A DNA stretch of 41,225 bases from an uncultured Oscillospiraceae bacterium (GTDB taxonomy: Bacteria > Bacillota > Clostridia > Oscillospirales > Oscillospiraceae): positions 1 through 41,225 of the forward strand of contig CANREY010000010.1 of the NCBI GenBank assembly GCA_947629755.1, given 5' to 3'. The notes under the pieces are model-generated. The model was not told the origin of the DNA. It ran no database searches and saw only the letters and a list, made by a program, of their open reading frames with translations. The position numbers and the translations under genes were made by a program. Below are positions 1 to 41,225 of the stretch, one piece after another (the first letter of the stretch is position 1; each line of letters begins with the position of its first letter).

Positions 1-101
1 AATTTATCCATGTCCATGTAAATCGCGGGGTCGTTTTCCCAGCCACTATATAACTCCCTGCAAAGCTCCCGCGTCATAACGCTTAAAGATATATCTTCCA
101 T
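1..101 (-). CDS. GNAT-family acetyltransferase, N-terminal fragment (runs off window)
   Basis: Only the first 33 codons are inside the window. The ATG is at 101-99, with a GGGAGG ribosome-binding site 6 bases upstream. The visible peptide contains MTRELCRELY and WENDPAIYMDMD, which I recognise from the start of clostridial GNAT N-acetyltransferases, enzymes that move an acetyl group from acetyl-CoA to an amine. The acetyl-CoA loop and the rest lie outside the window, so the substrate cannot be judged. It follows the transglutaminase-like gene on the same strand with a 44-base gap and may share its transcript. Confidence 0.6.
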   Translation of the reverse strand, partial: MEDISLSVMTRELCRELYSGWENDPAIYMDMDK

Positions 102-145
102 AAAAACCTCCCAATAAATATCTGAAAATAACCGGTGAACGGATT

Positions 146-649
146 TTATCTAAATCTTGAAAGTATAAGCTCCGGCGAAGCTCCCGCGACGACAAGGCCG
201 GTGATATTCGTTATCTCACAGCCACTTTTTGTATATTCCAAGATAAAGCTCTCCTCATTATCGTAAATTATTTCCTTTCCATACCATGGTTTTCGGGATT
301 GGGGCGTCAATTCAAGATAGACCACCTTGTTTTCCGCCTCAAAGGTCAGGATCGTATGGAATTTTCCACGCTCGGTATAATGAAGGAGCCAAATCTTACT
401 CGGTATAGCGTGAGAGGCAAGAATTGTTCTCATCAGCAGTGTCACATCGATGCACGTGCCGATTTTTTCACGCGCGGTATCATCGGGAGCCTGAATTCGG
501 GAGCTTTCACGCAAAGCGCGGTCAAATTCCTTGTCAAATCCCTTTGACATGTCAGGCTTATATTTTTTGCCGTCAAGATAAAAGCCGTATTCATATCCGT
601 TATTGAGCAATTCCTTTTTAAGTAGATCGCATATTTCACTTATTTCCAT
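146..649 (-). CDS. Transglutaminase-like (papain-fold) protein
   Basis: A 167-residue cytoplasmic protein with no signal peptide. A cysteine in GTCIDVTLL (about C66), a histidine in KFHTIL (about H98) and an acidic residue in VVYLELTP (about E113) are spaced like the Cys-His-Asp triad of the transglutaminase/papain-like fold, with Glu where Asp is usual. Such proteins act as cysteine peptidases or amide-transferring enzymes; the substrate is unknown. The ATG at 649 is chosen because GAGG lies 8 bases upstream; a GTG at 658 is in frame but badly placed. The ribosome-binding site lies just upstream of the end of the VanZ remnant, suggesting coupled expression in the past. Confidence 0.55.
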   Translation of the reverse strand: MEISEICDLLKKELLNNGYEYGFYLDGKKYKPDMSKGFDKEFDRALRESSRIQAPDDTAREKIGTCIDVTLLMRTILASHAIPSKIWLLHYTERGKFHTILTFEAENKVVYLELTPQSRKPWYGKEIIYDNEESFILEYTKSGCEITNITGLVVAGASPELILSRFR

Positions 650-821
650 TTTGATCACCTCGAAGCATATTCACTATCGGTCTTAATATCATATAAATAA
701 CATACCCGATCGCCCCGCCGAGGGTGTTGGTGATAATATCGGTTATGTCGGGAGCGCGGGTGCCGTTGATAAGCGGCTGTAGAAGCTCGATGCCCAGGTT
801 TTGCTCCTTTACAGCGGTCAA
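636..821 (-). pseudogene. VanZ-family C-terminal remnant
   Basis: About 60 codons reading EQNLGIELLQPLINGTR, then DITDIITNTLGG and one hydrophobic segment. This matches the C-terminal part of VanZ-like membrane proteins (teicoplanin-resistance family), in which the E-L-Q and D-I-x-D-x-x-x-N-T-x-G-x motifs are conserved. The upstream transmembrane helices are missing: an in-frame TAG lies two codons before the only possible (TTG) start, no ribosome-binding site is visible, and the next gene occupies the DNA upstream. I read it as a truncated, probably dead gene. A tiny functional protein cannot be excluded. Confidence 0.55.
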
Positions 822-847
822 GCTCTAAAGCCTTTAAAGAAGCGTGT

Positions 848-1366
848 TCAATCCCACAGAGTTGAAAAATGCTTTATGTAAAAACGCCTCATTTCCTCCG
901 ACGCAGTTTCCTGATATTCCTTTTTTATGACGTTAGCGACCTCCTTCTGCTCAGCCGGGTCGATTTCCGAATATCTGTGTATGATTATATTTCCCATCTG
1001 TTCTTCCTTCAATATCTCATGGTAGACATCTTCCACGACCTCGCACTTGTATACCGGTACATCTATCTCGCTCTCCCAACTGTGACCCTTTCCACAGCTC
1101 AATCCGTCTGTACTCTCCAAAAGATAGAGATATCCGCGCCGACCGCTGTAAAGCGTGCGTAACTGGTCCGGGAACCGCTCAAAGTAATGTTGCTTGCCGT
1201 CATTGTCGGGACCCATTGTGACAAAATTCTCGTCTCTTCTCCGACAGCAGACCAGGGCATAGCACCTATCCTCGGAAAAATACGCGACCTTTTTGCCCGT
1301 GGTATGGGATTTCGCGTTTGCCTTGATAATGTTCAAACCGCCTGTCGGCGTTCCGTGATACAGCAT
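848..1366 (-). CDS. Hypothetical protein, possible ADP-ribosyltransferase-like fold
   Basis: A 172-residue soluble protein starting MLYHGTP, with GAGGGGG 5 bases before the ATG. I recognise the type (N-terminal YHGTP, a VAYFSED segment, then FPDQLRTLY and a GYLYLLE strand) from uncharacterised clostridial proteins but know no function. The N-terminal YHGT followed by a later aromatic strand resembles the start of PARP/ART-like folds, where such a His contacts NAD; this is inference from a few residues only. The C-terminal half is charged and helical (EQKEVANVIKKEYQE). It lies between the VanZ remnant and the esterase operon terminator, in a run of small accessory genes. Confidence 0.45.
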   Translation of the reverse strand: MLYHGTPTGGLNIIKANAKSHTTGKKVAYFSEDRCYALVCCRRRDENFVTMGPDNDGKQHYFERFPDQLRTLYSGRRGYLYLLESTDGLSCGKGHSWESEIDVPVYKCEVVEDVYHEILKEEQMGNIIIHRYSEIDPAEQKEVANVIKKEYQETASEEMRRFYIKHFSTLWD

Positions 1367-1402
1367 ACGGACCCCCTCAAGTATCGTTTTTTTAGAACAA
1401 AT

Positions 1403-1436
1403 ACCGGGGGCGGCGGTTTTGTCCGTTGCCCCCGGT
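1403..1436 (-). terminator. Terminator-like hairpin after the esterase gene
   Basis: Perfect 9-bp inverted repeat (ACCGGGGGC/GCCCCCGGT) just after the esterase stop. On the minus strand it is followed by a weak T-rich tail (ATTTGTTCT). It separates the ATP-grasp/esterase operon from the accessory genes downstream. Confidence 0.55.
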
Positions 1437-1456
1437 GATCGTATCGCTTTGGGCGC

Positions 1457-2197
1457 TCACAGCTCCAGCTTGCCCATGAAATACGGCAGCTGCTTTTGCC
1501 ACCAGCACCAGTCGTGGTTGACGTCGAAGCCCCAGTAGTCGAACCATGCGGGTATGGCCTTCTGGCGGCAGACGGCATCGAGAGCCCGCGTACCGGCTAA
1601 AAGCTCGTCCTCCCATGCCCCTTGGCCCACGCAGAATATGAGCTGGGAATGGCGGTAGAGCTCCATGTACGGGTGGTCAAAGGGCATGTTGGGCAGGAAG
1701 TAGACCGGGGAGTTATCATATATGAGGTCGTCCATATAGCCCTGAATGAAGTCGTTGGCGTTATAGGTGCCGCTGAGGGCCACCACGGTGTCAAAGAGAT
1801 CCGGGCGGCGGAAGAAGAATATGCCGGAGTGGACGGCCCCCATGGAACAGCCGGTGAGCATACCCTTGCCGTGGACGTCGCCAAGCTCACGGGCGCGGGG
1901 GTAGAGCTCCAGCGTTATGTACCTGAACCACTTCTCCTGCATCTCTATCCGGTGGCGGGGGCTGTCGTTTTTGGCGGACCAACTCTCCGCGTCTATCCCG
2001 TCGGCGCAGACGAGCATTATCCTCCCGTCCTCGATCCACGGGCGCATACACTCCACCATGCCGAAATTCTCAAAGTCCCAGAATCTCCCGTTCTGTGGCG
2101 GGAAGGCGAAGCACAGCTTGCCCTTGTCCCCGTAGACCTTGAACTCCATGTCCCGGTCCAGCTCCCGGCTCCACTCTTTAAAATACCTGACGTCCAT
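1457..2197 (-). CDS. Putative esterase (alpha/beta hydrolase, PF00756-like)
   Basis: A 246-residue cytoplasmic alpha/beta hydrolase. The nucleophile elbow is GCSMGA (Ser118), and a histidine near the end (VNHDW, about H228) fits the catalytic His. The pattern of a mid-length N-terminal strand region, GxSMG and ALSGTYN resembles the putative esterase family that includes S-formylglutathione hydrolase and esterase D. No signal peptide is seen, so it should act inside the cell. It starts 20 bases after the ATP-grasp stop, with AGGAGA before the ATG, so the two form an operon. It may hydrolyse or transfer an acyl group related to the ligase product; that is inferred from context only. Confidence 0.7.
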   Translation of the reverse strand: MDVRYFKEWSRELDRDMEFKVYGDKGKLCFAFPPQNGRFWDFENFGMVECMRPWIEDGRIMLVCADGIDAESWSAKNDSPRHRIEMQEKWFRYITLELYPRARELGDVHGKGMLTGCSMGAVHSGIFFFRRPDLFDTVVALSGTYNANDFIQGYMDDLIYDNSPVYFLPNMPFDHPYMELYRHSQLIFCVGQGAWEDELLAGTRALDAVCRQKAIPAWFDYWGFDVNHDWCWWQKQLPYFMGKLEL

Positions 2198-2217
2198 TGT
2201 GTTCTCCTAAGTTCAAA

Positions 2218-3411
2218 TTATTTTTTCTTTGTGGTCACGAATTTGATAAACTCCTTCGCGGCCCTCATGTCGTCGGCGTGGGCGATAAAGGTCTCGTTGC
2301 CCATCTGGTCCTCCCATATGGCGGGGAGGCGCTCGTATTTTACTATCTTATCGCCGTACTTCTCAAATATCTCGTCGTTCGTATGTACGTAGCTGTATAT
2401 ATCCCGCCTGTCGGCCGTGACGCAGAAGTGGTCATCATTGCTCTCCGGGAGCCTGCGCTCATCGTAGGCCACCATCTCCGCCCATATTTCATATACGTCC
2501 GTGGAGTGGGCGAAATTCATCATATCCGGGGTGTAGCTCCCGGCGGGGCGCATGTTGACCTCCAGCCCCACAAAGTCGCCGACCTTGCCAAGACCCTCCT
2601 TGGCGACCTTCAGCTTGAAAAACTCAAGGTGAATAAACCGGCTTCGCGCCCCGAAAGCCTTTGCTGTGGCCCGGCCCAGCTTGCGGAGCTTCTCCGGCAT
2701 ACCGGCCTCCACGTAGTAGGCAAGGTCAAGCTTTTCGTTGACGATGTCCATGATGGAGGGGGGCCAGGCGGTCATGGACTCAAAGAGCGGCTCGCATTTT
2801 GAGTTTGTTATGGCGTCGTAGGAGTATATATCGCCGGTGATGAACTCCTCCATCACGTACTGGACGGAGGGGAGATCGTTGAAAAACGCCTCAAAGTCAC
2901 CGTCGTTTTCAAGCTTATATGTGGCCTCCGCCCCCACGCCGTTGTCGGGCTTAACTATGACGGGGTAGCCCACGAGCTTAATAAACTCCTTGGCGGCCTT
3001 CTTTGTGGTTATCTTGTGGCACCTTGCGGTGGGAACTCCGGCCTTTTTATAGTACTCCTTCATACCCCACTTGGACTTAAAGCATGCCACCTCCTCGGTG
3101 TTGACGCCGGTGGTCACGTTGAAATCCGTGCGCAGGCGCGCGTCCTGCTCAAGCCAGTACTCGTTATTTGACTCTATCCAGTCGATCTTGCCGTATTTGA
3201 AGGCGAAGAAGGCCACGGCCCGGTACATCTGGTCGTAGTCCTCCATGTTGTCCACCCTGTAATACTCCGTCAAAGCTCCCTTGAGCCCGTCAGAGAGGCT
3301 GTCGTAGGGGCTGTCGCCGATGCCAAGGACATTTACGCCGTTTTTCCTGAGCCTGTCGCAGAAGCTCCAGTAGATGGGCGGGAATTGAGGGGAAATAAAT
3401 ATAAAGTTCAT
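2218..3411 (-). CDS. ATP-grasp domain carboxylate-amine ligase-like protein
   Basis: A 397-residue protein with an N-terminal Rossmann-like domain (MNFIFISPQFP, VLGIGDSP) and an ATP-grasp fold: the nucleotide-binding lysine strand and glycine loop VIVKPDNGVGA (151-161), the MEEFITGD strand (187-194), HLEFF (261-265) and the metal-binding EVNMRPAG (284-291). Family members activate a carboxylate as acyl phosphate and join it to an amine or thiol. The substrate is unknown. The ATG at 3411 is used because GAGG lies 8 bases upstream; a GTG three codons earlier overlaps that site. It is the first gene of a two-gene operon with the esterase, behind a near-perfect sigma-A promoter. Confidence 0.75.
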   Translation of the reverse strand: MNFIFISPQFPPIYWSFCDRLRKNGVNVLGIGDSPYDSLSDGLKGALTEYYRVDNMEDYDQMYRAVAFFAFKYGKIDWIESNNEYWLEQDARLRTDFNVTTGVNTEEVACFKSKWGMKEYYKKAGVPTARCHKITTKKAAKEFIKLVGYPVIVKPDNGVGAEATYKLENDGDFEAFFNDLPSVQYVMEEFITGDIYSYDAITNSKCEPLFESMTAWPPSIMDIVNEKLDLAYYVEAGMPEKLRKLGRATAKAFGARSRFIHLEFFKLKVAKEGLGKVGDFVGLEVNMRPAGSYTPDMMNFAHSTDVYEIWAEMVAYDERRLPESNDDHFCVTADRRDIYSYVHTNDEIFEKYGDKIVKYERLPAIWEDQMGNETFIAHADDMRAAKEFIKFVTTKKK

Positions 3412-3468
3412 ATATGTCACCTCATGTAAAATCGATGTAATGTAGTGAAATAAATTTCGCCAAGTGGT

Positions 3469-3497
3469 ATTATATCCCCAAAAACAGTATATGTCAA
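3469..3497 (-). promoter_or_regulatory. Consensus sigma-A promoter for the ATP-grasp/esterase operon
   Basis: TTGACA (3497-3492), a 17-bp spacer, then TATAAT (3474-3469), both consensus. Transcription should begin near 3462, giving a leader of about 50 bases. It lies directly after the recG stop, so the operon is probably transcribed strongly on its own. Confidence 0.8.
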
Positions 3498-3508
3498 CAA
3501 ATTTAGCC

Positions 3509-5566
3509 TCAGTTGAAGGTCCCCCGGTTCTTTTCCATCACAAGCTCCACGCTTTGCCTAAGGCAGGCGTTCTCCGGCGAGCGAAGCTCCGGGTCGACGC
3601 AGAGCAGCTCCTTCGCCGCTGACTGGGCCGAGCGCAGAACGTCCATGTCGGTGGCGAAGCTTGCTATCTGCATATCAGGAAGTCCGCTCTGCCGGGAGCC
3701 GAAGAAGTCTCCGGGGCCGCGAAGCCTCAAGTCCTCCTCGGCTATCTTAAAACCGTCGTTAGTTTTGCAAAAGGCCCGGAGCCTCTCCATGGAGGTCTCC
3801 CCTCCCGCCCCCTCAAATAGGACGCAGTAGGACTTGTGGGTCCCCCTTCCCACCCGTCCCCTTAGCTGGTGGAGCTGTGAAAGGCCGAACCTGTCGGCGT
3901 TCTCCACCACCATAAGGGCGGCGTTGGGCACGTCCACGCCAACCTCTATGACCGTTGTTGCCACCAGAATATCCACATCTCCCGCGGCGAAGGCGGCCAT
4001 GGCCTCGTTTTTCTCCTTGGCCTTCAGCTTTCCGTGGACGAGAGCCACCCGAAGATCCGGGAAAACCCTCTCCTGAAGGTGCTTTGCGTACTCCTTAACC
4101 GATTTGAGCCCGTCCGGGGTCTCCTCGCTCTCCTCCACCGCCGGGCAGACGATGAACACCTGTCTCCCCTCGCCCACGAGTCGCCGGATAAAGTTATATA
4201 TCCTCTCCCGCATTTTCTCGCCCACGAGGAAGGTGTCAATGACCTGCCGCCCCGGCGGAAGCTCGTCCATCACCGACACGTCCAGGTCCCCGTAGACTAT
4301 GAGGGCCAGCGTCCTCGGTATGGGCGTGGCGGACATGACCAGCACGTGGGGCGTGTCGCCCTTATCCGACAGCGCCGCCCGCTGTTGCACGCCGAAGCGG
4401 TGCTGTTCGTCGGCGATTATGAGGGCGAGCCTGTCAAACTCCACCTTCTCGGATAAAAGCGCGTGGGTGCCGATAACAAGCTGTGTCTTACCCGTTCTCA
4501 GCGCCTCTTGGGCCTCCCGCTTGGCCTTGACCCCCAGCCCTCCCGTGAGAAGGCCCACATCTATATTGAGCGGCGTCAAGAGCTCCGAAAGGGATTTATA
4601 GTGCTGTTCCGCCAATATCTCCGTTGGCGCCATGAAGGCCGCCTGAAAGCCCGCTTTAATGACGGCGTACGCCGCCGCCGCTGCCACGGCCGTCTTGCCT
4701 GAGCCCACGTCGCCCTGAACGAGCCTTGACATTGGGCTCTCCCCGGCCATGTCGGCGAGAATATCATCGACCGCCCGCTTTTGCGCCCCGGTGAGCTCGT
4801 AGGGCAGCGCCCGGTAAAATTCTCCCATGTCTATATTCTTTATGACATACGGACTTTTCTCAAGCTGTCTCGTCCGCATGAAGCTGAGCGTACAGCTCAA
4901 AATGAAAAGCTCCTCGAAAATGAGCCTCCTGCGCGCAAGCTCAAGGCTCTCGATGTCACGCGGAAAGTGCACGTTCTCATAGGAAAAGCGGGTCTGGGCC
5001 AGCTTATATTTTTCACGTATCCCCAGCGGCAGTCTCTCCGGGAGCTCGTCGCCGCACAGGGCCAGCCCCTCTCTCGCGGCGTTTTGCCGCGTCTTCTGGG
5101 AAAGGCCGGAGGTCAGCCGGTAGATCGGCACTATCCGCCTTGTGACGCCGGGGGCGTTCGTCTCCTTTTCAAATACCGGGTTCGTCATCTCCGGCGCGCC
5201 GATGCGCCCGCCAACCCGGCCGAAGAATATGTAGCTCTCCCCCGGTATGAGGGCGTTTTTCACATAGGGCTGGTTAAAAAATGTGACCGTCATTCTCCCC
5301 GCCGCGTCCACCACGGCGACCTTGGTAATATCGAGCCCCTTTCGCACTCTTGAGAGCCTCGCCGGGGCGGCCACCGTGGCGCTGACACAGCACATATCGC
5401 CGAATATGAGCTCCGATATGCTCTTTACCTCCCGCCGGTCCTCGTATGTCCGGGGAAAGTCCATAACGAGATCTCTCAGCGTCTCCACGCCGAGCCTTGC
5501 GTAGGCCTTCGCCCTCTCCGCGCCCACTCCCTTTATGAATTGCACGCTCGTATCAAGCACGCCCAC
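3509..5566 (-). CDS. recG: ATP-dependent DNA helicase RecG
   Basis: A 685-residue superfamily-2 helicase that remodels stalled forks and Holliday junctions. The N-terminal wedge/OB region is followed by Walker A GDVGSGKT (285-292), the DEQH box (387-390), SATPIPRTL and the motif VI LRGRVGRG. The length matches the family. I chose the GTG at 5566 (protein begins MGVLDTSVQ): AAGGGGG lies 8 bases upstream, while the tempting ATG at 5590 forms part of the -10 box of the likely promoter and so would not be in the mRNA. Longer upstream reading is low-complexity and not RecG-like. Base composition matches the GC-rich core of the window. Confidence 0.95.
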   Translation of the reverse strand: MGVLDTSVQFIKGVGAERAKAYARLGVETLRDLVMDFPRTYEDRREVKSISELIFGDMCCVSATVAAPARLSRVRKGLDITKVAVVDAAGRMTVTFFNQPYVKNALIPGESYIFFGRVGGRIGAPEMTNPVFEKETNAPGVTRRIVPIYRLTSGLSQKTRQNAAREGLALCGDELPERLPLGIREKYKLAQTRFSYENVHFPRDIESLELARRRLIFEELFILSCTLSFMRTRQLEKSPYVIKNIDMGEFYRALPYELTGAQKRAVDDILADMAGESPMSRLVQGDVGSGKTAVAAAAAYAVIKAGFQAAFMAPTEILAEQHYKSLSELLTPLNIDVGLLTGGLGVKAKREAQEALRTGKTQLVIGTHALLSEKVEFDRLALIIADEQHRFGVQQRAALSDKGDTPHVLVMSATPIPRTLALIVYGDLDVSVMDELPPGRQVIDTFLVGEKMRERIYNFIRRLVGEGRQVFIVCPAVEESEETPDGLKSVKEYAKHLQERVFPDLRVALVHGKLKAKEKNEAMAAFAAGDVDILVATTVIEVGVDVPNAALMVVENADRFGLSQLHQLRGRVGRGTHKSYCVLFEGAGGETSMERLRAFCKTNDGFKIAEEDLRLRGPGDFFGSRQSGLPDMQIASFATDMDVLRSAQSAAKELLCVDPELRSPENACLRQSVELVMEKNRGTFN

Positions 5567-5588
5567 TTCTCTCGCCCCCTTTTTGTCC

Positions 5589-5617
5589 ATTGTAGCACAC
5601 TTTTTTGAAAATTGAAA
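5589..5617 (-). promoter_or_regulatory. Probable extended -10 promoter of recG
   Basis: TTTCAA (5617-5612), a 17-bp spacer and TACAAT (5594-5589), preceded by TGC, an extended -10. The -10 overlaps the codon that might be mistaken for the recG start, and it sits right after the terminator of the upstream gene. Confidence 0.5.
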
Positions 5618-5618
5618 G

Positions 5619-5651
5619 TAAAAACAGGACCTCCCTTTTTGGGAGGCCCTG
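5619..5651 (-). terminator. Rho-independent terminator of the pectate-lyase-like gene
   Basis: An 11-bp stem (CAGGGCCTCCC/GGGAGGTCCTG, one G-U pair), loop AAAAA, then TTTTTA on the minus strand, about 20 bases after the stop codon at 5670. Confidence 0.85.
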
Positions 5652-5669
5652 ATGCGCATGGAAAGTTTA

Positions 5670-8600
5670 TTATTTCTTGATGAGATCCATAAAGCGCGCG
5701 ACCATGACGGCCATCTCAGCGCGTGTGGCGTTGGCCTCAGGCTTGCACAGCCCCGCGCCGTTGCCCTGAATGATACCGGCCTCAATGGCCCATGTCATGG
5801 CGTCAGTGGCCCAGGCGGCTATCTCGCCGCTGTCGGTGAAGGCGGCGGCGGTGCCCTTTGCGGTCACGTCAATTCCGGTGTCCTTGGCGTAGTTATAGAG
5901 CGCCACGGCGATCTCCTGGCGGGTGATGTCCGCCATGGGCTTAAAGGCGCTCTCGCCGGAGCCGTACATATAGCCCTTCTGGCTTATCCAGTCCACAGCG
6001 TCAATGTACCACTTGCCGTTCACGCGGTCGGTGTCGGTGTACTTCGACTGGGCGGAGGCCTTGGGCGTCCCGGCCAGTCGGTGGAGCACCGTGGCCATCT
6101 GGGCGCGGTTGAAGGTCCCCTCAGGACCAAACTCGGCGGCGGTTACGCCGTTTACGTACTTGGCCTTGCAGATCTTCACCACATCGTCATAGTACCAGCT
6201 GCCGCTCATTACGTCGCGGAAGTTCTGGCCCTGAGCGCCGGGGAGCCTTGCTCCGGCCTTGACGGGAGCCTTGCCTGTGAGCTCAAGACAGCCGTTCATG
6301 GAGATGGTGCCGTCGGCGTTGCGGCTGATGCCGGAGATGATGGCGGCGTCGGTGTCGACGCTCTTGAACCAGTCGGCGGAGACGGCGGCCCCGGAGGTGT
6401 GGTTTGTGAAGTAGTTGGTGTTCTTAAGGTAGTCGCTCCTGTCCTGAGTGCCCTTGGGGGCAATGCTGTCGTTGCCGCCAAGGTAGGAGATGAAGCCGGT
6501 GACCTTGTAGGCGGAGTTGGCGGCCTCGGAGTAGAGCGCCAGATTGCCCTTGCCGTTATTGTAGCCGGTGCAGTTCACAACGCTCAGGTTGGGGTTTGAG
6601 TTGCAGGTGAAGCCGTTTCCGGTGTTGGCGAAGGCCAGAGAGTTCTCGATGACGTGATTTACGGCGTAGCTGTTGCCGCCGAGCTTAAATCCGTTGCCGT
6701 TACCGGCCTTGACCTCCTTGCCGTCAACGATGTCGATGCCGTTCTTGAAGGCGATGGAGTTGCGGATAGTCACTGTGCCATTGGCTGTGCCGCGGGCGAA
6801 CAGATCCCAACCGTCGTCGGCGTTGTAGGCGGCGATGCACCCGTCAAACACGTTGCCGTCGCCGTTTGTCAGCTTCGCCTCAAAGCCGTCCGCGTCCTCA
6901 TAGCCGGAGTCGGCGTTGAGCCACGCCGAGCAATTGAGCACCAAATTGTCGCTGGGCCAGTCGATGAAGTCGTCGCTGGACCAGGTGCGGCTTATGGAGA
7001 TACCGGACTGCATGTTGTCGTGGGCGTTGACACGCTCTATGACGTTGTTCTTGCCGCCGATGTGCAGGCCCTTGCCGTTGGCGAATATGGTATCGAAGCC
7101 GTAGAGATGCCAGTAGCTGGCGCTGAGCGTAAGGCCGCTGCCCTTCTCGCCCCAGTCGAGGACCGGGCGTGTGGTGGCGTAGGGATCCGCCTTGAGGGTT
7201 ATGGGCTTGTCGGCTGTGCCGTCAACGCCCCGCTGGATAGTGACGCCGCTATTAAGCTTATACGTTCCGGCAAGGAGTATGATGGTGGTGCCGGGGGCGG
7301 GGCTCTTTACGGCCTCGGCCAGAGTTGTGGGATCAGCCCTCGTTCCGGCGGCGTCCGCCTTGCCGTTGGGGCCTACATATATCTCCGTCCTGCTGTCAGC
7401 CCCATAGCTTACAGAAGCCGTGACCGTCTTTGCCTCATAGCTTGAAAGCTTCGCTCCGTCAGCCGTCACCGCGTCCTTATCCGGGGTTATAACGGCGGTG
7501 AAGCTGTTCTCGCCGGCGGCGAGTGTCACTGGTATGAGGTTCCTCTCCCCTGCCTTCACAACGCCCTTATAGAGCTCCGTTCCGGCCTTGTCGGTGACGA
7601 CGGCCTTTCCGTCCACATTGACGCGCACGTCAAGCTCTGTCTTTTGCGCGCTTGTGGCGGTGGGATTGCGGAAATCCGCGGAGAGCTCGGCCGTCTTGCC
7701 GCCCTCGCCAGCGCCGGGCTTGGAGCCGGTGGAGGTGGCGGCGGAGGTGGTGAGCTTGATGTCAGTGAAGGTTATATCCGCATTGCGGGCGGCGAACATG
7801 CCCACGTAGACGTAGGGGTCGACATAGCTCAATGCGTCGGGATCGAGATAGTCGTTTGTGCGCAGGACCCCGTTGTGGTCGAGGTAGCTTATGTGATAGC
7901 CTGCGTCGTCCTTTTCAATTGTGAGTGTGAAGTCCACAAGCCCCAGCGTCTTGCCGGGGACGGCGGACTCGTTGTCGCAGTTGCCCACCAGGTTGCGAAT
8001 ATCGGAACCGAAGCCCGTGATGTCGAGGGTCCTCCATGTGCCCGTGTAGGTGGAGGGGGCGGTGGCGGTGGTCACGTTCTCCGTAACGCCGGAGCGCTGG
8101 AGGGAGCCCACGCCCAGCCTCATCTGGACCTTCTGGCCGTTATACGTATCGCTGAAGCCCGTGACGCCGGCCATAAGGGAGTTTGACCACACGGGTGCGG
8201 TGTCGCCGTTGACGCCCACCTTGTCCATTACGATAAGGCCGAAGCCGTCCTGGCCGTTTGAATAGTGCCATGTGTTCACATGGGCCGTGGCTGTGAGCTT
8301 GAAGTTGGTGGTGCTGGGGTCTATGGCCGTGTAGTAGAAGGCAAGGCCGTCCTGAGCGGAGGGCTGTACCTTACCGGAGCCGTTTATGGAGTAGACACGC
8401 ACGTCCCCGTTGTCCTTCTCCTCATAGCCGTTGTTTTTAAGGCTGGTGCTCTGGCCGAAGGTGGAGAACACCCATGCGATCTCCGCCGTCTCGGAGACGG
8501 TGGTCTTCATGGGCTCGCAGGCCTTGCCCGTCTCGTTTGCGCGGACAGCGGCCACGGACACGTCGTACTCCTTGCCGACGGTCAGACCTGAGACTACGGC

Positions 8601-10094
8601 CCTCGTGGTGTTGCCGCCGTCAACGGTGACCGACTTGTCCCCGGCCTTGACGATGTAGCCGGTGGCCTCCTTCACGGAGTTCCACTCCACGGTGATGCCG
8701 CCCTTGCCGTCGTTGACGGCGTACTTCATCACGGGAACGCCGAGAGGATAGGTGAAGGACACTGCCACGGTCTTAGAGCCGTTATGTACGGAGTCCTCGT
8801 CCTCGCGGGAGGCGGAGACGGAGAACACATAGTCCCCGGTCTCCTCCGGCTCAAAGCTGAGCACGTGTGTGTCTGTCTCCTTTAAGGAGCTGAGGCTCTT
8901 GAGCTGCCAGCCGTCCCCGTCGCGCATGACGACGGTGATCTGGTCCGCTCCGTCATAGCCCACCACACCGTGGACCGTGACGTTGAGCTTGCCGGGGTCC
9001 TCGCTGTCGACGGACACGCCCTCGATGTAGGGATTTACAAGTCCCGCCCACATGGCGCGGGGCTCCTTCGGCCCGCCGGCCTCGGTGACCTCTACCTTGA
9101 AGATGTAGTTGCCGCCGTTGGTGCTTCCGAGGAAGTATGTACCGGCCTCGGTGAGCTCCAAGGTGTCAAGGAAGGGCTGGTTGGAGGCGTGCTCCCCCTC
9201 GGTGGAGACTACCGCCTTCCCGTCGGTATCAAATATGGCCATCTGTCGATCGCTGTCTCCGTTCTTTGCCCACCATATCTTCACCTTGGCCTCCCCAGAG
9301 GTGGTGAACTTTATGGCGTTCTTCTCATCTGAGCCCGCCCCGCCGAAGTTTATGCGCTGGGAGGAGGTGTAGCCGTCGTCCCATGTCTTTGTGCTGCTGT
9401 CCACCTTTGAGTTTTTGCTCCAAAGGACGGTGAAGTAGCTGTCGTATGCCGTGGTGTCGCCGTCGGCCTTGGCTCCCTTGTCAAAGGCGTCCATGGTGTT
9501 CGCCTCAAGGGTGCTGACCTTGTCGCCTCCGGCCTCCTCGACCTCTATCTTGAAGATGTAGTTGCCGCCGTTGGTGCTTCCGAGGTAGTATGTACCGGCG
9601 TCCGCTATCTCAAGCGTGTCAAGGAAGGGTTGGTTGGAGGCGTGCTCCCCCTCGGTGGAGACTACCGCCTTCCCGTCGGTATCAAAAACAGCCATCTGGC
9701 GGTCGCTGTCGCCGTTCTTTGCCCACCAGATCTTGACCTTGGCAGCGCCTGAGGTGGTGAACTTCACGGAGTTTTTCTCCGCGCTTCCGGCCCCGCCGAA
9801 GTTTATGCGCTGGGAGGAGGTATAGCCGTCGTCCCAAGACTTTGTGCTGCTGTCCACCTTGGCGTTTTTGCTCCAGAGAATGGTAAAGTAGCTGTCATAG
9901 GCCGTGGAATCCCCGTCGGCCTTCGCGCCCTTGTCGAACGCTTCAAGTGTATTCGCTTCGAGAGTGTGCACGTTAGCGCCGCTGGGGTTGGGGGCGATGA
10001 GAATGTCATCGGCCAGAGCCGTGACGGCGGCCGTGCTGAGGACCATGGCGACCACGAGCACAAACGTCAGGGCCCTCTTTGCAAGGTGTTTCAT
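5670..10094 (-). CDS. Secreted, S-layer-anchored family-9 pectate-lyase-like protein with duplicated N-terminal modules
   Basis: A 1474-residue exported protein. Order: signal peptide (1-29, ending TALADD); two nearly identical 151-residue beta modules (about 42-192 and 193-343); a fibronectin-III-like module (about 450-535); a lectin-like region (about 535-775); a right-handed parallel beta-helix (about 900-1230) with DADGFEAKL, AYNADDGWDLF and GNGFKLGG, which I recognise from polysaccharide lyase family 9 (calcium-dependent pectate lyases); and three SLH repeats (about 1289-1474) that tether it to the cell wall. It probably binds and cleaves pectin-type plant polysaccharide at the surface. 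AAGGAGGG precedes the ATG. It is monocistronic, bounded by its own promoter and terminator. The exact polymer is inferred. Confidence 0.8.
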   Translation of the reverse strand: MKHLAKRALTFVLVVAMVLSTAAVTALADDILIAPNPSGANVHTLEANTLEAFDKGAKADGDSTAYDSYFTILWSKNAKVDSSTKSWDDGYTSSQRINFGGAGSAEKNSVKFTTSGAAKVKIWWAKNGDSDRQMAVFDTDGKAVVSTEGEHASNQPFLDTLEIADAGTYYLGSTNGGNYIFKIEVEEAGGDKVSTLEANTMDAFDKGAKADGDTTAYDSYFTVLWSKNSKVDSSTKTWDDGYTSSQRINFGGAGSDEKNAIKFTTSGEAKVKIWWAKNGDSDRQMAIFDTDGKAVVSTEGEHASNQPFLDTLELTEAGTYFLGSTNGGNYIFKVEVTEAGGPKEPRAMWAGLVNPYIEGVSVDSEDPGKLNVTVHGVVGYDGADQITVVMRDGDGWQLKSLSSLKETDTHVLSFEPEETGDYVFSVSASREDEDSVHNGSKTVAVSFTYPLGVPVMKYAVNDGKGGITVEWNSVKEATGYIVKAGDKSVTVDGGNTTRAVVSGLTVGKEYDVSVAAVRANETGKACEPMKTTVSETAEIAWVFSTFGQSTSLKNNGYEEKDNGDVRVYSINGSGKVQPSAQDGLAFYYTAIDPSTTNFKLTATAHVNTWHYSNGQDGFGLIVMDKVGVNGDTAPVWSNSLMAGVTGFSDTYNGQKVQMRLGVGSLQRSGVTENVTTATAPSTYTGTWRTLDITGFGSDIRNLVGNCDNESAVPGKTLGLVDFTLTIEKDDAGYHISYLDHNGVLRTNDYLDPDALSYVDPYVYVGMFAARNADITFTDIKLTTSAATSTGSKPGAGEGGKTAELSADFRNPTATSAQKTELDVRVNVDGKAVVTDKAGTELYKGVVKAGERNLIPVTLAAGENSFTAVITPDKDAVTADGAKLSSYEAKTVTASVSYGADSRTEIYVGPNGKADAAGTRADPTTLAEAVKSPAPGTTIILLAGTYKLNSGVTIQRGVDGTADKPITLKADPYATTRPVLDWGEKGSGLTLSASYWHLYGFDTIFANGKGLHIGGKNNVIERVNAHDNMQSGISISRTWSSDDFIDWPSDNLVLNCSAWLNADSGYEDADGFEAKLTNGDGNVFDGCIAAYNADDGWDLFARGTANGTVTIRNSIAFKNGIDIVDGKEVKAGNGNGFKLGGNSYAVNHVIENSLAFANTGNGFTCNSNPNLSVVNCTGYNNGKGNLALYSEAANSAYKVTGFISYLGGNDSIAPKGTQDRSDYLKNTNYFTNHTSGAAVSADWFKSVDTDAAIISGISRNADGTISMNGCLELTGKAPVKAGARLPGAQGQNFRDVMSGSWYYDDVVKICKAKYVNGVTAAEFGPEGTFNRAQMATVLHRLAGTPKASAQSKYTDTDRVNGKWYIDAVDWISQKGYMYGSGESAFKPMADITRQEIAVALYNYAKDTGIDVTAKGTAAAFTDSGEIAAWATDAMTWAIEAGIIQGNGAGLCKPEANATRAEMAVMVARFMDLIKK
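9066..9971 (-). repeat. Tandem duplication, 453-bp unit, inside the pectate-lyase-like gene
   Basis: Two in-frame copies (9519-9971 and 9066-9518) of a 151-codon unit that begins TLEANT and ends near NGGNYIFK. Long stretches are identical at protein level (for example STEGEHASNQPFLDTLE) and mostly identical in DNA, so the duplication looks recent. Differences are scattered and mostly synonymous or conservative. Confidence 0.9.
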
Positions 10095-10147
10095 TGCGTG
10101 TTCCCTCCTTAAAATTATTCAACGTTCGCTATCCCCCTTCCGGGGGA

Positions 10148-10170
10148 CAAAAAAGGCACCGCCTTTTTTG
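10148..10170. promoter_or_regulatory. Leader hairpin upstream of the pectate-lyase-like gene
   Basis: A perfect inverted repeat (CAAAAAAGGC, 3-base centre, GCCTTTTTTG), followed on the minus strand by a second hairpin (CCCCC-GGAA-GGGGG, 10133-10146). Both fall within the predicted 80-base 5' leader. The first could act as a 5' stabilising stem, or as a weak bidirectional terminator between the divergent genes. Confidence 0.45.
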
Positions 10171-10180
10171 AACTACCTAT

Positions 10181-10210
10181 ATAATATCTCTTTTTGCTGG
10201 AAAAAATCAA
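10181..10210 (-). promoter_or_regulatory. Probable promoter of the pectate-lyase-like gene
   Basis: TTGATT (10210-10205), an 18-bp spacer and TATTAT (10186-10181). The predicted start near 10174 places the leader hairpin at the very 5' end of the transcript. Confidence 0.5.
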
Positions 10211-10278
10211 TACTTTGTCCATAATTTTACGAAAAAATATCCACATACTTAGTTATAATACACAAAATAGATTTTTTC

Positions 10279-10307
10279 TTGCGAAACAGGGCTAAAAATG
10301 CTAAAAT
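10279..10307 (+). promoter_or_regulatory. Extended -10 promoter of the exporter/MATE/folD operon
   Basis: TTGCGA (10279-10284), 17 bp, then TAAAAT (10302-10307) preceded by TGC. The predicted start near 10314 leaves a short leader. An isolated TATAAT at 10254 lacks a partner -35. Confidence 0.5.
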
Positions 10308-10349
10308 ATAAAATTAATGCAAACCTTGAAAAGATTTTCGGAGGAAAAC

Positions 10350-11207
10350 ATGCTTGACATAATCCCGGACGCCCTTTTGGACACTCTGAAACTTCTCCCT
10401 TTTCTCTATATAACATACCTCGTCTTGGAGTATATCGAGCAGAAGGCCGAGGCAGGCTCATTAAAGCTCGTCCGCCAGTCCGGGGCATGGGGTCCCTTCG
10501 TGGGCTCGGCCCTTGGCCTCATACCCCAGTGCGGCTTTTCCGCCTCCGCCTCAAATCTCTTTGCCCAGCGGCTCATATCCTCCGGCACTCTGGTGGCGGT
10601 TTTTCTCTCCACCTCCGACGAGATGCTCCCCATAATGATAACCAGCGCCGCCCCGGCGGGCACCATACTCAAGCTCCTTGCCGCCAAGGTCATCTGCGGT
10701 ATCGCGGCGGGGCTCGCGGCGGACAGGATATTCAGGCTCTGCCGCCACGACGGGGAGAAGATCGACCTTCACGAGCTCTGCCGGGAGGAGAACTGTGGCT
10801 GTGAGGAGCACGGCATATTCTTCTCCGCCCTTCTCCACACCGTCCAGATAGCCGGCTTCGTCCTTGCGATAAATATCGTCATGGGTCTTGCCATACATTT
10901 TATCGGCGAGGAAAATCTGGCCGGCCTCATACTCAATAAGCCCGTCATCGGCCCGGTCATCTCCGCCCTTGTGGGCCTCATTCCCAACTGCGCGGCCAGC
11001 ATAATAATAACAAAGCTCTATCTTGGCGGGGCCATAACCGCGGGAAGTATGCTCTCAGGTCTCCTTTCCGCCTCCGGTCTTGGACTCTTGGTCCTCTTTC
11101 GCGTAAACCGCAGGGCCATGAGGGACAACGTAAAGATCCTCCTCTATACCCTCATATGCTCCGTGGTACTTGGCATACTGCTGGACCTTGCGGGCATGAC
11201 CTTCTGA
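10350..11207 (+). CDS. Putative heavy-metal/manganese exporter (PF11449-like membrane protein)
   Basis: A 285-residue polytopic membrane protein of the 'putative manganese transporter / 10TM heavy-metal exporter' family. It has two symmetry-related signatures, GLIPQCGFS (56-64) and GLIPNCAAS (209-217), each inside a membrane segment, implying an internal duplication. A cytosolic loop rich in Cys and His (CRHDGEKIDLHELC, ENCGCEEHG, 131-155) may bind metal. The start at 10350 follows CGGAGGAAAAC; an upstream in-frame ATG at 10317 has no ribosome-binding site. Three bases separate it from the MATE gene, so it heads an operon. The metal is inferred from the family only, and no manganese riboswitch is visible in the leader. 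Confidence 0.75.
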   Translation: MLDIIPDALLDTLKLLPFLYITYLVLEYIEQKAEAGSLKLVRQSGAWGPFVGSALGLIPQCGFSASASNLFAQRLISSGTLVAVFLSTSDEMLPIMITSAAPAGTILKLLAAKVICGIAAGLAADRIFRLCRHDGEKIDLHELCREENCGCEEHGIFFSALLHTVQIAGFVLAINIVMGLAIHFIGEENLAGLILNKPVIGPVISALVGLIPNCAASIIITKLYLGGAITAGSMLSGLLSASGLGLLVLFRVNRRAMRDNVKILLYTLICSVVLGILLDLAGMTF

Positions 11208-11210
11208 GAT

Positions 11211-12542
11211 ATGGAAATCAAGCTCTCCGACCACTTCACCTACGGCCGACTTCTTAGGTTCGTCTGGCCCAGCGTCTCCATGATGATATTCACCTCGATC
11301 TACATCGTGGTGGACGGCTTTTTTGTCTCCAACTTCGTGGGCAAGGAGGCACTGGCGGGCGTCAATTTCATCTACCCCTTCCTCCAGATAATCGGTTGCC
11401 TTGGCTTTCTCGTGGGCTCCGGCGGCGGGGCCATCGTGGCCATAACTCTCGGTGAGGGGAAGGACAAAAAGGCAAACGAGATCTTCTCCCTTTTCGTCTA
11501 CTCCTCCCTGGCTCTGGGCGTTATCCTCACCGTTATCGGCTTCGCTCTTTTAAAGCCCGTGGCCGTGTTGATGGGGGCCGAGGGCGAAATGCTCCACGAC
11601 GCCCTTACCTACGGTAAGTGGTTTCTCTTTTCCATGCCCATGTTCATATTGGAGCACGAGTTTGAGTCCTTCAACTCAACGGCGGAAAAGCCCAAGCTTG
11701 GGCTCATTTTCACCTTCTCCGCCGGCATGACCAACATCGTCCTCGACGCCGTTTTGGTGGGTGTCCTCGGCCTTGGCATCGACGGCGCGGCTGCGGCCAC
11801 GGCCTTTTGCCAGATAGTGGGCGGCCTCGCTCCCCTTATCTACTACTCCCGGCCCAACAGCTCCCTTCTCCGCCTTGGCCGGGCCCGGTGGGACGGCCGG
11901 GCGGTCATACGTTGCTTTACAAACGGCTCCAGCGAGCTTATGAGCAACATCTCCATGTCCCTGGTGGGCATACTCTACAATCTCCGGCTCCTCAGGCTGG
12001 CCGGCGAGGACGGAGTTGCGGCCTACGGGGCCGTCATGTACGTCAACATGGTCTTTATCGCCGTTTTCATCGGCTACTCCATCGGCGCCTCCCCTCTTAT
12101 CGGCTACCACTACGGCGCCGGGGACAAGGCAGAGCTCCGCTCCCTTCTCAAAAAGAGCCTCGTCATTCTCGGTATCACCCAGATCACCATGTTTATTCTC
12201 GGCGAGACGATGGCGGAGGGCGTGGCCCGGATATTTGTGGGCTACGACGAAAGTCTCGTCGACATGACCCGCCACGGCTTTAAGCTGTACAGCACCATGT
12301 TCCTCTTTTCCGGTTACGCCATCTTCGGCTCCGCGTTTTTTACGGCCTTAGGCGACGGCCTCACCTCTGCCCTTATCTCCGGCCTTCGGACCATGGTGTT
12401 TGAGGCTTTATCGGTACTGCTCCTGCCCCTCGCCTTCGGCCTTGACGGCATCTGGCTGTCAGCGCCGCTGGCAGAGCTTCTTTCCGTTATGCTCTCGGCG
12501 GCCTTTTTGATAGGAAAACGGAAAAAATACGGTTATTTTTAA
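11211..12542 (+). CDS. MATE-family multidrug/organic cation efflux transporter
   Basis: A 443-residue membrane protein with about 12 hydrophobic segments and the MATE pattern: an N-terminal PSVSMMIFTSIYIVVDGFF (first helix and D/G-rich turn), FLVGSGGGAIVA, and a second half beginning GSSELMSNISMSLVG. MATE proteins export cationic compounds in exchange for Na+ or H+. The ATG lies 4 bases after the exporter stop with little ribosome-binding sequence, so translation is probably coupled. Substrate unknown. The operon with a metal exporter and folD does not point to one pathway. Confidence 0.88.
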   Translation: MEIKLSDHFTYGRLLRFVWPSVSMMIFTSIYIVVDGFFVSNFVGKEALAGVNFIYPFLQIIGCLGFLVGSGGGAIVAITLGEGKDKKANEIFSLFVYSSLALGVILTVIGFALLKPVAVLMGAEGEMLHDALTYGKWFLFSMPMFILEHEFESFNSTAEKPKLGLIFTFSAGMTNIVLDAVLVGVLGLGIDGAAAATAFCQIVGGLAPLIYYSRPNSSLLRLGRARWDGRAVIRCFTNGSSELMSNISMSLVGILYNLRLLRLAGEDGVAAYGAVMYVNMVFIAVFIGYSIGASPLIGYHYGAGDKAELRSLLKKSLVILGITQITMFILGETMAEGVARIFVGYDESLVDMTRHGFKLYSTMFLFSGYAIFGSAFFTALGDGLTSALISGLRTMVFEALSVLLLPLAFGLDGIWLSAPLAELLSVMLSAAFLIGKRKKYGYF

Positions 12543-12554
12543 CGGAGGTCCACT

Positions 12555-13412
12555 ATGTCCACACTTTTAAAGGGCGCGCCTGTGGCGGCGGCCATCAACG
12601 AAAAAACAAAGGCCCGCGTCGCACATCTTCGCGCCCGCGGCGTTATCCCCACCCTTGCCCTTGTGCGTGTGGGCGAGAACGACGCGGACATTTACTACGA
12701 AAAGGGCGCTATGAAGCGTTGCGCGGCCCTTGAGATCGAGACTAAACCCGTCACCCTGCCTGTGGACGTGACCGAGGCGGAGCTTTTATCAAAAATAGAC
12801 GAGCTCAACCGCGACAGCGCTGTCCACGGCGTGCTCATCTTCCGACCCCTGCCCCGCCACATATCCGACGACGCTGTCCGCGCCGCCCTGAGCCCCGACA
12901 AGGACGTGGACGGCATTACCGACGGCTCCCTTGCCGGGGTATTCACCGGGAGCGGCCGGGGCTTTTGTCCCTGCACGGCCCAAAGCTGCGCGGAAATACT
13001 GGACTTTTACGGCGTGGACTGCTCCGGAAAGCGCGCCGCCGTGCTGGGCCGGAGCCTCGTTATCGGAAAGCCCGTCTCCCAGCTCCTTCTGGCCCGCAAC
13101 GCCACCGTCACCGTCTGCCACACCAAGACCCGCGACCTTCCCTCCGAGACGAAACGAGCCGACATCATCGTGGCCGCCGTTGGCCATTTAAGGGCCCTGA
13201 CCGCCGATATGGTCTCGCCAAATCAGGTCATAATCGACGTTGGCATCAACACGGACGAGAGCGGAAAAATGGTTGGCGACGCGGATTTTCCCGCCACAGA
13301 GCCCATCGTCTCCGCTATCACCCCCGTCCCCGGAGGCGTGGGCTCCGTCACCACCTCCCTACTCGCCGCCCACACCGTGGAGGCGGCGGAAAGGCAGAAT
13401 AATATTATGTAA
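12555..13412 (+). CDS. folD: Methylenetetrahydrofolate dehydrogenase (FolD family; cyclohydrolase residues altered)
   Basis: A 285-residue FolD homologue for one-carbon metabolism: NADP-dependent oxidation of 5,10-methylene-THF and, in normal FolD, hydrolysis of methenyl-THF. The dehydrogenase landmarks are present: DKDVDG (115-120), GRSLVIGKPV, PVPGGVGSVTT. In an ungapped alignment by eye to E. coli FolD from the VG at 39-40, Tyr48 matches, but the position of catalytic Lys54 holds Ala52 and the Gln98 position (usual VQLPLP) reads IFRPLP, with Phe96. Asp121 is kept. It may thus be mainly a dehydrogenase, with another enzyme doing the cyclohydrolase step. The ribosome-binding site is CGGAGG. 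It is last in the exporter-MATE operon, 12 bases after MATE. Confidence 0.9.
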   Translation: MSTLLKGAPVAAAINEKTKARVAHLRARGVIPTLALVRVGENDADIYYEKGAMKRCAALEIETKPVTLPVDVTEAELLSKIDELNRDSAVHGVLIFRPLPRHISDDAVRAALSPDKDVDGITDGSLAGVFTGSGRGFCPCTAQSCAEILDFYGVDCSGKRAAVLGRSLVIGKPVSQLLLARNATVTVCHTKTRDLPSETKRADIIVAAVGHLRALTADMVSPNQVIIDVGINTDESGKMVGDADFPATEPIVSAITPVPGGVGSVTTSLLAAHTVEAAERQNNIM

Positions 13413-13539
13413 ACAGATAAGTTAACATAATAAAATAGCCCGCTTTGTTGATGTTATGTCAACCAAACGGGTTATAATTTTATGTAAACTATATTTTATG
13501 TCAACTTATAAGTTATGTTAACCTATATATTATGTTAAC
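13405..13539. repeat. Cluster of seven TTATGTNAAC repeats between folD and fumarase beta
   Basis: Exact matches to TTATGTNAAC at 13405, 13454, 13480, 13496, 13513 and 13530, plus one inverted copy (GTTAACATAA) at 13421. The last four are phased at 16-17 bp. The first overlaps the folD stop codon. The intergenic region is AT-rich against GC-rich flanks. Function unknown; candidates are a protein-binding array or a decayed short tandem repeat. Confidence 0.8.
13438..13471. terminator. Terminator-like hairpin between convergent folD and fumarase genes
   Basis: CCCG...CGGG stem continued by TTTGTTGA/TCAACCAAA with two mismatches, loop TGTTATG, followed on the plus strand by TTATAATTTTAT. It contains one TTATGTCAAC repeat in its loop and 3' arm. 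The T-tract is poor, so its strength is uncertain. Confidence 0.4.
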
Positions 13540-13545
13540 TAATCC

Positions 13546-14103
13546 TTACTCTATCCTGTATTTCTTGATTCCCTCCCGGAATATGTCCCCTCCGTGGCAG
13601 TCTATGCCCACGATGAGGGGCATTTTTGTGACCTGAAGGCGCTTTACAGACTCGCACCCCAGCTCCGGGAAGGCTATCTCCTCCATGGAGGTTATGGACT
13701 TGGCGATAAGCGCCCCGGCCCCGCCCACGGCGCACAGATATACGGCCCCGTTTTTCACGATGGACGCTTTCACCGCGTCGGACCTGAGCCCCTTCCCTAT
13801 CATTCCCGCCAGCCCCAGCTCCAATAGCCTCGGCGTAAAGCCGTCCATGCGGCTTGATGTGGTGGGCCCGCAGGCCCCCGTGGGCATACCGTCGTGTCCC
13901 GGCGTGGGCCCGGCGTAGTATATGACCGCCCCGTCAATGTCGAAGGGCGTGGGCTCCCCCGCGTCCAACAGCCGGAATATGGCCATGTGGGCTTGGTCCC
14001 GGCTTGTGTATATCGTCCCGCTCAGAAGCACCCTGTCCCCGGCGGACATCTCCGGGGCGTACCTTTTAAGCTCCGAGGCGCTTAACTCAAAGGTCCTCTG
14101 CAT
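13546..14103 (-). CDS. Class I fumarate hydratase, C-terminal (beta) subunit
   Basis: A 185-residue protein of the Fumerase_C family. GPTPGHDGMPTGACGPTTSS followed by RMDGFTP, and later AVGGAGALIA, are the beta-subunit signatures of two-subunit iron-sulfur fumarase/tartrate dehydratase. The enzyme interconverts fumarate and malate and needs an alpha subunit carrying the [4Fe-4S] cluster. No alpha subunit gene is in this window, although the two are normally adjacent. AGGAG lies 7 bases before the ATG. The start overlaps the end of the DivIVA-like gene by 17 bases, so it is translated from that transcript. Confidence 0.85.
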   Translation of the reverse strand: MQRTFELSASELKRYAPEMSAGDRVLLSGTIYTSRDQAHMAIFRLLDAGEPTPFDIDGAVIYYAGPTPGHDGMPTGACGPTTSSRMDGFTPRLLELGLAGMIGKGLRSDAVKASIVKNGAVYLCAVGGAGALIAKSITSMEEIAFPELGCESVKRLQVTKMPLIVGIDCHGGDIFREGIKKYRIE

Positions 14104-14536
14104 TCTGTGTCTCCTCCGCGCCGCCGAGCCTCTCGCCCACCTTGCTCAGCTCCTCACCGGCCGTCCTGAGCGTCTCCTGCAAAGTCGCAAGCTTTATGTT
14201 CACCGCCCCCAGCTCGTGGGCGGCTTGGGATACATTAATATTAATGTCCCCACATACGCCCTCGTAGCCTGAGATAACGTCCTCCAATATCCCTTTCGCG
14301 TCCTCCAGTGCCCGCGCCGCCACGGACCGTGCCTCCTCGGCGGCCCTTTTGTCCTCGGCCCGCTCAAGCCGCTCCTCCAGCGCCTCTATCCTGCCCTGGA
14401 GCTTCTGATTTTCCCGCAGAAGGTCGTTGCGCTCCCCTGCCAGCTTCTCTATATAGTCGATGACGTCATGCCTGTTGAACCCGCCGAACACCCGGCCCTT
14501 GAAGTTTCCCTTCTCCTGTTCCACAGCAAAAATCAC
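14087..14536 (-). CDS. DivIVA-domain coiled-coil protein
   Basis: A 149-residue protein with an N-terminal DivIVA-like motif (GRVFGGFNRHDVIDYIEKLA, about 14-33) followed by a long heptad-rich coiled coil (LLRENQKLQGRIEALEERL). DivIVA-like proteins recognise curved membrane and organise division or pole functions. It starts at GTG (14536) with GGGGAG upstream. The gene overlaps the fumarase beta gene by 17 bases. The pairing has no obvious biochemical reason. This is a short, divergent family member, so the cellular role is inferred. Confidence 0.65.
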   Translation of the reverse strand: MIFAVEQEKGNFKGRVFGGFNRHDVIDYIEKLAGERNDLLRENQKLQGRIEALEERLERAEDKRAAEEARSVAARALEDAKGILEDVISGYEGVCGDININVSQAAHELGAVNIKLATLQETLRTAGEELSKVGERLGGAEETQNAEDL

Positions 14537-14560
14537 CGTCCTCTCCCCTATTTTTCTATC

Positions 14561-14589
14561 ATATTATCACATTCGTCAAAATAAAACAA
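14561..14589 (-). promoter_or_regulatory. Possible promoter of the DivIVA-like/fumarase beta operon
   Basis: TTGTTT (14589-14584), 17 bp, TAATAT (14566-14561). A TTGACG also occurs in the spacer but is too close to any -10. Weak assignment. Confidence 0.35.
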
Positions 14590-14677
14590 CCTCAACGGTT
14601 CCCCTTTACGCAAAAAAATTTGCTTTCCCCCCATTTTTCCTCCCTCAAAAAAATATCAATTTTTTTCTAATTTCCTG

Positions 14678-14706
14678 TTGACAAAAAACTGTATTACGCA
14701 TATAAT
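14678..14706 (+). promoter_or_regulatory. Consensus promoter of the GntR/ABC operon
   Basis: TTGACA (14678-14683), a 17-bp spacer, TATAAT (14701-14706). Perfect consensus. The strong promoter is overlapped by the operator, a typical design for repression by the first gene product. Confidence 0.85.
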
Positions 14707-14727
14707 ACGGTTAACGGTACCGTATTA
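14703..14727. promoter_or_regulatory. Operator palindrome for the GntR regulator
   Basis: TAATACGGT, 7-bp centre, ACCGTATTA: a perfect 9-bp inverted repeat covering the -10 box and the likely transcription start. Extra half-site-like GTATTA (14691-14696) lies in the spacer. YtrA-type GntR repressors usually repress their own operons, so autoregulation is likely. Confidence 0.65.
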
Positions 14728-14768
14728 TCCGACTAATACAGTCACTTGGATCGAAAGGAGGCGTGGCC

Positions 14769-15167
14769 GTGATAAGTCTCGCGGATTTCCCGTCCGACGG
14801 CGACGGACCAATTTATTTAAGGATAGTCCGCTTCATTCGCGCCGGCGTGGCGGCGGGCTCAATTGCCGACGGCGACGAGATGCCCTCCCGGCGCGTGGTA
14901 TCCGCCACGCTGGGCGTAAATCCCAACACGGTCCAAAAGGCGTATAAGCTCCTTGAGGACGAGGGCCTCATGGTCTCCCGCCCCGGAGCCAAGAGTTGCG
15001 CCGTGGTCACGCCGGAGACCGTGGAGGCCGCAAGGGCCCGACTGAGAGCCGAGGAGATCGGGCGGGTCGTCTCGGCTCTCCGGGCCAGCGGAATGGAAAA
15101 ATCCGAGGCGATGGAGCTCATATCCCGCCTCTGGGACGAGTACGAGGTTGGAGGTGACACCGAATGA
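14769..15167 (+). CDS. GntR-family transcriptional regulator, YtrA subfamily
   Basis: A 132-residue regulator: a winged helix-turn-helix (about 10-75: GPIYLRIVRFIRAG, EMPSRRVVSATLGVNPNTVQ, KAYKLLEDEGL) plus a short C-terminal helical region instead of a large effector domain, as in the YtrA subfamily that controls ABC-transporter operons in Firmicutes. The GTG at 14769 is preferred because GGAGG lies 7 bases upstream; the GTG at 14763 is too close. It heads a five-gene operon, overlaps the next gene by 4 bases, and probably represses it through the palindrome over its promoter. Cell-wall-active drugs induce relatives; here the signal is unknown. Confidence 0.85.
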   Translation: MISLADFPSDGDGPIYLRIVRFIRAGVAAGSIADGDEMPSRRVVSATLGVNPNTVQKAYKLLEDEGLMVSRPGAKSCAVVTPETVEAARARLRAEEIGRVVSALRASGMEKSEAMELISRLWDEYEVGGDTE

Positions 15168-15892
15168 AAAGAAAGCTGTCTATCCCCGCTTTGTGGGTCA
15201 GCATGACCTTCTGGGGCGCTCTTTGTATAATTATCCTCATGGCCGCGTCGGAGCTTGTGGGCTTCGCCGTCGCCATACCGAAGCTTATACCGGAGGACCG
15301 GACTTATTACATGGTCCTCTACTCCGACGCCGTGGAAAATCTTGGCGTCAAGTATTTCTACCGCGCCGCCTTGGCCCTTTTGTTCTTCTGGATATTCTTC
15401 TCCTGCCGCGCCAGAGCCGCGACGGTCTCCAGGCTGTCCGTGTCGGAGGGATCCATAACATTGTGGCACGCCGCCGTCATAGCCGGCTGGTTCCTCGCCC
15501 TTTTCGCCGCCCAGCTTGGCGTTATCTATGTCTCCTACGGCTGGTTCCACAAGACCGTAGACCCCTCCGCCGTCAGCGGTCAGTCGCTGATGATAGCCTT
15601 TTACGAGAGCCCCACTCTCCACTGGCTCATACCTCTTGCCGACTGGCCCCTCCTGCTTGCGGACGCGGCCCTCTACATGTCCCTTATCCTTTCCATGGCC
15701 GTGGACAGCCACCTCCTCCGCCACGGCGGGCGTGTACCGATGGTCTCCGGTATCCTTGCGGCGGTCCTTGAGGTATTTTTCGGCTCAATAAACGAAAAAT
15801 ATCTCTGGCTCATCATAGCGGGAGCCCTCATACTTGCCGCCATACAGGTCATTCGCCTCGTCAAAAGCTGTAAAGAGGAGGCGATCTCTTGA
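15164..15892 (+). CDS. Membrane protein, likely ABC transporter permease subunit 1
   Basis: A 242-residue membrane protein with about six hydrophobic helices (for example LIIAGALILAAIQVIRLV at the end). I find no diagnostic motif. Its place between a YtrA-type regulator and an ABC ATPase, with ATG overlapping the regulator stop, argues that it is a permease partner of that ATPase. It could instead be an accessory membrane protein. The N-terminal helix (SMTFWGALCIIILMAAS) is followed by a loop of about 30 residues facing outside. Confidence 0.55.
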   Translation: MKRKLSIPALWVSMTFWGALCIIILMAASELVGFAVAIPKLIPEDRTYYMVLYSDAVENLGVKYFYRAALALLFFWIFFSCRARAATVSRLSVSEGSITLWHAAVIAGWFLALFAAQLGVIYVSYGWFHKTVDPSAVSGQSLMIAFYESPTLHWLIPLADWPLLLADAALYMSLILSMAVDSHLLRHGGRVPMVSGILAAVLEVFFGSINEKYLWLIIAGALILAAIQVIRLVKSCKEEAIS

Positions 15893-16344
15893 AAAAGCCC
15901 GACTTATCAAGGCTCGCCCCCATCGGTGCGCAGCCGGAAAAGCAGGTCTTGACGATCTTAGTCGCGCTGTTTGTCTCCATAATATGGAGCCTTCGTATCC
16001 CGGTGGCCGTTGCAAGGGAGTATTACCGCTACGTGGAGCTTCTCAATATGGGCAGCACGGCCGTGATGGAGGAATATCCGGCCCTGTCCTCCGACGGGCT
16101 CTACGGATTTTACATCTCCGCCGGACTTATGGTATTAATGGCCGTGTGGAATTACGTCTTCCACCTCATTGGCTCGCGTGCCGACTATTTCATGCGCCGC
16201 CTATCGTCAAAATGGGAGCTCCACCGCCGGTGCCTCACTCTCCCAGCCATCGGTTTCGCCCTCTCCATTATCTTATCTGCCCTTATTGGCCTTGCCTATA
16301 AGGCCATATACACAAGCTTATTTGATAAATTGCGTCTTATTTAA
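15889..16344 (+). CDS. Small membrane protein, likely ABC transporter permease subunit 2
   Basis: A 151-residue protein with three hydrophobic segments. It starts at TTG (15889), overlapping the previous stop in TTGA, with GAGGAGG upstream. An arginine-rich loop (GSRADYFMRRLSSKWELHRR) lies between helices two and three, probably cytoplasmic. No family is recognised. Operon position suggests it works with the neighbouring ATPase and membrane protein. Confidence 0.5.
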   Translation: MKKPDLSRLAPIGAQPEKQVLTILVALFVSIIWSLRIPVAVAREYYRYVELLNMGSTAVMEEYPALSSDGLYGFYISAGLMVLMAVWNYVFHLIGSRADYFMRRLSSKWELHRRCLTLPAIGFALSIILSALIGLAYKAIYTSLFDKLRLI

Positions 16345-16357
16345 GGAGGCGGAAACA

Positions 16358-17098
16358 ATGCTTGAGCTTCACGACATTTCTAAACATTACGGCTTCACGC
16401 GTGCCCTCGACAAGGTGTCCCTCTCTGTTGGCCCCGGAGAGCTGGTGGGCCTTTTCGGCGAAAACGGCGCGGGCAAGACTACGCTTATGAAGTCCATTCT
16501 CGGTCTCACCGCCCATTCCGGCGATGTGACGCTTGACGGCGAGAGCGTGACGAGGAAAAACATCGAGCGCTTTTCCTTCGCCACCAGCCAGCACTCCTTC
16601 TTCCCCACCCTCACCGCCGAGAGCCACCGGGACTTTTACGCAAGCCACTTCAAAGGCTTTCGCGATAAGCGCTACCGGGCCCTCATGGACTTTTTCGAGC
16701 TTCCGAAGCTGCGGGCCCTCAGCCGCCTCTCCACCGGACAGCAAAATCAGTTTGAGGTTATTTTAGCCCTCAGCCAAGGGGCGGACTACATTCTCATGGA
16801 CGAGCCCTTCGCGGGAAACGACATATTCAACCGGGAGGACTTCTACAAGGTACTGCTGGGCATTTTGGAGCCCAATGAGACGGTCATTCTCTCCACCCAC
16901 CTTATAGAGGAGGTGGAAAATTTCGTCACCCGCGCCGTGCTCATAAAAAAGGGCAGGCTCGTGGGCGACAAACAGACGAGCGACCTTGAGGACAGCGGCA
17001 CGACGCTCATGAGCTTCGTGAAGGAGACCTACGGCTACGAGCCCGACCGCGTGGGCCGGGCGCTCCATAAGCTAACAGGCGAGGAGGGGGAAAAATGA
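16358..17098 (+). CDS. ABC transporter ATP-binding protein (YtrB-like)
   Basis: A 246-residue ATPase with Walker A GENGAGKTT (about 36-44), a Q-loop region (TSQHSFFPTL), an altered signature LSTGQQNQ in place of LSGGQ, Walker B YILMDEP and switch histidine STHLIEE. It energises a transporter formed by the two upstream membrane proteins. The ATG at 16358 has TTAAGGAGG upstream; in-frame reading further 5' overlaps the previous gene and is not ATPase-like. It overlaps the next gene by ATGA. Substrate unknown; similar operons respond to envelope stress. Confidence 0.85.
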   Translation: MLELHDISKHYGFTRALDKVSLSVGPGELVGLFGENGAGKTTLMKSILGLTAHSGDVTLDGESVTRKNIERFSFATSQHSFFPTLTAESHRDFYASHFKGFRDKRYRALMDFFELPKLRALSRLSTGQQNQFEVILALSQGADYILMDEPFAGNDIFNREDFYKVLLGILEPNETVILSTHLIEEVENFVTRAVLIKKGRLVGDKQTSDLEDSGTTLMSFVKETYGYEPDRVGRALHKLTGEEGEK

Positions 17099-18537
17099 AG
17101 CGCTTTTTTGTATTTATACTTATCCTTGCCCTCTCCGCCGCCACCGTGGCGGGCTCAGCCTTTACCCTATTTGACGCACAGGACGACGTGGAGATACGGG
17201 AGGAATACGTCGGCGACCGCGCCGCGGCCAACGGCCTCACAGTCGACTGCTCCTTTTTTCTCACCTCCGTGGACCGCGGGTGGAACACCGCCGTCACCGT
17301 AGCCGACGGCCGGCTTGAGCCGCGTTCCGTCTTCGGATTTTCAACGAATTACAACTACGACGACTTCTTCCGCAACTATTCGGAGCTTGAGCTTTGGAGC
17401 GTCGACTATATAGCTCAGAACGTCACAAGCGAGGCCGACATACGCGTATGGGCCTCGGCCCGGTACGGCCTCACAAAGCACGCCATGGACGTGGCCGGCA
17501 GGACAAATCCCGGCGAGACCCGCGCCGAAGTCGTCAATCTATCCGACTATTACGGCATCTGGCCTTGGGTCATCTCAGGCCACCGCGGCTATTGGTCCGC
17601 TAATTTGTCAGATGGAGACTGTAAAAAATTATCGGGCATCTTCACCTTCCACACGCCCAAGGACGCCATGGCCGAGGTCGTCGTCACTAAGGACAGCTCC
17701 GGCAAGATCGCCAGCGTGGCCTCTCACCCAACCGGCAGCTGGCACGAGCCCGTAACCGTCGCCCCGGACTACGACGCCGCCCCCGGCGACCAGAGCTTTA
17801 TTGCCGTCGGCGCGTCGGCCATCAACGATGACGGCGCCTATCTCTACCCCGCCGTCATTGACTGTGACACCGGCGAAAATCTCCTTGAGTACCGCGACGG
17901 CCCCGGCATCTACTTCATTCCCTCCTACCAGAGCAGCGGAATGTACAATCAGCGCGGCGACCTCATAATAGACGGCGCCCGCCTTATCTACAAGACAGAC
18001 GAGCGCCCCCTCTACCTCAGATTTTCCTCCGATGAAAAGACCCTCCAATTTTACTCCGTCAAGGACGGCACGGCTTTCGTCACCGTCCTCGACCCCGCCA
18101 CCGGCAAGGAGCTTTACAGATCGGAGCTCATGAAGTCCGACGGCAGTGAGGTTGGCTTCTGCCTTGCCAAGGAGGATATGTTCCTCATCATGGACAGCGC
18201 CGGCAATCTTGCCCTGCTCCGCGAGGAAAACAGCGTCGCCAAGCCCGTATTCAAAACGCGCCTTGACCTTGAGACCGAGTACCCTGAGCTTATAAGCCTT
18301 GGAAATCTGCTCAGCAAGCCCGGCGACACCTTCGACTTCGCCTTTGACGGCCAGCGCCTTGCCATCTGCGAGGGCCTCAACATGTACGTCCTGACGGCTG
18401 ACGAGACCGGCCTTACCTATTATGCCCAGTATAATTACAGCCCCGTCTGGAACGGCCTCACCGGAAACAACTACTACGGCTCCGCCCAGACAGCCTACCC
18501 CTATGTCCGTCCCCCAATGACCGTGAGCTTCGATTAA
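17095..18537 (+). CDS. Secreted protein of unknown function, possible beta-propeller
   Basis: A 480-residue protein with a signal peptide (MKRFFVFILILALSAATVAG) and no lipobox or wall anchor that I can see. The rest is beta-rich with recurring acidic turns (DPATGKELYRS, MDSAGNLALLRE, VLTADETGLTYY), like blade repeats of a propeller that reports values, but no named family is recognised. It is the last gene of the GntR/ABC operon and starts within the ATPase stop (ATGA), so its product is made with the transporter. It may bind an extracellular ligand or assist the transporter. Confidence 0.5.
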   Translation: MKRFFVFILILALSAATVAGSAFTLFDAQDDVEIREEYVGDRAAANGLTVDCSFFLTSVDRGWNTAVTVADGRLEPRSVFGFSTNYNYDDFFRNYSELELWSVDYIAQNVTSEADIRVWASARYGLTKHAMDVAGRTNPGETRAEVVNLSDYYGIWPWVISGHRGYWSANLSDGDCKKLSGIFTFHTPKDAMAEVVVTKDSSGKIASVASHPTGSWHEPVTVAPDYDAAPGDQSFIAVGASAINDDGAYLYPAVIDCDTGENLLEYRDGPGIYFIPSYQSSGMYNQRGDLIIDGARLIYKTDERPLYLRFSSDEKTLQFYSVKDGTAFVTVLDPATGKELYRSELMKSDGSEVGFCLAKEDMFLIMDSAGNLALLREENSVAKPVFKTRLDLETEYPELISLGNLLSKPGDTFDFAFDGQRLAICEGLNMYVLTADETGLTYYAQYNYSPVWNGLTGNNYYGSAQTAYPYVRPPMTVSFD

Positions 18538-18567
18538 AAAGCTCAATCAAAGATAAACTCACATAAA

Positions 18568-18602
18568 AAAGCCTCCGGAAGCTTACGTATCCCGGAGGCT
18601 TT
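18568..18602. terminator. Bidirectional terminator between the GntR operon and the DUF362 gene
   Basis: Perfect 11-bp stem AAAGCCTCCGG/CCGGAGGCTTT with a 13-base loop. A-run on the left and T-run on the right serve both convergent transcripts. Confidence 0.85.
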
Positions 18603-18606
18603 CTTA

Positions 18607-19962
18607 TTATTTTTGAAGCAATATGAGCTCGATTCCCTCATCTTTTCCAAGATTTCGGCTGTACTGCTTCTGAGACGAGTTATTCCAATGCTCGTGAACG
18701 CCCAGATTTGTAACTGTATGCCCCCGGCTGTCGGTGTAGACGGTGCCTGAGGGGGCGGCGGAGACGAGACCGGCCTCGTGGAGGTAGTTTTCTACCGTGG
18801 GATCGCCGCGTAGCGCTCCGTTATTTTCTGTGACTGTCGGTTCGTTCATCAGGAAATCCGCACCCACACTGTCAATGGCCACCGGGTCCTGAGAGACAAA
18901 CACGCTGGAGGTGTAATCCCCGTTAAAGGGCGCCTGCTGCCATCTGGAGTTGTTTCCGGTGATAGAGGCCCCCTCGCTGGGGGCGCAAATCAAGGCGTCC
19001 AGCATATACAGTACTGTTTTACCGCCAAGGTCAGCGTTTGCCATAAGGTCCACAAGAGGGCTGTAAATACCCATCTCGTTTCGGGTGAGCCATTGATGAA
19101 GGTTTGCGCCCTCCGGCGGGCGCATGACGTTGCCGTTGATGAAGGAACCAAAGTGGTTTTTGCCGCACAGCGTGATCCCGTAGCTGTGGCCCTTGAGGTT
19201 GGCAAGGTTTATGAGATACGTAGCCTCGGTGACACAGGTGGGCAGATAGTTGACCGCGCCACTGAAGGAGTGGGACCAGATGATTGGCGCGCTCTCGTCC
19301 GCCACGCCGGTGTCCCTGTCCACGAAGCGGACGCCCTTCAGCTCTCCCGCCGTACACAGCTTCACCATGTAGTCCGGGAACAGCCGTGACACGTCGTAGA
19401 CGGTGATATCCTCCGGCGCGACGCCGGCCTCCTTTACCAGCGACACAAGCAGGGCCTTTAAGAGTACCGGGTTTGTGTAGCTCATCTTCGTCTCGCCGGA
19501 GGTATCGTCGTCGTAGACGGCGGAGCCGTTGATGTTGGCCTTGATTGCTACCTTCTCCCCCGCCTGATACCCCTTACCGCCGTTGCGGTAAGAAAACAGC
19601 GCGCTCCAGCCGTCACGGGCGTTCTCTTTACCGCCAAGAGCGGCAATGGAGTCGTTGACCATGTTCAAAATGGCGCTCTCGTAAAAGTGGTCAAGCTCCC
19701 ACCAGTAGCCGCTCCCGTCCCAGTCCACGCTGTCCGGGTCATAAGCCCAGACCACCCGCCCCGGCATGGCGCCGATGCCCGTGCCGTAGGGGTCGTGCTG
19801 GGGATAGATACCATCGTAGGCCAATGTGTCCGCCTCCTTTGGCATTGTTGGCGGCGTTTCGCTCTTCTTAGTCTCTGTGGGCTCTTTTGGAGGCTCCGAA
19901 AGGTTGCAGGAGCCCAGAAGGACCGTCAACGCCGATAGGAGCAAAAATATCCTACGTGTCAT
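18607..19962 (-). CDS. DUF362-domain lipoprotein
   Basis: A 451-residue protein with a lipoprotein signal peptide (ALTVLLGSC, cysteine about 19), then a Pro/Lys/Glu-rich linker and a DUF362-type domain (VAIKANINGS, LINLANLKGHSYGITLCGK, KNHFG, ALICAPSEG, FVSQDPVAIDSVGADFL). DUF362 proteins are widespread in anaerobes with no agreed function. It should be anchored outside the membrane. It starts 11 bases after the hydrolase stop and shares its operon, so the two may act on related compounds. Confidence 0.7.
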   Translation of the reverse strand: MTRRIFLLLSALTVLLGSCNLSEPPKEPTETKKSETPPTMPKEADTLAYDGIYPQHDPYGTGIGAMPGRVVWAYDPDSVDWDGSGYWWELDHFYESAILNMVNDSIAALGGKENARDGWSALFSYRNGGKGYQAGEKVAIKANINGSAVYDDDTSGETKMSYTNPVLLKALLVSLVKEAGVAPEDITVYDVSRLFPDYMVKLCTAGELKGVRFVDRDTGVADESAPIIWSHSFSGAVNYLPTCVTEATYLINLANLKGHSYGITLCGKNHFGSFINGNVMRPPEGANLHQWLTRNEMGIYSPLVDLMANADLGGKTVLYMLDALICAPSEGASITGNNSRWQQAPFNGDYTSSVFVSQDPVAIDSVGADFLMNEPTVTENNGALRGDPTVENYLHEAGLVSAAPSGTVYTDSRGHTVTNLGVHEHWNNSSQKQYSRNLGKDEGIELILLQK

Positions 19963-19973
19963 CTTATGTCATA

Positions 19974-20966
19974 TCACCCAAGATACTCACGGAAGAAGTC
20001 CGTAAGCTTATCGAAAGGAATCGCACCCTTCCCGCCGCCGTCATATAGGTCAGTGTGGACGGCGTCCGGAATGATCATGAGCTCCTTGTTATCGGAATAG
20101 GGGTTGTCCCGCACCATATCGGCGTAGGCGTCCCGGCTGAAATAGCAGGAATGGGCCTTTTCGCCGTGGACGATGAGCACGGCGGAGCGAATCTCGTTGG
20201 AGTATTGGAGAATCGGCTGGTTTAAAAAGCTCATGCACCCGGTGACGTTCCACCCTCCGTTGGAGTTGAGACTGCGTGGGTGGTAGCCGCGAGAGGTCTT
20301 ATAATAATCGTAGTAATCCTTCACGAAAAACGGCGCGTCCTCCGGCAGCGGGTCCACCACTCCCCCGCCCAGAGCGTAGGAGCCGGACTTGAGATCCGCG
20401 ATACGCTGGGCGTTCAATGATTTTTTCTTTTCGTATCGGGCATCGGCGCTGTCCTCCGCGTCAAAATACCCCTTGGCGTTGACACGAGCCATGTCGTACA
20501 TGGTCATTGCCGCCGTGGCCTTCAGTCTGGTGTCCAAGGCCGCCGTATTCAGCGCCATGCCGCCCCAGCCACAGATGCCGATTATGCCGATCTTTTCCGG
20601 GTCCACATTGTCCTGCACGGAGAGGAAGTCCACCGCCGCCATAAAGTCCTCGGTGTTGATGTCCGGGGAGGCCATGAACCTCGGCGTACCGCCGCTCTCA
20701 CCGGTAAAGGAGGGGTCAAAGGCCAAGGTCAAAAATCCACGCTCCGCCATCGTCTGGGCATACAGTCCCGCCGCCTGCTCCTTCACCGCTCCGAAGGGCC
20801 CGCACACCGCGATAGCGGCAAGCTTCCCGCTTGCGCCCTTGGGCGTGTACATATCCGCCGCCAGAGTGATGCCGTAGCGGTTCATAAATGTCACCTTCCG
20901 GTGATCCACCATGTCACTTTTGGGAAAGGTCTTGTCCCATGTATCCTGTAAAGTCAGCGTATCCAT
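19974..20966 (-). CDS. Alpha/beta hydrolase with a probable cysteine nucleophile
   Basis: A 330-residue alpha/beta hydrolase of the YcjY/dienelactone-hydrolase-like type. The usual GxSxG is replaced by GICGWGG, making Cys132 the likely nucleophile, as in dienelactone hydrolase; VIPDAVHTDLYD near the end gives the catalytic His and SCYFSRDAY-type acid loop. No signal peptide. The ATG at 20966 is used since AGGAG lies 8 bases upstream; a GTG two codons earlier overlaps that site. It is first in an operon with the DUF362 lipoprotein and divergent from lysR across an AT-rich palindrome, a classic LysR target arrangement. Confidence 0.75.
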   Translation of the reverse strand: MDTLTLQDTWDKTFPKSDMVDHRKVTFMNRYGITLAADMYTPKGASGKLAAIAVCGPFGAVKEQAAGLYAQTMAERGFLTLAFDPSFTGESGGTPRFMASPDINTEDFMAAVDFLSVQDNVDPEKIGIIGICGWGGMALNTAALDTRLKATAAMTMYDMARVNAKGYFDAEDSADARYEKKKSLNAQRIADLKSGSYALGGGVVDPLPEDAPFFVKDYYDYYKTSRGYHPRSLNSNGGWNVTGCMSFLNQPILQYSNEIRSAVLIVHGEKAHSCYFSRDAYADMVRDNPYSDNKELMIIPDAVHTDLYDGGGKGAIPFDKLTDFFREYLG

Positions 20967-20985
20967 TTTCACCGCTCCTTTTTAT

Positions 20986-21010
20986 ATATATTATAAATAT
21001 TATAATATAT
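20986..21010. promoter_or_regulatory. AT-rich palindrome between the hydrolase and lysR genes
   Basis: Perfect 11-bp arms (ATATATTATAA/TTATAATATAT) with an ATA centre. It abuts the -35 of the lysR promoter and lies just upstream of the hydrolase start, so a bound regulator could act on both. LysR proteins often bind such divergent sites; direct binding is inferred. Confidence 0.6.
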
Positions 21011-21038
21011 TGACTGCCATCTCGCTAATTGTTATAAT
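21010..21038 (+). promoter_or_regulatory. Promoter of the lysR-macrodomain-sirtuin operon
   Basis: TTGACT (21010-21015), 17 bp, TATAAT (21033-21038). The first base of the -35 is the last base of the palindrome. Confidence 0.75.
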
Positions 21039-21082
21039 TTATATCGTATTATTCTTTTTGGGAATATAGCCGAGGTGTGACT

Positions 21083-21958
21083 ATGGAAATAAGGACCCTT
21101 CGCTACTTTCTGGCCGTTGCGCGGGAGGAAAACATGACCCGCGCCGCCGAATACCTGCACGTCACCCAGCCGACGCTGTCCAAACAGATTCAGTCGCTGG
21201 AGGACGAGCTTGGAAAAAAGCTCTTTATCCGCCACAGCTTCCGTATAGAGCTCACCGAGGAGGGAATGCTGCTCCGAAAGCGTGCAGAGGACCTTGTCTC
21301 CATGGCCGATAAGATCGCCGGGGAATTTTCCGCCCTCGACGATATAACGGGAGGCGACGTGTACTTCGGCCTTGCGGAGTCCTACCAGATACGTTTTCTC
21401 GCCCGTGAGATACGCCGCTTCAAGGAGGTCTGCCCCGGTCTGCGCTACCACATCACCAGCGGCGACACGGAGCAGGTGACGGAGAAGCTGGACCGGGGCT
21501 TGCTGGACTTTGCCGTGCTGGCCGAGGAGCCGGATACGGCCAAATACAATTTCCTGAGTTTCCCCGACGCGGACGTATGGGGACTTATCGTGCCGTCAAA
21601 TCACCCCCTCGCCGGAAAGCCCGCGATAACCGCCGATGACCTTGCGGGATTGCCCCTCTTTTGCTCCGAGCAGGGCTGGAAAAAAGATATTCCCCGCTGG
21701 TGCGGGGAAAAGATGGATAAGCTCAGGCTTGAGGGCTCCTTTCGTCTATCCTACAACGCCTCCCTCTTTGTAAAGGAAGGCCTTGGCTTCCTGCTCACCC
21801 TCGACAGGCTCATCGACACAAGCGAAAGAAGCGGCCTTACGTTCCGCCCCTTAACTCCGAGGCTTGAGGAGAATATCTATCTTGTGTGGAAAAAATATCA
21901 GCTATTTACCCCCATCGCCGGCCGGCTTCTTGACGCGCTGAGGGCGGCAATGGCCTGA
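21083..21958 (+). CDS. LysR-family transcriptional regulator
   Basis: A 291-residue LysR protein: N-terminal winged helix (MEIRTLRYFLAVAREENMTRA, HVTQPTLSKQIQSLEDELG, about 1-65), then the two-lobed effector-binding domain (from about 90). The ATG at 21083 has GAGG 7 bases upstream; the GTG two codons earlier overlaps that region. It is divergent from the cysteine-hydrolase operon and only 12 bases ahead of the macrodomain gene, so it may control both sides. The effector is unknown. Confidence 0.9.
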   Translation: MEIRTLRYFLAVAREENMTRAAEYLHVTQPTLSKQIQSLEDELGKKLFIRHSFRIELTEEGMLLRKRAEDLVSMADKIAGEFSALDDITGGDVYFGLAESYQIRFLAREIRRFKEVCPGLRYHITSGDTEQVTEKLDRGLLDFAVLAEEPDTAKYNFLSFPDADVWGLIVPSNHPLAGKPAITADDLAGLPLFCSEQGWKKDIPRWCGEKMDKLRLEGSFRLSYNASLFVKEGLGFLLTLDRLIDTSERSGLTFRPLTPRLEENIYLVWKKYQLFTPIAGRLLDALRAAMA

Positions 21959-21970
21959 AGGGAGCATATC

Positions 21971-22741
21971 ATGACCCAAAATGACCTTAGAATATACCTC
22001 ATCAGCCGCCTCATATCCGAGGAGCCGGAATACTCAGATATAGCCATACCCGACAGCGAGCTTGAGCAAAAGCGCTTACTGCGCGCCCTTATGAACCTCC
22101 GCCCCCCAAGGGCGGCCGACGCTGAGTTCCTGTCGGCGCAGGACGAGTATCTGCGGCGCGAGATAGCGAGCAAGGGAATAACCGACCTCTCCACGCTTGA
22201 CTGCGTGGAGGACGGCGTCTATCTCTGGCGGGGAGACATCACCACCCTCAGGTGCGGAGCCATCGTCAACGCCGCAAACTCCGGCCTCACCGGCTGTTAC
22301 GTCCCCTGCCACGGGTGTATCGACAACGCGATCCACACATATGCCGGCGTGGAGCTGAGGCTTGAGTGCGCCGAGCTCATGAAAAAACAGGGCCACCCCG
22401 AACCCACCGGCAGGGCGAAACTCACACGCGCCTACAACCTCCCATGCCAGTATGTCCTGCACACCGTGGGCCCCATCGTCCGCGGCCCTGTCACCGACAG
22501 CGACCGGGAGCTTCTGGCCTCCTGCTACCGCTCCTGCCTGAAGTTAGCTCAGCAAAACGGCATAAAAAGCGTGGCCTTCTGCTGTATCTCCACCGGGGAA
22601 TTTCACTTCCCCAACGACCTCGCCGCCATGATCGCCGTTGAGACGGTCCGAAAATATAGACGCGATACGGAAGTGATCTTTAATGTGTTCAAAAATACCG
22701 ACCTTGAGCTCTACCGGGAGCTTCTCGGACAGTATAAATAA
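21971..22741 (+). CDS. Zinc-type macrodomain protein-ADP-ribose hydrolase
   Basis: A 256-residue protein with an extra N-terminal helical region (1-85) and a macrodomain: GDITTLRCGAIVNAANSGL (88-106), the zinc-site segment GCYVPCHGCIDNAIH (108-122), and CCISTGEFHFP (204-214). This is the Zn-macro class, which removes ADP-ribose from protein and is found beside SirTM sirtuins. Known partners are a GcvH-like carrier and a lipoate ligase, both absent here. GGGAG precedes the ATG. The SirTM reading frame begins inside its last codons, so the two are translated together. Confidence 0.88.
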   Translation: MTQNDLRIYLISRLISEEPEYSDIAIPDSELEQKRLLRALMNLRPPRAADAEFLSAQDEYLRREIASKGITDLSTLDCVEDGVYLWRGDITTLRCGAIVNAANSGLTGCYVPCHGCIDNAIHTYAGVELRLECAELMKKQGHPEPTGRAKLTRAYNLPCQYVLHTVGPIVRGPVTDSDRELLASCYRSCLKLAQQNGIKSVAFCCISTGEFHFPNDLAAMIAVETVRKYRRDTEVIFNVFKNTDLELYRELLGQYK

Positions 22742-23564
22742 GCTAAGAGCCGCCCTCATGAGCGCCGACGCCGTAGTTATAGGCGCTGGCGCCGGCCTCT
22801 CCACCGCTGCGGGCTTTACCTATTCCGGTGAGCGCTTTACGCGGTACTTCTCCGATTTTGCCGAAAAATATGGCTTTTCCGACATGTACTCCGGCGGCTT
22901 CTACCCCTACCCCACCCCTGAGGAGTTCTGGGCCTACTGGAGCCGGTATATATACATAAACCGATACCTCGACCCGCCGGAGCGCTTATACGAAACGCTC
23001 CTCAGCCTCGTCGCGGATAAGGACTATTTCGTAATAACCACCAACGTCGACCACTGCTTTCAAAAGGCCGGCTTTGATAAAAAGCGTCTTTTTTACACTC
23101 AGGGCGACTACGGGCTTTTCCAGTGCTCCGAGCCCTGCTGTCAGGAGACCTTCGACAACGAGGATATAGTTTTACGTATGTTGCGTGAGCAGAAAAACAT
23201 GCGTATCCCCACCTCCCTGATCCCCCGCTGTCCCCACTGCGGAAGGCCCCTCACAATGAACCTCCGCTCCGACGACAGGTTCGTCGAGGATACCGGCTGG
23301 CACTCAGCGTCCGCCCGTTACGTCGATTTCCTCCGCTCCCACAACACCTCCCGCCTCCTCTTTCTTGAGCTCGGCGTCGGCTACAACACCCCCTCCATCA
23401 TCAAATACCCCTTCCACCGCATGACCGCCGAAAACAAAAAAGCCACCTACGCCTGTATAAATCTCACCTCCGCCCCCTGCCCCGGCTCCATCTCCGACCG
23501 CTCCATGATCATAACCTCCGACCTCCGCCGCGCCCTCACCGCCCTCACCGAAAAGGAGAATTAA
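22683..23564 (+). CDS. Class M sirtuin (SirTM), probable protein ADP-ribosyltransferase
   Basis: A 293-residue Sir2-fold protein. The NAD loop is VIGAGAGLSTAAGF (32-45); TTNVDHCF (119-126) supplies Asn121; and the canonical catalytic His is replaced by Gln140 in YTQGDYG, as in SirTM enzymes that ADP-ribosylate lipoylated GcvH-L instead of deacetylating. Zinc-ribbon cysteines are present (C148, C152/153 and CPHC at 183-186). The start is uncertain: ATG 22683 overlaps the macrodomain gene by 59 bases with a weak ribosome-binding site; TTG 22704 is also in frame; ATG 22758 would cut into the fold. It acts against the upstream macrodomain hydrolase as writer and eraser. Confidence 0.88.
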   Translation: MCSKIPTLSSTGSFSDSINKLRAALMSADAVVIGAGAGLSTAAGFTYSGERFTRYFSDFAEKYGFSDMYSGGFYPYPTPEEFWAYWSRYIYINRYLDPPERLYETLLSLVADKDYFVITTNVDHCFQKAGFDKKRLFYTQGDYGLFQCSEPCCQETFDNEDIVLRMLREQKNMRIPTSLIPRCPHCGRPLTMNLRSDDRFVEDTGWHSASARYVDFLRSHNTSRLLFLELGVGYNTPSIIKYPFHRMTAENKKATYACINLTSAPCPGSISDRSMIITSDLRRALTALTEKEN

Positions 23565-23565
23565 A

Positions 23566-24474
23566 ATGCGTAAACGTATTAGAATGCACTTGGCCCTTTT
23601 AAGCCGCGGCCTTCGTGAGCTGAGGCCCATAAACTTCGTCGTCCTCACCGCCGCGGGGATAATCAACGCCTTCGGCGTCTCCATGTTCCTCTTTCCGGTG
23701 AAGCTCTACGACAGCGGCATTTCCGGCCTCTCCATGCTCTTGGACCAGATAACCCCTCCCGGCCTCACCCTCTCCGTATTCCTGCTTATTTTGAACTTCC
23801 CCATATTTCTTTTCGGCCTTAAGCGCCAGGGGGCCGCCTTCACCGTCTACTCCCTCTACGCCATCGGCATCTATTCCCTCGTCTCCTACCTCATAATGTA
23901 TGTCCTGCCCATTGACGTAAACTTTGTCTCCCCTCTCGCCGGCAGGGACCTGTTGCTGTGCGCCGTGTTCGGCGGCGTCATTTCCGGCGTGGGGAGCGGC
24001 CTCACCATTCGCTTCGGCGGGGCCATAGACGGCGTGGACGTGCTGTCGGTCATATTCTCCGGAAGGCTCTCCGTCTCCATCGGCACCTTCGTCATGACCT
24101 TCAACACCCTTTTATACATCGTCTGCGGCGTAGTCATAAATAGCTGGATACTGCCCCTCTACTCCATCGTCACATATTTTGTGGGCTCAAAGACTGTGGA
24201 TTTCATCGTGGAGGGCTTCGACCGCTCCATGTGCGCCATGGTGGTCACCACGAAGGCGAAGGAGATCTCCGCGGCCCTGTCCGAGAGCTTCAAGGCCGGC
24301 GGCACCATCGTCAGCGCCACCGGCGGCTACTCCGGGAGCGATAAGCAGATAATCTACTTCATTGTCAACCACTTCCAGATAAACAAGCTCAAAAAGCTGG
24401 TCACCGACATCGACAAAAACGCCTTCATCTCCCTTCAAAACGTGGCCGGCATCGTCCGCCGCCCCTCAAGATAA
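23566..24474 (+). CDS. YitT-family membrane protein
   Basis: A 302-residue protein: about six membrane helices (DUF161/YitT: GIINAFGVSMFLFPVKLYDSG, GGVISGVGSGLTIRFGG) followed by a cytosolic DUF2179 domain (MVVTTKAKEIS, GGYSGSDKQIIYFIVN). The family is common in Firmicutes with no settled transport substrate. The ribosome-binding site (AAGGAG) lies in the last codons of the sirtuin gene, and the ATG follows its stop by one base, so it belongs to the same transcript. A functional link to ADP-ribosylation is not evident. Confidence 0.88.
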   Translation: MRKRIRMHLALLSRGLRELRPINFVVLTAAGIINAFGVSMFLFPVKLYDSGISGLSMLLDQITPPGLTLSVFLLILNFPIFLFGLKRQGAAFTVYSLYAIGIYSLVSYLIMYVLPIDVNFVSPLAGRDLLLCAVFGGVISGVGSGLTIRFGGAIDGVDVLSVIFSGRLSVSIGTFVMTFNTLLYIVCGVVINSWILPLYSIVTYFVGSKTVDFIVEGFDRSMCAMVVTTKAKEISAALSESFKAGGTIVSATGGYSGSDKQIIYFIVNHFQINKLKKLVTDIDKNAFISLQNVAGIVRRPSR

Positions 24475-24518
24475 CGCGCCTTCCCTAATCCCACCGCCGG
24501 TCCCCCGCCAAAGCCGTA

Positions 24519-24555
24519 AAAAATCAGGCGTCCCCCTTCGGAACGCCTGATTTTT
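24519..24555. terminator. Bidirectional terminator after yitT
   Basis: Perfect 13-bp stem AAAAATCAGGCGT/ACGCCTGATTTTT with an 11-base loop, between convergent transcripts. Its right arm ends at the stop of the 127-residue membrane protein gene. Confidence 0.9.
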
Positions 24556-24938
24556 CATTTCATCAGCTCCTCGCTGAGCCTCAATATCTCCGGCGAGAGC
24601 TTCTCCCTTTTTCTTTTCGCCATGCGTGCGTATATGGGGTACGCCGCGATAACGCCTATGATGCCCACGATGCCGGCCGCGATTCCCGGAATGAAATATT
24701 CTTCCCACCCCGGAACCATCGCACAGCTCATTCCCACCCCAAAAATGAGAGCGCTCACGGTCCCCACCACCGTCGATACTACTGATGCCCCCCTTGTGGC
24801 GCTCCTGTCCAGACGACGTAGCCGCTCCAAGGTGGTCTCCTCCTTCGTCGGCGGCGCGTATTTGTCCCGGATCTTTTTGATTTCCTCCTGCTCCTTGGCG
24901 GAATAGGTATAAGTGAATGTCTCCTTCGTTTCTTCCAT
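24555..24938 (-). CDS. Small two-helix membrane protein, member of the proposed local regulon
   Basis: A 127-residue protein: an acidic, helical N-terminal cytosolic part (FTYTYSAKEQEEIKKIRDKY, RLRRLDRSAT), then two hydrophobic helices around FGVGMSCAMVPGWEEYF and GIAAGIVGIIGVIAAYP, and a charged tail. The type is common in Clostridia but has no function that I know. The GM....PxWe...GI..G.VG pattern recurs in the 122-residue protein at 27846-28214. GGAAAGGAG precedes the ATG. Its promoter carries the same 11-bp phased repeats as the two-component operon and the 122-residue gene. Probably an envelope-stress protein; this is inferred. Confidence 0.6.
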   Translation of the reverse strand: MEETKETFTYTYSAKEQEEIKKIRDKYAPPTKEETTLERLRRLDRSATRGASVVSTVVGTVSALIFGVGMSCAMVPGWEEYFIPGIAAGIVGIIGVIAAYPIYARMAKRKREKLSPEILRLSEELMK

Positions 24939-24969
24939 GACGGTTTTCTCCTTTCCAAGTTCTGCTGTG

Positions 24970-25017
24970 ATTATATCAGGCGTATGTTTGCGAAACGTTC
25001 AAGTTATGTTTGTGAAT
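24970..25017 (-). promoter_or_regulatory. Promoter with 11-bp phased repeats, for the 127-residue membrane protein
   Basis: Reading on the minus strand: ATTCACAAACA, TAACTTGAACG, TTTCGCAAACA, then 9 bp and TATAAT (24975-24970). There is no -35 hexamer; repeats end exactly 9 bp before the -10, as at 28263-28310 and 27441-27477. Direct repeats at 11-bp phase are typical binding sites of OmpR/PhoB-type response regulators. The leader is about 25 bases. Confidence 0.7.
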
Positions 25018-25690
25018 TATTAATTTTCAGATTTTTTATCTCTCTGCTCGACCTTGCAATCATATATATCGCCATGGCGATAACTACCGCGCACACCCCG
25101 CCCCCTGTCGCGCCGGTCATGACCTTGTGGAACATGGGGTCGTCCTCCCCGCCGAACCTTGCAAGCAGCGCCGTCTCCAGCGAGAGTATGGACACCGTCG
25201 CCGCCACAAGGTCGACGGCCTTTGCCGCCGACAGTATGGGACTATTGTGCTTTCTGGTCTTTACGATATTTATAACGGCGACCGTGACTGCGTAAAAGGA
25301 ATAGGCGGCCATGGCGTAAATGAGCACTCCGGGGTAGTCAAAGGCCCGGCCGTCCCGAACCATAAATATAACTATACCTGTGAGGGCCTGATTTATTATG
25401 AGCAGTACATATCCGCAAGACCGGTAGACCCTCAGCTCCCCCTCCATGTCGTTTTCGCGCCTGTACCGTATCAAAAATAGCCGCGTCAAGGCCAGAAGCG
25501 TGTAGTAGACCGCCAGCGCCACGAACCACATGGACCCGAAATATACGCCGTAAATCAGCTTTATGACTATGTAGGCGAGATTGACCGTGAGCCCAACGTG
25601 CAGCGACACCCTGTATTTAAAACGAATGTCGGTACTGTACCTCTCCCAGAAGGCCGTGCGGCGGAGCCGTTCGATAAGCCCTGTCCTCAT
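25004..25690 (-). CDS. Integral membrane protein co-transcribed with the two-component system
   Basis: A 228-residue protein with about six membrane helices (NLAYIVIKLIYGVYF, FVALAVYYTLLAL, YVLLIINQALTGIVIFM, MAAYSFYAVTVAVINIV and two more near the C terminus). No family recognised. Its ATG overlaps the kinase stop by 4 bases, making it the third gene of the RR-HK operon. By analogy with LiaF-type partners it could modulate the kinase, but no sequence similarity supports that. The C-terminal end overlaps the regulatory region of the 127-residue gene (the repeats at 25007-25017 lie in its last codons). Confidence 0.6.
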   Translation of the reverse strand: MRTGLIERLRRTAFWERYSTDIRFKYRVSLHVGLTVNLAYIVIKLIYGVYFGSMWFVALAVYYTLLALTRLFLIRYRRENDMEGELRVYRSCGYVLLIINQALTGIVIFMVRDGRAFDYPGVLIYAMAAYSFYAVTVAVINIVKTRKHNSPILSAAKAVDLVAATVSILSLETALLARFGGEDDPMFHKVMTGATGGGVCAVVIAMAIYMIARSSREIKNLKINNSQT

Positions 25691-26745
25691 CGCTCCCTCC
25701 TGATTTTCACCGTAAACGCGCTCCCCCGCCCGACCTCGCTCTCAACAAAGATCTCTCCGCCCACGATGTCCACCACCCGCTTCACCAGCGCCAGTCCCAG
25801 CCCGTTGCCCTGTGTGGCGTGGGAGGTGTCGCCCTGATAAAATTTCTCAAATATATGCTTTCCGGTCTCTTTGGAAATTCCACAGCCCGTGTCCGCCACC
25901 CGGACTGCGGCCAGCTCCCCCTCGGTTTTCAGCGTCACCGTCACCTTCCCGCCGGCCTCAGTGAACTTCAGGGCGTTAGAAAAGAGGTTATTCCAGACTA
26001 AGGCCAAAAGCTCCCCGTCCGACTGAACGGTGACCCCCTCCTCAATGTCCGTCTCGATCTCGATGCCCTTCTTCTCCCATGTGCTCTCAAAGCTCAAAAG
26101 GCACTCGGCGAGCTGCTCCCCCAGATCGTACCGCTTCGCCGCCGGGTATATCTGCTGGTTTTCCAGCCTGTTAAGCTTCAAAATATTCGTAATGAGATCC
26201 GCCAACCTCCTCGACTGCTCCGTTATCGCCCCGGCGTACTCCGCCCGTTGCACCTGAGAGAGCTCCGGGCTTTGAAGGAGTGTCCCGTAATTTCCCATCA
26301 CCGCCAGCGGCGTTTTGAGCTCATGGGACACATTGGCGATGAAGTCCGTCCTCAGCGTCTCCACCCCCGCAAGCTCCGCGGCCATGGTGTTAAAGCAGTC
26401 GATTATCTCCTCAAACCCCTCCGACGCCCCCGCGGCGGCCTTTTTGCTTATCCTGACGGAAAAATCCCCGGCCGTTATCCTCCTCGCGGCCTCCACTATG
26501 GCCCTGACCGGCCTGTCCACCATGACCTTTCGCCTGAGAACGTCTATAACTGTGCATATAGCCGCCAGAAATACGGCGTTTCCGAAGGTGGCCAGCGCCG
26601 CGCTAAACAGATTGTCCCGCGTCATCGTCACCCCCGCGGCTTTTGCGAAATAGTTTAGAAACAGGAGCATCGACGAGGTTATCACAAATGCCGTGAGCAC
26701 GAAAAACGCTGTAAAATAGCTCCAAACCGTGTGCGTCCTTCTCAT
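25687..26745 (-). CDS. Sensor histidine kinase
   Basis: A 352-residue kinase: TM1 (about 9-31), a very short outside loop (about 32-48), TM2 (about 49-68), HAMP (VDRPVRAIVEAARRIT), HisKA with NVSHELKTPL (His141) and a full ATPase domain (NNLFSNALKF, VADTGCGIS, FEKFYQG, NGLGLALVK). The loop is too short for a ligand domain, as in intramembrane-sensing kinases that watch the envelope. The start overlaps the response-regulator stop (ATGA), so the pair is cognate. Confidence 0.92.
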   Translation of the reverse strand: MRRTHTVWSYFTAFFVLTAFVITSSMLLFLNYFAKAAGVTMTRDNLFSAALATFGNAVFLAAICTVIDVLRRKVMVDRPVRAIVEAARRITAGDFSVRISKKAAAGASEGFEEIIDCFNTMAAELAGVETLRTDFIANVSHELKTPLAVMGNYGTLLQSPELSQVQRAEYAGAITEQSRRLADLITNILKLNRLENQQIYPAAKRYDLGEQLAECLLSFESTWEKKGIEIETDIEEGVTVQSDGELLALVWNNLFSNALKFTEAGGKVTVTLKTEGELAAVRVADTGCGISKETGKHIFEKFYQGDTSHATQGNGLGLALVKRVVDIVGGEIFVESEVGRGSAFTVKIRRER

Positions 26746-27413
26746 TTTATCACCGCCTTGTACCCCAGCCCGTGTACGGTCCTTATCTCAAACTCCGCGC
26801 ATTTTTCAAACTTTCCCCTGAGCTTCGTCATATATACGTCCACCGCCCTCGGCGCCGTGTTCGTCTCCACGTCCCAAAACTCGTCCATGAGCTGTGTCCT
26901 CGTAAACGTCTTTCCGGGATAGCTCAGGAGCTTATACAGTATATTAAACTCCCGCGTCGTCAGGGCAATCTCCTCCCCGCCGTAGATCGCCGCGCGCTGG
27001 TCCATGTCGAGCCTGAGCTTGCCGATCTCCAGCTTGTGGGAGGTGGCGATCTTCGCTCGCCGCAGCAGCGCCCCGATCCGCAGTAAAAGCTCCTCCAAGT
27101 CGATCGGCTTTACCATGTAGTCGTCTATCCCTATCCTGTATCCCCTCTGCTTGGAGGCGAAATCGTCCCGCGCCGTCATGAACAGTATGGGTATATCCTC
27201 ATTCAGCGCCCTCACCGTCTTCGCGAACTCATACCCGTCGATTTCCGGCATCATAATATCTGAGACGATGAGGTCAAACGTGTTCCCGTACATAGCCTCA
27301 AAGGCCTCGTTCGCCGAAAGACACCCCACCGCCTTATACCCGTTCCCGTTCAAAAACGAGCACACCGTGCGGTTTAAGTCCCTGTCGTCCTCCACCACTA
27401 ATATTTGAAACAT
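26742..27413 (-). CDS. OmpR-family response regulator, proposed master of the local repeat-promoter regulon
   Basis: A 223-residue regulator: receiver with ILVVEDDRD and phosphoacceptor Asp52 (DLIVSDIMMP), switch residues FMTARD, and a C-terminal winged helix (LTTREFNILYKLL, TRTQLMDEFWDVE, VHGLGYKAV). The ATG at 27413 has GAGGGGG upstream; longer in-frame reading enters the promoter. Its own promoter carries the 11-bp phased repeats also seen before two nearby small-membrane-protein operons, which argues for autoactivation and direct control of those genes. Confidence 0.92.
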   Translation of the reverse strand: MFQILVVEDDRDLNRTVCSFLNGNGYKAVGCLSANEAFEAMYGNTFDLIVSDIMMPEIDGYEFAKTVRALNEDIPILFMTARDDFASKQRGYRIGIDDYMVKPIDLEELLLRIGALLRRAKIATSHKLEIGKLRLDMDQRAAIYGGEEIALTTREFNILYKLLSYPGKTFTRTQLMDEFWDVETNTAPRAVDVYMTKLRGKFEKCAEFEIRTVHGLGYKAVIK

Positions 27414-27440
27414 GGAGTGGCCCCCTCGCGTTTTTCTTTT

Positions 27441-27477
27441 ATCATAGCACATAAATGTTAAAGTTTTGTTTGCGTTT
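27441..27477 (-). promoter_or_regulatory. Promoter with 11-bp phased repeats, for the two-component operon
   Basis: On the minus strand: AAACGCAAACA, AAACTTTAACA, then 9 bp (TTTATGTGC) and TATGAT (27446-27441), with TGC as an extended -10. Two units instead of three, with the second in the slot 9 bp from the -10. No -35 hexamer. Confidence 0.6.
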
Positions 27478-27489
27478 CCCCCTTTTCAA

Positions 27490-27533
27490 AAAAATTTTTT
27501 AAAAATGCGCCGCGCGATGAACCCGCCCGGCGC
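27490..27533 (-). terminator. Terminator of the 122/93-residue operon
   Basis: GCGCCG/CGGCGC stem with a 15-base loop, followed on the minus strand by ATTTTT and a further A/T-rich run, just after the stop at 27545. Confidence 0.65.
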
Positions 27534-27544
27534 TTAATGGGTTT

Positions 27545-27826
27545 TTATTGCTTTCCTTCGTCCCTTCCAATCTCCACTCCGGCTCTGGCCGCGGCCTCGC
27601 GCTGGAGCTGCTCCTCGTGAAGCCGCTTCTCCGCGTCCTCCACGCTCTCTCCCTCGCGGGTGAGGAATTTGTCCACGAACCCGTCCTCAACCTTCTTAAA
27701 GGCCCCGGTCACGCCGTTTTCAATCTTCTTGTACCCGCCTACGACGCCTTCCTCGATCTTCTTATACCCGCCGGCCAACGCGCCGGCGATCTTCTCGTTT
27801 GCCCTTACAAGCTTTGACTTTGCCAT
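27545..27826 (-). CDS. Small amphipathic-repeat protein, member of the proposed local regulon
   Basis: A 93-residue soluble protein. Three 11-residue repeats are visible: GGYKKIEEGVV, GGYKKIENGVT, GAFKKVEDGFV (about 19-51), followed by FLTREGESVEDAEKRLHEEQLQ. An 11-residue period gives an amphipathic helix that can lie along a membrane surface, as in apolipoprotein-like proteins. No known function. GGAGG lies upstream of the ATG. It starts 19 bases after the 122-residue membrane protein gene, so both are driven by the phased-repeat promoter at 28263-28310. Confidence 0.6.
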   Translation of the reverse strand: MAKSKLVRANEKIAGALAGGYKKIEEGVVGGYKKIENGVTGAFKKVEDGFVDKFLTREGESVEDAEKRLHEEQLQREAAARAGVEIGRDEGKQ

Positions 27827-27845
27827 AACTTATGTACCTCCTGAA

Positions 27846-28214
27846 TTATTTAAGTCCCTTGACCACCGGTATCAGACACAGCAGCAGGACAATTCCAACT
27901 ATGCCCACAACGATGCCCCACACCAGCATATCCCACACCATGACCATGCACATTCCCACGCCCAGTATGATGGCTCCGACGATACCGAGAACCGCCGTCC
28001 CGACCGCCTTTCCGCTCAATACGATCATGGGCTTGCCGTCCATTCTCCGGCGAATGAACACCATCGCGAGAAGGATCACCACTCCGACAGCTCCCACCAC
28101 GATGCCCTCCGTCAGCGCGTCCCACTCCGGTATAAGCCCCATGCACATACCGAGGGCAAAGAGGAGCCCGCCAACAGTACTCATGATCAACGTCACAAAG
28201 TTTTTCTTTTTCAT
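27846..28214 (-). CDS. Small four-helix membrane protein, member of the proposed local regulon
   Basis: A 122-residue hydrophobic protein made of two similar halves: GLLFALGMCMGLIPEWD with GIVVGAVGVVILL, and AIILGVGMCMVMVWDML with GIVVGIVGIVLLL. A charged cytosolic linker (RRRMDGKPM) joins them. The same pattern occurs once in the 127-residue protein at 24555-24938, so these look like paralogues, one with an internal duplication. GGAGG precedes the ATG. First gene of a two-gene operon. No function known. Confidence 0.6.
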   Translation of the reverse strand: MKKKNFVTLIMSTVGGLLFALGMCMGLIPEWDALTEGIVVGAVGVVILLAMVFIRRRMDGKPMIVLSGKAVGTAVLGIVGAIILGVGMCMVMVWDMLVWGIVVGIVGIVLLLCLIPVVKGLK

Positions 28215-28262
28215 TGAAACACACCTCCAAATTTTTTAAGTGATTTCTCACCTGATGGTTGT

Positions 28263-28310
28263 ATTGTAGCCCCTGAATGTTTGAGAAATTTTCAAATTTT
28301 GTTTGAGAAA
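28263..28310 (-). promoter_or_regulatory. Promoter with 11-bp phased repeats, for the 122/93-residue operon
   Basis: On the minus strand: TTTCTCAAACA, AAATTTGAAAA, TTTCTCAAACA, then 9 bp (TTCAGGGGC) and TACAAT (28268-28263). Outer units are identical; geometry matches 24970-25017 base for base. Confidence 0.7.
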
Positions 28311-28333
28311 TATTAAAATCCGTATCTCCCCCA

Positions 28334-28377
28334 CAAAAAAAGCGAAGGCCCCGCCTCCCGGCACGGCCCCCGCTTTT
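28334..28377 (-). terminator. Terminator of the metallophosphoesterase gene
   Basis: On the minus strand AAAAGCGGGGGCC pairs with GGCCTTCGCTTTT (two G-U pairs), then T-rich. About 75 bases after the stop codon at 28452. Confidence 0.75.
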
Positions 28378-28451
28378 CTCTTATTCGCTTTACCCCGCGA
28401 CAAATTCCGGACGCCACACAACCATCGCGGCACGGCGCTTCATTTAAAAGC

Positions 28452-30278
28452 TCAATCACACCCGACCTGCCCGATCTCATATCCACCCCGTCCGTCCAGA
28501 GTGATCAGCGTCCCGCCCCGCTGGCTGTCCTCGTGGGCGATACCGGGATAGGCAAGAAAGTCTATGGATTTGGAGTATACAAGATCCACGCCCTTGTAGT
28601 TGACGGCCATATTGTTCAGGTGGTCATGTCCCACAAACACCGCCTGCGTGCTTCCCTTTTCCAAAATGGCCTCAAAAAACCCGCTGTCGTTATCAGGACA
28701 GCTCACTTCCTCCCCGTTCTCCCCGAAAAGGTACCGCGCCTCCGGGTCCCCGCGCTTAAGCGCCTCGGCGGCGTCTGCAAAGGCGCGGAAAGGGATATGC
28801 ATAAAGACGAAGGACGGCACGGTCCGCCCCTCCTCGCCCGCGAGTGCGTCCACCGTCTCCCGATACCACTCGATCTGGTCTGCGTGGACGGAGTCATAGT
28901 CGTTTATCTCAGAACTGCCCGTCACGTAGTCGTTGGAGTCCACGAGGAAGCACACCCTCTCCAAGCTCCCGTCCGGGTTTTCTATGCGGATATACTGGTT
29001 ATTCCGCCCGTAGATGTCCGGCTGTGTGTCGGCATAGAGCAGAGGACAGTCCGGGTCATTTTTCATCTGCCGAAAGATACCGTTCAGTGTCTTAACATCG
29101 TACTTCGCCACTATCTCCGTGTCGTGGTTGCCGTAGACAAAGCCCCATGGGATACCCACGTTGTTCATAAACTCCGCCAGTTGCCACAGAGGCACCAGAT
29201 TGTTGGTGCTGAAGCTCTGGAGCGGTACGGGGTAGACCAGATCCCCGGTGATTATAATGAGGTCCGGCTGTGTACGGCGGATAATGTCGTAGCACGCGTC
29301 AAAGGCCCGCCGGTCAAGTCCGATGGTGGTGACGCTCCCGCCAATGTGCGTGTCCGTGAGCTGGAGAATTTTGAACCCCTCGTGATTGGCCCGCAAGGTG
29401 TAGACGCCGGTCTCCGGATCATATGTCGCCGTGCTGTGACGCTCAAAAACCGAGTAGTCCATGGCGGCGATATAATGTCCGTTGTAGTTTGTACCGTCCA
29501 GAATGACTGAGAGACACGAAAAAAGCATTACCGCAAAGGACAAAACACTCGCCAGCCTCACCGTCAGCCGCTTACGCTTGAGGTAGGCGTAGGGCCGCAG
29601 GGGCGGGTTGATGAAGATCCTCACCGCGAAATATACCGCCGCCAGCACAAGGGCCGGGAGATAGAGAACGAGACTTTCAAAAATGACCGCGCTCGCCCCA
29701 TACAGCGCCAGCACTACCGCCCAATATATGGCCCACCGCGTAATGGCCCGCCGCCGCTCCCGGACCGGGTCCGGGGCGTCCGATACGTCCCCGCCCGGCA
29801 CAAGCTCCGGCTCCACGCGGGCAAGGCGCAGCCGCCCCAGTCCCCAGAGTGCCGTCAAAAACGCCGCGGGGCAGGAAATGCCCAGCGCGATAACAGGGAC
29901 GATCCGGTCCCCGGCCAGAAGCGCCGTCAGGAAAGATACAGCCCAGACAACGCACGCCGTCAGTACCCTCCCATGGCTAAGACGTGAGCGCTCGAATGTT
30001 AAATAGTCCTCCGCCGCGTGGGTAACCTTGATTTTCCCCACAAAGGAGTGGCGAAACCAAAGGACGGCAAAGATCGCCACAAAAGCCGGAACTACCTGAA
30101 GGCCGCCGCTCACGAAAAACCGCAGGACCGGCTCAAGCTCCGTGACCACGCGCGCCTGCCGCATACTCACGGCCCATGCGGTGACCGAAAGTGCCGCGCA
30201 CCCCAGCGCTGTCCCGGCGTAGGAAATCCGGGCCAGCTCCTTTTCCACGCTCTTTAAATCATAAACGCCCTTTTCCAC
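28452..30278 (-). CDS. Membrane-bound calcineurin-like metallophosphoesterase
   Basis: A 608-residue protein: an N-terminal half with about seven or eight membrane helices, then a metallophosphoesterase domain starting near residue 310 with the metal-binding motifs LTDTHIG, TGDLVYP, GNHDTE, FMHIPF and GHDHLNN. Such enzymes cleave phosphomonoesters or diesters; the domain follows the last helix and probably faces outside, as in YkuE-like lipid/wall enzymes. I use the GTG at 30278 because GAGGAG precedes it; GTG at 30290 is too near the predicted transcription start. Monocistronic. The substrate is unknown. Confidence 0.8.
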   Translation of the reverse strand: MEKGVYDLKSVEKELARISYAGTALGCAALSVTAWAVSMRQARVVTELEPVLRFFVSGGLQVVPAFVAIFAVLWFRHSFVGKIKVTHAAEDYLTFERSRLSHGRVLTACVVWAVSFLTALLAGDRIVPVIALGISCPAAFLTALWGLGRLRLARVEPELVPGGDVSDAPDPVRERRRAITRWAIYWAVVLALYGASAVIFESLVLYLPALVLAAVYFAVRIFINPPLRPYAYLKRKRLTVRLASVLSFAVMLFSCLSVILDGTNYNGHYIAAMDYSVFERHSTATYDPETGVYTLRANHEGFKILQLTDTHIGGSVTTIGLDRRAFDACYDIIRRTQPDLIIITGDLVYPVPLQSFSTNNLVPLWQLAEFMNNVGIPWGFVYGNHDTEIVAKYDVKTLNGIFRQMKNDPDCPLLYADTQPDIYGRNNQYIRIENPDGSLERVCFLVDSNDYVTGSSEINDYDSVHADQIEWYRETVDALAGEEGRTVPSFVFMHIPFRAFADAAEALKRGDPEARYLFGENGEEVSCPDNDSGFFEAILEKGSTQAVFVGHDHLNNMAVNYKGVDLVYSKSIDFLAYPGIAHEDSQRGGTLITLDGRGGYEIGQVGCD

Positions 30279-30305
30279 CTCACTCCTCACCGCCTTTCAC
30301 CCCCC

Positions 30306-30335
30306 ATTATACCGCCCCACCCCAATAAAAATCAA
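30306..30335 (-). promoter_or_regulatory. Promoter of the metallophosphoesterase gene
   Basis: TTGATT (30335-30330), 18-bp spacer, TATAAT (30311-30306). Predicted start near 30299. Confidence 0.6.
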
Positions 30336-30350
30336 TAGTCCGATCCCCCC

Positions 30351-30368
30351 CAAAAAAAGCGAAGGCCC
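30351..30368. repeat. 18-base repeat shared with the terminator at 28334
   Basis: CAAAAAAAGCGAAGGCCC is identical at 28334-28351 and 30351-30368. At 28334 it forms the 3' arm of a terminator; here the partner arm is missing, so it looks like a decayed terminator copy flanking the metallophosphoesterase gene. Confidence 0.6.
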
Positions 30369-30480
30369 ACCCGGCATGAGTAAGATTTTTTTCAATACCC
30401 AATTCCCTTTTCCGCCCATATATGATAAAATCTCTTAAAAAGAGAAATTTAGCGCGAAATCAACTGAAGGAGGAATAAAA

Positions 30481-31182
30481 ATGCTCAGAAAAATCATTAA
30501 GATCGACGAGAAAAAATGCAGCGGTTGCGGCCTTTGCGCCGCCGCCTGCCACGAGGGAGCAATCGGCATGGTAAACGGCAAGGCGAAGCTCCTGCGCGAG
30601 GACTACTGCGACGGCCTTGGCGACTGCCTGCCCGCCTGCCCCGCCGGGGCCATAAGCTTTGAGGAGCGCGAGGCCCCCGCCTATAACGAGGAGGCCGTCC
30701 TCGCCTCAAAGCGCGAAAAGGCCGAGGCTCTCCCCTGCGGCTGTCCGGGCACACAGTCGAAGACCATCGAACCCGATAAAGCGTCCCGCGACAGCGTGTC
30801 CGTCCCCAGCCGCCTCTCCCAGTGGCCAGTGCAGATAAAGCTCGCCCCGATAAACGCCCCTTATTTTGACGGCGCCGACCTCCTCGTGGCCGCTGACTGC
30901 ACAGCCTACGCCTACGGCAGCTTCCACAACGATTTCATAAACGGCAGAAAGACCCTCGTCGGCTGTCCCAAGCTCGATAACGTGGACTACGCCGAAAAGC
31001 TCACCCGGATCATCTCCGCCAACGACATAAAAACCGTCACCGTCGTCCGCATGGAGGTCCCCTGCTGCGGCGGCATCGAACACGCCGTCCAAACCGCCCT
31101 CCGCCTCTCCCCAAAAAATATCCCCCTCTCCGTCGTGACAATCACCACCGACGGCAAAATAAAAAAAGGATATAAAAAATGA
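30481..31182 (+). CDS. 4Fe-4S ferredoxin-type protein
   Basis: A 233-residue protein with an N-terminal two-cluster ferredoxin domain: CSGCGLCAAAC (C13, C16, C19, C23) and CDGLGDCLPACP (C43, C49, C53), then a linker with CGCPG and a C-terminal domain holding VAADCTAYAYGSFH, LVGCPKLDN and PCCGG. I recognise it as a common stand-alone ferredoxin-like protein of anaerobes, probably an electron carrier or redox sensor. GAAGGAGGA lies 9 bases before the ATG. An inverted repeat (TCTCTT-AAA-AAGAGA) sits between the putative TATGAT box and the gene, possibly an operator; no clear -35 is seen. Confidence 0.8.
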   Translation: MLRKIIKIDEKKCSGCGLCAAACHEGAIGMVNGKAKLLREDYCDGLGDCLPACPAGAISFEEREAPAYNEEAVLASKREKAEALPCGCPGTQSKTIEPDKASRDSVSVPSRLSQWPVQIKLAPINAPYFDGADLLVAADCTAYAYGSFHNDFINGRKTLVGCPKLDNVDYAEKLTRIISANDIKTVTVVRMEVPCCGGIEHAVQTALRLSPKNIPLSVVTITTDGKIKKGYKK

Positions 31183-31251
31183 TTTTTGACAATGAGGCAG
31201 AAATTATAAGGTAGATAAGGAAAATATCAAAAAAGAGAAAGAGAAATGCAG

Positions 31252-31911
31252 ATGAAAACAATCGCTATTATTGATGACGACATACATATCGGGGACGCCT
31301 TATCTGAGATATTGGAAAACGAGGGCTACGCGGTGACCCGCGCTTATTCCGGGACCGAGGCGCTCTATCTGCTCTCACAGAATAAACCCGATTTGATCCT
31401 TCTTGATTTGATGCTTCCGGGTCTTTCCGGGGAGGAGGTGCTGCCGCGCATAAAAGGAATACCCGTCATTGTCCTGAGCGCAAAGGTGGACGTTCAGGAT
31501 AAGGTAAACCTTCTGCTTGGCGGCGCGGTGGACTATATCTCCAAGCCTTTTGACACGTCCGAGCTTCTCGCCCGTATCGCCGTGCAGTTTCGTAAGGCGG
31601 AAAAGCCTGATTCTTCTGTATTAACAGCCGGTGATTTAACATTGGATACCGTTACCTTTGATGTGACCGCGGGCGGGCAGTCTGTAAAACTGACCCGGAC
31701 GGAATATGCCATTCTCAAGCTGCTCATGACAAATCCGAAACAGACCATATCCAAAGGCGCTTTACTGGATCACATCAGTCTGGATACCCCTGATTGCACG
31801 GAGCGTTCCCTGAAACAGCATATCAGCAATCTCCGCAGAAAGCTATCGGAAGCCACCGGCGCGGATCATATTGAAACGGTTTGGGGCATCGGCTTCAAGC
31901 TGATTGAATGA
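31252..31911 (+). CDS. OmpR-family response regulator (first gene of the ABC-transporter cluster)
   Basis: A 219-residue regulator: receiver with AIIDDDIHIG, phosphoacceptor Asp52 (DLILLDLMLPG), switch region VIVLSAKVD, and winged helix (KLTRTEYAILKLLM, TERSLKQHISNLRRKL, ETVWGIGFKLIE). ATG 31252 has better spacing from AAAGAG than ATG 31246; either is possible. Codon use here shifts to more A/T-ending codons than the core. It precedes an ABC ATPase, permease and histidine kinase, the order of lantibiotic/peptide-sensing resistance modules. Confidence 0.92.
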   Translation: MKTIAIIDDDIHIGDALSEILENEGYAVTRAYSGTEALYLLSQNKPDLILLDLMLPGLSGEEVLPRIKGIPVIVLSAKVDVQDKVNLLLGGAVDYISKPFDTSELLARIAVQFRKAEKPDSSVLTAGDLTLDTVTFDVTAGGQSVKLTRTEYAILKLLMTNPKQTISKGALLDHISLDTPDCTERSLKQHISNLRRKLSEATGADHIETVWGIGFKLIE

Positions 31912-31913
31912 TT

Positions 31914-31968
31914 TTGACGAAATCTTGACTTTTTCCCGGCCGTTTTCTTGATGATCGTATTTTATAAT
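31914..31968 (+). promoter_or_regulatory. Response-regulator box and promoter of the ABC/permease/kinase genes
   Basis: Two TTGAC units at 31914 and 31925, exactly 11 bp apart, then TATAAT at 31963-31968 with no good -35 at the right distance. This fits activation by the upstream OmpR-type regulator. Another TTGACA lies upstream of that regulator near 31187, without a matching -10. Confidence 0.45.
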
Positions 31969-31998
31969 AGGGTCATCAAGTCAAGGAGGTGCCATACA

Positions 31999-32913
31999 GT
32001 GGACTATGTATTAACTACAAATGGCCTTGGAAAAAGGTATAAGCATTTTCAGGCGTTAAACGATTTGACCATGCACGTTCCCAAAGGGGCGATTTACGGC
32101 TTCGTCGGGAAAAACGGCGCCGGTAAAACGACCTTGATCCGTCTGATTTGCGGATTGCAGGACCCCACATCGGGCGAATATACGTTATACGGCAAAAGGA
32201 ATACGGACAAGGACATTATCAAATCACGCCGCCGTATGGGCGCGGTGGTGGAAACAGCGGCGATCTACATGGACATGACAGCGGAGGAAAATCTGAAGTA
32301 TCAATATCTGCTCATGGGTATTCCGTCCTTTAACGGTATTCCCGAACTGCTGAAGCTGGTGGGGTTGGAAAATACCGGGAAGAAAAAAGCAGGTAACTTC
32401 TCTCTGGGTATGAAACAGCGGCTGGGTATCGCCATTGCTTTAGCCGGTGATCCCGATTTTCTCGTTCTTGACGAGCCAGTGAATGGGCTTGACCCGCAGG
32501 GTATCGTAGAAATACGGGAGTTAATTTTGAAGCTGAACCGGGAACGGCAAATCACCATTCTGATTTCCAGCCATATTTTAGATGAGCTTTCCCGTCTTGC
32601 TACTCACTATGGCATCATTGACAGTGGGAAAATGGTAAAAGAAATAAGCGCCGAAGAACTGGAAGCCGCCTGCCGTAAGTGTACCCGTATGGAGGTAAGC
32701 GACACCGCCGTGCTTGCGCGTGCTCTGGATTCCATGAATGTAGAATATAAAATCATCTCCGCCACTGCCGCAGATGTATATGCAAAGGTCAATATTACTC
32801 AGTTGACTGTTGCTCTGGCAAAAGAAAACTGCGAGGTGCTGTCCATGCAGGAAAGGGACGAAAGTCTGGAGAGCTATTTTATATCCTTAGTGGGAGGTGC
32901 TGACCATGCGTAA
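31999..32913 (+). CDS. ABC transporter ATP-binding protein (peptide/lantibiotic-immunity type)
   Basis: A 304-residue ATPase: GKNGAGKTT Walker A, VVETAAIYMDMTAEENL Q-loop region, signature FSLGMKQR (variant LSxGMKQR), Walker B FLVLDEPVNGLDP, switch His SSHILDEL, and a C-terminal extension of about 85 residues. This is the class that pairs with a short permease to expel bacitracin- or lantibiotic-type peptides. It starts at GTG (31999), with AAGGAGG 9 bases upstream; upstream in-frame ATGs lie in the promoter. It overlaps the permease start by 8 bases. Confidence 0.9.
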   Translation: MDYVLTTNGLGKRYKHFQALNDLTMHVPKGAIYGFVGKNGAGKTTLIRLICGLQDPTSGEYTLYGKRNTDKDIIKSRRRMGAVVETAAIYMDMTAEENLKYQYLLMGIPSFNGIPELLKLVGLENTGKKKAGNFSLGMKQRLGIAIALAGDPDFLVLDEPVNGLDPQGIVEIRELILKLNRERQITILISSHILDELSRLATHYGIIDSGKMVKEISAEELEAACRKCTRMEVSDTAVLARALDSMNVEYKIISATAADVYAKVNITQLTVALAKENCEVLSMQERDESLESYFISLVGGADHA

Positions 32914-33844
32914 ATGTCTATCCGCTGAGATTTACCGGTGCAGACGCAGCACCCTCTTCTGGCTGATGCTCCTTGCTTCCGTCCTTGCCGGTGTATTTTA
33001 TGGCATTGTCTCTATGAGCGGCTCCTTTGAAGATATATTCGTTGTGCCATTGTTTGTTATTTCTGCCGCTTTTATTTCTCTGAACACGGGAAGGGAGTAC
33101 ACAGACAACACCATTCGCAACAAAATAATAATTGGAGCCCCCAAGACTGCCGTTCTGCTCTCCAAGCTGGTATTCGATGTTGGGACCGGCGTTCTCTTCT
33201 GCGCCGCTTTTTTGGCTCCGTGCGCGATCATTCTGTCCTTCGGCGTCCTCTCTAAATTACCGGCATCTGTGCTTTGCTGGACGTTGACCGGCCTTGTTTT
33301 GCTCTCCGTTGTCTGGGCCGTGCTGTTTACAGTCGTCAGTATGCTGACCTCGGCAAAGGGCGTTGGCGGCATTATAAACTTTGTCGTAATAATCGCCGTC
33401 ATGCTCCTTGCCTACCAGCTGGAATCTATCCTCAGACAGCCGGAATTTATTAACACAACTGAACATTCCATGGTACAGATGACCCCGGAGGAGGTCAAGC
33501 AGATCCAAGAGGGAACATATCAGGGAAGCTATTCCGATGCGACTGATGAAAACGGTCAAGTGACGTATTATAAACCCGTTCTCACCAATACGGAACAAAA
33601 GCCTAATCCGAAATATGTAAAACAACCTTTACGTGGGATTTTGACGCATTTGGACTCTATGCTCCCCAACGGCCAGATGAATGAATATGTTTCATGCCTG
33701 TATCACCATGCGGTCGTCGCGTCGGAAGCTGAGCCGTTCGACGATTACCCCCGCTTGAAAACATTTCCGCTGTATTCATGCCTTGACATTCTCCTCCTGT
33801 CAGGCGTCGGCCTGATACTATTCCGAAAAAAAGAAATTCGATAA
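32906..33844 (+). CDS. ABC transporter permease
   Basis: A 312-residue membrane protein of the ABC-2 type: an N-terminal helix (TLFWLMLLASVLAGVFYGI), FVVPLF-like second helix, NTGREYTDNTIRNKIIIGA (the cytosolic loop typical of lantibiotic-immunity permeases), four more helices and a large outside loop (about 175-275) before the final helix. The ATG at 32906 is used since GGGAGG is 8 bases upstream. It forms a transporter with the preceding ATPase. Confidence 0.85.
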   Translation: MRKCLSAEIYRCRRSTLFWLMLLASVLAGVFYGIVSMSGSFEDIFVVPLFVISAAFISLNTGREYTDNTIRNKIIIGAPKTAVLLSKLVFDVGTGVLFCAAFLAPCAIILSFGVLSKLPASVLCWTLTGLVLLSVVWAVLFTVVSMLTSAKGVGGIINFVVIIAVMLLAYQLESILRQPEFINTTEHSMVQMTPEEVKQIQEGTYQGSYSDATDENGQVTYYKPVLTNTEQKPNPKYVKQPLRGILTHLDSMLPNGQMNEYVSCLYHHAVVASEAEPFDDYPRLKTFPLYSCLDILLLSGVGLILFRKKEIR

Positions 33845-33853
33845 GGGGTTTTC

Positions 33854-34735
33854 ATGGAACATTTGCTGCTGCTCATCATCGGAATACTGTTTCTCATCAT
33901 CTTTGCCCTTCTCGCAAAGATTTATTTCCTGCGCCGTTCCGCGCATGAGATCGCAGAAGCGTTCCGTGATAGATTGGCAGAAAATACTAACACTCTTATC
34001 GACATTTCCTCCCGCGACCGGTATATGCGTAGTCTTGCGAACAGCGTGAATACTGAGCTCCGGACCCTCCGGGACAAGAGGCACCGGTATGAACAGGGGG
34101 ATATGGAGTTGAAAGAAGCTGTCACCAACATTTCCCATGATCTGCGCACGCCCCTGACCGCCATCTGCGCGTACCTTGATTTATTGGATCGAGAAGAAAA
34201 AAGCGAAAAGGTCCGGCTGTATCTGGCGCAAATCCAAAACCGGGCGGAGGTGCTTAAAAATCTTACGGAGGAGCTGTTTCATTATAGCGTCGTTACCACT
34301 TCTCAGGAGCTGAAACCCGACCGCGTGAATGTGGTCCATATTCTACAGGAAAGTCTGTTATCCTTTTATGGAGTGATGCGGGAAAAGGAGATCCGGCCGC
34401 AGATCGATCTTCCGGAGGTGCCGGTCTATCGTGATTTGGATATCAATGCCTTAAACCGTATTTTTTCCAACATTATAAGCAACGCCTTGAAATATACAGA
34501 CGGGGATTTCTCCGTCTGTATGAAGGAAGACGGGAGCATTGTATTTTCCAATCGCGCGGAAAGCCTGAATACCGTTTCTGTCGGACGGCTGTTCGACCGC
34601 TTCTACACAGTAGAGGCGCATCGTAATTCCACAGGATTAGGGCTATCTATCGCAAAAAATCTTACCGAACGCATGGGCGGCTTGATCGACGCTGATTATA
34701 CCGATGGAAAATTATTCGTAACAGTGCAATTCTGA
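33854..34735 (+). CDS. Sensor histidine kinase with one membrane helix and a divergent ATPase domain
   Basis: A 293-residue kinase: one N-terminal helix (about 4-26), a coiled linker, HisKA with NISHDLRTP (His95), N-box NIISNALKYT, F-box LFDRFYT and G2 box TGLGLSIAK. The usual G1 box (DxGxG) is absent: the region reads VFSNRAES. That pattern is shared by a group of small kinases next to peptide-exporting ABC transporters, so it may still work. With only one membrane helix it probably senses through the permease. Ten bases separate it from the permease gene; it completes the RR-ATPase-permease-kinase operon. Confidence 0.88.
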   Translation: MEHLLLLIIGILFLIIFALLAKIYFLRRSAHEIAEAFRDRLAENTNTLIDISSRDRYMRSLANSVNTELRTLRDKRHRYEQGDMELKEAVTNISHDLRTPLTAICAYLDLLDREEKSEKVRLYLAQIQNRAEVLKNLTEELFHYSVVTTSQELKPDRVNVVHILQESLLSFYGVMREKEIRPQIDLPEVPVYRDLDINALNRIFSNIISNALKYTDGDFSVCMKEDGSIVFSNRAESLNTVSVGRLFDRFYTVEAHRNSTGLGLSIAKNLTERMGGLIDADYTDGKLFVTVQF

Positions 34736-34973
34736 AAACGGCAATTCCCTTTTGTGTTCCCGGAGTATTGGAGCCACGGCTGGGGTGAATATTCATTTAA
34801 CGGCGTGCATAAAAATTTCCCGCCAGCATAATTGCTGACGGGTGATAATGCAAAATACCCTGCCGCCTCAATTCAATGAAGCCGGAGTTGCGTGATGACT
34901 GGTTCTACAAGGTACACGATACATTGTCTGAAGGCTATGTATAGATGTGTGCCATTTTTCCTAAAATGAACTT
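34736..34973. other. Intergenic stretch with hairpin and a possible gene-tail remnant
   Basis: No gene is assigned. CCCGCCAGCA-TAAT-TGCTGACGGG (34819-34842) forms a hairpin with one mismatch but no T-run. An open 22-codon tail (34876-34944, reading KPELRDDWFYKVHDT then LSEGYV and stop) looks protein-like but I cannot name it; it may be the end of a lost gene. Confidence 0.3.
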
Positions 34974-35570
34974 TTATTCTACCATGCTTCTCAAAATGCT
35001 TGTTATGTCTTTTACTGCTTTAGCCGGTTTATCACTCATAATTTCCCAAACAGGCGATGTACTTTGCTGCCCGGAAAAATATCTTCGGGCGCAAGACAGG
35101 ACTGCCTCCGCATCCCGCTTTTCAAACATGGCATCAATAGCTTCGTCAAAAAGGAGCATATCACATTTTTGAGGACACTCATCATCTAATTCAATTTCAT
35201 ATAAATGGATTTTCGCTCTTTCCTCTTCAGGTTCCTGTTTCCAACCCGCCTCATAGAGAATTTTATAATTTTCAAGGTCGTCAAAAAAATATTTGCATTT
35301 CAAGCGACTGAGGCAGTTTGGAAATTCCGTTCTGCGAACAAATTCAAAAGCTCCTTCAATGCTAAATGTTTCATATTTTGCCCGGTCTAAATATGCCAAT
35401 TTGTCGGGTACTGTCTGTTGAGCTTGACCGTTGGCAAGCATATCGCAAAAGGAGTCAATTCCTTTTTCAAGGGCATATACAAACGGAAGAGTAAGTTCAT
35501 ATTTCTTCTCAAAATCGTTTTTCATTTCTTTTCCCAATATGAGCGTTTGGCTCATATGATACAAAATCAT
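34974..35570 (-). CDS. DUF2441-like hypothetical protein
   Basis: A 198-residue soluble protein starting MILYHMSQTLILG, with GGAGG 8 bases before the ATG. The longer reading to 35666 runs into the promoter and is rejected. Features: an N-terminal LYHMSQ strand, helices, FEFVRRTEFPNC, KYFFDDLENYKILYE, HLYEIELDDE, and a C-terminal ARRYFSGQ. I recall similar proteins as DUF2441; the name is from memory and not certain. Function unknown. AT-rich codon use matches the neighbouring ABC/XRE block rather than the core. Oriented against the kinase operon. Confidence 0.5.
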   Translation of the reverse strand: MILYHMSQTLILGKEMKNDFEKKYELTLPFVYALEKGIDSFCDMLANGQAQQTVPDKLAYLDRAKYETFSIEGAFEFVRRTEFPNCLSRLKCKYFFDDLENYKILYEAGWKQEPEEERAKIHLYEIELDDECPQKCDMLLFDEAIDAMFEKRDAEAVLSCARRYFSGQQSTSPVWEIMSDKPAKAVKDITSILRSMVE

Positions 35571-35671
35571 TCTACCCACCTCCCGTAACCCTCGTTCCAA
35601 AAGCAGAAGCTGTAAAAAGTGAACTCCATAAAATGAACAATTTGCCGGAAAATCACTACCCGACATTAGCT

Positions 35672-35680
35672 ATTATACCA
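35672..35680 (-). promoter_or_regulatory. Extended -10 element for the DUF2441-like gene
   Basis: TGG-TATAAT on the minus strand (35680-35672), an extended -10 box with no clear -35. The inverted repeat GTAGA-AA-TCTAC lies just upstream (35689-35700). Confidence 0.45.
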
Positions 35681-35857
35681 CCCAAATATGTAGAAATCTA
35701 CCACTTTAAGAAGCTTTATAACCTGCTTGTCCTTGGGACGTCCTCCGCAGGCCGCTCTCGCTCATAGTGAGGATAAATGATTCATTGGCGCTTTACTAAG
35801 CCTCCCGAAAATTAACCAACAGTAAAAAATAATTCCCATTATTTAATCAATGTTCAA

Positions 35858-35886
35858 TAGACTTTTGAGCCCCCATCAACTATACT
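35858..35886 (+). promoter_or_regulatory. Possible promoter of the XRE gene
   Basis: TAGACT (35858-35863), 17 bp, TATACT (35881-35886), about 45 bases before the XRE start. Confidence 0.4.
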
Positions 35887-35929
35887 ATGTACAGAAGCGC
35901 TTCAAAGATCGTAAAGGAAATAGTTGAAC

Positions 35930-36988
35930 ATGACGATAGGAAATGTTATCAAAAAATACAGAAAAAATAGCGGTATGACGCAGGAGGAGATGGCCGCCCG
36001 CCTCGGCGTGACCGCGCCCGCTGTGAACAAGTGGGAAAAGGGCGTCACTCTGCCAGATGTGGCTTTGCTGGCGCCCATCGCGCGGCTGCTGGGCATCACC
36101 ACAGACGAGCTTCTGTCCTTTAAAGATGAACTGACAGACGAAGAAATAAACCAATATTTATCAAAGCTCCAAAAGGACTTGGAGAGCCGTGACTTCCACG
36201 ACGTATTCCTTTCCGTGAAGAAAAAAATCGAGGAATACCCCAACTGCGAAAGGCTGATCTGGCAGGCGGCGGTCATTCTGGACGCAAAGCGAATGACAGC
36301 AGAGCTCCCAAATAAAGACATGTATGACGGCGTGATATTCGGGTGGTTTGAGCGGTGCTTGCTCTCCGAAGATGAGCGGATACGCAATCAGGCGGCGGAC
36401 TCGCTGTTCCATGCGTTTATTCGGCAGGAGAATTATGAAAAAGCGGCTCAGTATTTGGATTATTTCTCATTGGAAAATCCGGAACGCAAGCGCAAGAAAG
36501 CGCTTGTGGACAGTAAAACAGGAAAACGGACGGACGCCTACCGTGCATACGAGGAATTGATCTATACCGGGTATCAGCACATACAAATGACATTAAATGA
36601 TCTGCGTATTCTTTATATGGAAGATGACGATCATGAAATGGCAAAAAAGCTGGTCGAGGTTTCGTCCTCTGTCGCGTCCGCGTTTGAAATGGGCAAATAC
36701 AATGAGGTCTGCTTTGGTCTGCATGTCGCGATCTGGGAAAAAGATGCCCCATGGACGGCACAGCTTATGCAGGAAATATTGGATAGTGCAGGTACAATAA
36801 GTGATTTTACAAAATCCAAGCTTTATCAGCACATGGTGATAAAGCCTGTTGACCCTGATTTTTCAGTCGGTTTAAGGCAGAAACTTTTGAAGTCTCTCGG
36901 AGATGAAGCCTTTAATTACATGCGTGGAAATGAGGACTGGGAGAAACTGAAAAGCGAAAGAAAAAAGCCGTCGCGCAACAGAAAATAG
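35930..36988 (+). CDS. XRE-family regulator with a helical C-terminal region
   Basis: A 352-residue protein: an N-terminal helix-turn-helix (about 1-62: TIGNVIKKYRKNSGMTQEEM, LGVTAPAVNKWEKGV, LPDVALLAPIARLLGI) and a long all-helical C-terminal part with TPR-like pairs (SLFHAFIRQENYEKAAQYLDY, ALVDSKTGKRTDAYRAYEEL). This architecture is frequent in clostridial one-component regulators. The ATG at 35930 is taken; a TTG at 35924 is also in frame near AAAGGA. Targets unknown. It may control the divergent DUF2441-like gene. Confidence 0.8.
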   Translation: MTIGNVIKKYRKNSGMTQEEMAARLGVTAPAVNKWEKGVTLPDVALLAPIARLLGITTDELLSFKDELTDEEINQYLSKLQKDLESRDFHDVFLSVKKKIEEYPNCERLIWQAAVILDAKRMTAELPNKDMYDGVIFGWFERCLLSEDERIRNQAADSLFHAFIRQENYEKAAQYLDYFSLENPERKRKKALVDSKTGKRTDAYRAYEELIYTGYQHIQMTLNDLRILYMEDDDHEMAKKLVEVSSSVASAFEMGKYNEVCFGLHVAIWEKDAPWTAQLMQEILDSAGTISDFTKSKLYQHMVIKPVDPDFSVGLRQKLLKSLGDEAFNYMRGNEDWEKLKSERKKPSRNRK

Positions 36989-37219
36989 TCATGCCCTCAT
37001 ACGGCGGCTCACGGAGGCAGCCGCCATGAAGCCAATCCCTCATCGACAAGTCCCGACAAGGTCGCTCCTCTCAAAAAAGCCTGCCCCAGCTAATTTCACC
37101 TCCACATCTTCCTCCACTACTATGTGACGCCCCTTCTCCACATCGTCGTGAACAAGCACCCCGCAGCCGAACACGCCAGTCACGTCGACACGTCCCTCCC
37201 TGAGTGAACATTTAGACAG

Positions 37220-37253
37220 AAAAGCCGTGAAAGCAACAACTTTCACGGCTTTT
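37220..37253. terminator. Strong terminator hairpin downstream of the XRE gene
   Basis: Perfect 14-bp stem AAAAGCCGTGAAAG/CTTTCACGGCTTTT, 6-base loop, followed by T on the plus strand. About 230 bases after the XRE stop. Confidence 0.8.
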
Positions 37254-37300
37254 TGGTCTCAGTATTTGCTACCGGGTTTCCGTATTGATCCTGTACCTGA

Positions 37301-37330
37301 ACCTTAAAGCTTTGCCCTAAGCTTTAAGGT
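37301..37330. repeat. Perfect 12-bp inverted repeat downstream of the O-antigen-ligase-like gene
   Basis: ACCTTAAAGCTT, 6-base TGCCCT centre, AAGCTTTAAGGT. Without a T-run it is a poor terminator on either strand; it could be a protein site or RNA 3' end stem. Confidence 0.6.
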
Positions 37331-37402
37331 GCCTAAAGCTAAGCCTGCAATATCCATATTGCGCTTGCAAAAACCCCGGTCCAATTATCCAGCGGAATGC
37401 GT

Positions 37403-39772
37403 TCAACCGCTCACCCTGTCTATGAACGCCTGGGCGTCGTCGCTTATTACGATCCGGCCCATGTTCTTTGAGTTCCATTCGTCCAGCATCAAAGCGACGC
37501 GCCGGACGCCGGCGCGGTAAGCATCAGTGTCCTCCTCATACCGGAGCATCAGGTCAAAGGCCCGCTGCCACGCCTCGGCGTCCGAGGATACGTAGTCCAC
37601 ATACTTCTCCACCATTGCCAAAGCCTTTTCCGTCCTTCCGGTCTGAAAATAATAGTCTGCCAGGTCGAATGGGACCGTATTTGAATCCAACCGCTCCAGC
37701 TTCTCGGCGTACCTGTCCGCCTGTGAGCGAATATCTTCGGGGACGTCCTCCATGGCCGGTACGCTGTCCACATAAGACAGGGCGTAGTCCGCCCACTCAA
37801 ATTTATCCATGGAGATAGCCTCGTCCAGCGCCTCAAAGGAGTTGCCGGTGTCCGCCACAGCCTTGGCGTGAAGGTTGCCAACAAGCAAAACAGAATATAC
37901 CGCTATGAAAGCGCAGATGACCAAAACGGAAACGGTCTGCCCCTTCCCATTCAGCTTGGGCTTTGGCAGGGCTTCCCCACAGCAAAGGGATATGAGCACG
38001 AATACCCCGAACGCGATGGGCAGATATGGATAGGACGAGAACACCACCTCGATGGCGGCGTGGACCGCCATGAACGCCAGCGAGGCGCCCAGGGCGGGGG
38101 TCAGCGGGTGTGACGTCTGGCCCCTCTTCCGGTCATAGAGGACAGCTGCGGCGGAGCCGCCCAGCAGCAAGAGGAACAGCGCAAGGCCGATTACTCCGGT
38201 CTCAGCCAGCGTCTGGATGTAGTGGTTGTGGGCGTACTTTGTGATATAGGCGAAGGACTGTACGCTCTTGACGCCGTTCTCAAACGCGCCCATTCCCAGA
38301 CCGTATATCGGACTGCGCAGGAACAGCTTCAGACCGTCCGCGAAGAACACGAACCGCTGTATCGCGTTCTCGTTGGCCCACAGCCCCTGGATGCGGTTTG
38401 CCATAAAACCGGGAAGGAGCTTGTACCCCAAAGGTATGTCCCCGGAACCGCTCTCGCCGGCAAAGATCGCGGACCGGACAGCCGCCCCCTCCGGGGCAGT
38501 GAAGTTAAAGTAGACCACGAGACTCCCCTCCGGCACCTCGAAGGTGGCGGCGGAGGCGTCTCCGGTATAAAGAACGGTGCCGGTGTGCATCATGGTGTCC
38601 TGCCGGTCTTGGCTTTCGATCGTCACGTCCAGCGGCCTGTCCGTCTCAACCGAAAGTGAATATGTCCCGGCATCCGGGTAGGCGGCGCGGCGCAGTGTGT
38701 CTCCGGCGTCCAGAGAGATGCCTCCGGTAAGGTTGTACGCGGCGAGGCCGATCGCCACAACGATCCCAAACGCCGCTCCCACGATGATGGGGATGAGCCT
38801 TCTCCTCTTTGAAAGAGCCCCGGCGAGACGTTCGCCGAGGAACCTGTCCGACACACACAGTGCCACGGCTCCCAGCACGGTACAGAGAAGCGGGATGGGC
38901 TGTACTCCATTCCACTGTCGGAAGGAGGTCATTGAGATCACCCCTGCCGCCAGGACGGTACATACCAGCGTTTCCCCCATGAGGATCAGCAGGCCCATCC
39001 GACGTTCCCGGCGTTCCAGCAGGACGAGCAGGATAAACGCCACGGCTATGGACGCGCTCGCGCCCATACTGAACGCCAGCAGGAAAGCCAGCGCGTTGAC
39101 ATACAGAATAACGGTCTGGACAGCCCGCTCCGTCCTACCCTCCGATGAGGTCACGAGGCCCAGGGAGAGCAGGACGCCCAGACCGGCGATACCGGCGAAC
39201 ACGTTGGGATTTTCAAACATGGAGGTCATACGGGCCCCCGCCTCAACTCCGACAAGGCCCGCGTAGTCCGTACCTCCGAGGAGACCGAGGACCGCGCCGC
39301 TCAGGAGCCTTGTGGAGAGCATATCGATGGACACAAGCCCCGCGACAGCGGAAAACCCGGCCAGCACCTTGGCGATCCATCTCCCCGTACTCTGTCCCTC
39401 ACCGGGGGCGTAGGTCAGAAGGAGAAGCCCAAGGCTGAATGCCGAGAGCACCTTCAAAAACTCATACAGGGCAAACTTACCGGATACCGCGTAGAGAGTT
39501 GACACGCCGCCCATGACCACCACAGCGGCCAGCAGGAGCAGAGGTATCCCGATCCGCTTACGCAATCTCGTGAAGAATAGAAATACCGAGGAAAGAAGGA
39601 GCACAGCCAGTACCAGAGCCGCCATCTTGATCGTGGAGGCTGACGTAAGGCACACCCCGATAAAATATAAAGCGGTGCAGAGGACCAGGATCGCCGCCGC
39701 ACCGACTCTGCGCTGTACAGGAACAACGGCCGGCGTCTGCCTTACGGCTCGCCGGTCTGATTTTTTACTCAT
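37403..39772 (-). CDS. O-antigen ligase-like (Wzy/WaaL) membrane protein with C-terminal TPR-like region
   Basis: A 789-residue protein: about 12 membrane helices with a large outside loop (about 350-500), the Wzy_C-type motif region GLGMGAFENG ... YAHNHYIQTLAETGVIGL, then after the last helix a helical C-terminal part (SFEALDEAISMDKFEWADY, YFQTGRTEKALAMVEKYVDY) resembling TPR units. Such enzymes polymerise or attach surface glycans from lipid-linked precursors; in Gram-positives they join glycans to wall or surface proteins. GGAGG precedes the ATG. Its upstream neighbour is the SLH protein, which could be a glycosylated surface partner; that is inferred. Confidence 0.75.
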   Translation of the reverse strand: MSKKSDRRAVRQTPAVVPVQRRVGAAAILVLCTALYFIGVCLTSASTIKMAALVLAVLLLSSVFLFFTRLRKRIGIPLLLLAAVVVMGGVSTLYAVSGKFALYEFLKVLSAFSLGLLLLTYAPGEGQSTGRWIAKVLAGFSAVAGLVSIDMLSTRLLSGAVLGLLGGTDYAGLVGVEAGARMTSMFENPNVFAGIAGLGVLLSLGLVTSSEGRTERAVQTVILYVNALAFLLAFSMGASASIAVAFILLVLLERRERRMGLLILMGETLVCTVLAAGVISMTSFRQWNGVQPIPLLCTVLGAVALCVSDRFLGERLAGALSKRRRLIPIIVGAAFGIVVAIGLAAYNLTGGISLDAGDTLRRAAYPDAGTYSLSVETDRPLDVTIESQDRQDTMMHTGTVLYTGDASAATFEVPEGSLVVYFNFTAPEGAAVRSAIFAGESGSGDIPLGYKLLPGFMANRIQGLWANENAIQRFVFFADGLKLFLRSPIYGLGMGAFENGVKSVQSFAYITKYAHNHYIQTLAETGVIGLALFLLLLGGSAAAVLYDRKRGQTSHPLTPALGASLAFMAVHAAIEVVFSSYPYLPIAFGVFVLISLCCGEALPKPKLNGKGQTVSVLVICAFIAVYSVLLVGNLHAKAVADTGNSFEALDEAISMDKFEWADYALSYVDSVPAMEDVPEDIRSQADRYAEKLERLDSNTVPFDLADYYFQTGRTEKALAMVEKYVDYVSSDAEAWQRAFDLMLRYEEDTDAYRAGVRRVALMLDEWNSKNMGRIVISDDAQAFIDRVSG

Positions 39773-39851
39773 GGACGCCTGCCTCCTGACTTTTCATGGC
39801 GTTATTCGTGTATCCGCGTGGGTGAGGGGGAGCGAATGGAAACGCAGTTAT

Positions 39852-39915
39852 CCCTTCTCCGGGCCCTCCCCCAAAAGGCGAAGGGCTCGGAGAAGGGCGG
39901 GGCCTTGCGGCCCCG
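39852..39915 (-). terminator. Two consecutive hairpins after the SLH protein gene
   Basis: On the minus strand CGGGGCC-GCAA-GGCCCCG (39915-39898, GNRA-type loop) follows the stop, then CCCTTCTCCG/CGGAGAAGGG (39897-39852) with a 26-base loop. No T-run, so termination is uncertain. The compact GC-rich block may be part of a dispersed repeat. Confidence 0.4.
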
Positions 39916-39939
39916 TCCTTCCCGCAGGGAAAATGGGAA

Positions 39940-40980
39940 TTACTTGACGACGTTCTCGCAGTAACGCATGAGGATAGTCGCCAACTGGGCGCGATTGGAG
40001 CTGTTGGACGGAGACAGCGTTGTGGTGCTGGTCCCGGTGATGACATTCTCGGCATTTGCCCACTCCATGGCCTCCTCGGCCCAAGGGGAAACCTTGCCGG
40101 CGTCGGTGTAGCCGGACAGGTCGGCGCTGGTGGCGGACGCTACGCCCTTGTACTCCGCATAACGGAACATGACGGCGGCCATCTGCTCACGGGTCATGGC
40201 GTCGTTCGGAGCGAACTTGGTGTCGGTGTGGCCGTACACGATGCCGTGTGCTTCAGCCCATGCCACCGCCTCGGTGTACCACTGGCCGGAGGGCACGTCG
40301 GCAAAGCCGCCGTTGCCGCTGACACTGGGATTGCCCTCGATACGGTACAGGACGGTCACGACCATGGCGCGGGTGGTAACGGCGTTCGGAGCGAACTCTC
40401 CGTCGCCGACACCGGCCATCAGTCCGTTGTCGTAGACGTACTTCACCGCTTCAGCGTACCAGGCATCTGCCGGAACATCAGCAAAGATGTCGGTAACGGT
40501 CGGTCCGGTCACCGGAGTGCCACCGCCGCCGCCACCGCCGCCGCTGGTGGCGGTCGCAAACACGGCGTGAATGGTAAGGTCATCGGTTATATTGATTTCC
40601 TTGGTCACTTCTTCGTTCACAGCCCCGTTGGCGGTGGAGAATCGGTGCTCGGTCGTGTCCTGCCCTATCGTGTAATAGGATTGGGCATTGTCGAAGTGAT
40701 AGCCAGTATTCGGCTTGAACACTACCTTCACTTTCGTGTTAGGCGCGACGTAGTATGTTGTGTCCTTGTCAAGAACGTGTGGTTCGGCGTCATCGAGGAT
40801 TTCGTAGTAAATCGTAACTGTGCCGTTTGTAACAGTATCCGCCGTGACCGTATAATATACGTTGTCATCATCATCAACTGCCGAAGCGCTCAAGGCCATA
40901 ACAGGCAGCATGGCGAACACCATGCACAGCACCAACACCTTCGCGATAAACGCCTTTTTTATTGGTTTGACTGTTTTCAC
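39940..40980 (-). CDS. Secreted SLH-domain surface protein
   Basis: A 346-residue exported protein: signal peptide (KKAFIAKVLVLCMVFAMLP ending ALSASA), a small beta domain (about 40-165: VYYTVTADTV, TVTIYYEILDD, GYHFDNAQ, like MucBP/bacterial repeat modules), a run of eight glycines, then three SLH repeats (FADVPADAWYAEAV, FADVPSGQWYTEAV, YTDAGKVSPWAEEAM) that bind wall polysaccharide. Start is uncertain: GTG 40980 gives a normal signal peptide, though GGAG is 16 bases upstream; ATG 41100 adds about 40 Arg-rich residues that do not fit. A structural or adhesin-like surface protein. Confidence 0.75.
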   Translation of the reverse strand: MKTVKPIKKAFIAKVLVLCMVFAMLPVMALSASAVDDDDNVYYTVTADTVTNGTVTIYYEILDDAEPHVLDKDTTYYVAPNTKVKVVFKPNTGYHFDNAQSYYTIGQDTTEHRFSTANGAVNEEVTKEINITDDLTIHAVFATATSGGGGGGGGTPVTGPTVTDIFADVPADAWYAEAVKYVYDNGLMAGVGDGEFAPNAVTTRAMVVTVLYRIEGNPSVSGNGGFADVPSGQWYTEAVAWAEAHGIVYGHTDTKFAPNDAMTREQMAAVMFRYAEYKGVASATSADLSGYTDAGKVSPWAEEAMEWANAENVITGTSTTTLSPSNSSNRAQLATILMRYCENVVK

Positions 40981-41100
40981 GATATTTCTTATATAACTCC
41001 TTTCAGTTATATTTGCCCGCTTTGCGGGTCTTTCTTCCCGCGCCCGTGCCTTATGCCCGTGCCTGGGAAACGGGTTCTGGAGTTGGGTGAGCGTACGCAT

Positions 41101-41225
41101 TCATCCAATTCACCCGCCCTGTCTCCAAATGATTCATCTCCTCTCTCGGCAAGCCTCTCCGGCCTCCTCCGTTCCCTCGGCGCACCGTCGCCTCAGTCCC
41201 GTCCTCCCCCGGAAAGTCCGGACGC
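41101..41225. other. Window end, no gene seen
   Basis: GC-rich sequence upstream of the SLH protein gene. I see no convincing promoter, RNA gene or reading frame. Confidence 0.4.

Follow-up and report, generated by a model that had tools for sequence, protein, structure and literature searches.

In a 41,225-nucleotide stretch of DNA from an uncultured Oscillospiraceae bacterium (hereafter the window), the genes of a response regulator (RR) and a histidine kinase (HK) sit between promoters which have phased hexamers in common. This raises the question whether the pair controls its own promoter together with those of the small membrane proteins encoded beside it. From the analysis described below we consider it highly probable that we are dealing with a compact self-regulated two-component regulon, in which RR and HK act on their own promoter and on the effector promoters in a membrane response. 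The features are collected in Table 1.

Table 1. Genes and candidate regulatory regions of the module, with positions in the window
Feature	Position	Strand	Description
M127	24555..24938	(-)	127-residue membrane protein; charged N-terminal half and one two-helix unit
M127 candidate operator and promoter	24970..25023	(-)	Array overlaps the end of the M228 gene; TTAATA 25023-25018, CAAACA 25012-25007, TGAACG 25001-24996, CAAACA 24990-24985; after 9 bp TGA-TATAAT, -10 at 24975-24970
M228	25004..25690	(-)	228-residue multi-pass membrane protein; overlaps the end of HK
HK	25687..26745	(-)	Histidine kinase, 352 residues, HisKA and HATPase
RR	26742..27413	(-)	OmpR/PhoB-type response regulator, 223 residues
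RR-HK operon candidate operator and promoter	27441..27472	(-)	Two hexamers, CAAACA 27472-27467, TTAACA 27461-27456; after 9 bp extended -10, TGN-TATGAT, -10 at 27446-27441
P93	27545..27826	(-)	93 residues; tandem 11-residue repeats of the KKIEEGVVGGY type
M122	27846..28214	(-)	122-residue membrane protein
122/93 operon candidate operator and promoter	28263..28316	(-)	TTAATA 28316-28311, CAAACA 28305-28300, TGAAAA 28294-28289, CAAACA 28283-28278; -10 TACAAT 28268-28263, 9 bp past the last CAAACA

Phased hexamers at three promoters

An earlier sequence-only reading of this DNA had placed three sites on the minus strand, each with its last unit 9 bp before a -10 element, and we found all three (-10 elements TACAAT, TATAAT and TATGAT). 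It had also described the unit as nnnCnCAAACA throughout. The 11-bp phase of this description stands, but at the RR promoter the nearest unit is TTAACA, and because this hexamer adjoins the -10 the pattern fails there, where [CT][AGT]AACA holds. In the effector promoters the CAAACA units are present as claimed, but they lie 22 bp apart with another hexamer between them (TGAAAA in the 122/93 promoter, TGAACG in that of M127), and a fourth unit, TTAATA, follows 11 bp further up. Both effector promoters (n = 2) accordingly read TTAATA, CAAACA, TGAAMR, CAAACA in 11-bp steps with the last unit 9 bp before the -10, that is, hexamers of the TTAAYA and CAAACA types alternate. The RR promoter carries a two-hexamer version (CAAACA, TTAACA) shifted by one helical turn, with CAAACA one turn farther from the -10. 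Searching with two directly adjacent units of the CAAACA type gave no match and one control match, since hexamers of two types alternate in the real grammar; patterns taken from the three promoters were used instead. TGN (extended -10) precedes the -10 in the RR and M127 promoters and could account for the lack of a -35 there. The M122 promoter of the window lacks both TGN and a -35 match and should therefore be weak without help.

The spacing was recovered from regions which do not carry the strict box. Among 259 de-duplicated upstream regions of this kind, hexamer distances of 11, 22 and 33 bp occurred 43, 25 and 10 times and no other distance between 6 and 44 bp more than twice; on the reverse strand of these regions there were none at 11, 22 or 33 bp. 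Counted over 338 upstream regions, a pair at 11 or 22 bp was present in 111, whereas other periods gave 0 to 3. The phased pair was absent in the other 227, in part because many of the genes are internal to operons. In 77 unique segments TANNNT followed the last unit at 9 bp, compared with 5, 2, 10 and 14 at 4, 6, 11 and 14 bp and none at the other distances between 4 and 14 bp.

Regulator, kinase and distribution of the boxes

The assignment of the regulator to the OmpR/PhoB family was borne out by Pfam (Response_reg 87.4 bits, cut-off 30.2; Trans_reg_C 72.3 bits, cut-off 26.2): RR combines a receiver with a Trans_reg_C winged helix, and its candidate operators are direct repeats phased at 11 bp. 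Intramembrane-sensing kinases lack an extracellular domain and have two transmembrane helices joined by a loop of less than about 25 residues. Judged by hydropathy and alignment HK is such a kinase, with two transmembrane helices near residues 12-30 and 49-67 and a loop of about 10-18 residues; its HAMP match is below threshold (22.0 versus 25).

We searched 149 genomes, the window's own included, and additionally scanned 391 class-level genomes for the motif only. According to the sequence-only reading, a motif common genome-wide would have refuted its proposal, and this was not observed. Within the host genome (2.2 Mb), no place other than the two window sites matched the effector pattern with its -10, even with three mismatches allowed (the reversed pattern, used as control, matched 3), and with all patterns used this genome has only three sites. 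The motif is also kept in relatives. The RR box was found in 17 of the 149 genomes, exactly once in each and with no control match, and all 17 sites precede an RR orthologue, in one case (G018) with an intervening gene and in another (G031) with a gap of 220 bp. The class-level scan gave 14 sites, one of them that of the window, versus 2 control matches; 13 precede RR and one the M228 gene. The exact effector box with -10 occurred at 24 sites in 18 of the 149 genomes, again with no control match. M127-type genes follow 9 of these sites, M122 or P93 follow 10 and an ABC ATPase follows 2; the other 3 lie elsewhere. One effector-box site, in genome G110, with no gene found downstream, is regarded as chance, as is a minus-strand site at locus L187. 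Reading the downstream sequence of 21 sites filed as 'other' placed 8 before an M228-RR-HK operon, 5 before RR (one with an intervening gene) and 4 before the gene of an ABC ATPase, of which two are one overlapping site; 4 do not precede module genes.

RR orthologues are present in 40 of the 149 genomes, own included, defined by an identity of at least 59% plus one genome (G017) with 87% over a part; 10 further genomes with best matches of 44-50% identity were left out as paralogues. A strict box was found in 27 of the 40 genomes with RR versus 2 of the 109 without, counts which are not independent because the genomes are related, and the remaining 13 of the 40 have neither strict box. The expected co-occurrence of the motif with this kinase pair was thus observed. 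In genome G012, which is 84% complete, the M127 box is present and RR was not found. Five genomes (G002, G025, G028, G061, G079) have RR-HK and no module effector in the stretch fetched. Seven loci from named species or strains were re-examined. In five of them, including an Enterocloster bolteae MAG that encodes P93, M122, M228, RR and HK, the 400 bp upstream of each module gene contain no phased pair; the strain record D16-51 (L228) has the same five genes and phased hexamers before M228. Taken together, the conserved phased repeats link the regulator to its own promoter and to those of both small-membrane-protein operons, as had been proposed, and from this sequence pattern autoregulation by RR and control of both operons appear well supported.

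Effector proteins and their neighbourhoods

The two halves of M122 match each other and M127, which suggests that M122 consists of two copies of a two-helix unit. The M122 protein of the window reached the cut-off of no Pfam family, and a Pfam membership of M122, M127 or M228 was rejected as the weak matches are spread over unrelated families. M228 belongs to the module in relatives as well. The repeats of P93 are amphipathic with an 11/3 periodicity, as seen from the hydrophobic moment, and no transmembrane segment is predicted. With Pfam Synuclein (PF01387), 3 of 19 P93 members gave matches at E up to 0.1, the best at 0.0081. Homology to synuclein was not accepted for P93, the window protein scoring 13.4 bits against a cut-off of 23.3. 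By analogy, P93 nevertheless resembles synuclein and perilipin in its 11-residue amphipathic repeats with 11/3 periodicity; for perilipin 4, 11-mer repeats are described (PMC5889406).

In 13 distinct loci a divergent TetR-type gene adjoins the effector operon instead of the two-component genes, and the lineages concerned carry CAACAnnTGTTG palindromes, which are candidate TetR operators. That the effectors stay together when the two-component neighbour is exchanged for a TetR-type one suggests that they form one functional unit. An ABC transporter carries the effector box in some relatives; the recurring one is nearest to a lantibiotic-protection ATPase model (204 versus a cut-off of 310 bits). 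No ABC gene lies within the module of the window. The ABC genes at 31948-33844 are part of a separate RR-HK set, and with ABC2_membrane_4 their permease scores just at the cut-off.

Known systems, alternative explanations and meaning

LiaFSR of Firmicutes has a short-loop membrane kinase, small membrane effectors and a self-regulated operon, features which the module appears to share. In Lia, however, the regulator LiaR is of the NarL type, and LiaF and LiaH belong to the core of the system. An assignment to LiaRS was rejected since RR is of the OmpR type and no LiaF- or LiaH-type match was obtained in Pfam with the six module proteins. With Psp the module may share a membrane-stress logic and an amphipathic-helix effector possibly acting on the membrane surface, but P93 is a short protein made of 11-mer repeats; Psp was rejected as Pfam scans of the module proteins gave no PspA_IM30 match, and M127 scored 14.6 bits with PspM (cut-off 80). 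The likeness to LiaRS or Psp that had been suggested is therefore functional at best. An OmpR-type regulator, a short-loop kinase and, in some relatives, a boxed ABC transporter recall systems of the BceRS type, which were rejected since the window module has no adjacent ABC transporter with a large-loop permease. The Pho box of PhoB/PhoP (E. coli, B. subtilis) likewise pairs an OmpR/PhoB-type regulator with direct repeats at 11 nt; the module differs in its hexamers and in its targets, which are small membrane proteins and not phosphate genes. PhoPR was rejected: there is no equivalog-level NCBIfam match to Pho (RR 171.7 versus 270 bits with the PhoB model, HK 206.1 versus 400 with PnpS), and boxes do not stand before phosphate uptake genes (0 of the 24 exact effector sites in the 149 genomes, open reading frames read by eye).

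The alternative that survives best accepts the regulon and replaces envelope stress by another signal, such as a gut lipid, a bile compound or a metabolite; we regard this as a serious possibility, if the less probable one. Envelope stress, and likewise activation as the direction of control, are inferred, the former from the topology of the kinase, the membrane-type nature of the effectors and an ABC transporter that is present occasionally. Against another signal speaks that envelope-stress systems, LiaS and Bce systems among them, typically combine short-loop kinases with small membrane effectors.

It is unlikely, as a second possibility, that RR binds the repeats as a repressor which keeps the module off until the signal arrives. 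The sites overlap the -35 region, where bound protein could block RNA polymerase, and with their TGN the RR and M127 promoters could be transcribed in the absence of an activator. Against repression, the M122 promoter with neither TGN nor a -35 match would be expected to fire only weakly unless helped, and the fixed 9 bp to the -10 in the 77 segments is what an activator touching sigma needs; for Pho regulators, 11-nt direct repeats and contact with sigma are described in a review (PMC4415409).

We give still less weight to the idea that the boxes belong to another OmpR-type regulator, for example PhoP or WalR, with the local RR merely one of its targets. TTAACA does resemble PhoP and WalR half-sites, and among NCBIfam models RR and HK match PhoB and PnpS best, far below cut-off. 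Against it, strict boxes are nearly absent from genomes without RR, none of the exact effector sites is followed by a gene that reads as phosphate uptake, and the PhoP and WalR regulons would be expected to reach beyond two or three operons. Finally, a curved AT-rich or UP-element-like promoter feature would account for A-rich, helix-phased units, yet it is hardly credible with a fixed hexamer, a strand-specific spacing signal, units that recur nowhere else in the host genome with three mismatches allowed, and their co-occurrence with one regulator gene.

For the self-regulated regulon we propose that a disturbance of the membrane, felt within the bilayer, would switch HK on. One dimer of phosphorylated RR would then occupy the RR promoter and two dimers an effector promoter, replacing the -35 contact and activating transcription. 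The extended -10 at the RR promoter would maintain a basal sensor level, and the longer effector operators would need more of the active regulator. The effectors would have the membrane as their target: P93 would coat its surface as an amphipathic 11/3 helix, with M122, M127 and M228 as integral partners, possibly joined in some relatives by the ABC exporter nearest to the lantibiotic-protection type.

Gut Lachnospiraceae and Oscillospiraceae are surrounded by bile, host peptides and bacteriocins, and to our knowledge few envelope-stress circuits have been defined in them. Among the literature matches listed, none concerned this module. Tentatively, and with a little less than even confidence, we suggest an undescribed membrane-protection response of gut Clostridia that is defined by its effectors and not by its regulator: P93, a bacterial analogue of synuclein and perilipin coats, may spread on the stressed membrane with M122, M228 and M127, the cassette being under a self-activating two-component system in some lineages and under a TetR-type repressor with palindromic operators in others. 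The locus offers a regulon whose operator grammar is exact, whose regulator can be tested and whose effectors fall into four unnamed families, and P93 poses the question whether synuclein-like repeat helices protect membranes in bacteria. The recurrence of the arrangement in related gut bacteria points to a membrane response which appears not to have been described so far.

Operators of the three window promoters

The sequence-only reading had proposed that three promoters carry units nnnCnCAAACA at 11-bp phase, with the last unit 9 bp before the -10. All three sites were found on the minus strand of the window, and reading their sequences confirmed the phase and the 9-bp gap in each; the unit itself, however, had been drawn too narrowly and must be widened to [CT][AGT]AACA, looser hexamers being present in the middle (TGAAAA or TGAACG) and outermost (TTAATA) positions of the two effector promoters.

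Features of the window (RR, regulator gene; HK, histidine kinase; M122, P93, M127 and M228, effectors)
Feature	Position	Strand	Description
Macro-domain ORF and second ORF	21971-23564		Pfam Macro; overlapping ORF sirtuin-looking by eye
M127	24555..24938	-
M127 promoter	24970..25023	-	TTAATA-n5-CAAACA-n5-TGAACG-n5-CAAACA-n9-TATAAT
M228	25004..25690	-
HK	25687..26745	-
RR	26742..27413	-
Regulator promoter (RR-HK operon)	27441..27472	-	CAAACA-n5-TTAACA-n9-TATGAT
P93	27545..27826	-
M122	27846..28214	-
122/93 promoter	28263..28316	-	TTAATA-n5-CAAACA-n5-TGAAAA-n5-CAAACA-n9-TACAAT
Metallophosphoesterase	28452-30290		Metallophos, joined to multi-helix membrane part
Separate set	31246-34735	+	OmpR-type regulator, ABC ATPase, ABC-2 permease, histidine kinase
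S-layer homology domain protein	39940-41100		three SLH stretches

The effector consensus (44 sites) is TTAAtA-tTTCt-CAAACA-aAAct-t.AAca-TTtc.-CAAACA-n9-TA.aAT; hexamers of the TTAAYA and CAAACA types therefore alternate in the effector operators, giving a 22-bp repeat. The regulator-operon consensus (also 44 sites) is CAAACA-AAACT-TTAACA-TTTg.GTGtTATaAT. The regulator operator corresponds to the effector hexamer pair moved one turn nearer the -10, and the TGn ahead of this -10 can be read as a putative extended -10. No conserved -35-like hexamer was seen in either consensus.

Conservation, spacing and linkage to the regulator

In the host genome (2.2 Mb, 130 contigs) exact matches to the effector core occur only at the two effector promoters. 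With two mismatches there were two extra places versus six control matches, and the core plus -10 with up to three mismatches again returned only the two effector promoters (three control matches).

Among the 149 genomes compared, host included, the regulator box CAAACAnAACnTTAACAWT is present in 17 genomes, one copy each, and each box precedes an RR orthologue (tblastn), the spacing being exceptional in G018 (an intervening gene) and G031 (a 220-bp gap). The effector pattern CAAACA-n16-CAAACA-n9-TAnnnT gave 24 sites in 18 of the 149 genomes; neither pattern had control matches. The genes following these sites are of the M127 type (nine), M122 or P93 (ten), an ABC ATPase (two), a 157-residue protein, whose relative comes after P93 in G001, and a 231-residue membrane protein; at one site no downstream gene was found. 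RR matches at E <=1e-60 were found in 50/149 genomes, and 40 were taken as having an orthologue (identity >=59%, plus one truncated by a contig end), leaving out ten with best hits of 44-50% identity. Of the 40 genomes, 27 carry a strict box (an exact effector or regulator pattern) and 13 do not; among the 109 others, 2 carry one (Fisher p ~1e-17, which is optimistic because the genomes are related). In five genomes the stretch fetched contains RR-HK but none of these effectors.

The regulator-type pattern derived from this first set was also searched in a fresh sample of 391 class-level genomes drawn regardless of module genes. It gave 14 sites, one being the window's own, versus two control matches; 13 precede RR orthologues (74-100% identity, one truncated by a contig end) and the remaining one precedes M228.

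At phylum level P93 is sparse (8/398 genomes at E <=1e-8). A P93-alignment scan of genome records confirmed at least 390 loci, and the best 80 were kept, which to judge by their titles come mainly from MAGs of Lachnospiraceae and Oscillospiraceae and in some cases from strains; the order P93-M122-M228-RR-HK is found in many Lachnospiraceae. After de-duplication, 259 upstream regions of module genes lacked a strict box, and in these the two hexamers of a pair are 11 bp apart in 43 cases, 22 bp in 25 and 33 bp in 10; no other spacing between 6 and 44 bp has more than two pairs, and the reverse strand has no pair at 11, 22 or 33 bp. With duplicates kept, an 11/22 pair is present in 111 of 338 upstream regions and missing in 227; control periods of 8, 9, 10, 12, 13 and 14 gave 2, 1, 2, 0, 0 and 3. 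The pair followed by n9 and TAnnnT occurs at 105 unique sites in 1.79 Mb of loci. In the same search, periods of 9, 10, 12 and 13 gave 1, 2, 0 and 0 sites, and -10 distances of 5, 6, 7, 8, 10, 11, 12 and 13 gave 0, 3, 1, 0, 0, 11, 0 and 1. Since the loci had been selected for module genes, it is these spacing controls that carry weight for the count. A module gene was placed downstream of 84 sites by program; on reading, 17 of the remaining 21 precede module genes (ABC ATPase counted) and four do not. Among seven re-examined loci from named species or strains, phased hexamers lie upstream of M228-RR-HK in strain D16-51 and of M122 in CHKCI006; the other five showed none in the 400 bp before their module genes, although one of the five, from an Enterocloster bolteae MAG, carries P93, M122, M228, RR and HK.

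At the level of DNA comparison we regard conserved operators, their fixed position and their link to one regulator as shown. The regulator would activate in the manner of PhoB by taking over the -35 contact, and autoregulation would give a feed-forward arrangement. A membrane signal may be sensed within the bilayer, and the effectors would act on the membrane.

Module proteins and neighbouring genes

RR is of the OmpR/PhoB type. The two helices of HK, near residues 12-30 and 49-67, leave no room for an extracellular domain. M228 is a multi-pass membrane protein and M127 has one two-helix unit, which M122 seems to contain twice, judging from tblastn self- and cross-matches. None of the four window proteins M228, M127, M122 and P93 reached a Pfam cut-off. 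P93 relatives have clean 11-residue repeats of varying number (one fewer in G011 and G112, more in G125, G013 and G123). The hydrophobic moment peaks at 96.6-97.5 degrees, nearer to 98.2 (an 11/3 helix) than to 100, and 0 of 1000 shuffles matched the moment at 98.2 degrees in each of four sequences; the hydrophobic face consists of I/V, V/L/F and Y/F. Three loci encode a further M127 paralogue that has diverged more (38% identity). It adjoins P93 in L053 and L110 and stands under an effector box in L114; this placement suggests that M122 and M127 are interchangeable.

The ABC ATPase, a candidate further member of the regulon, lies under the box in G001 and G126 and under looser hexamers in L120 and L122, and comes after P93 in G058. 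Its nearest NCBIfam model is a lantibiotic-protection ATPase (204 bits versus a cut-off of 310), and the host genome holds no close copy, only three matches at 37-46% identity. G001 has two module copies on separate contigs (L035, L127); for the second copy the fetched stretch gave no M122 match, and this copy has the same box in front of an ABC transporter.

Elsewhere in the window, the metallophosphoesterase gene immediately precedes the 122/93 operon and is read from the same strand. No effector box was found in the separate regulator and transporter set. The sirtuin-looking ORF had no Pfam match at 1e-5; with the Macro ORF it may form a macrodomain-linked sirtuin pair.

Effectors beside a TetR-type gene

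In 14 of 135 loci compared (L044, L049-L052, L128-L130, L132, L133, L216, L226, L230 and L234), an M122-M228-P93 operon adjoins a divergent TetR-type gene whose product is 51-100% identical to that of L052; since L044 and L234 are one piece of DNA, 13 loci are distinct. Two further loci, L198 and L205, have distant matches (26-33% identity) elsewhere in the locus. None of the 14 contains RR or RR-HK within the locus. Both TetR-type proteins tested exceeded the TetR_C_8 cut-off. By eye, CAACAnnTGTTG-like palindromes replace the phased hexamers in these promoters, and the exact AACAnnTGTT core is present in 8/14 loci. As the effectors stand beside a TetR-type gene without RR, effectors and regulators are separable, and in the TetR-type loci the same effectors would be under another kind of control.
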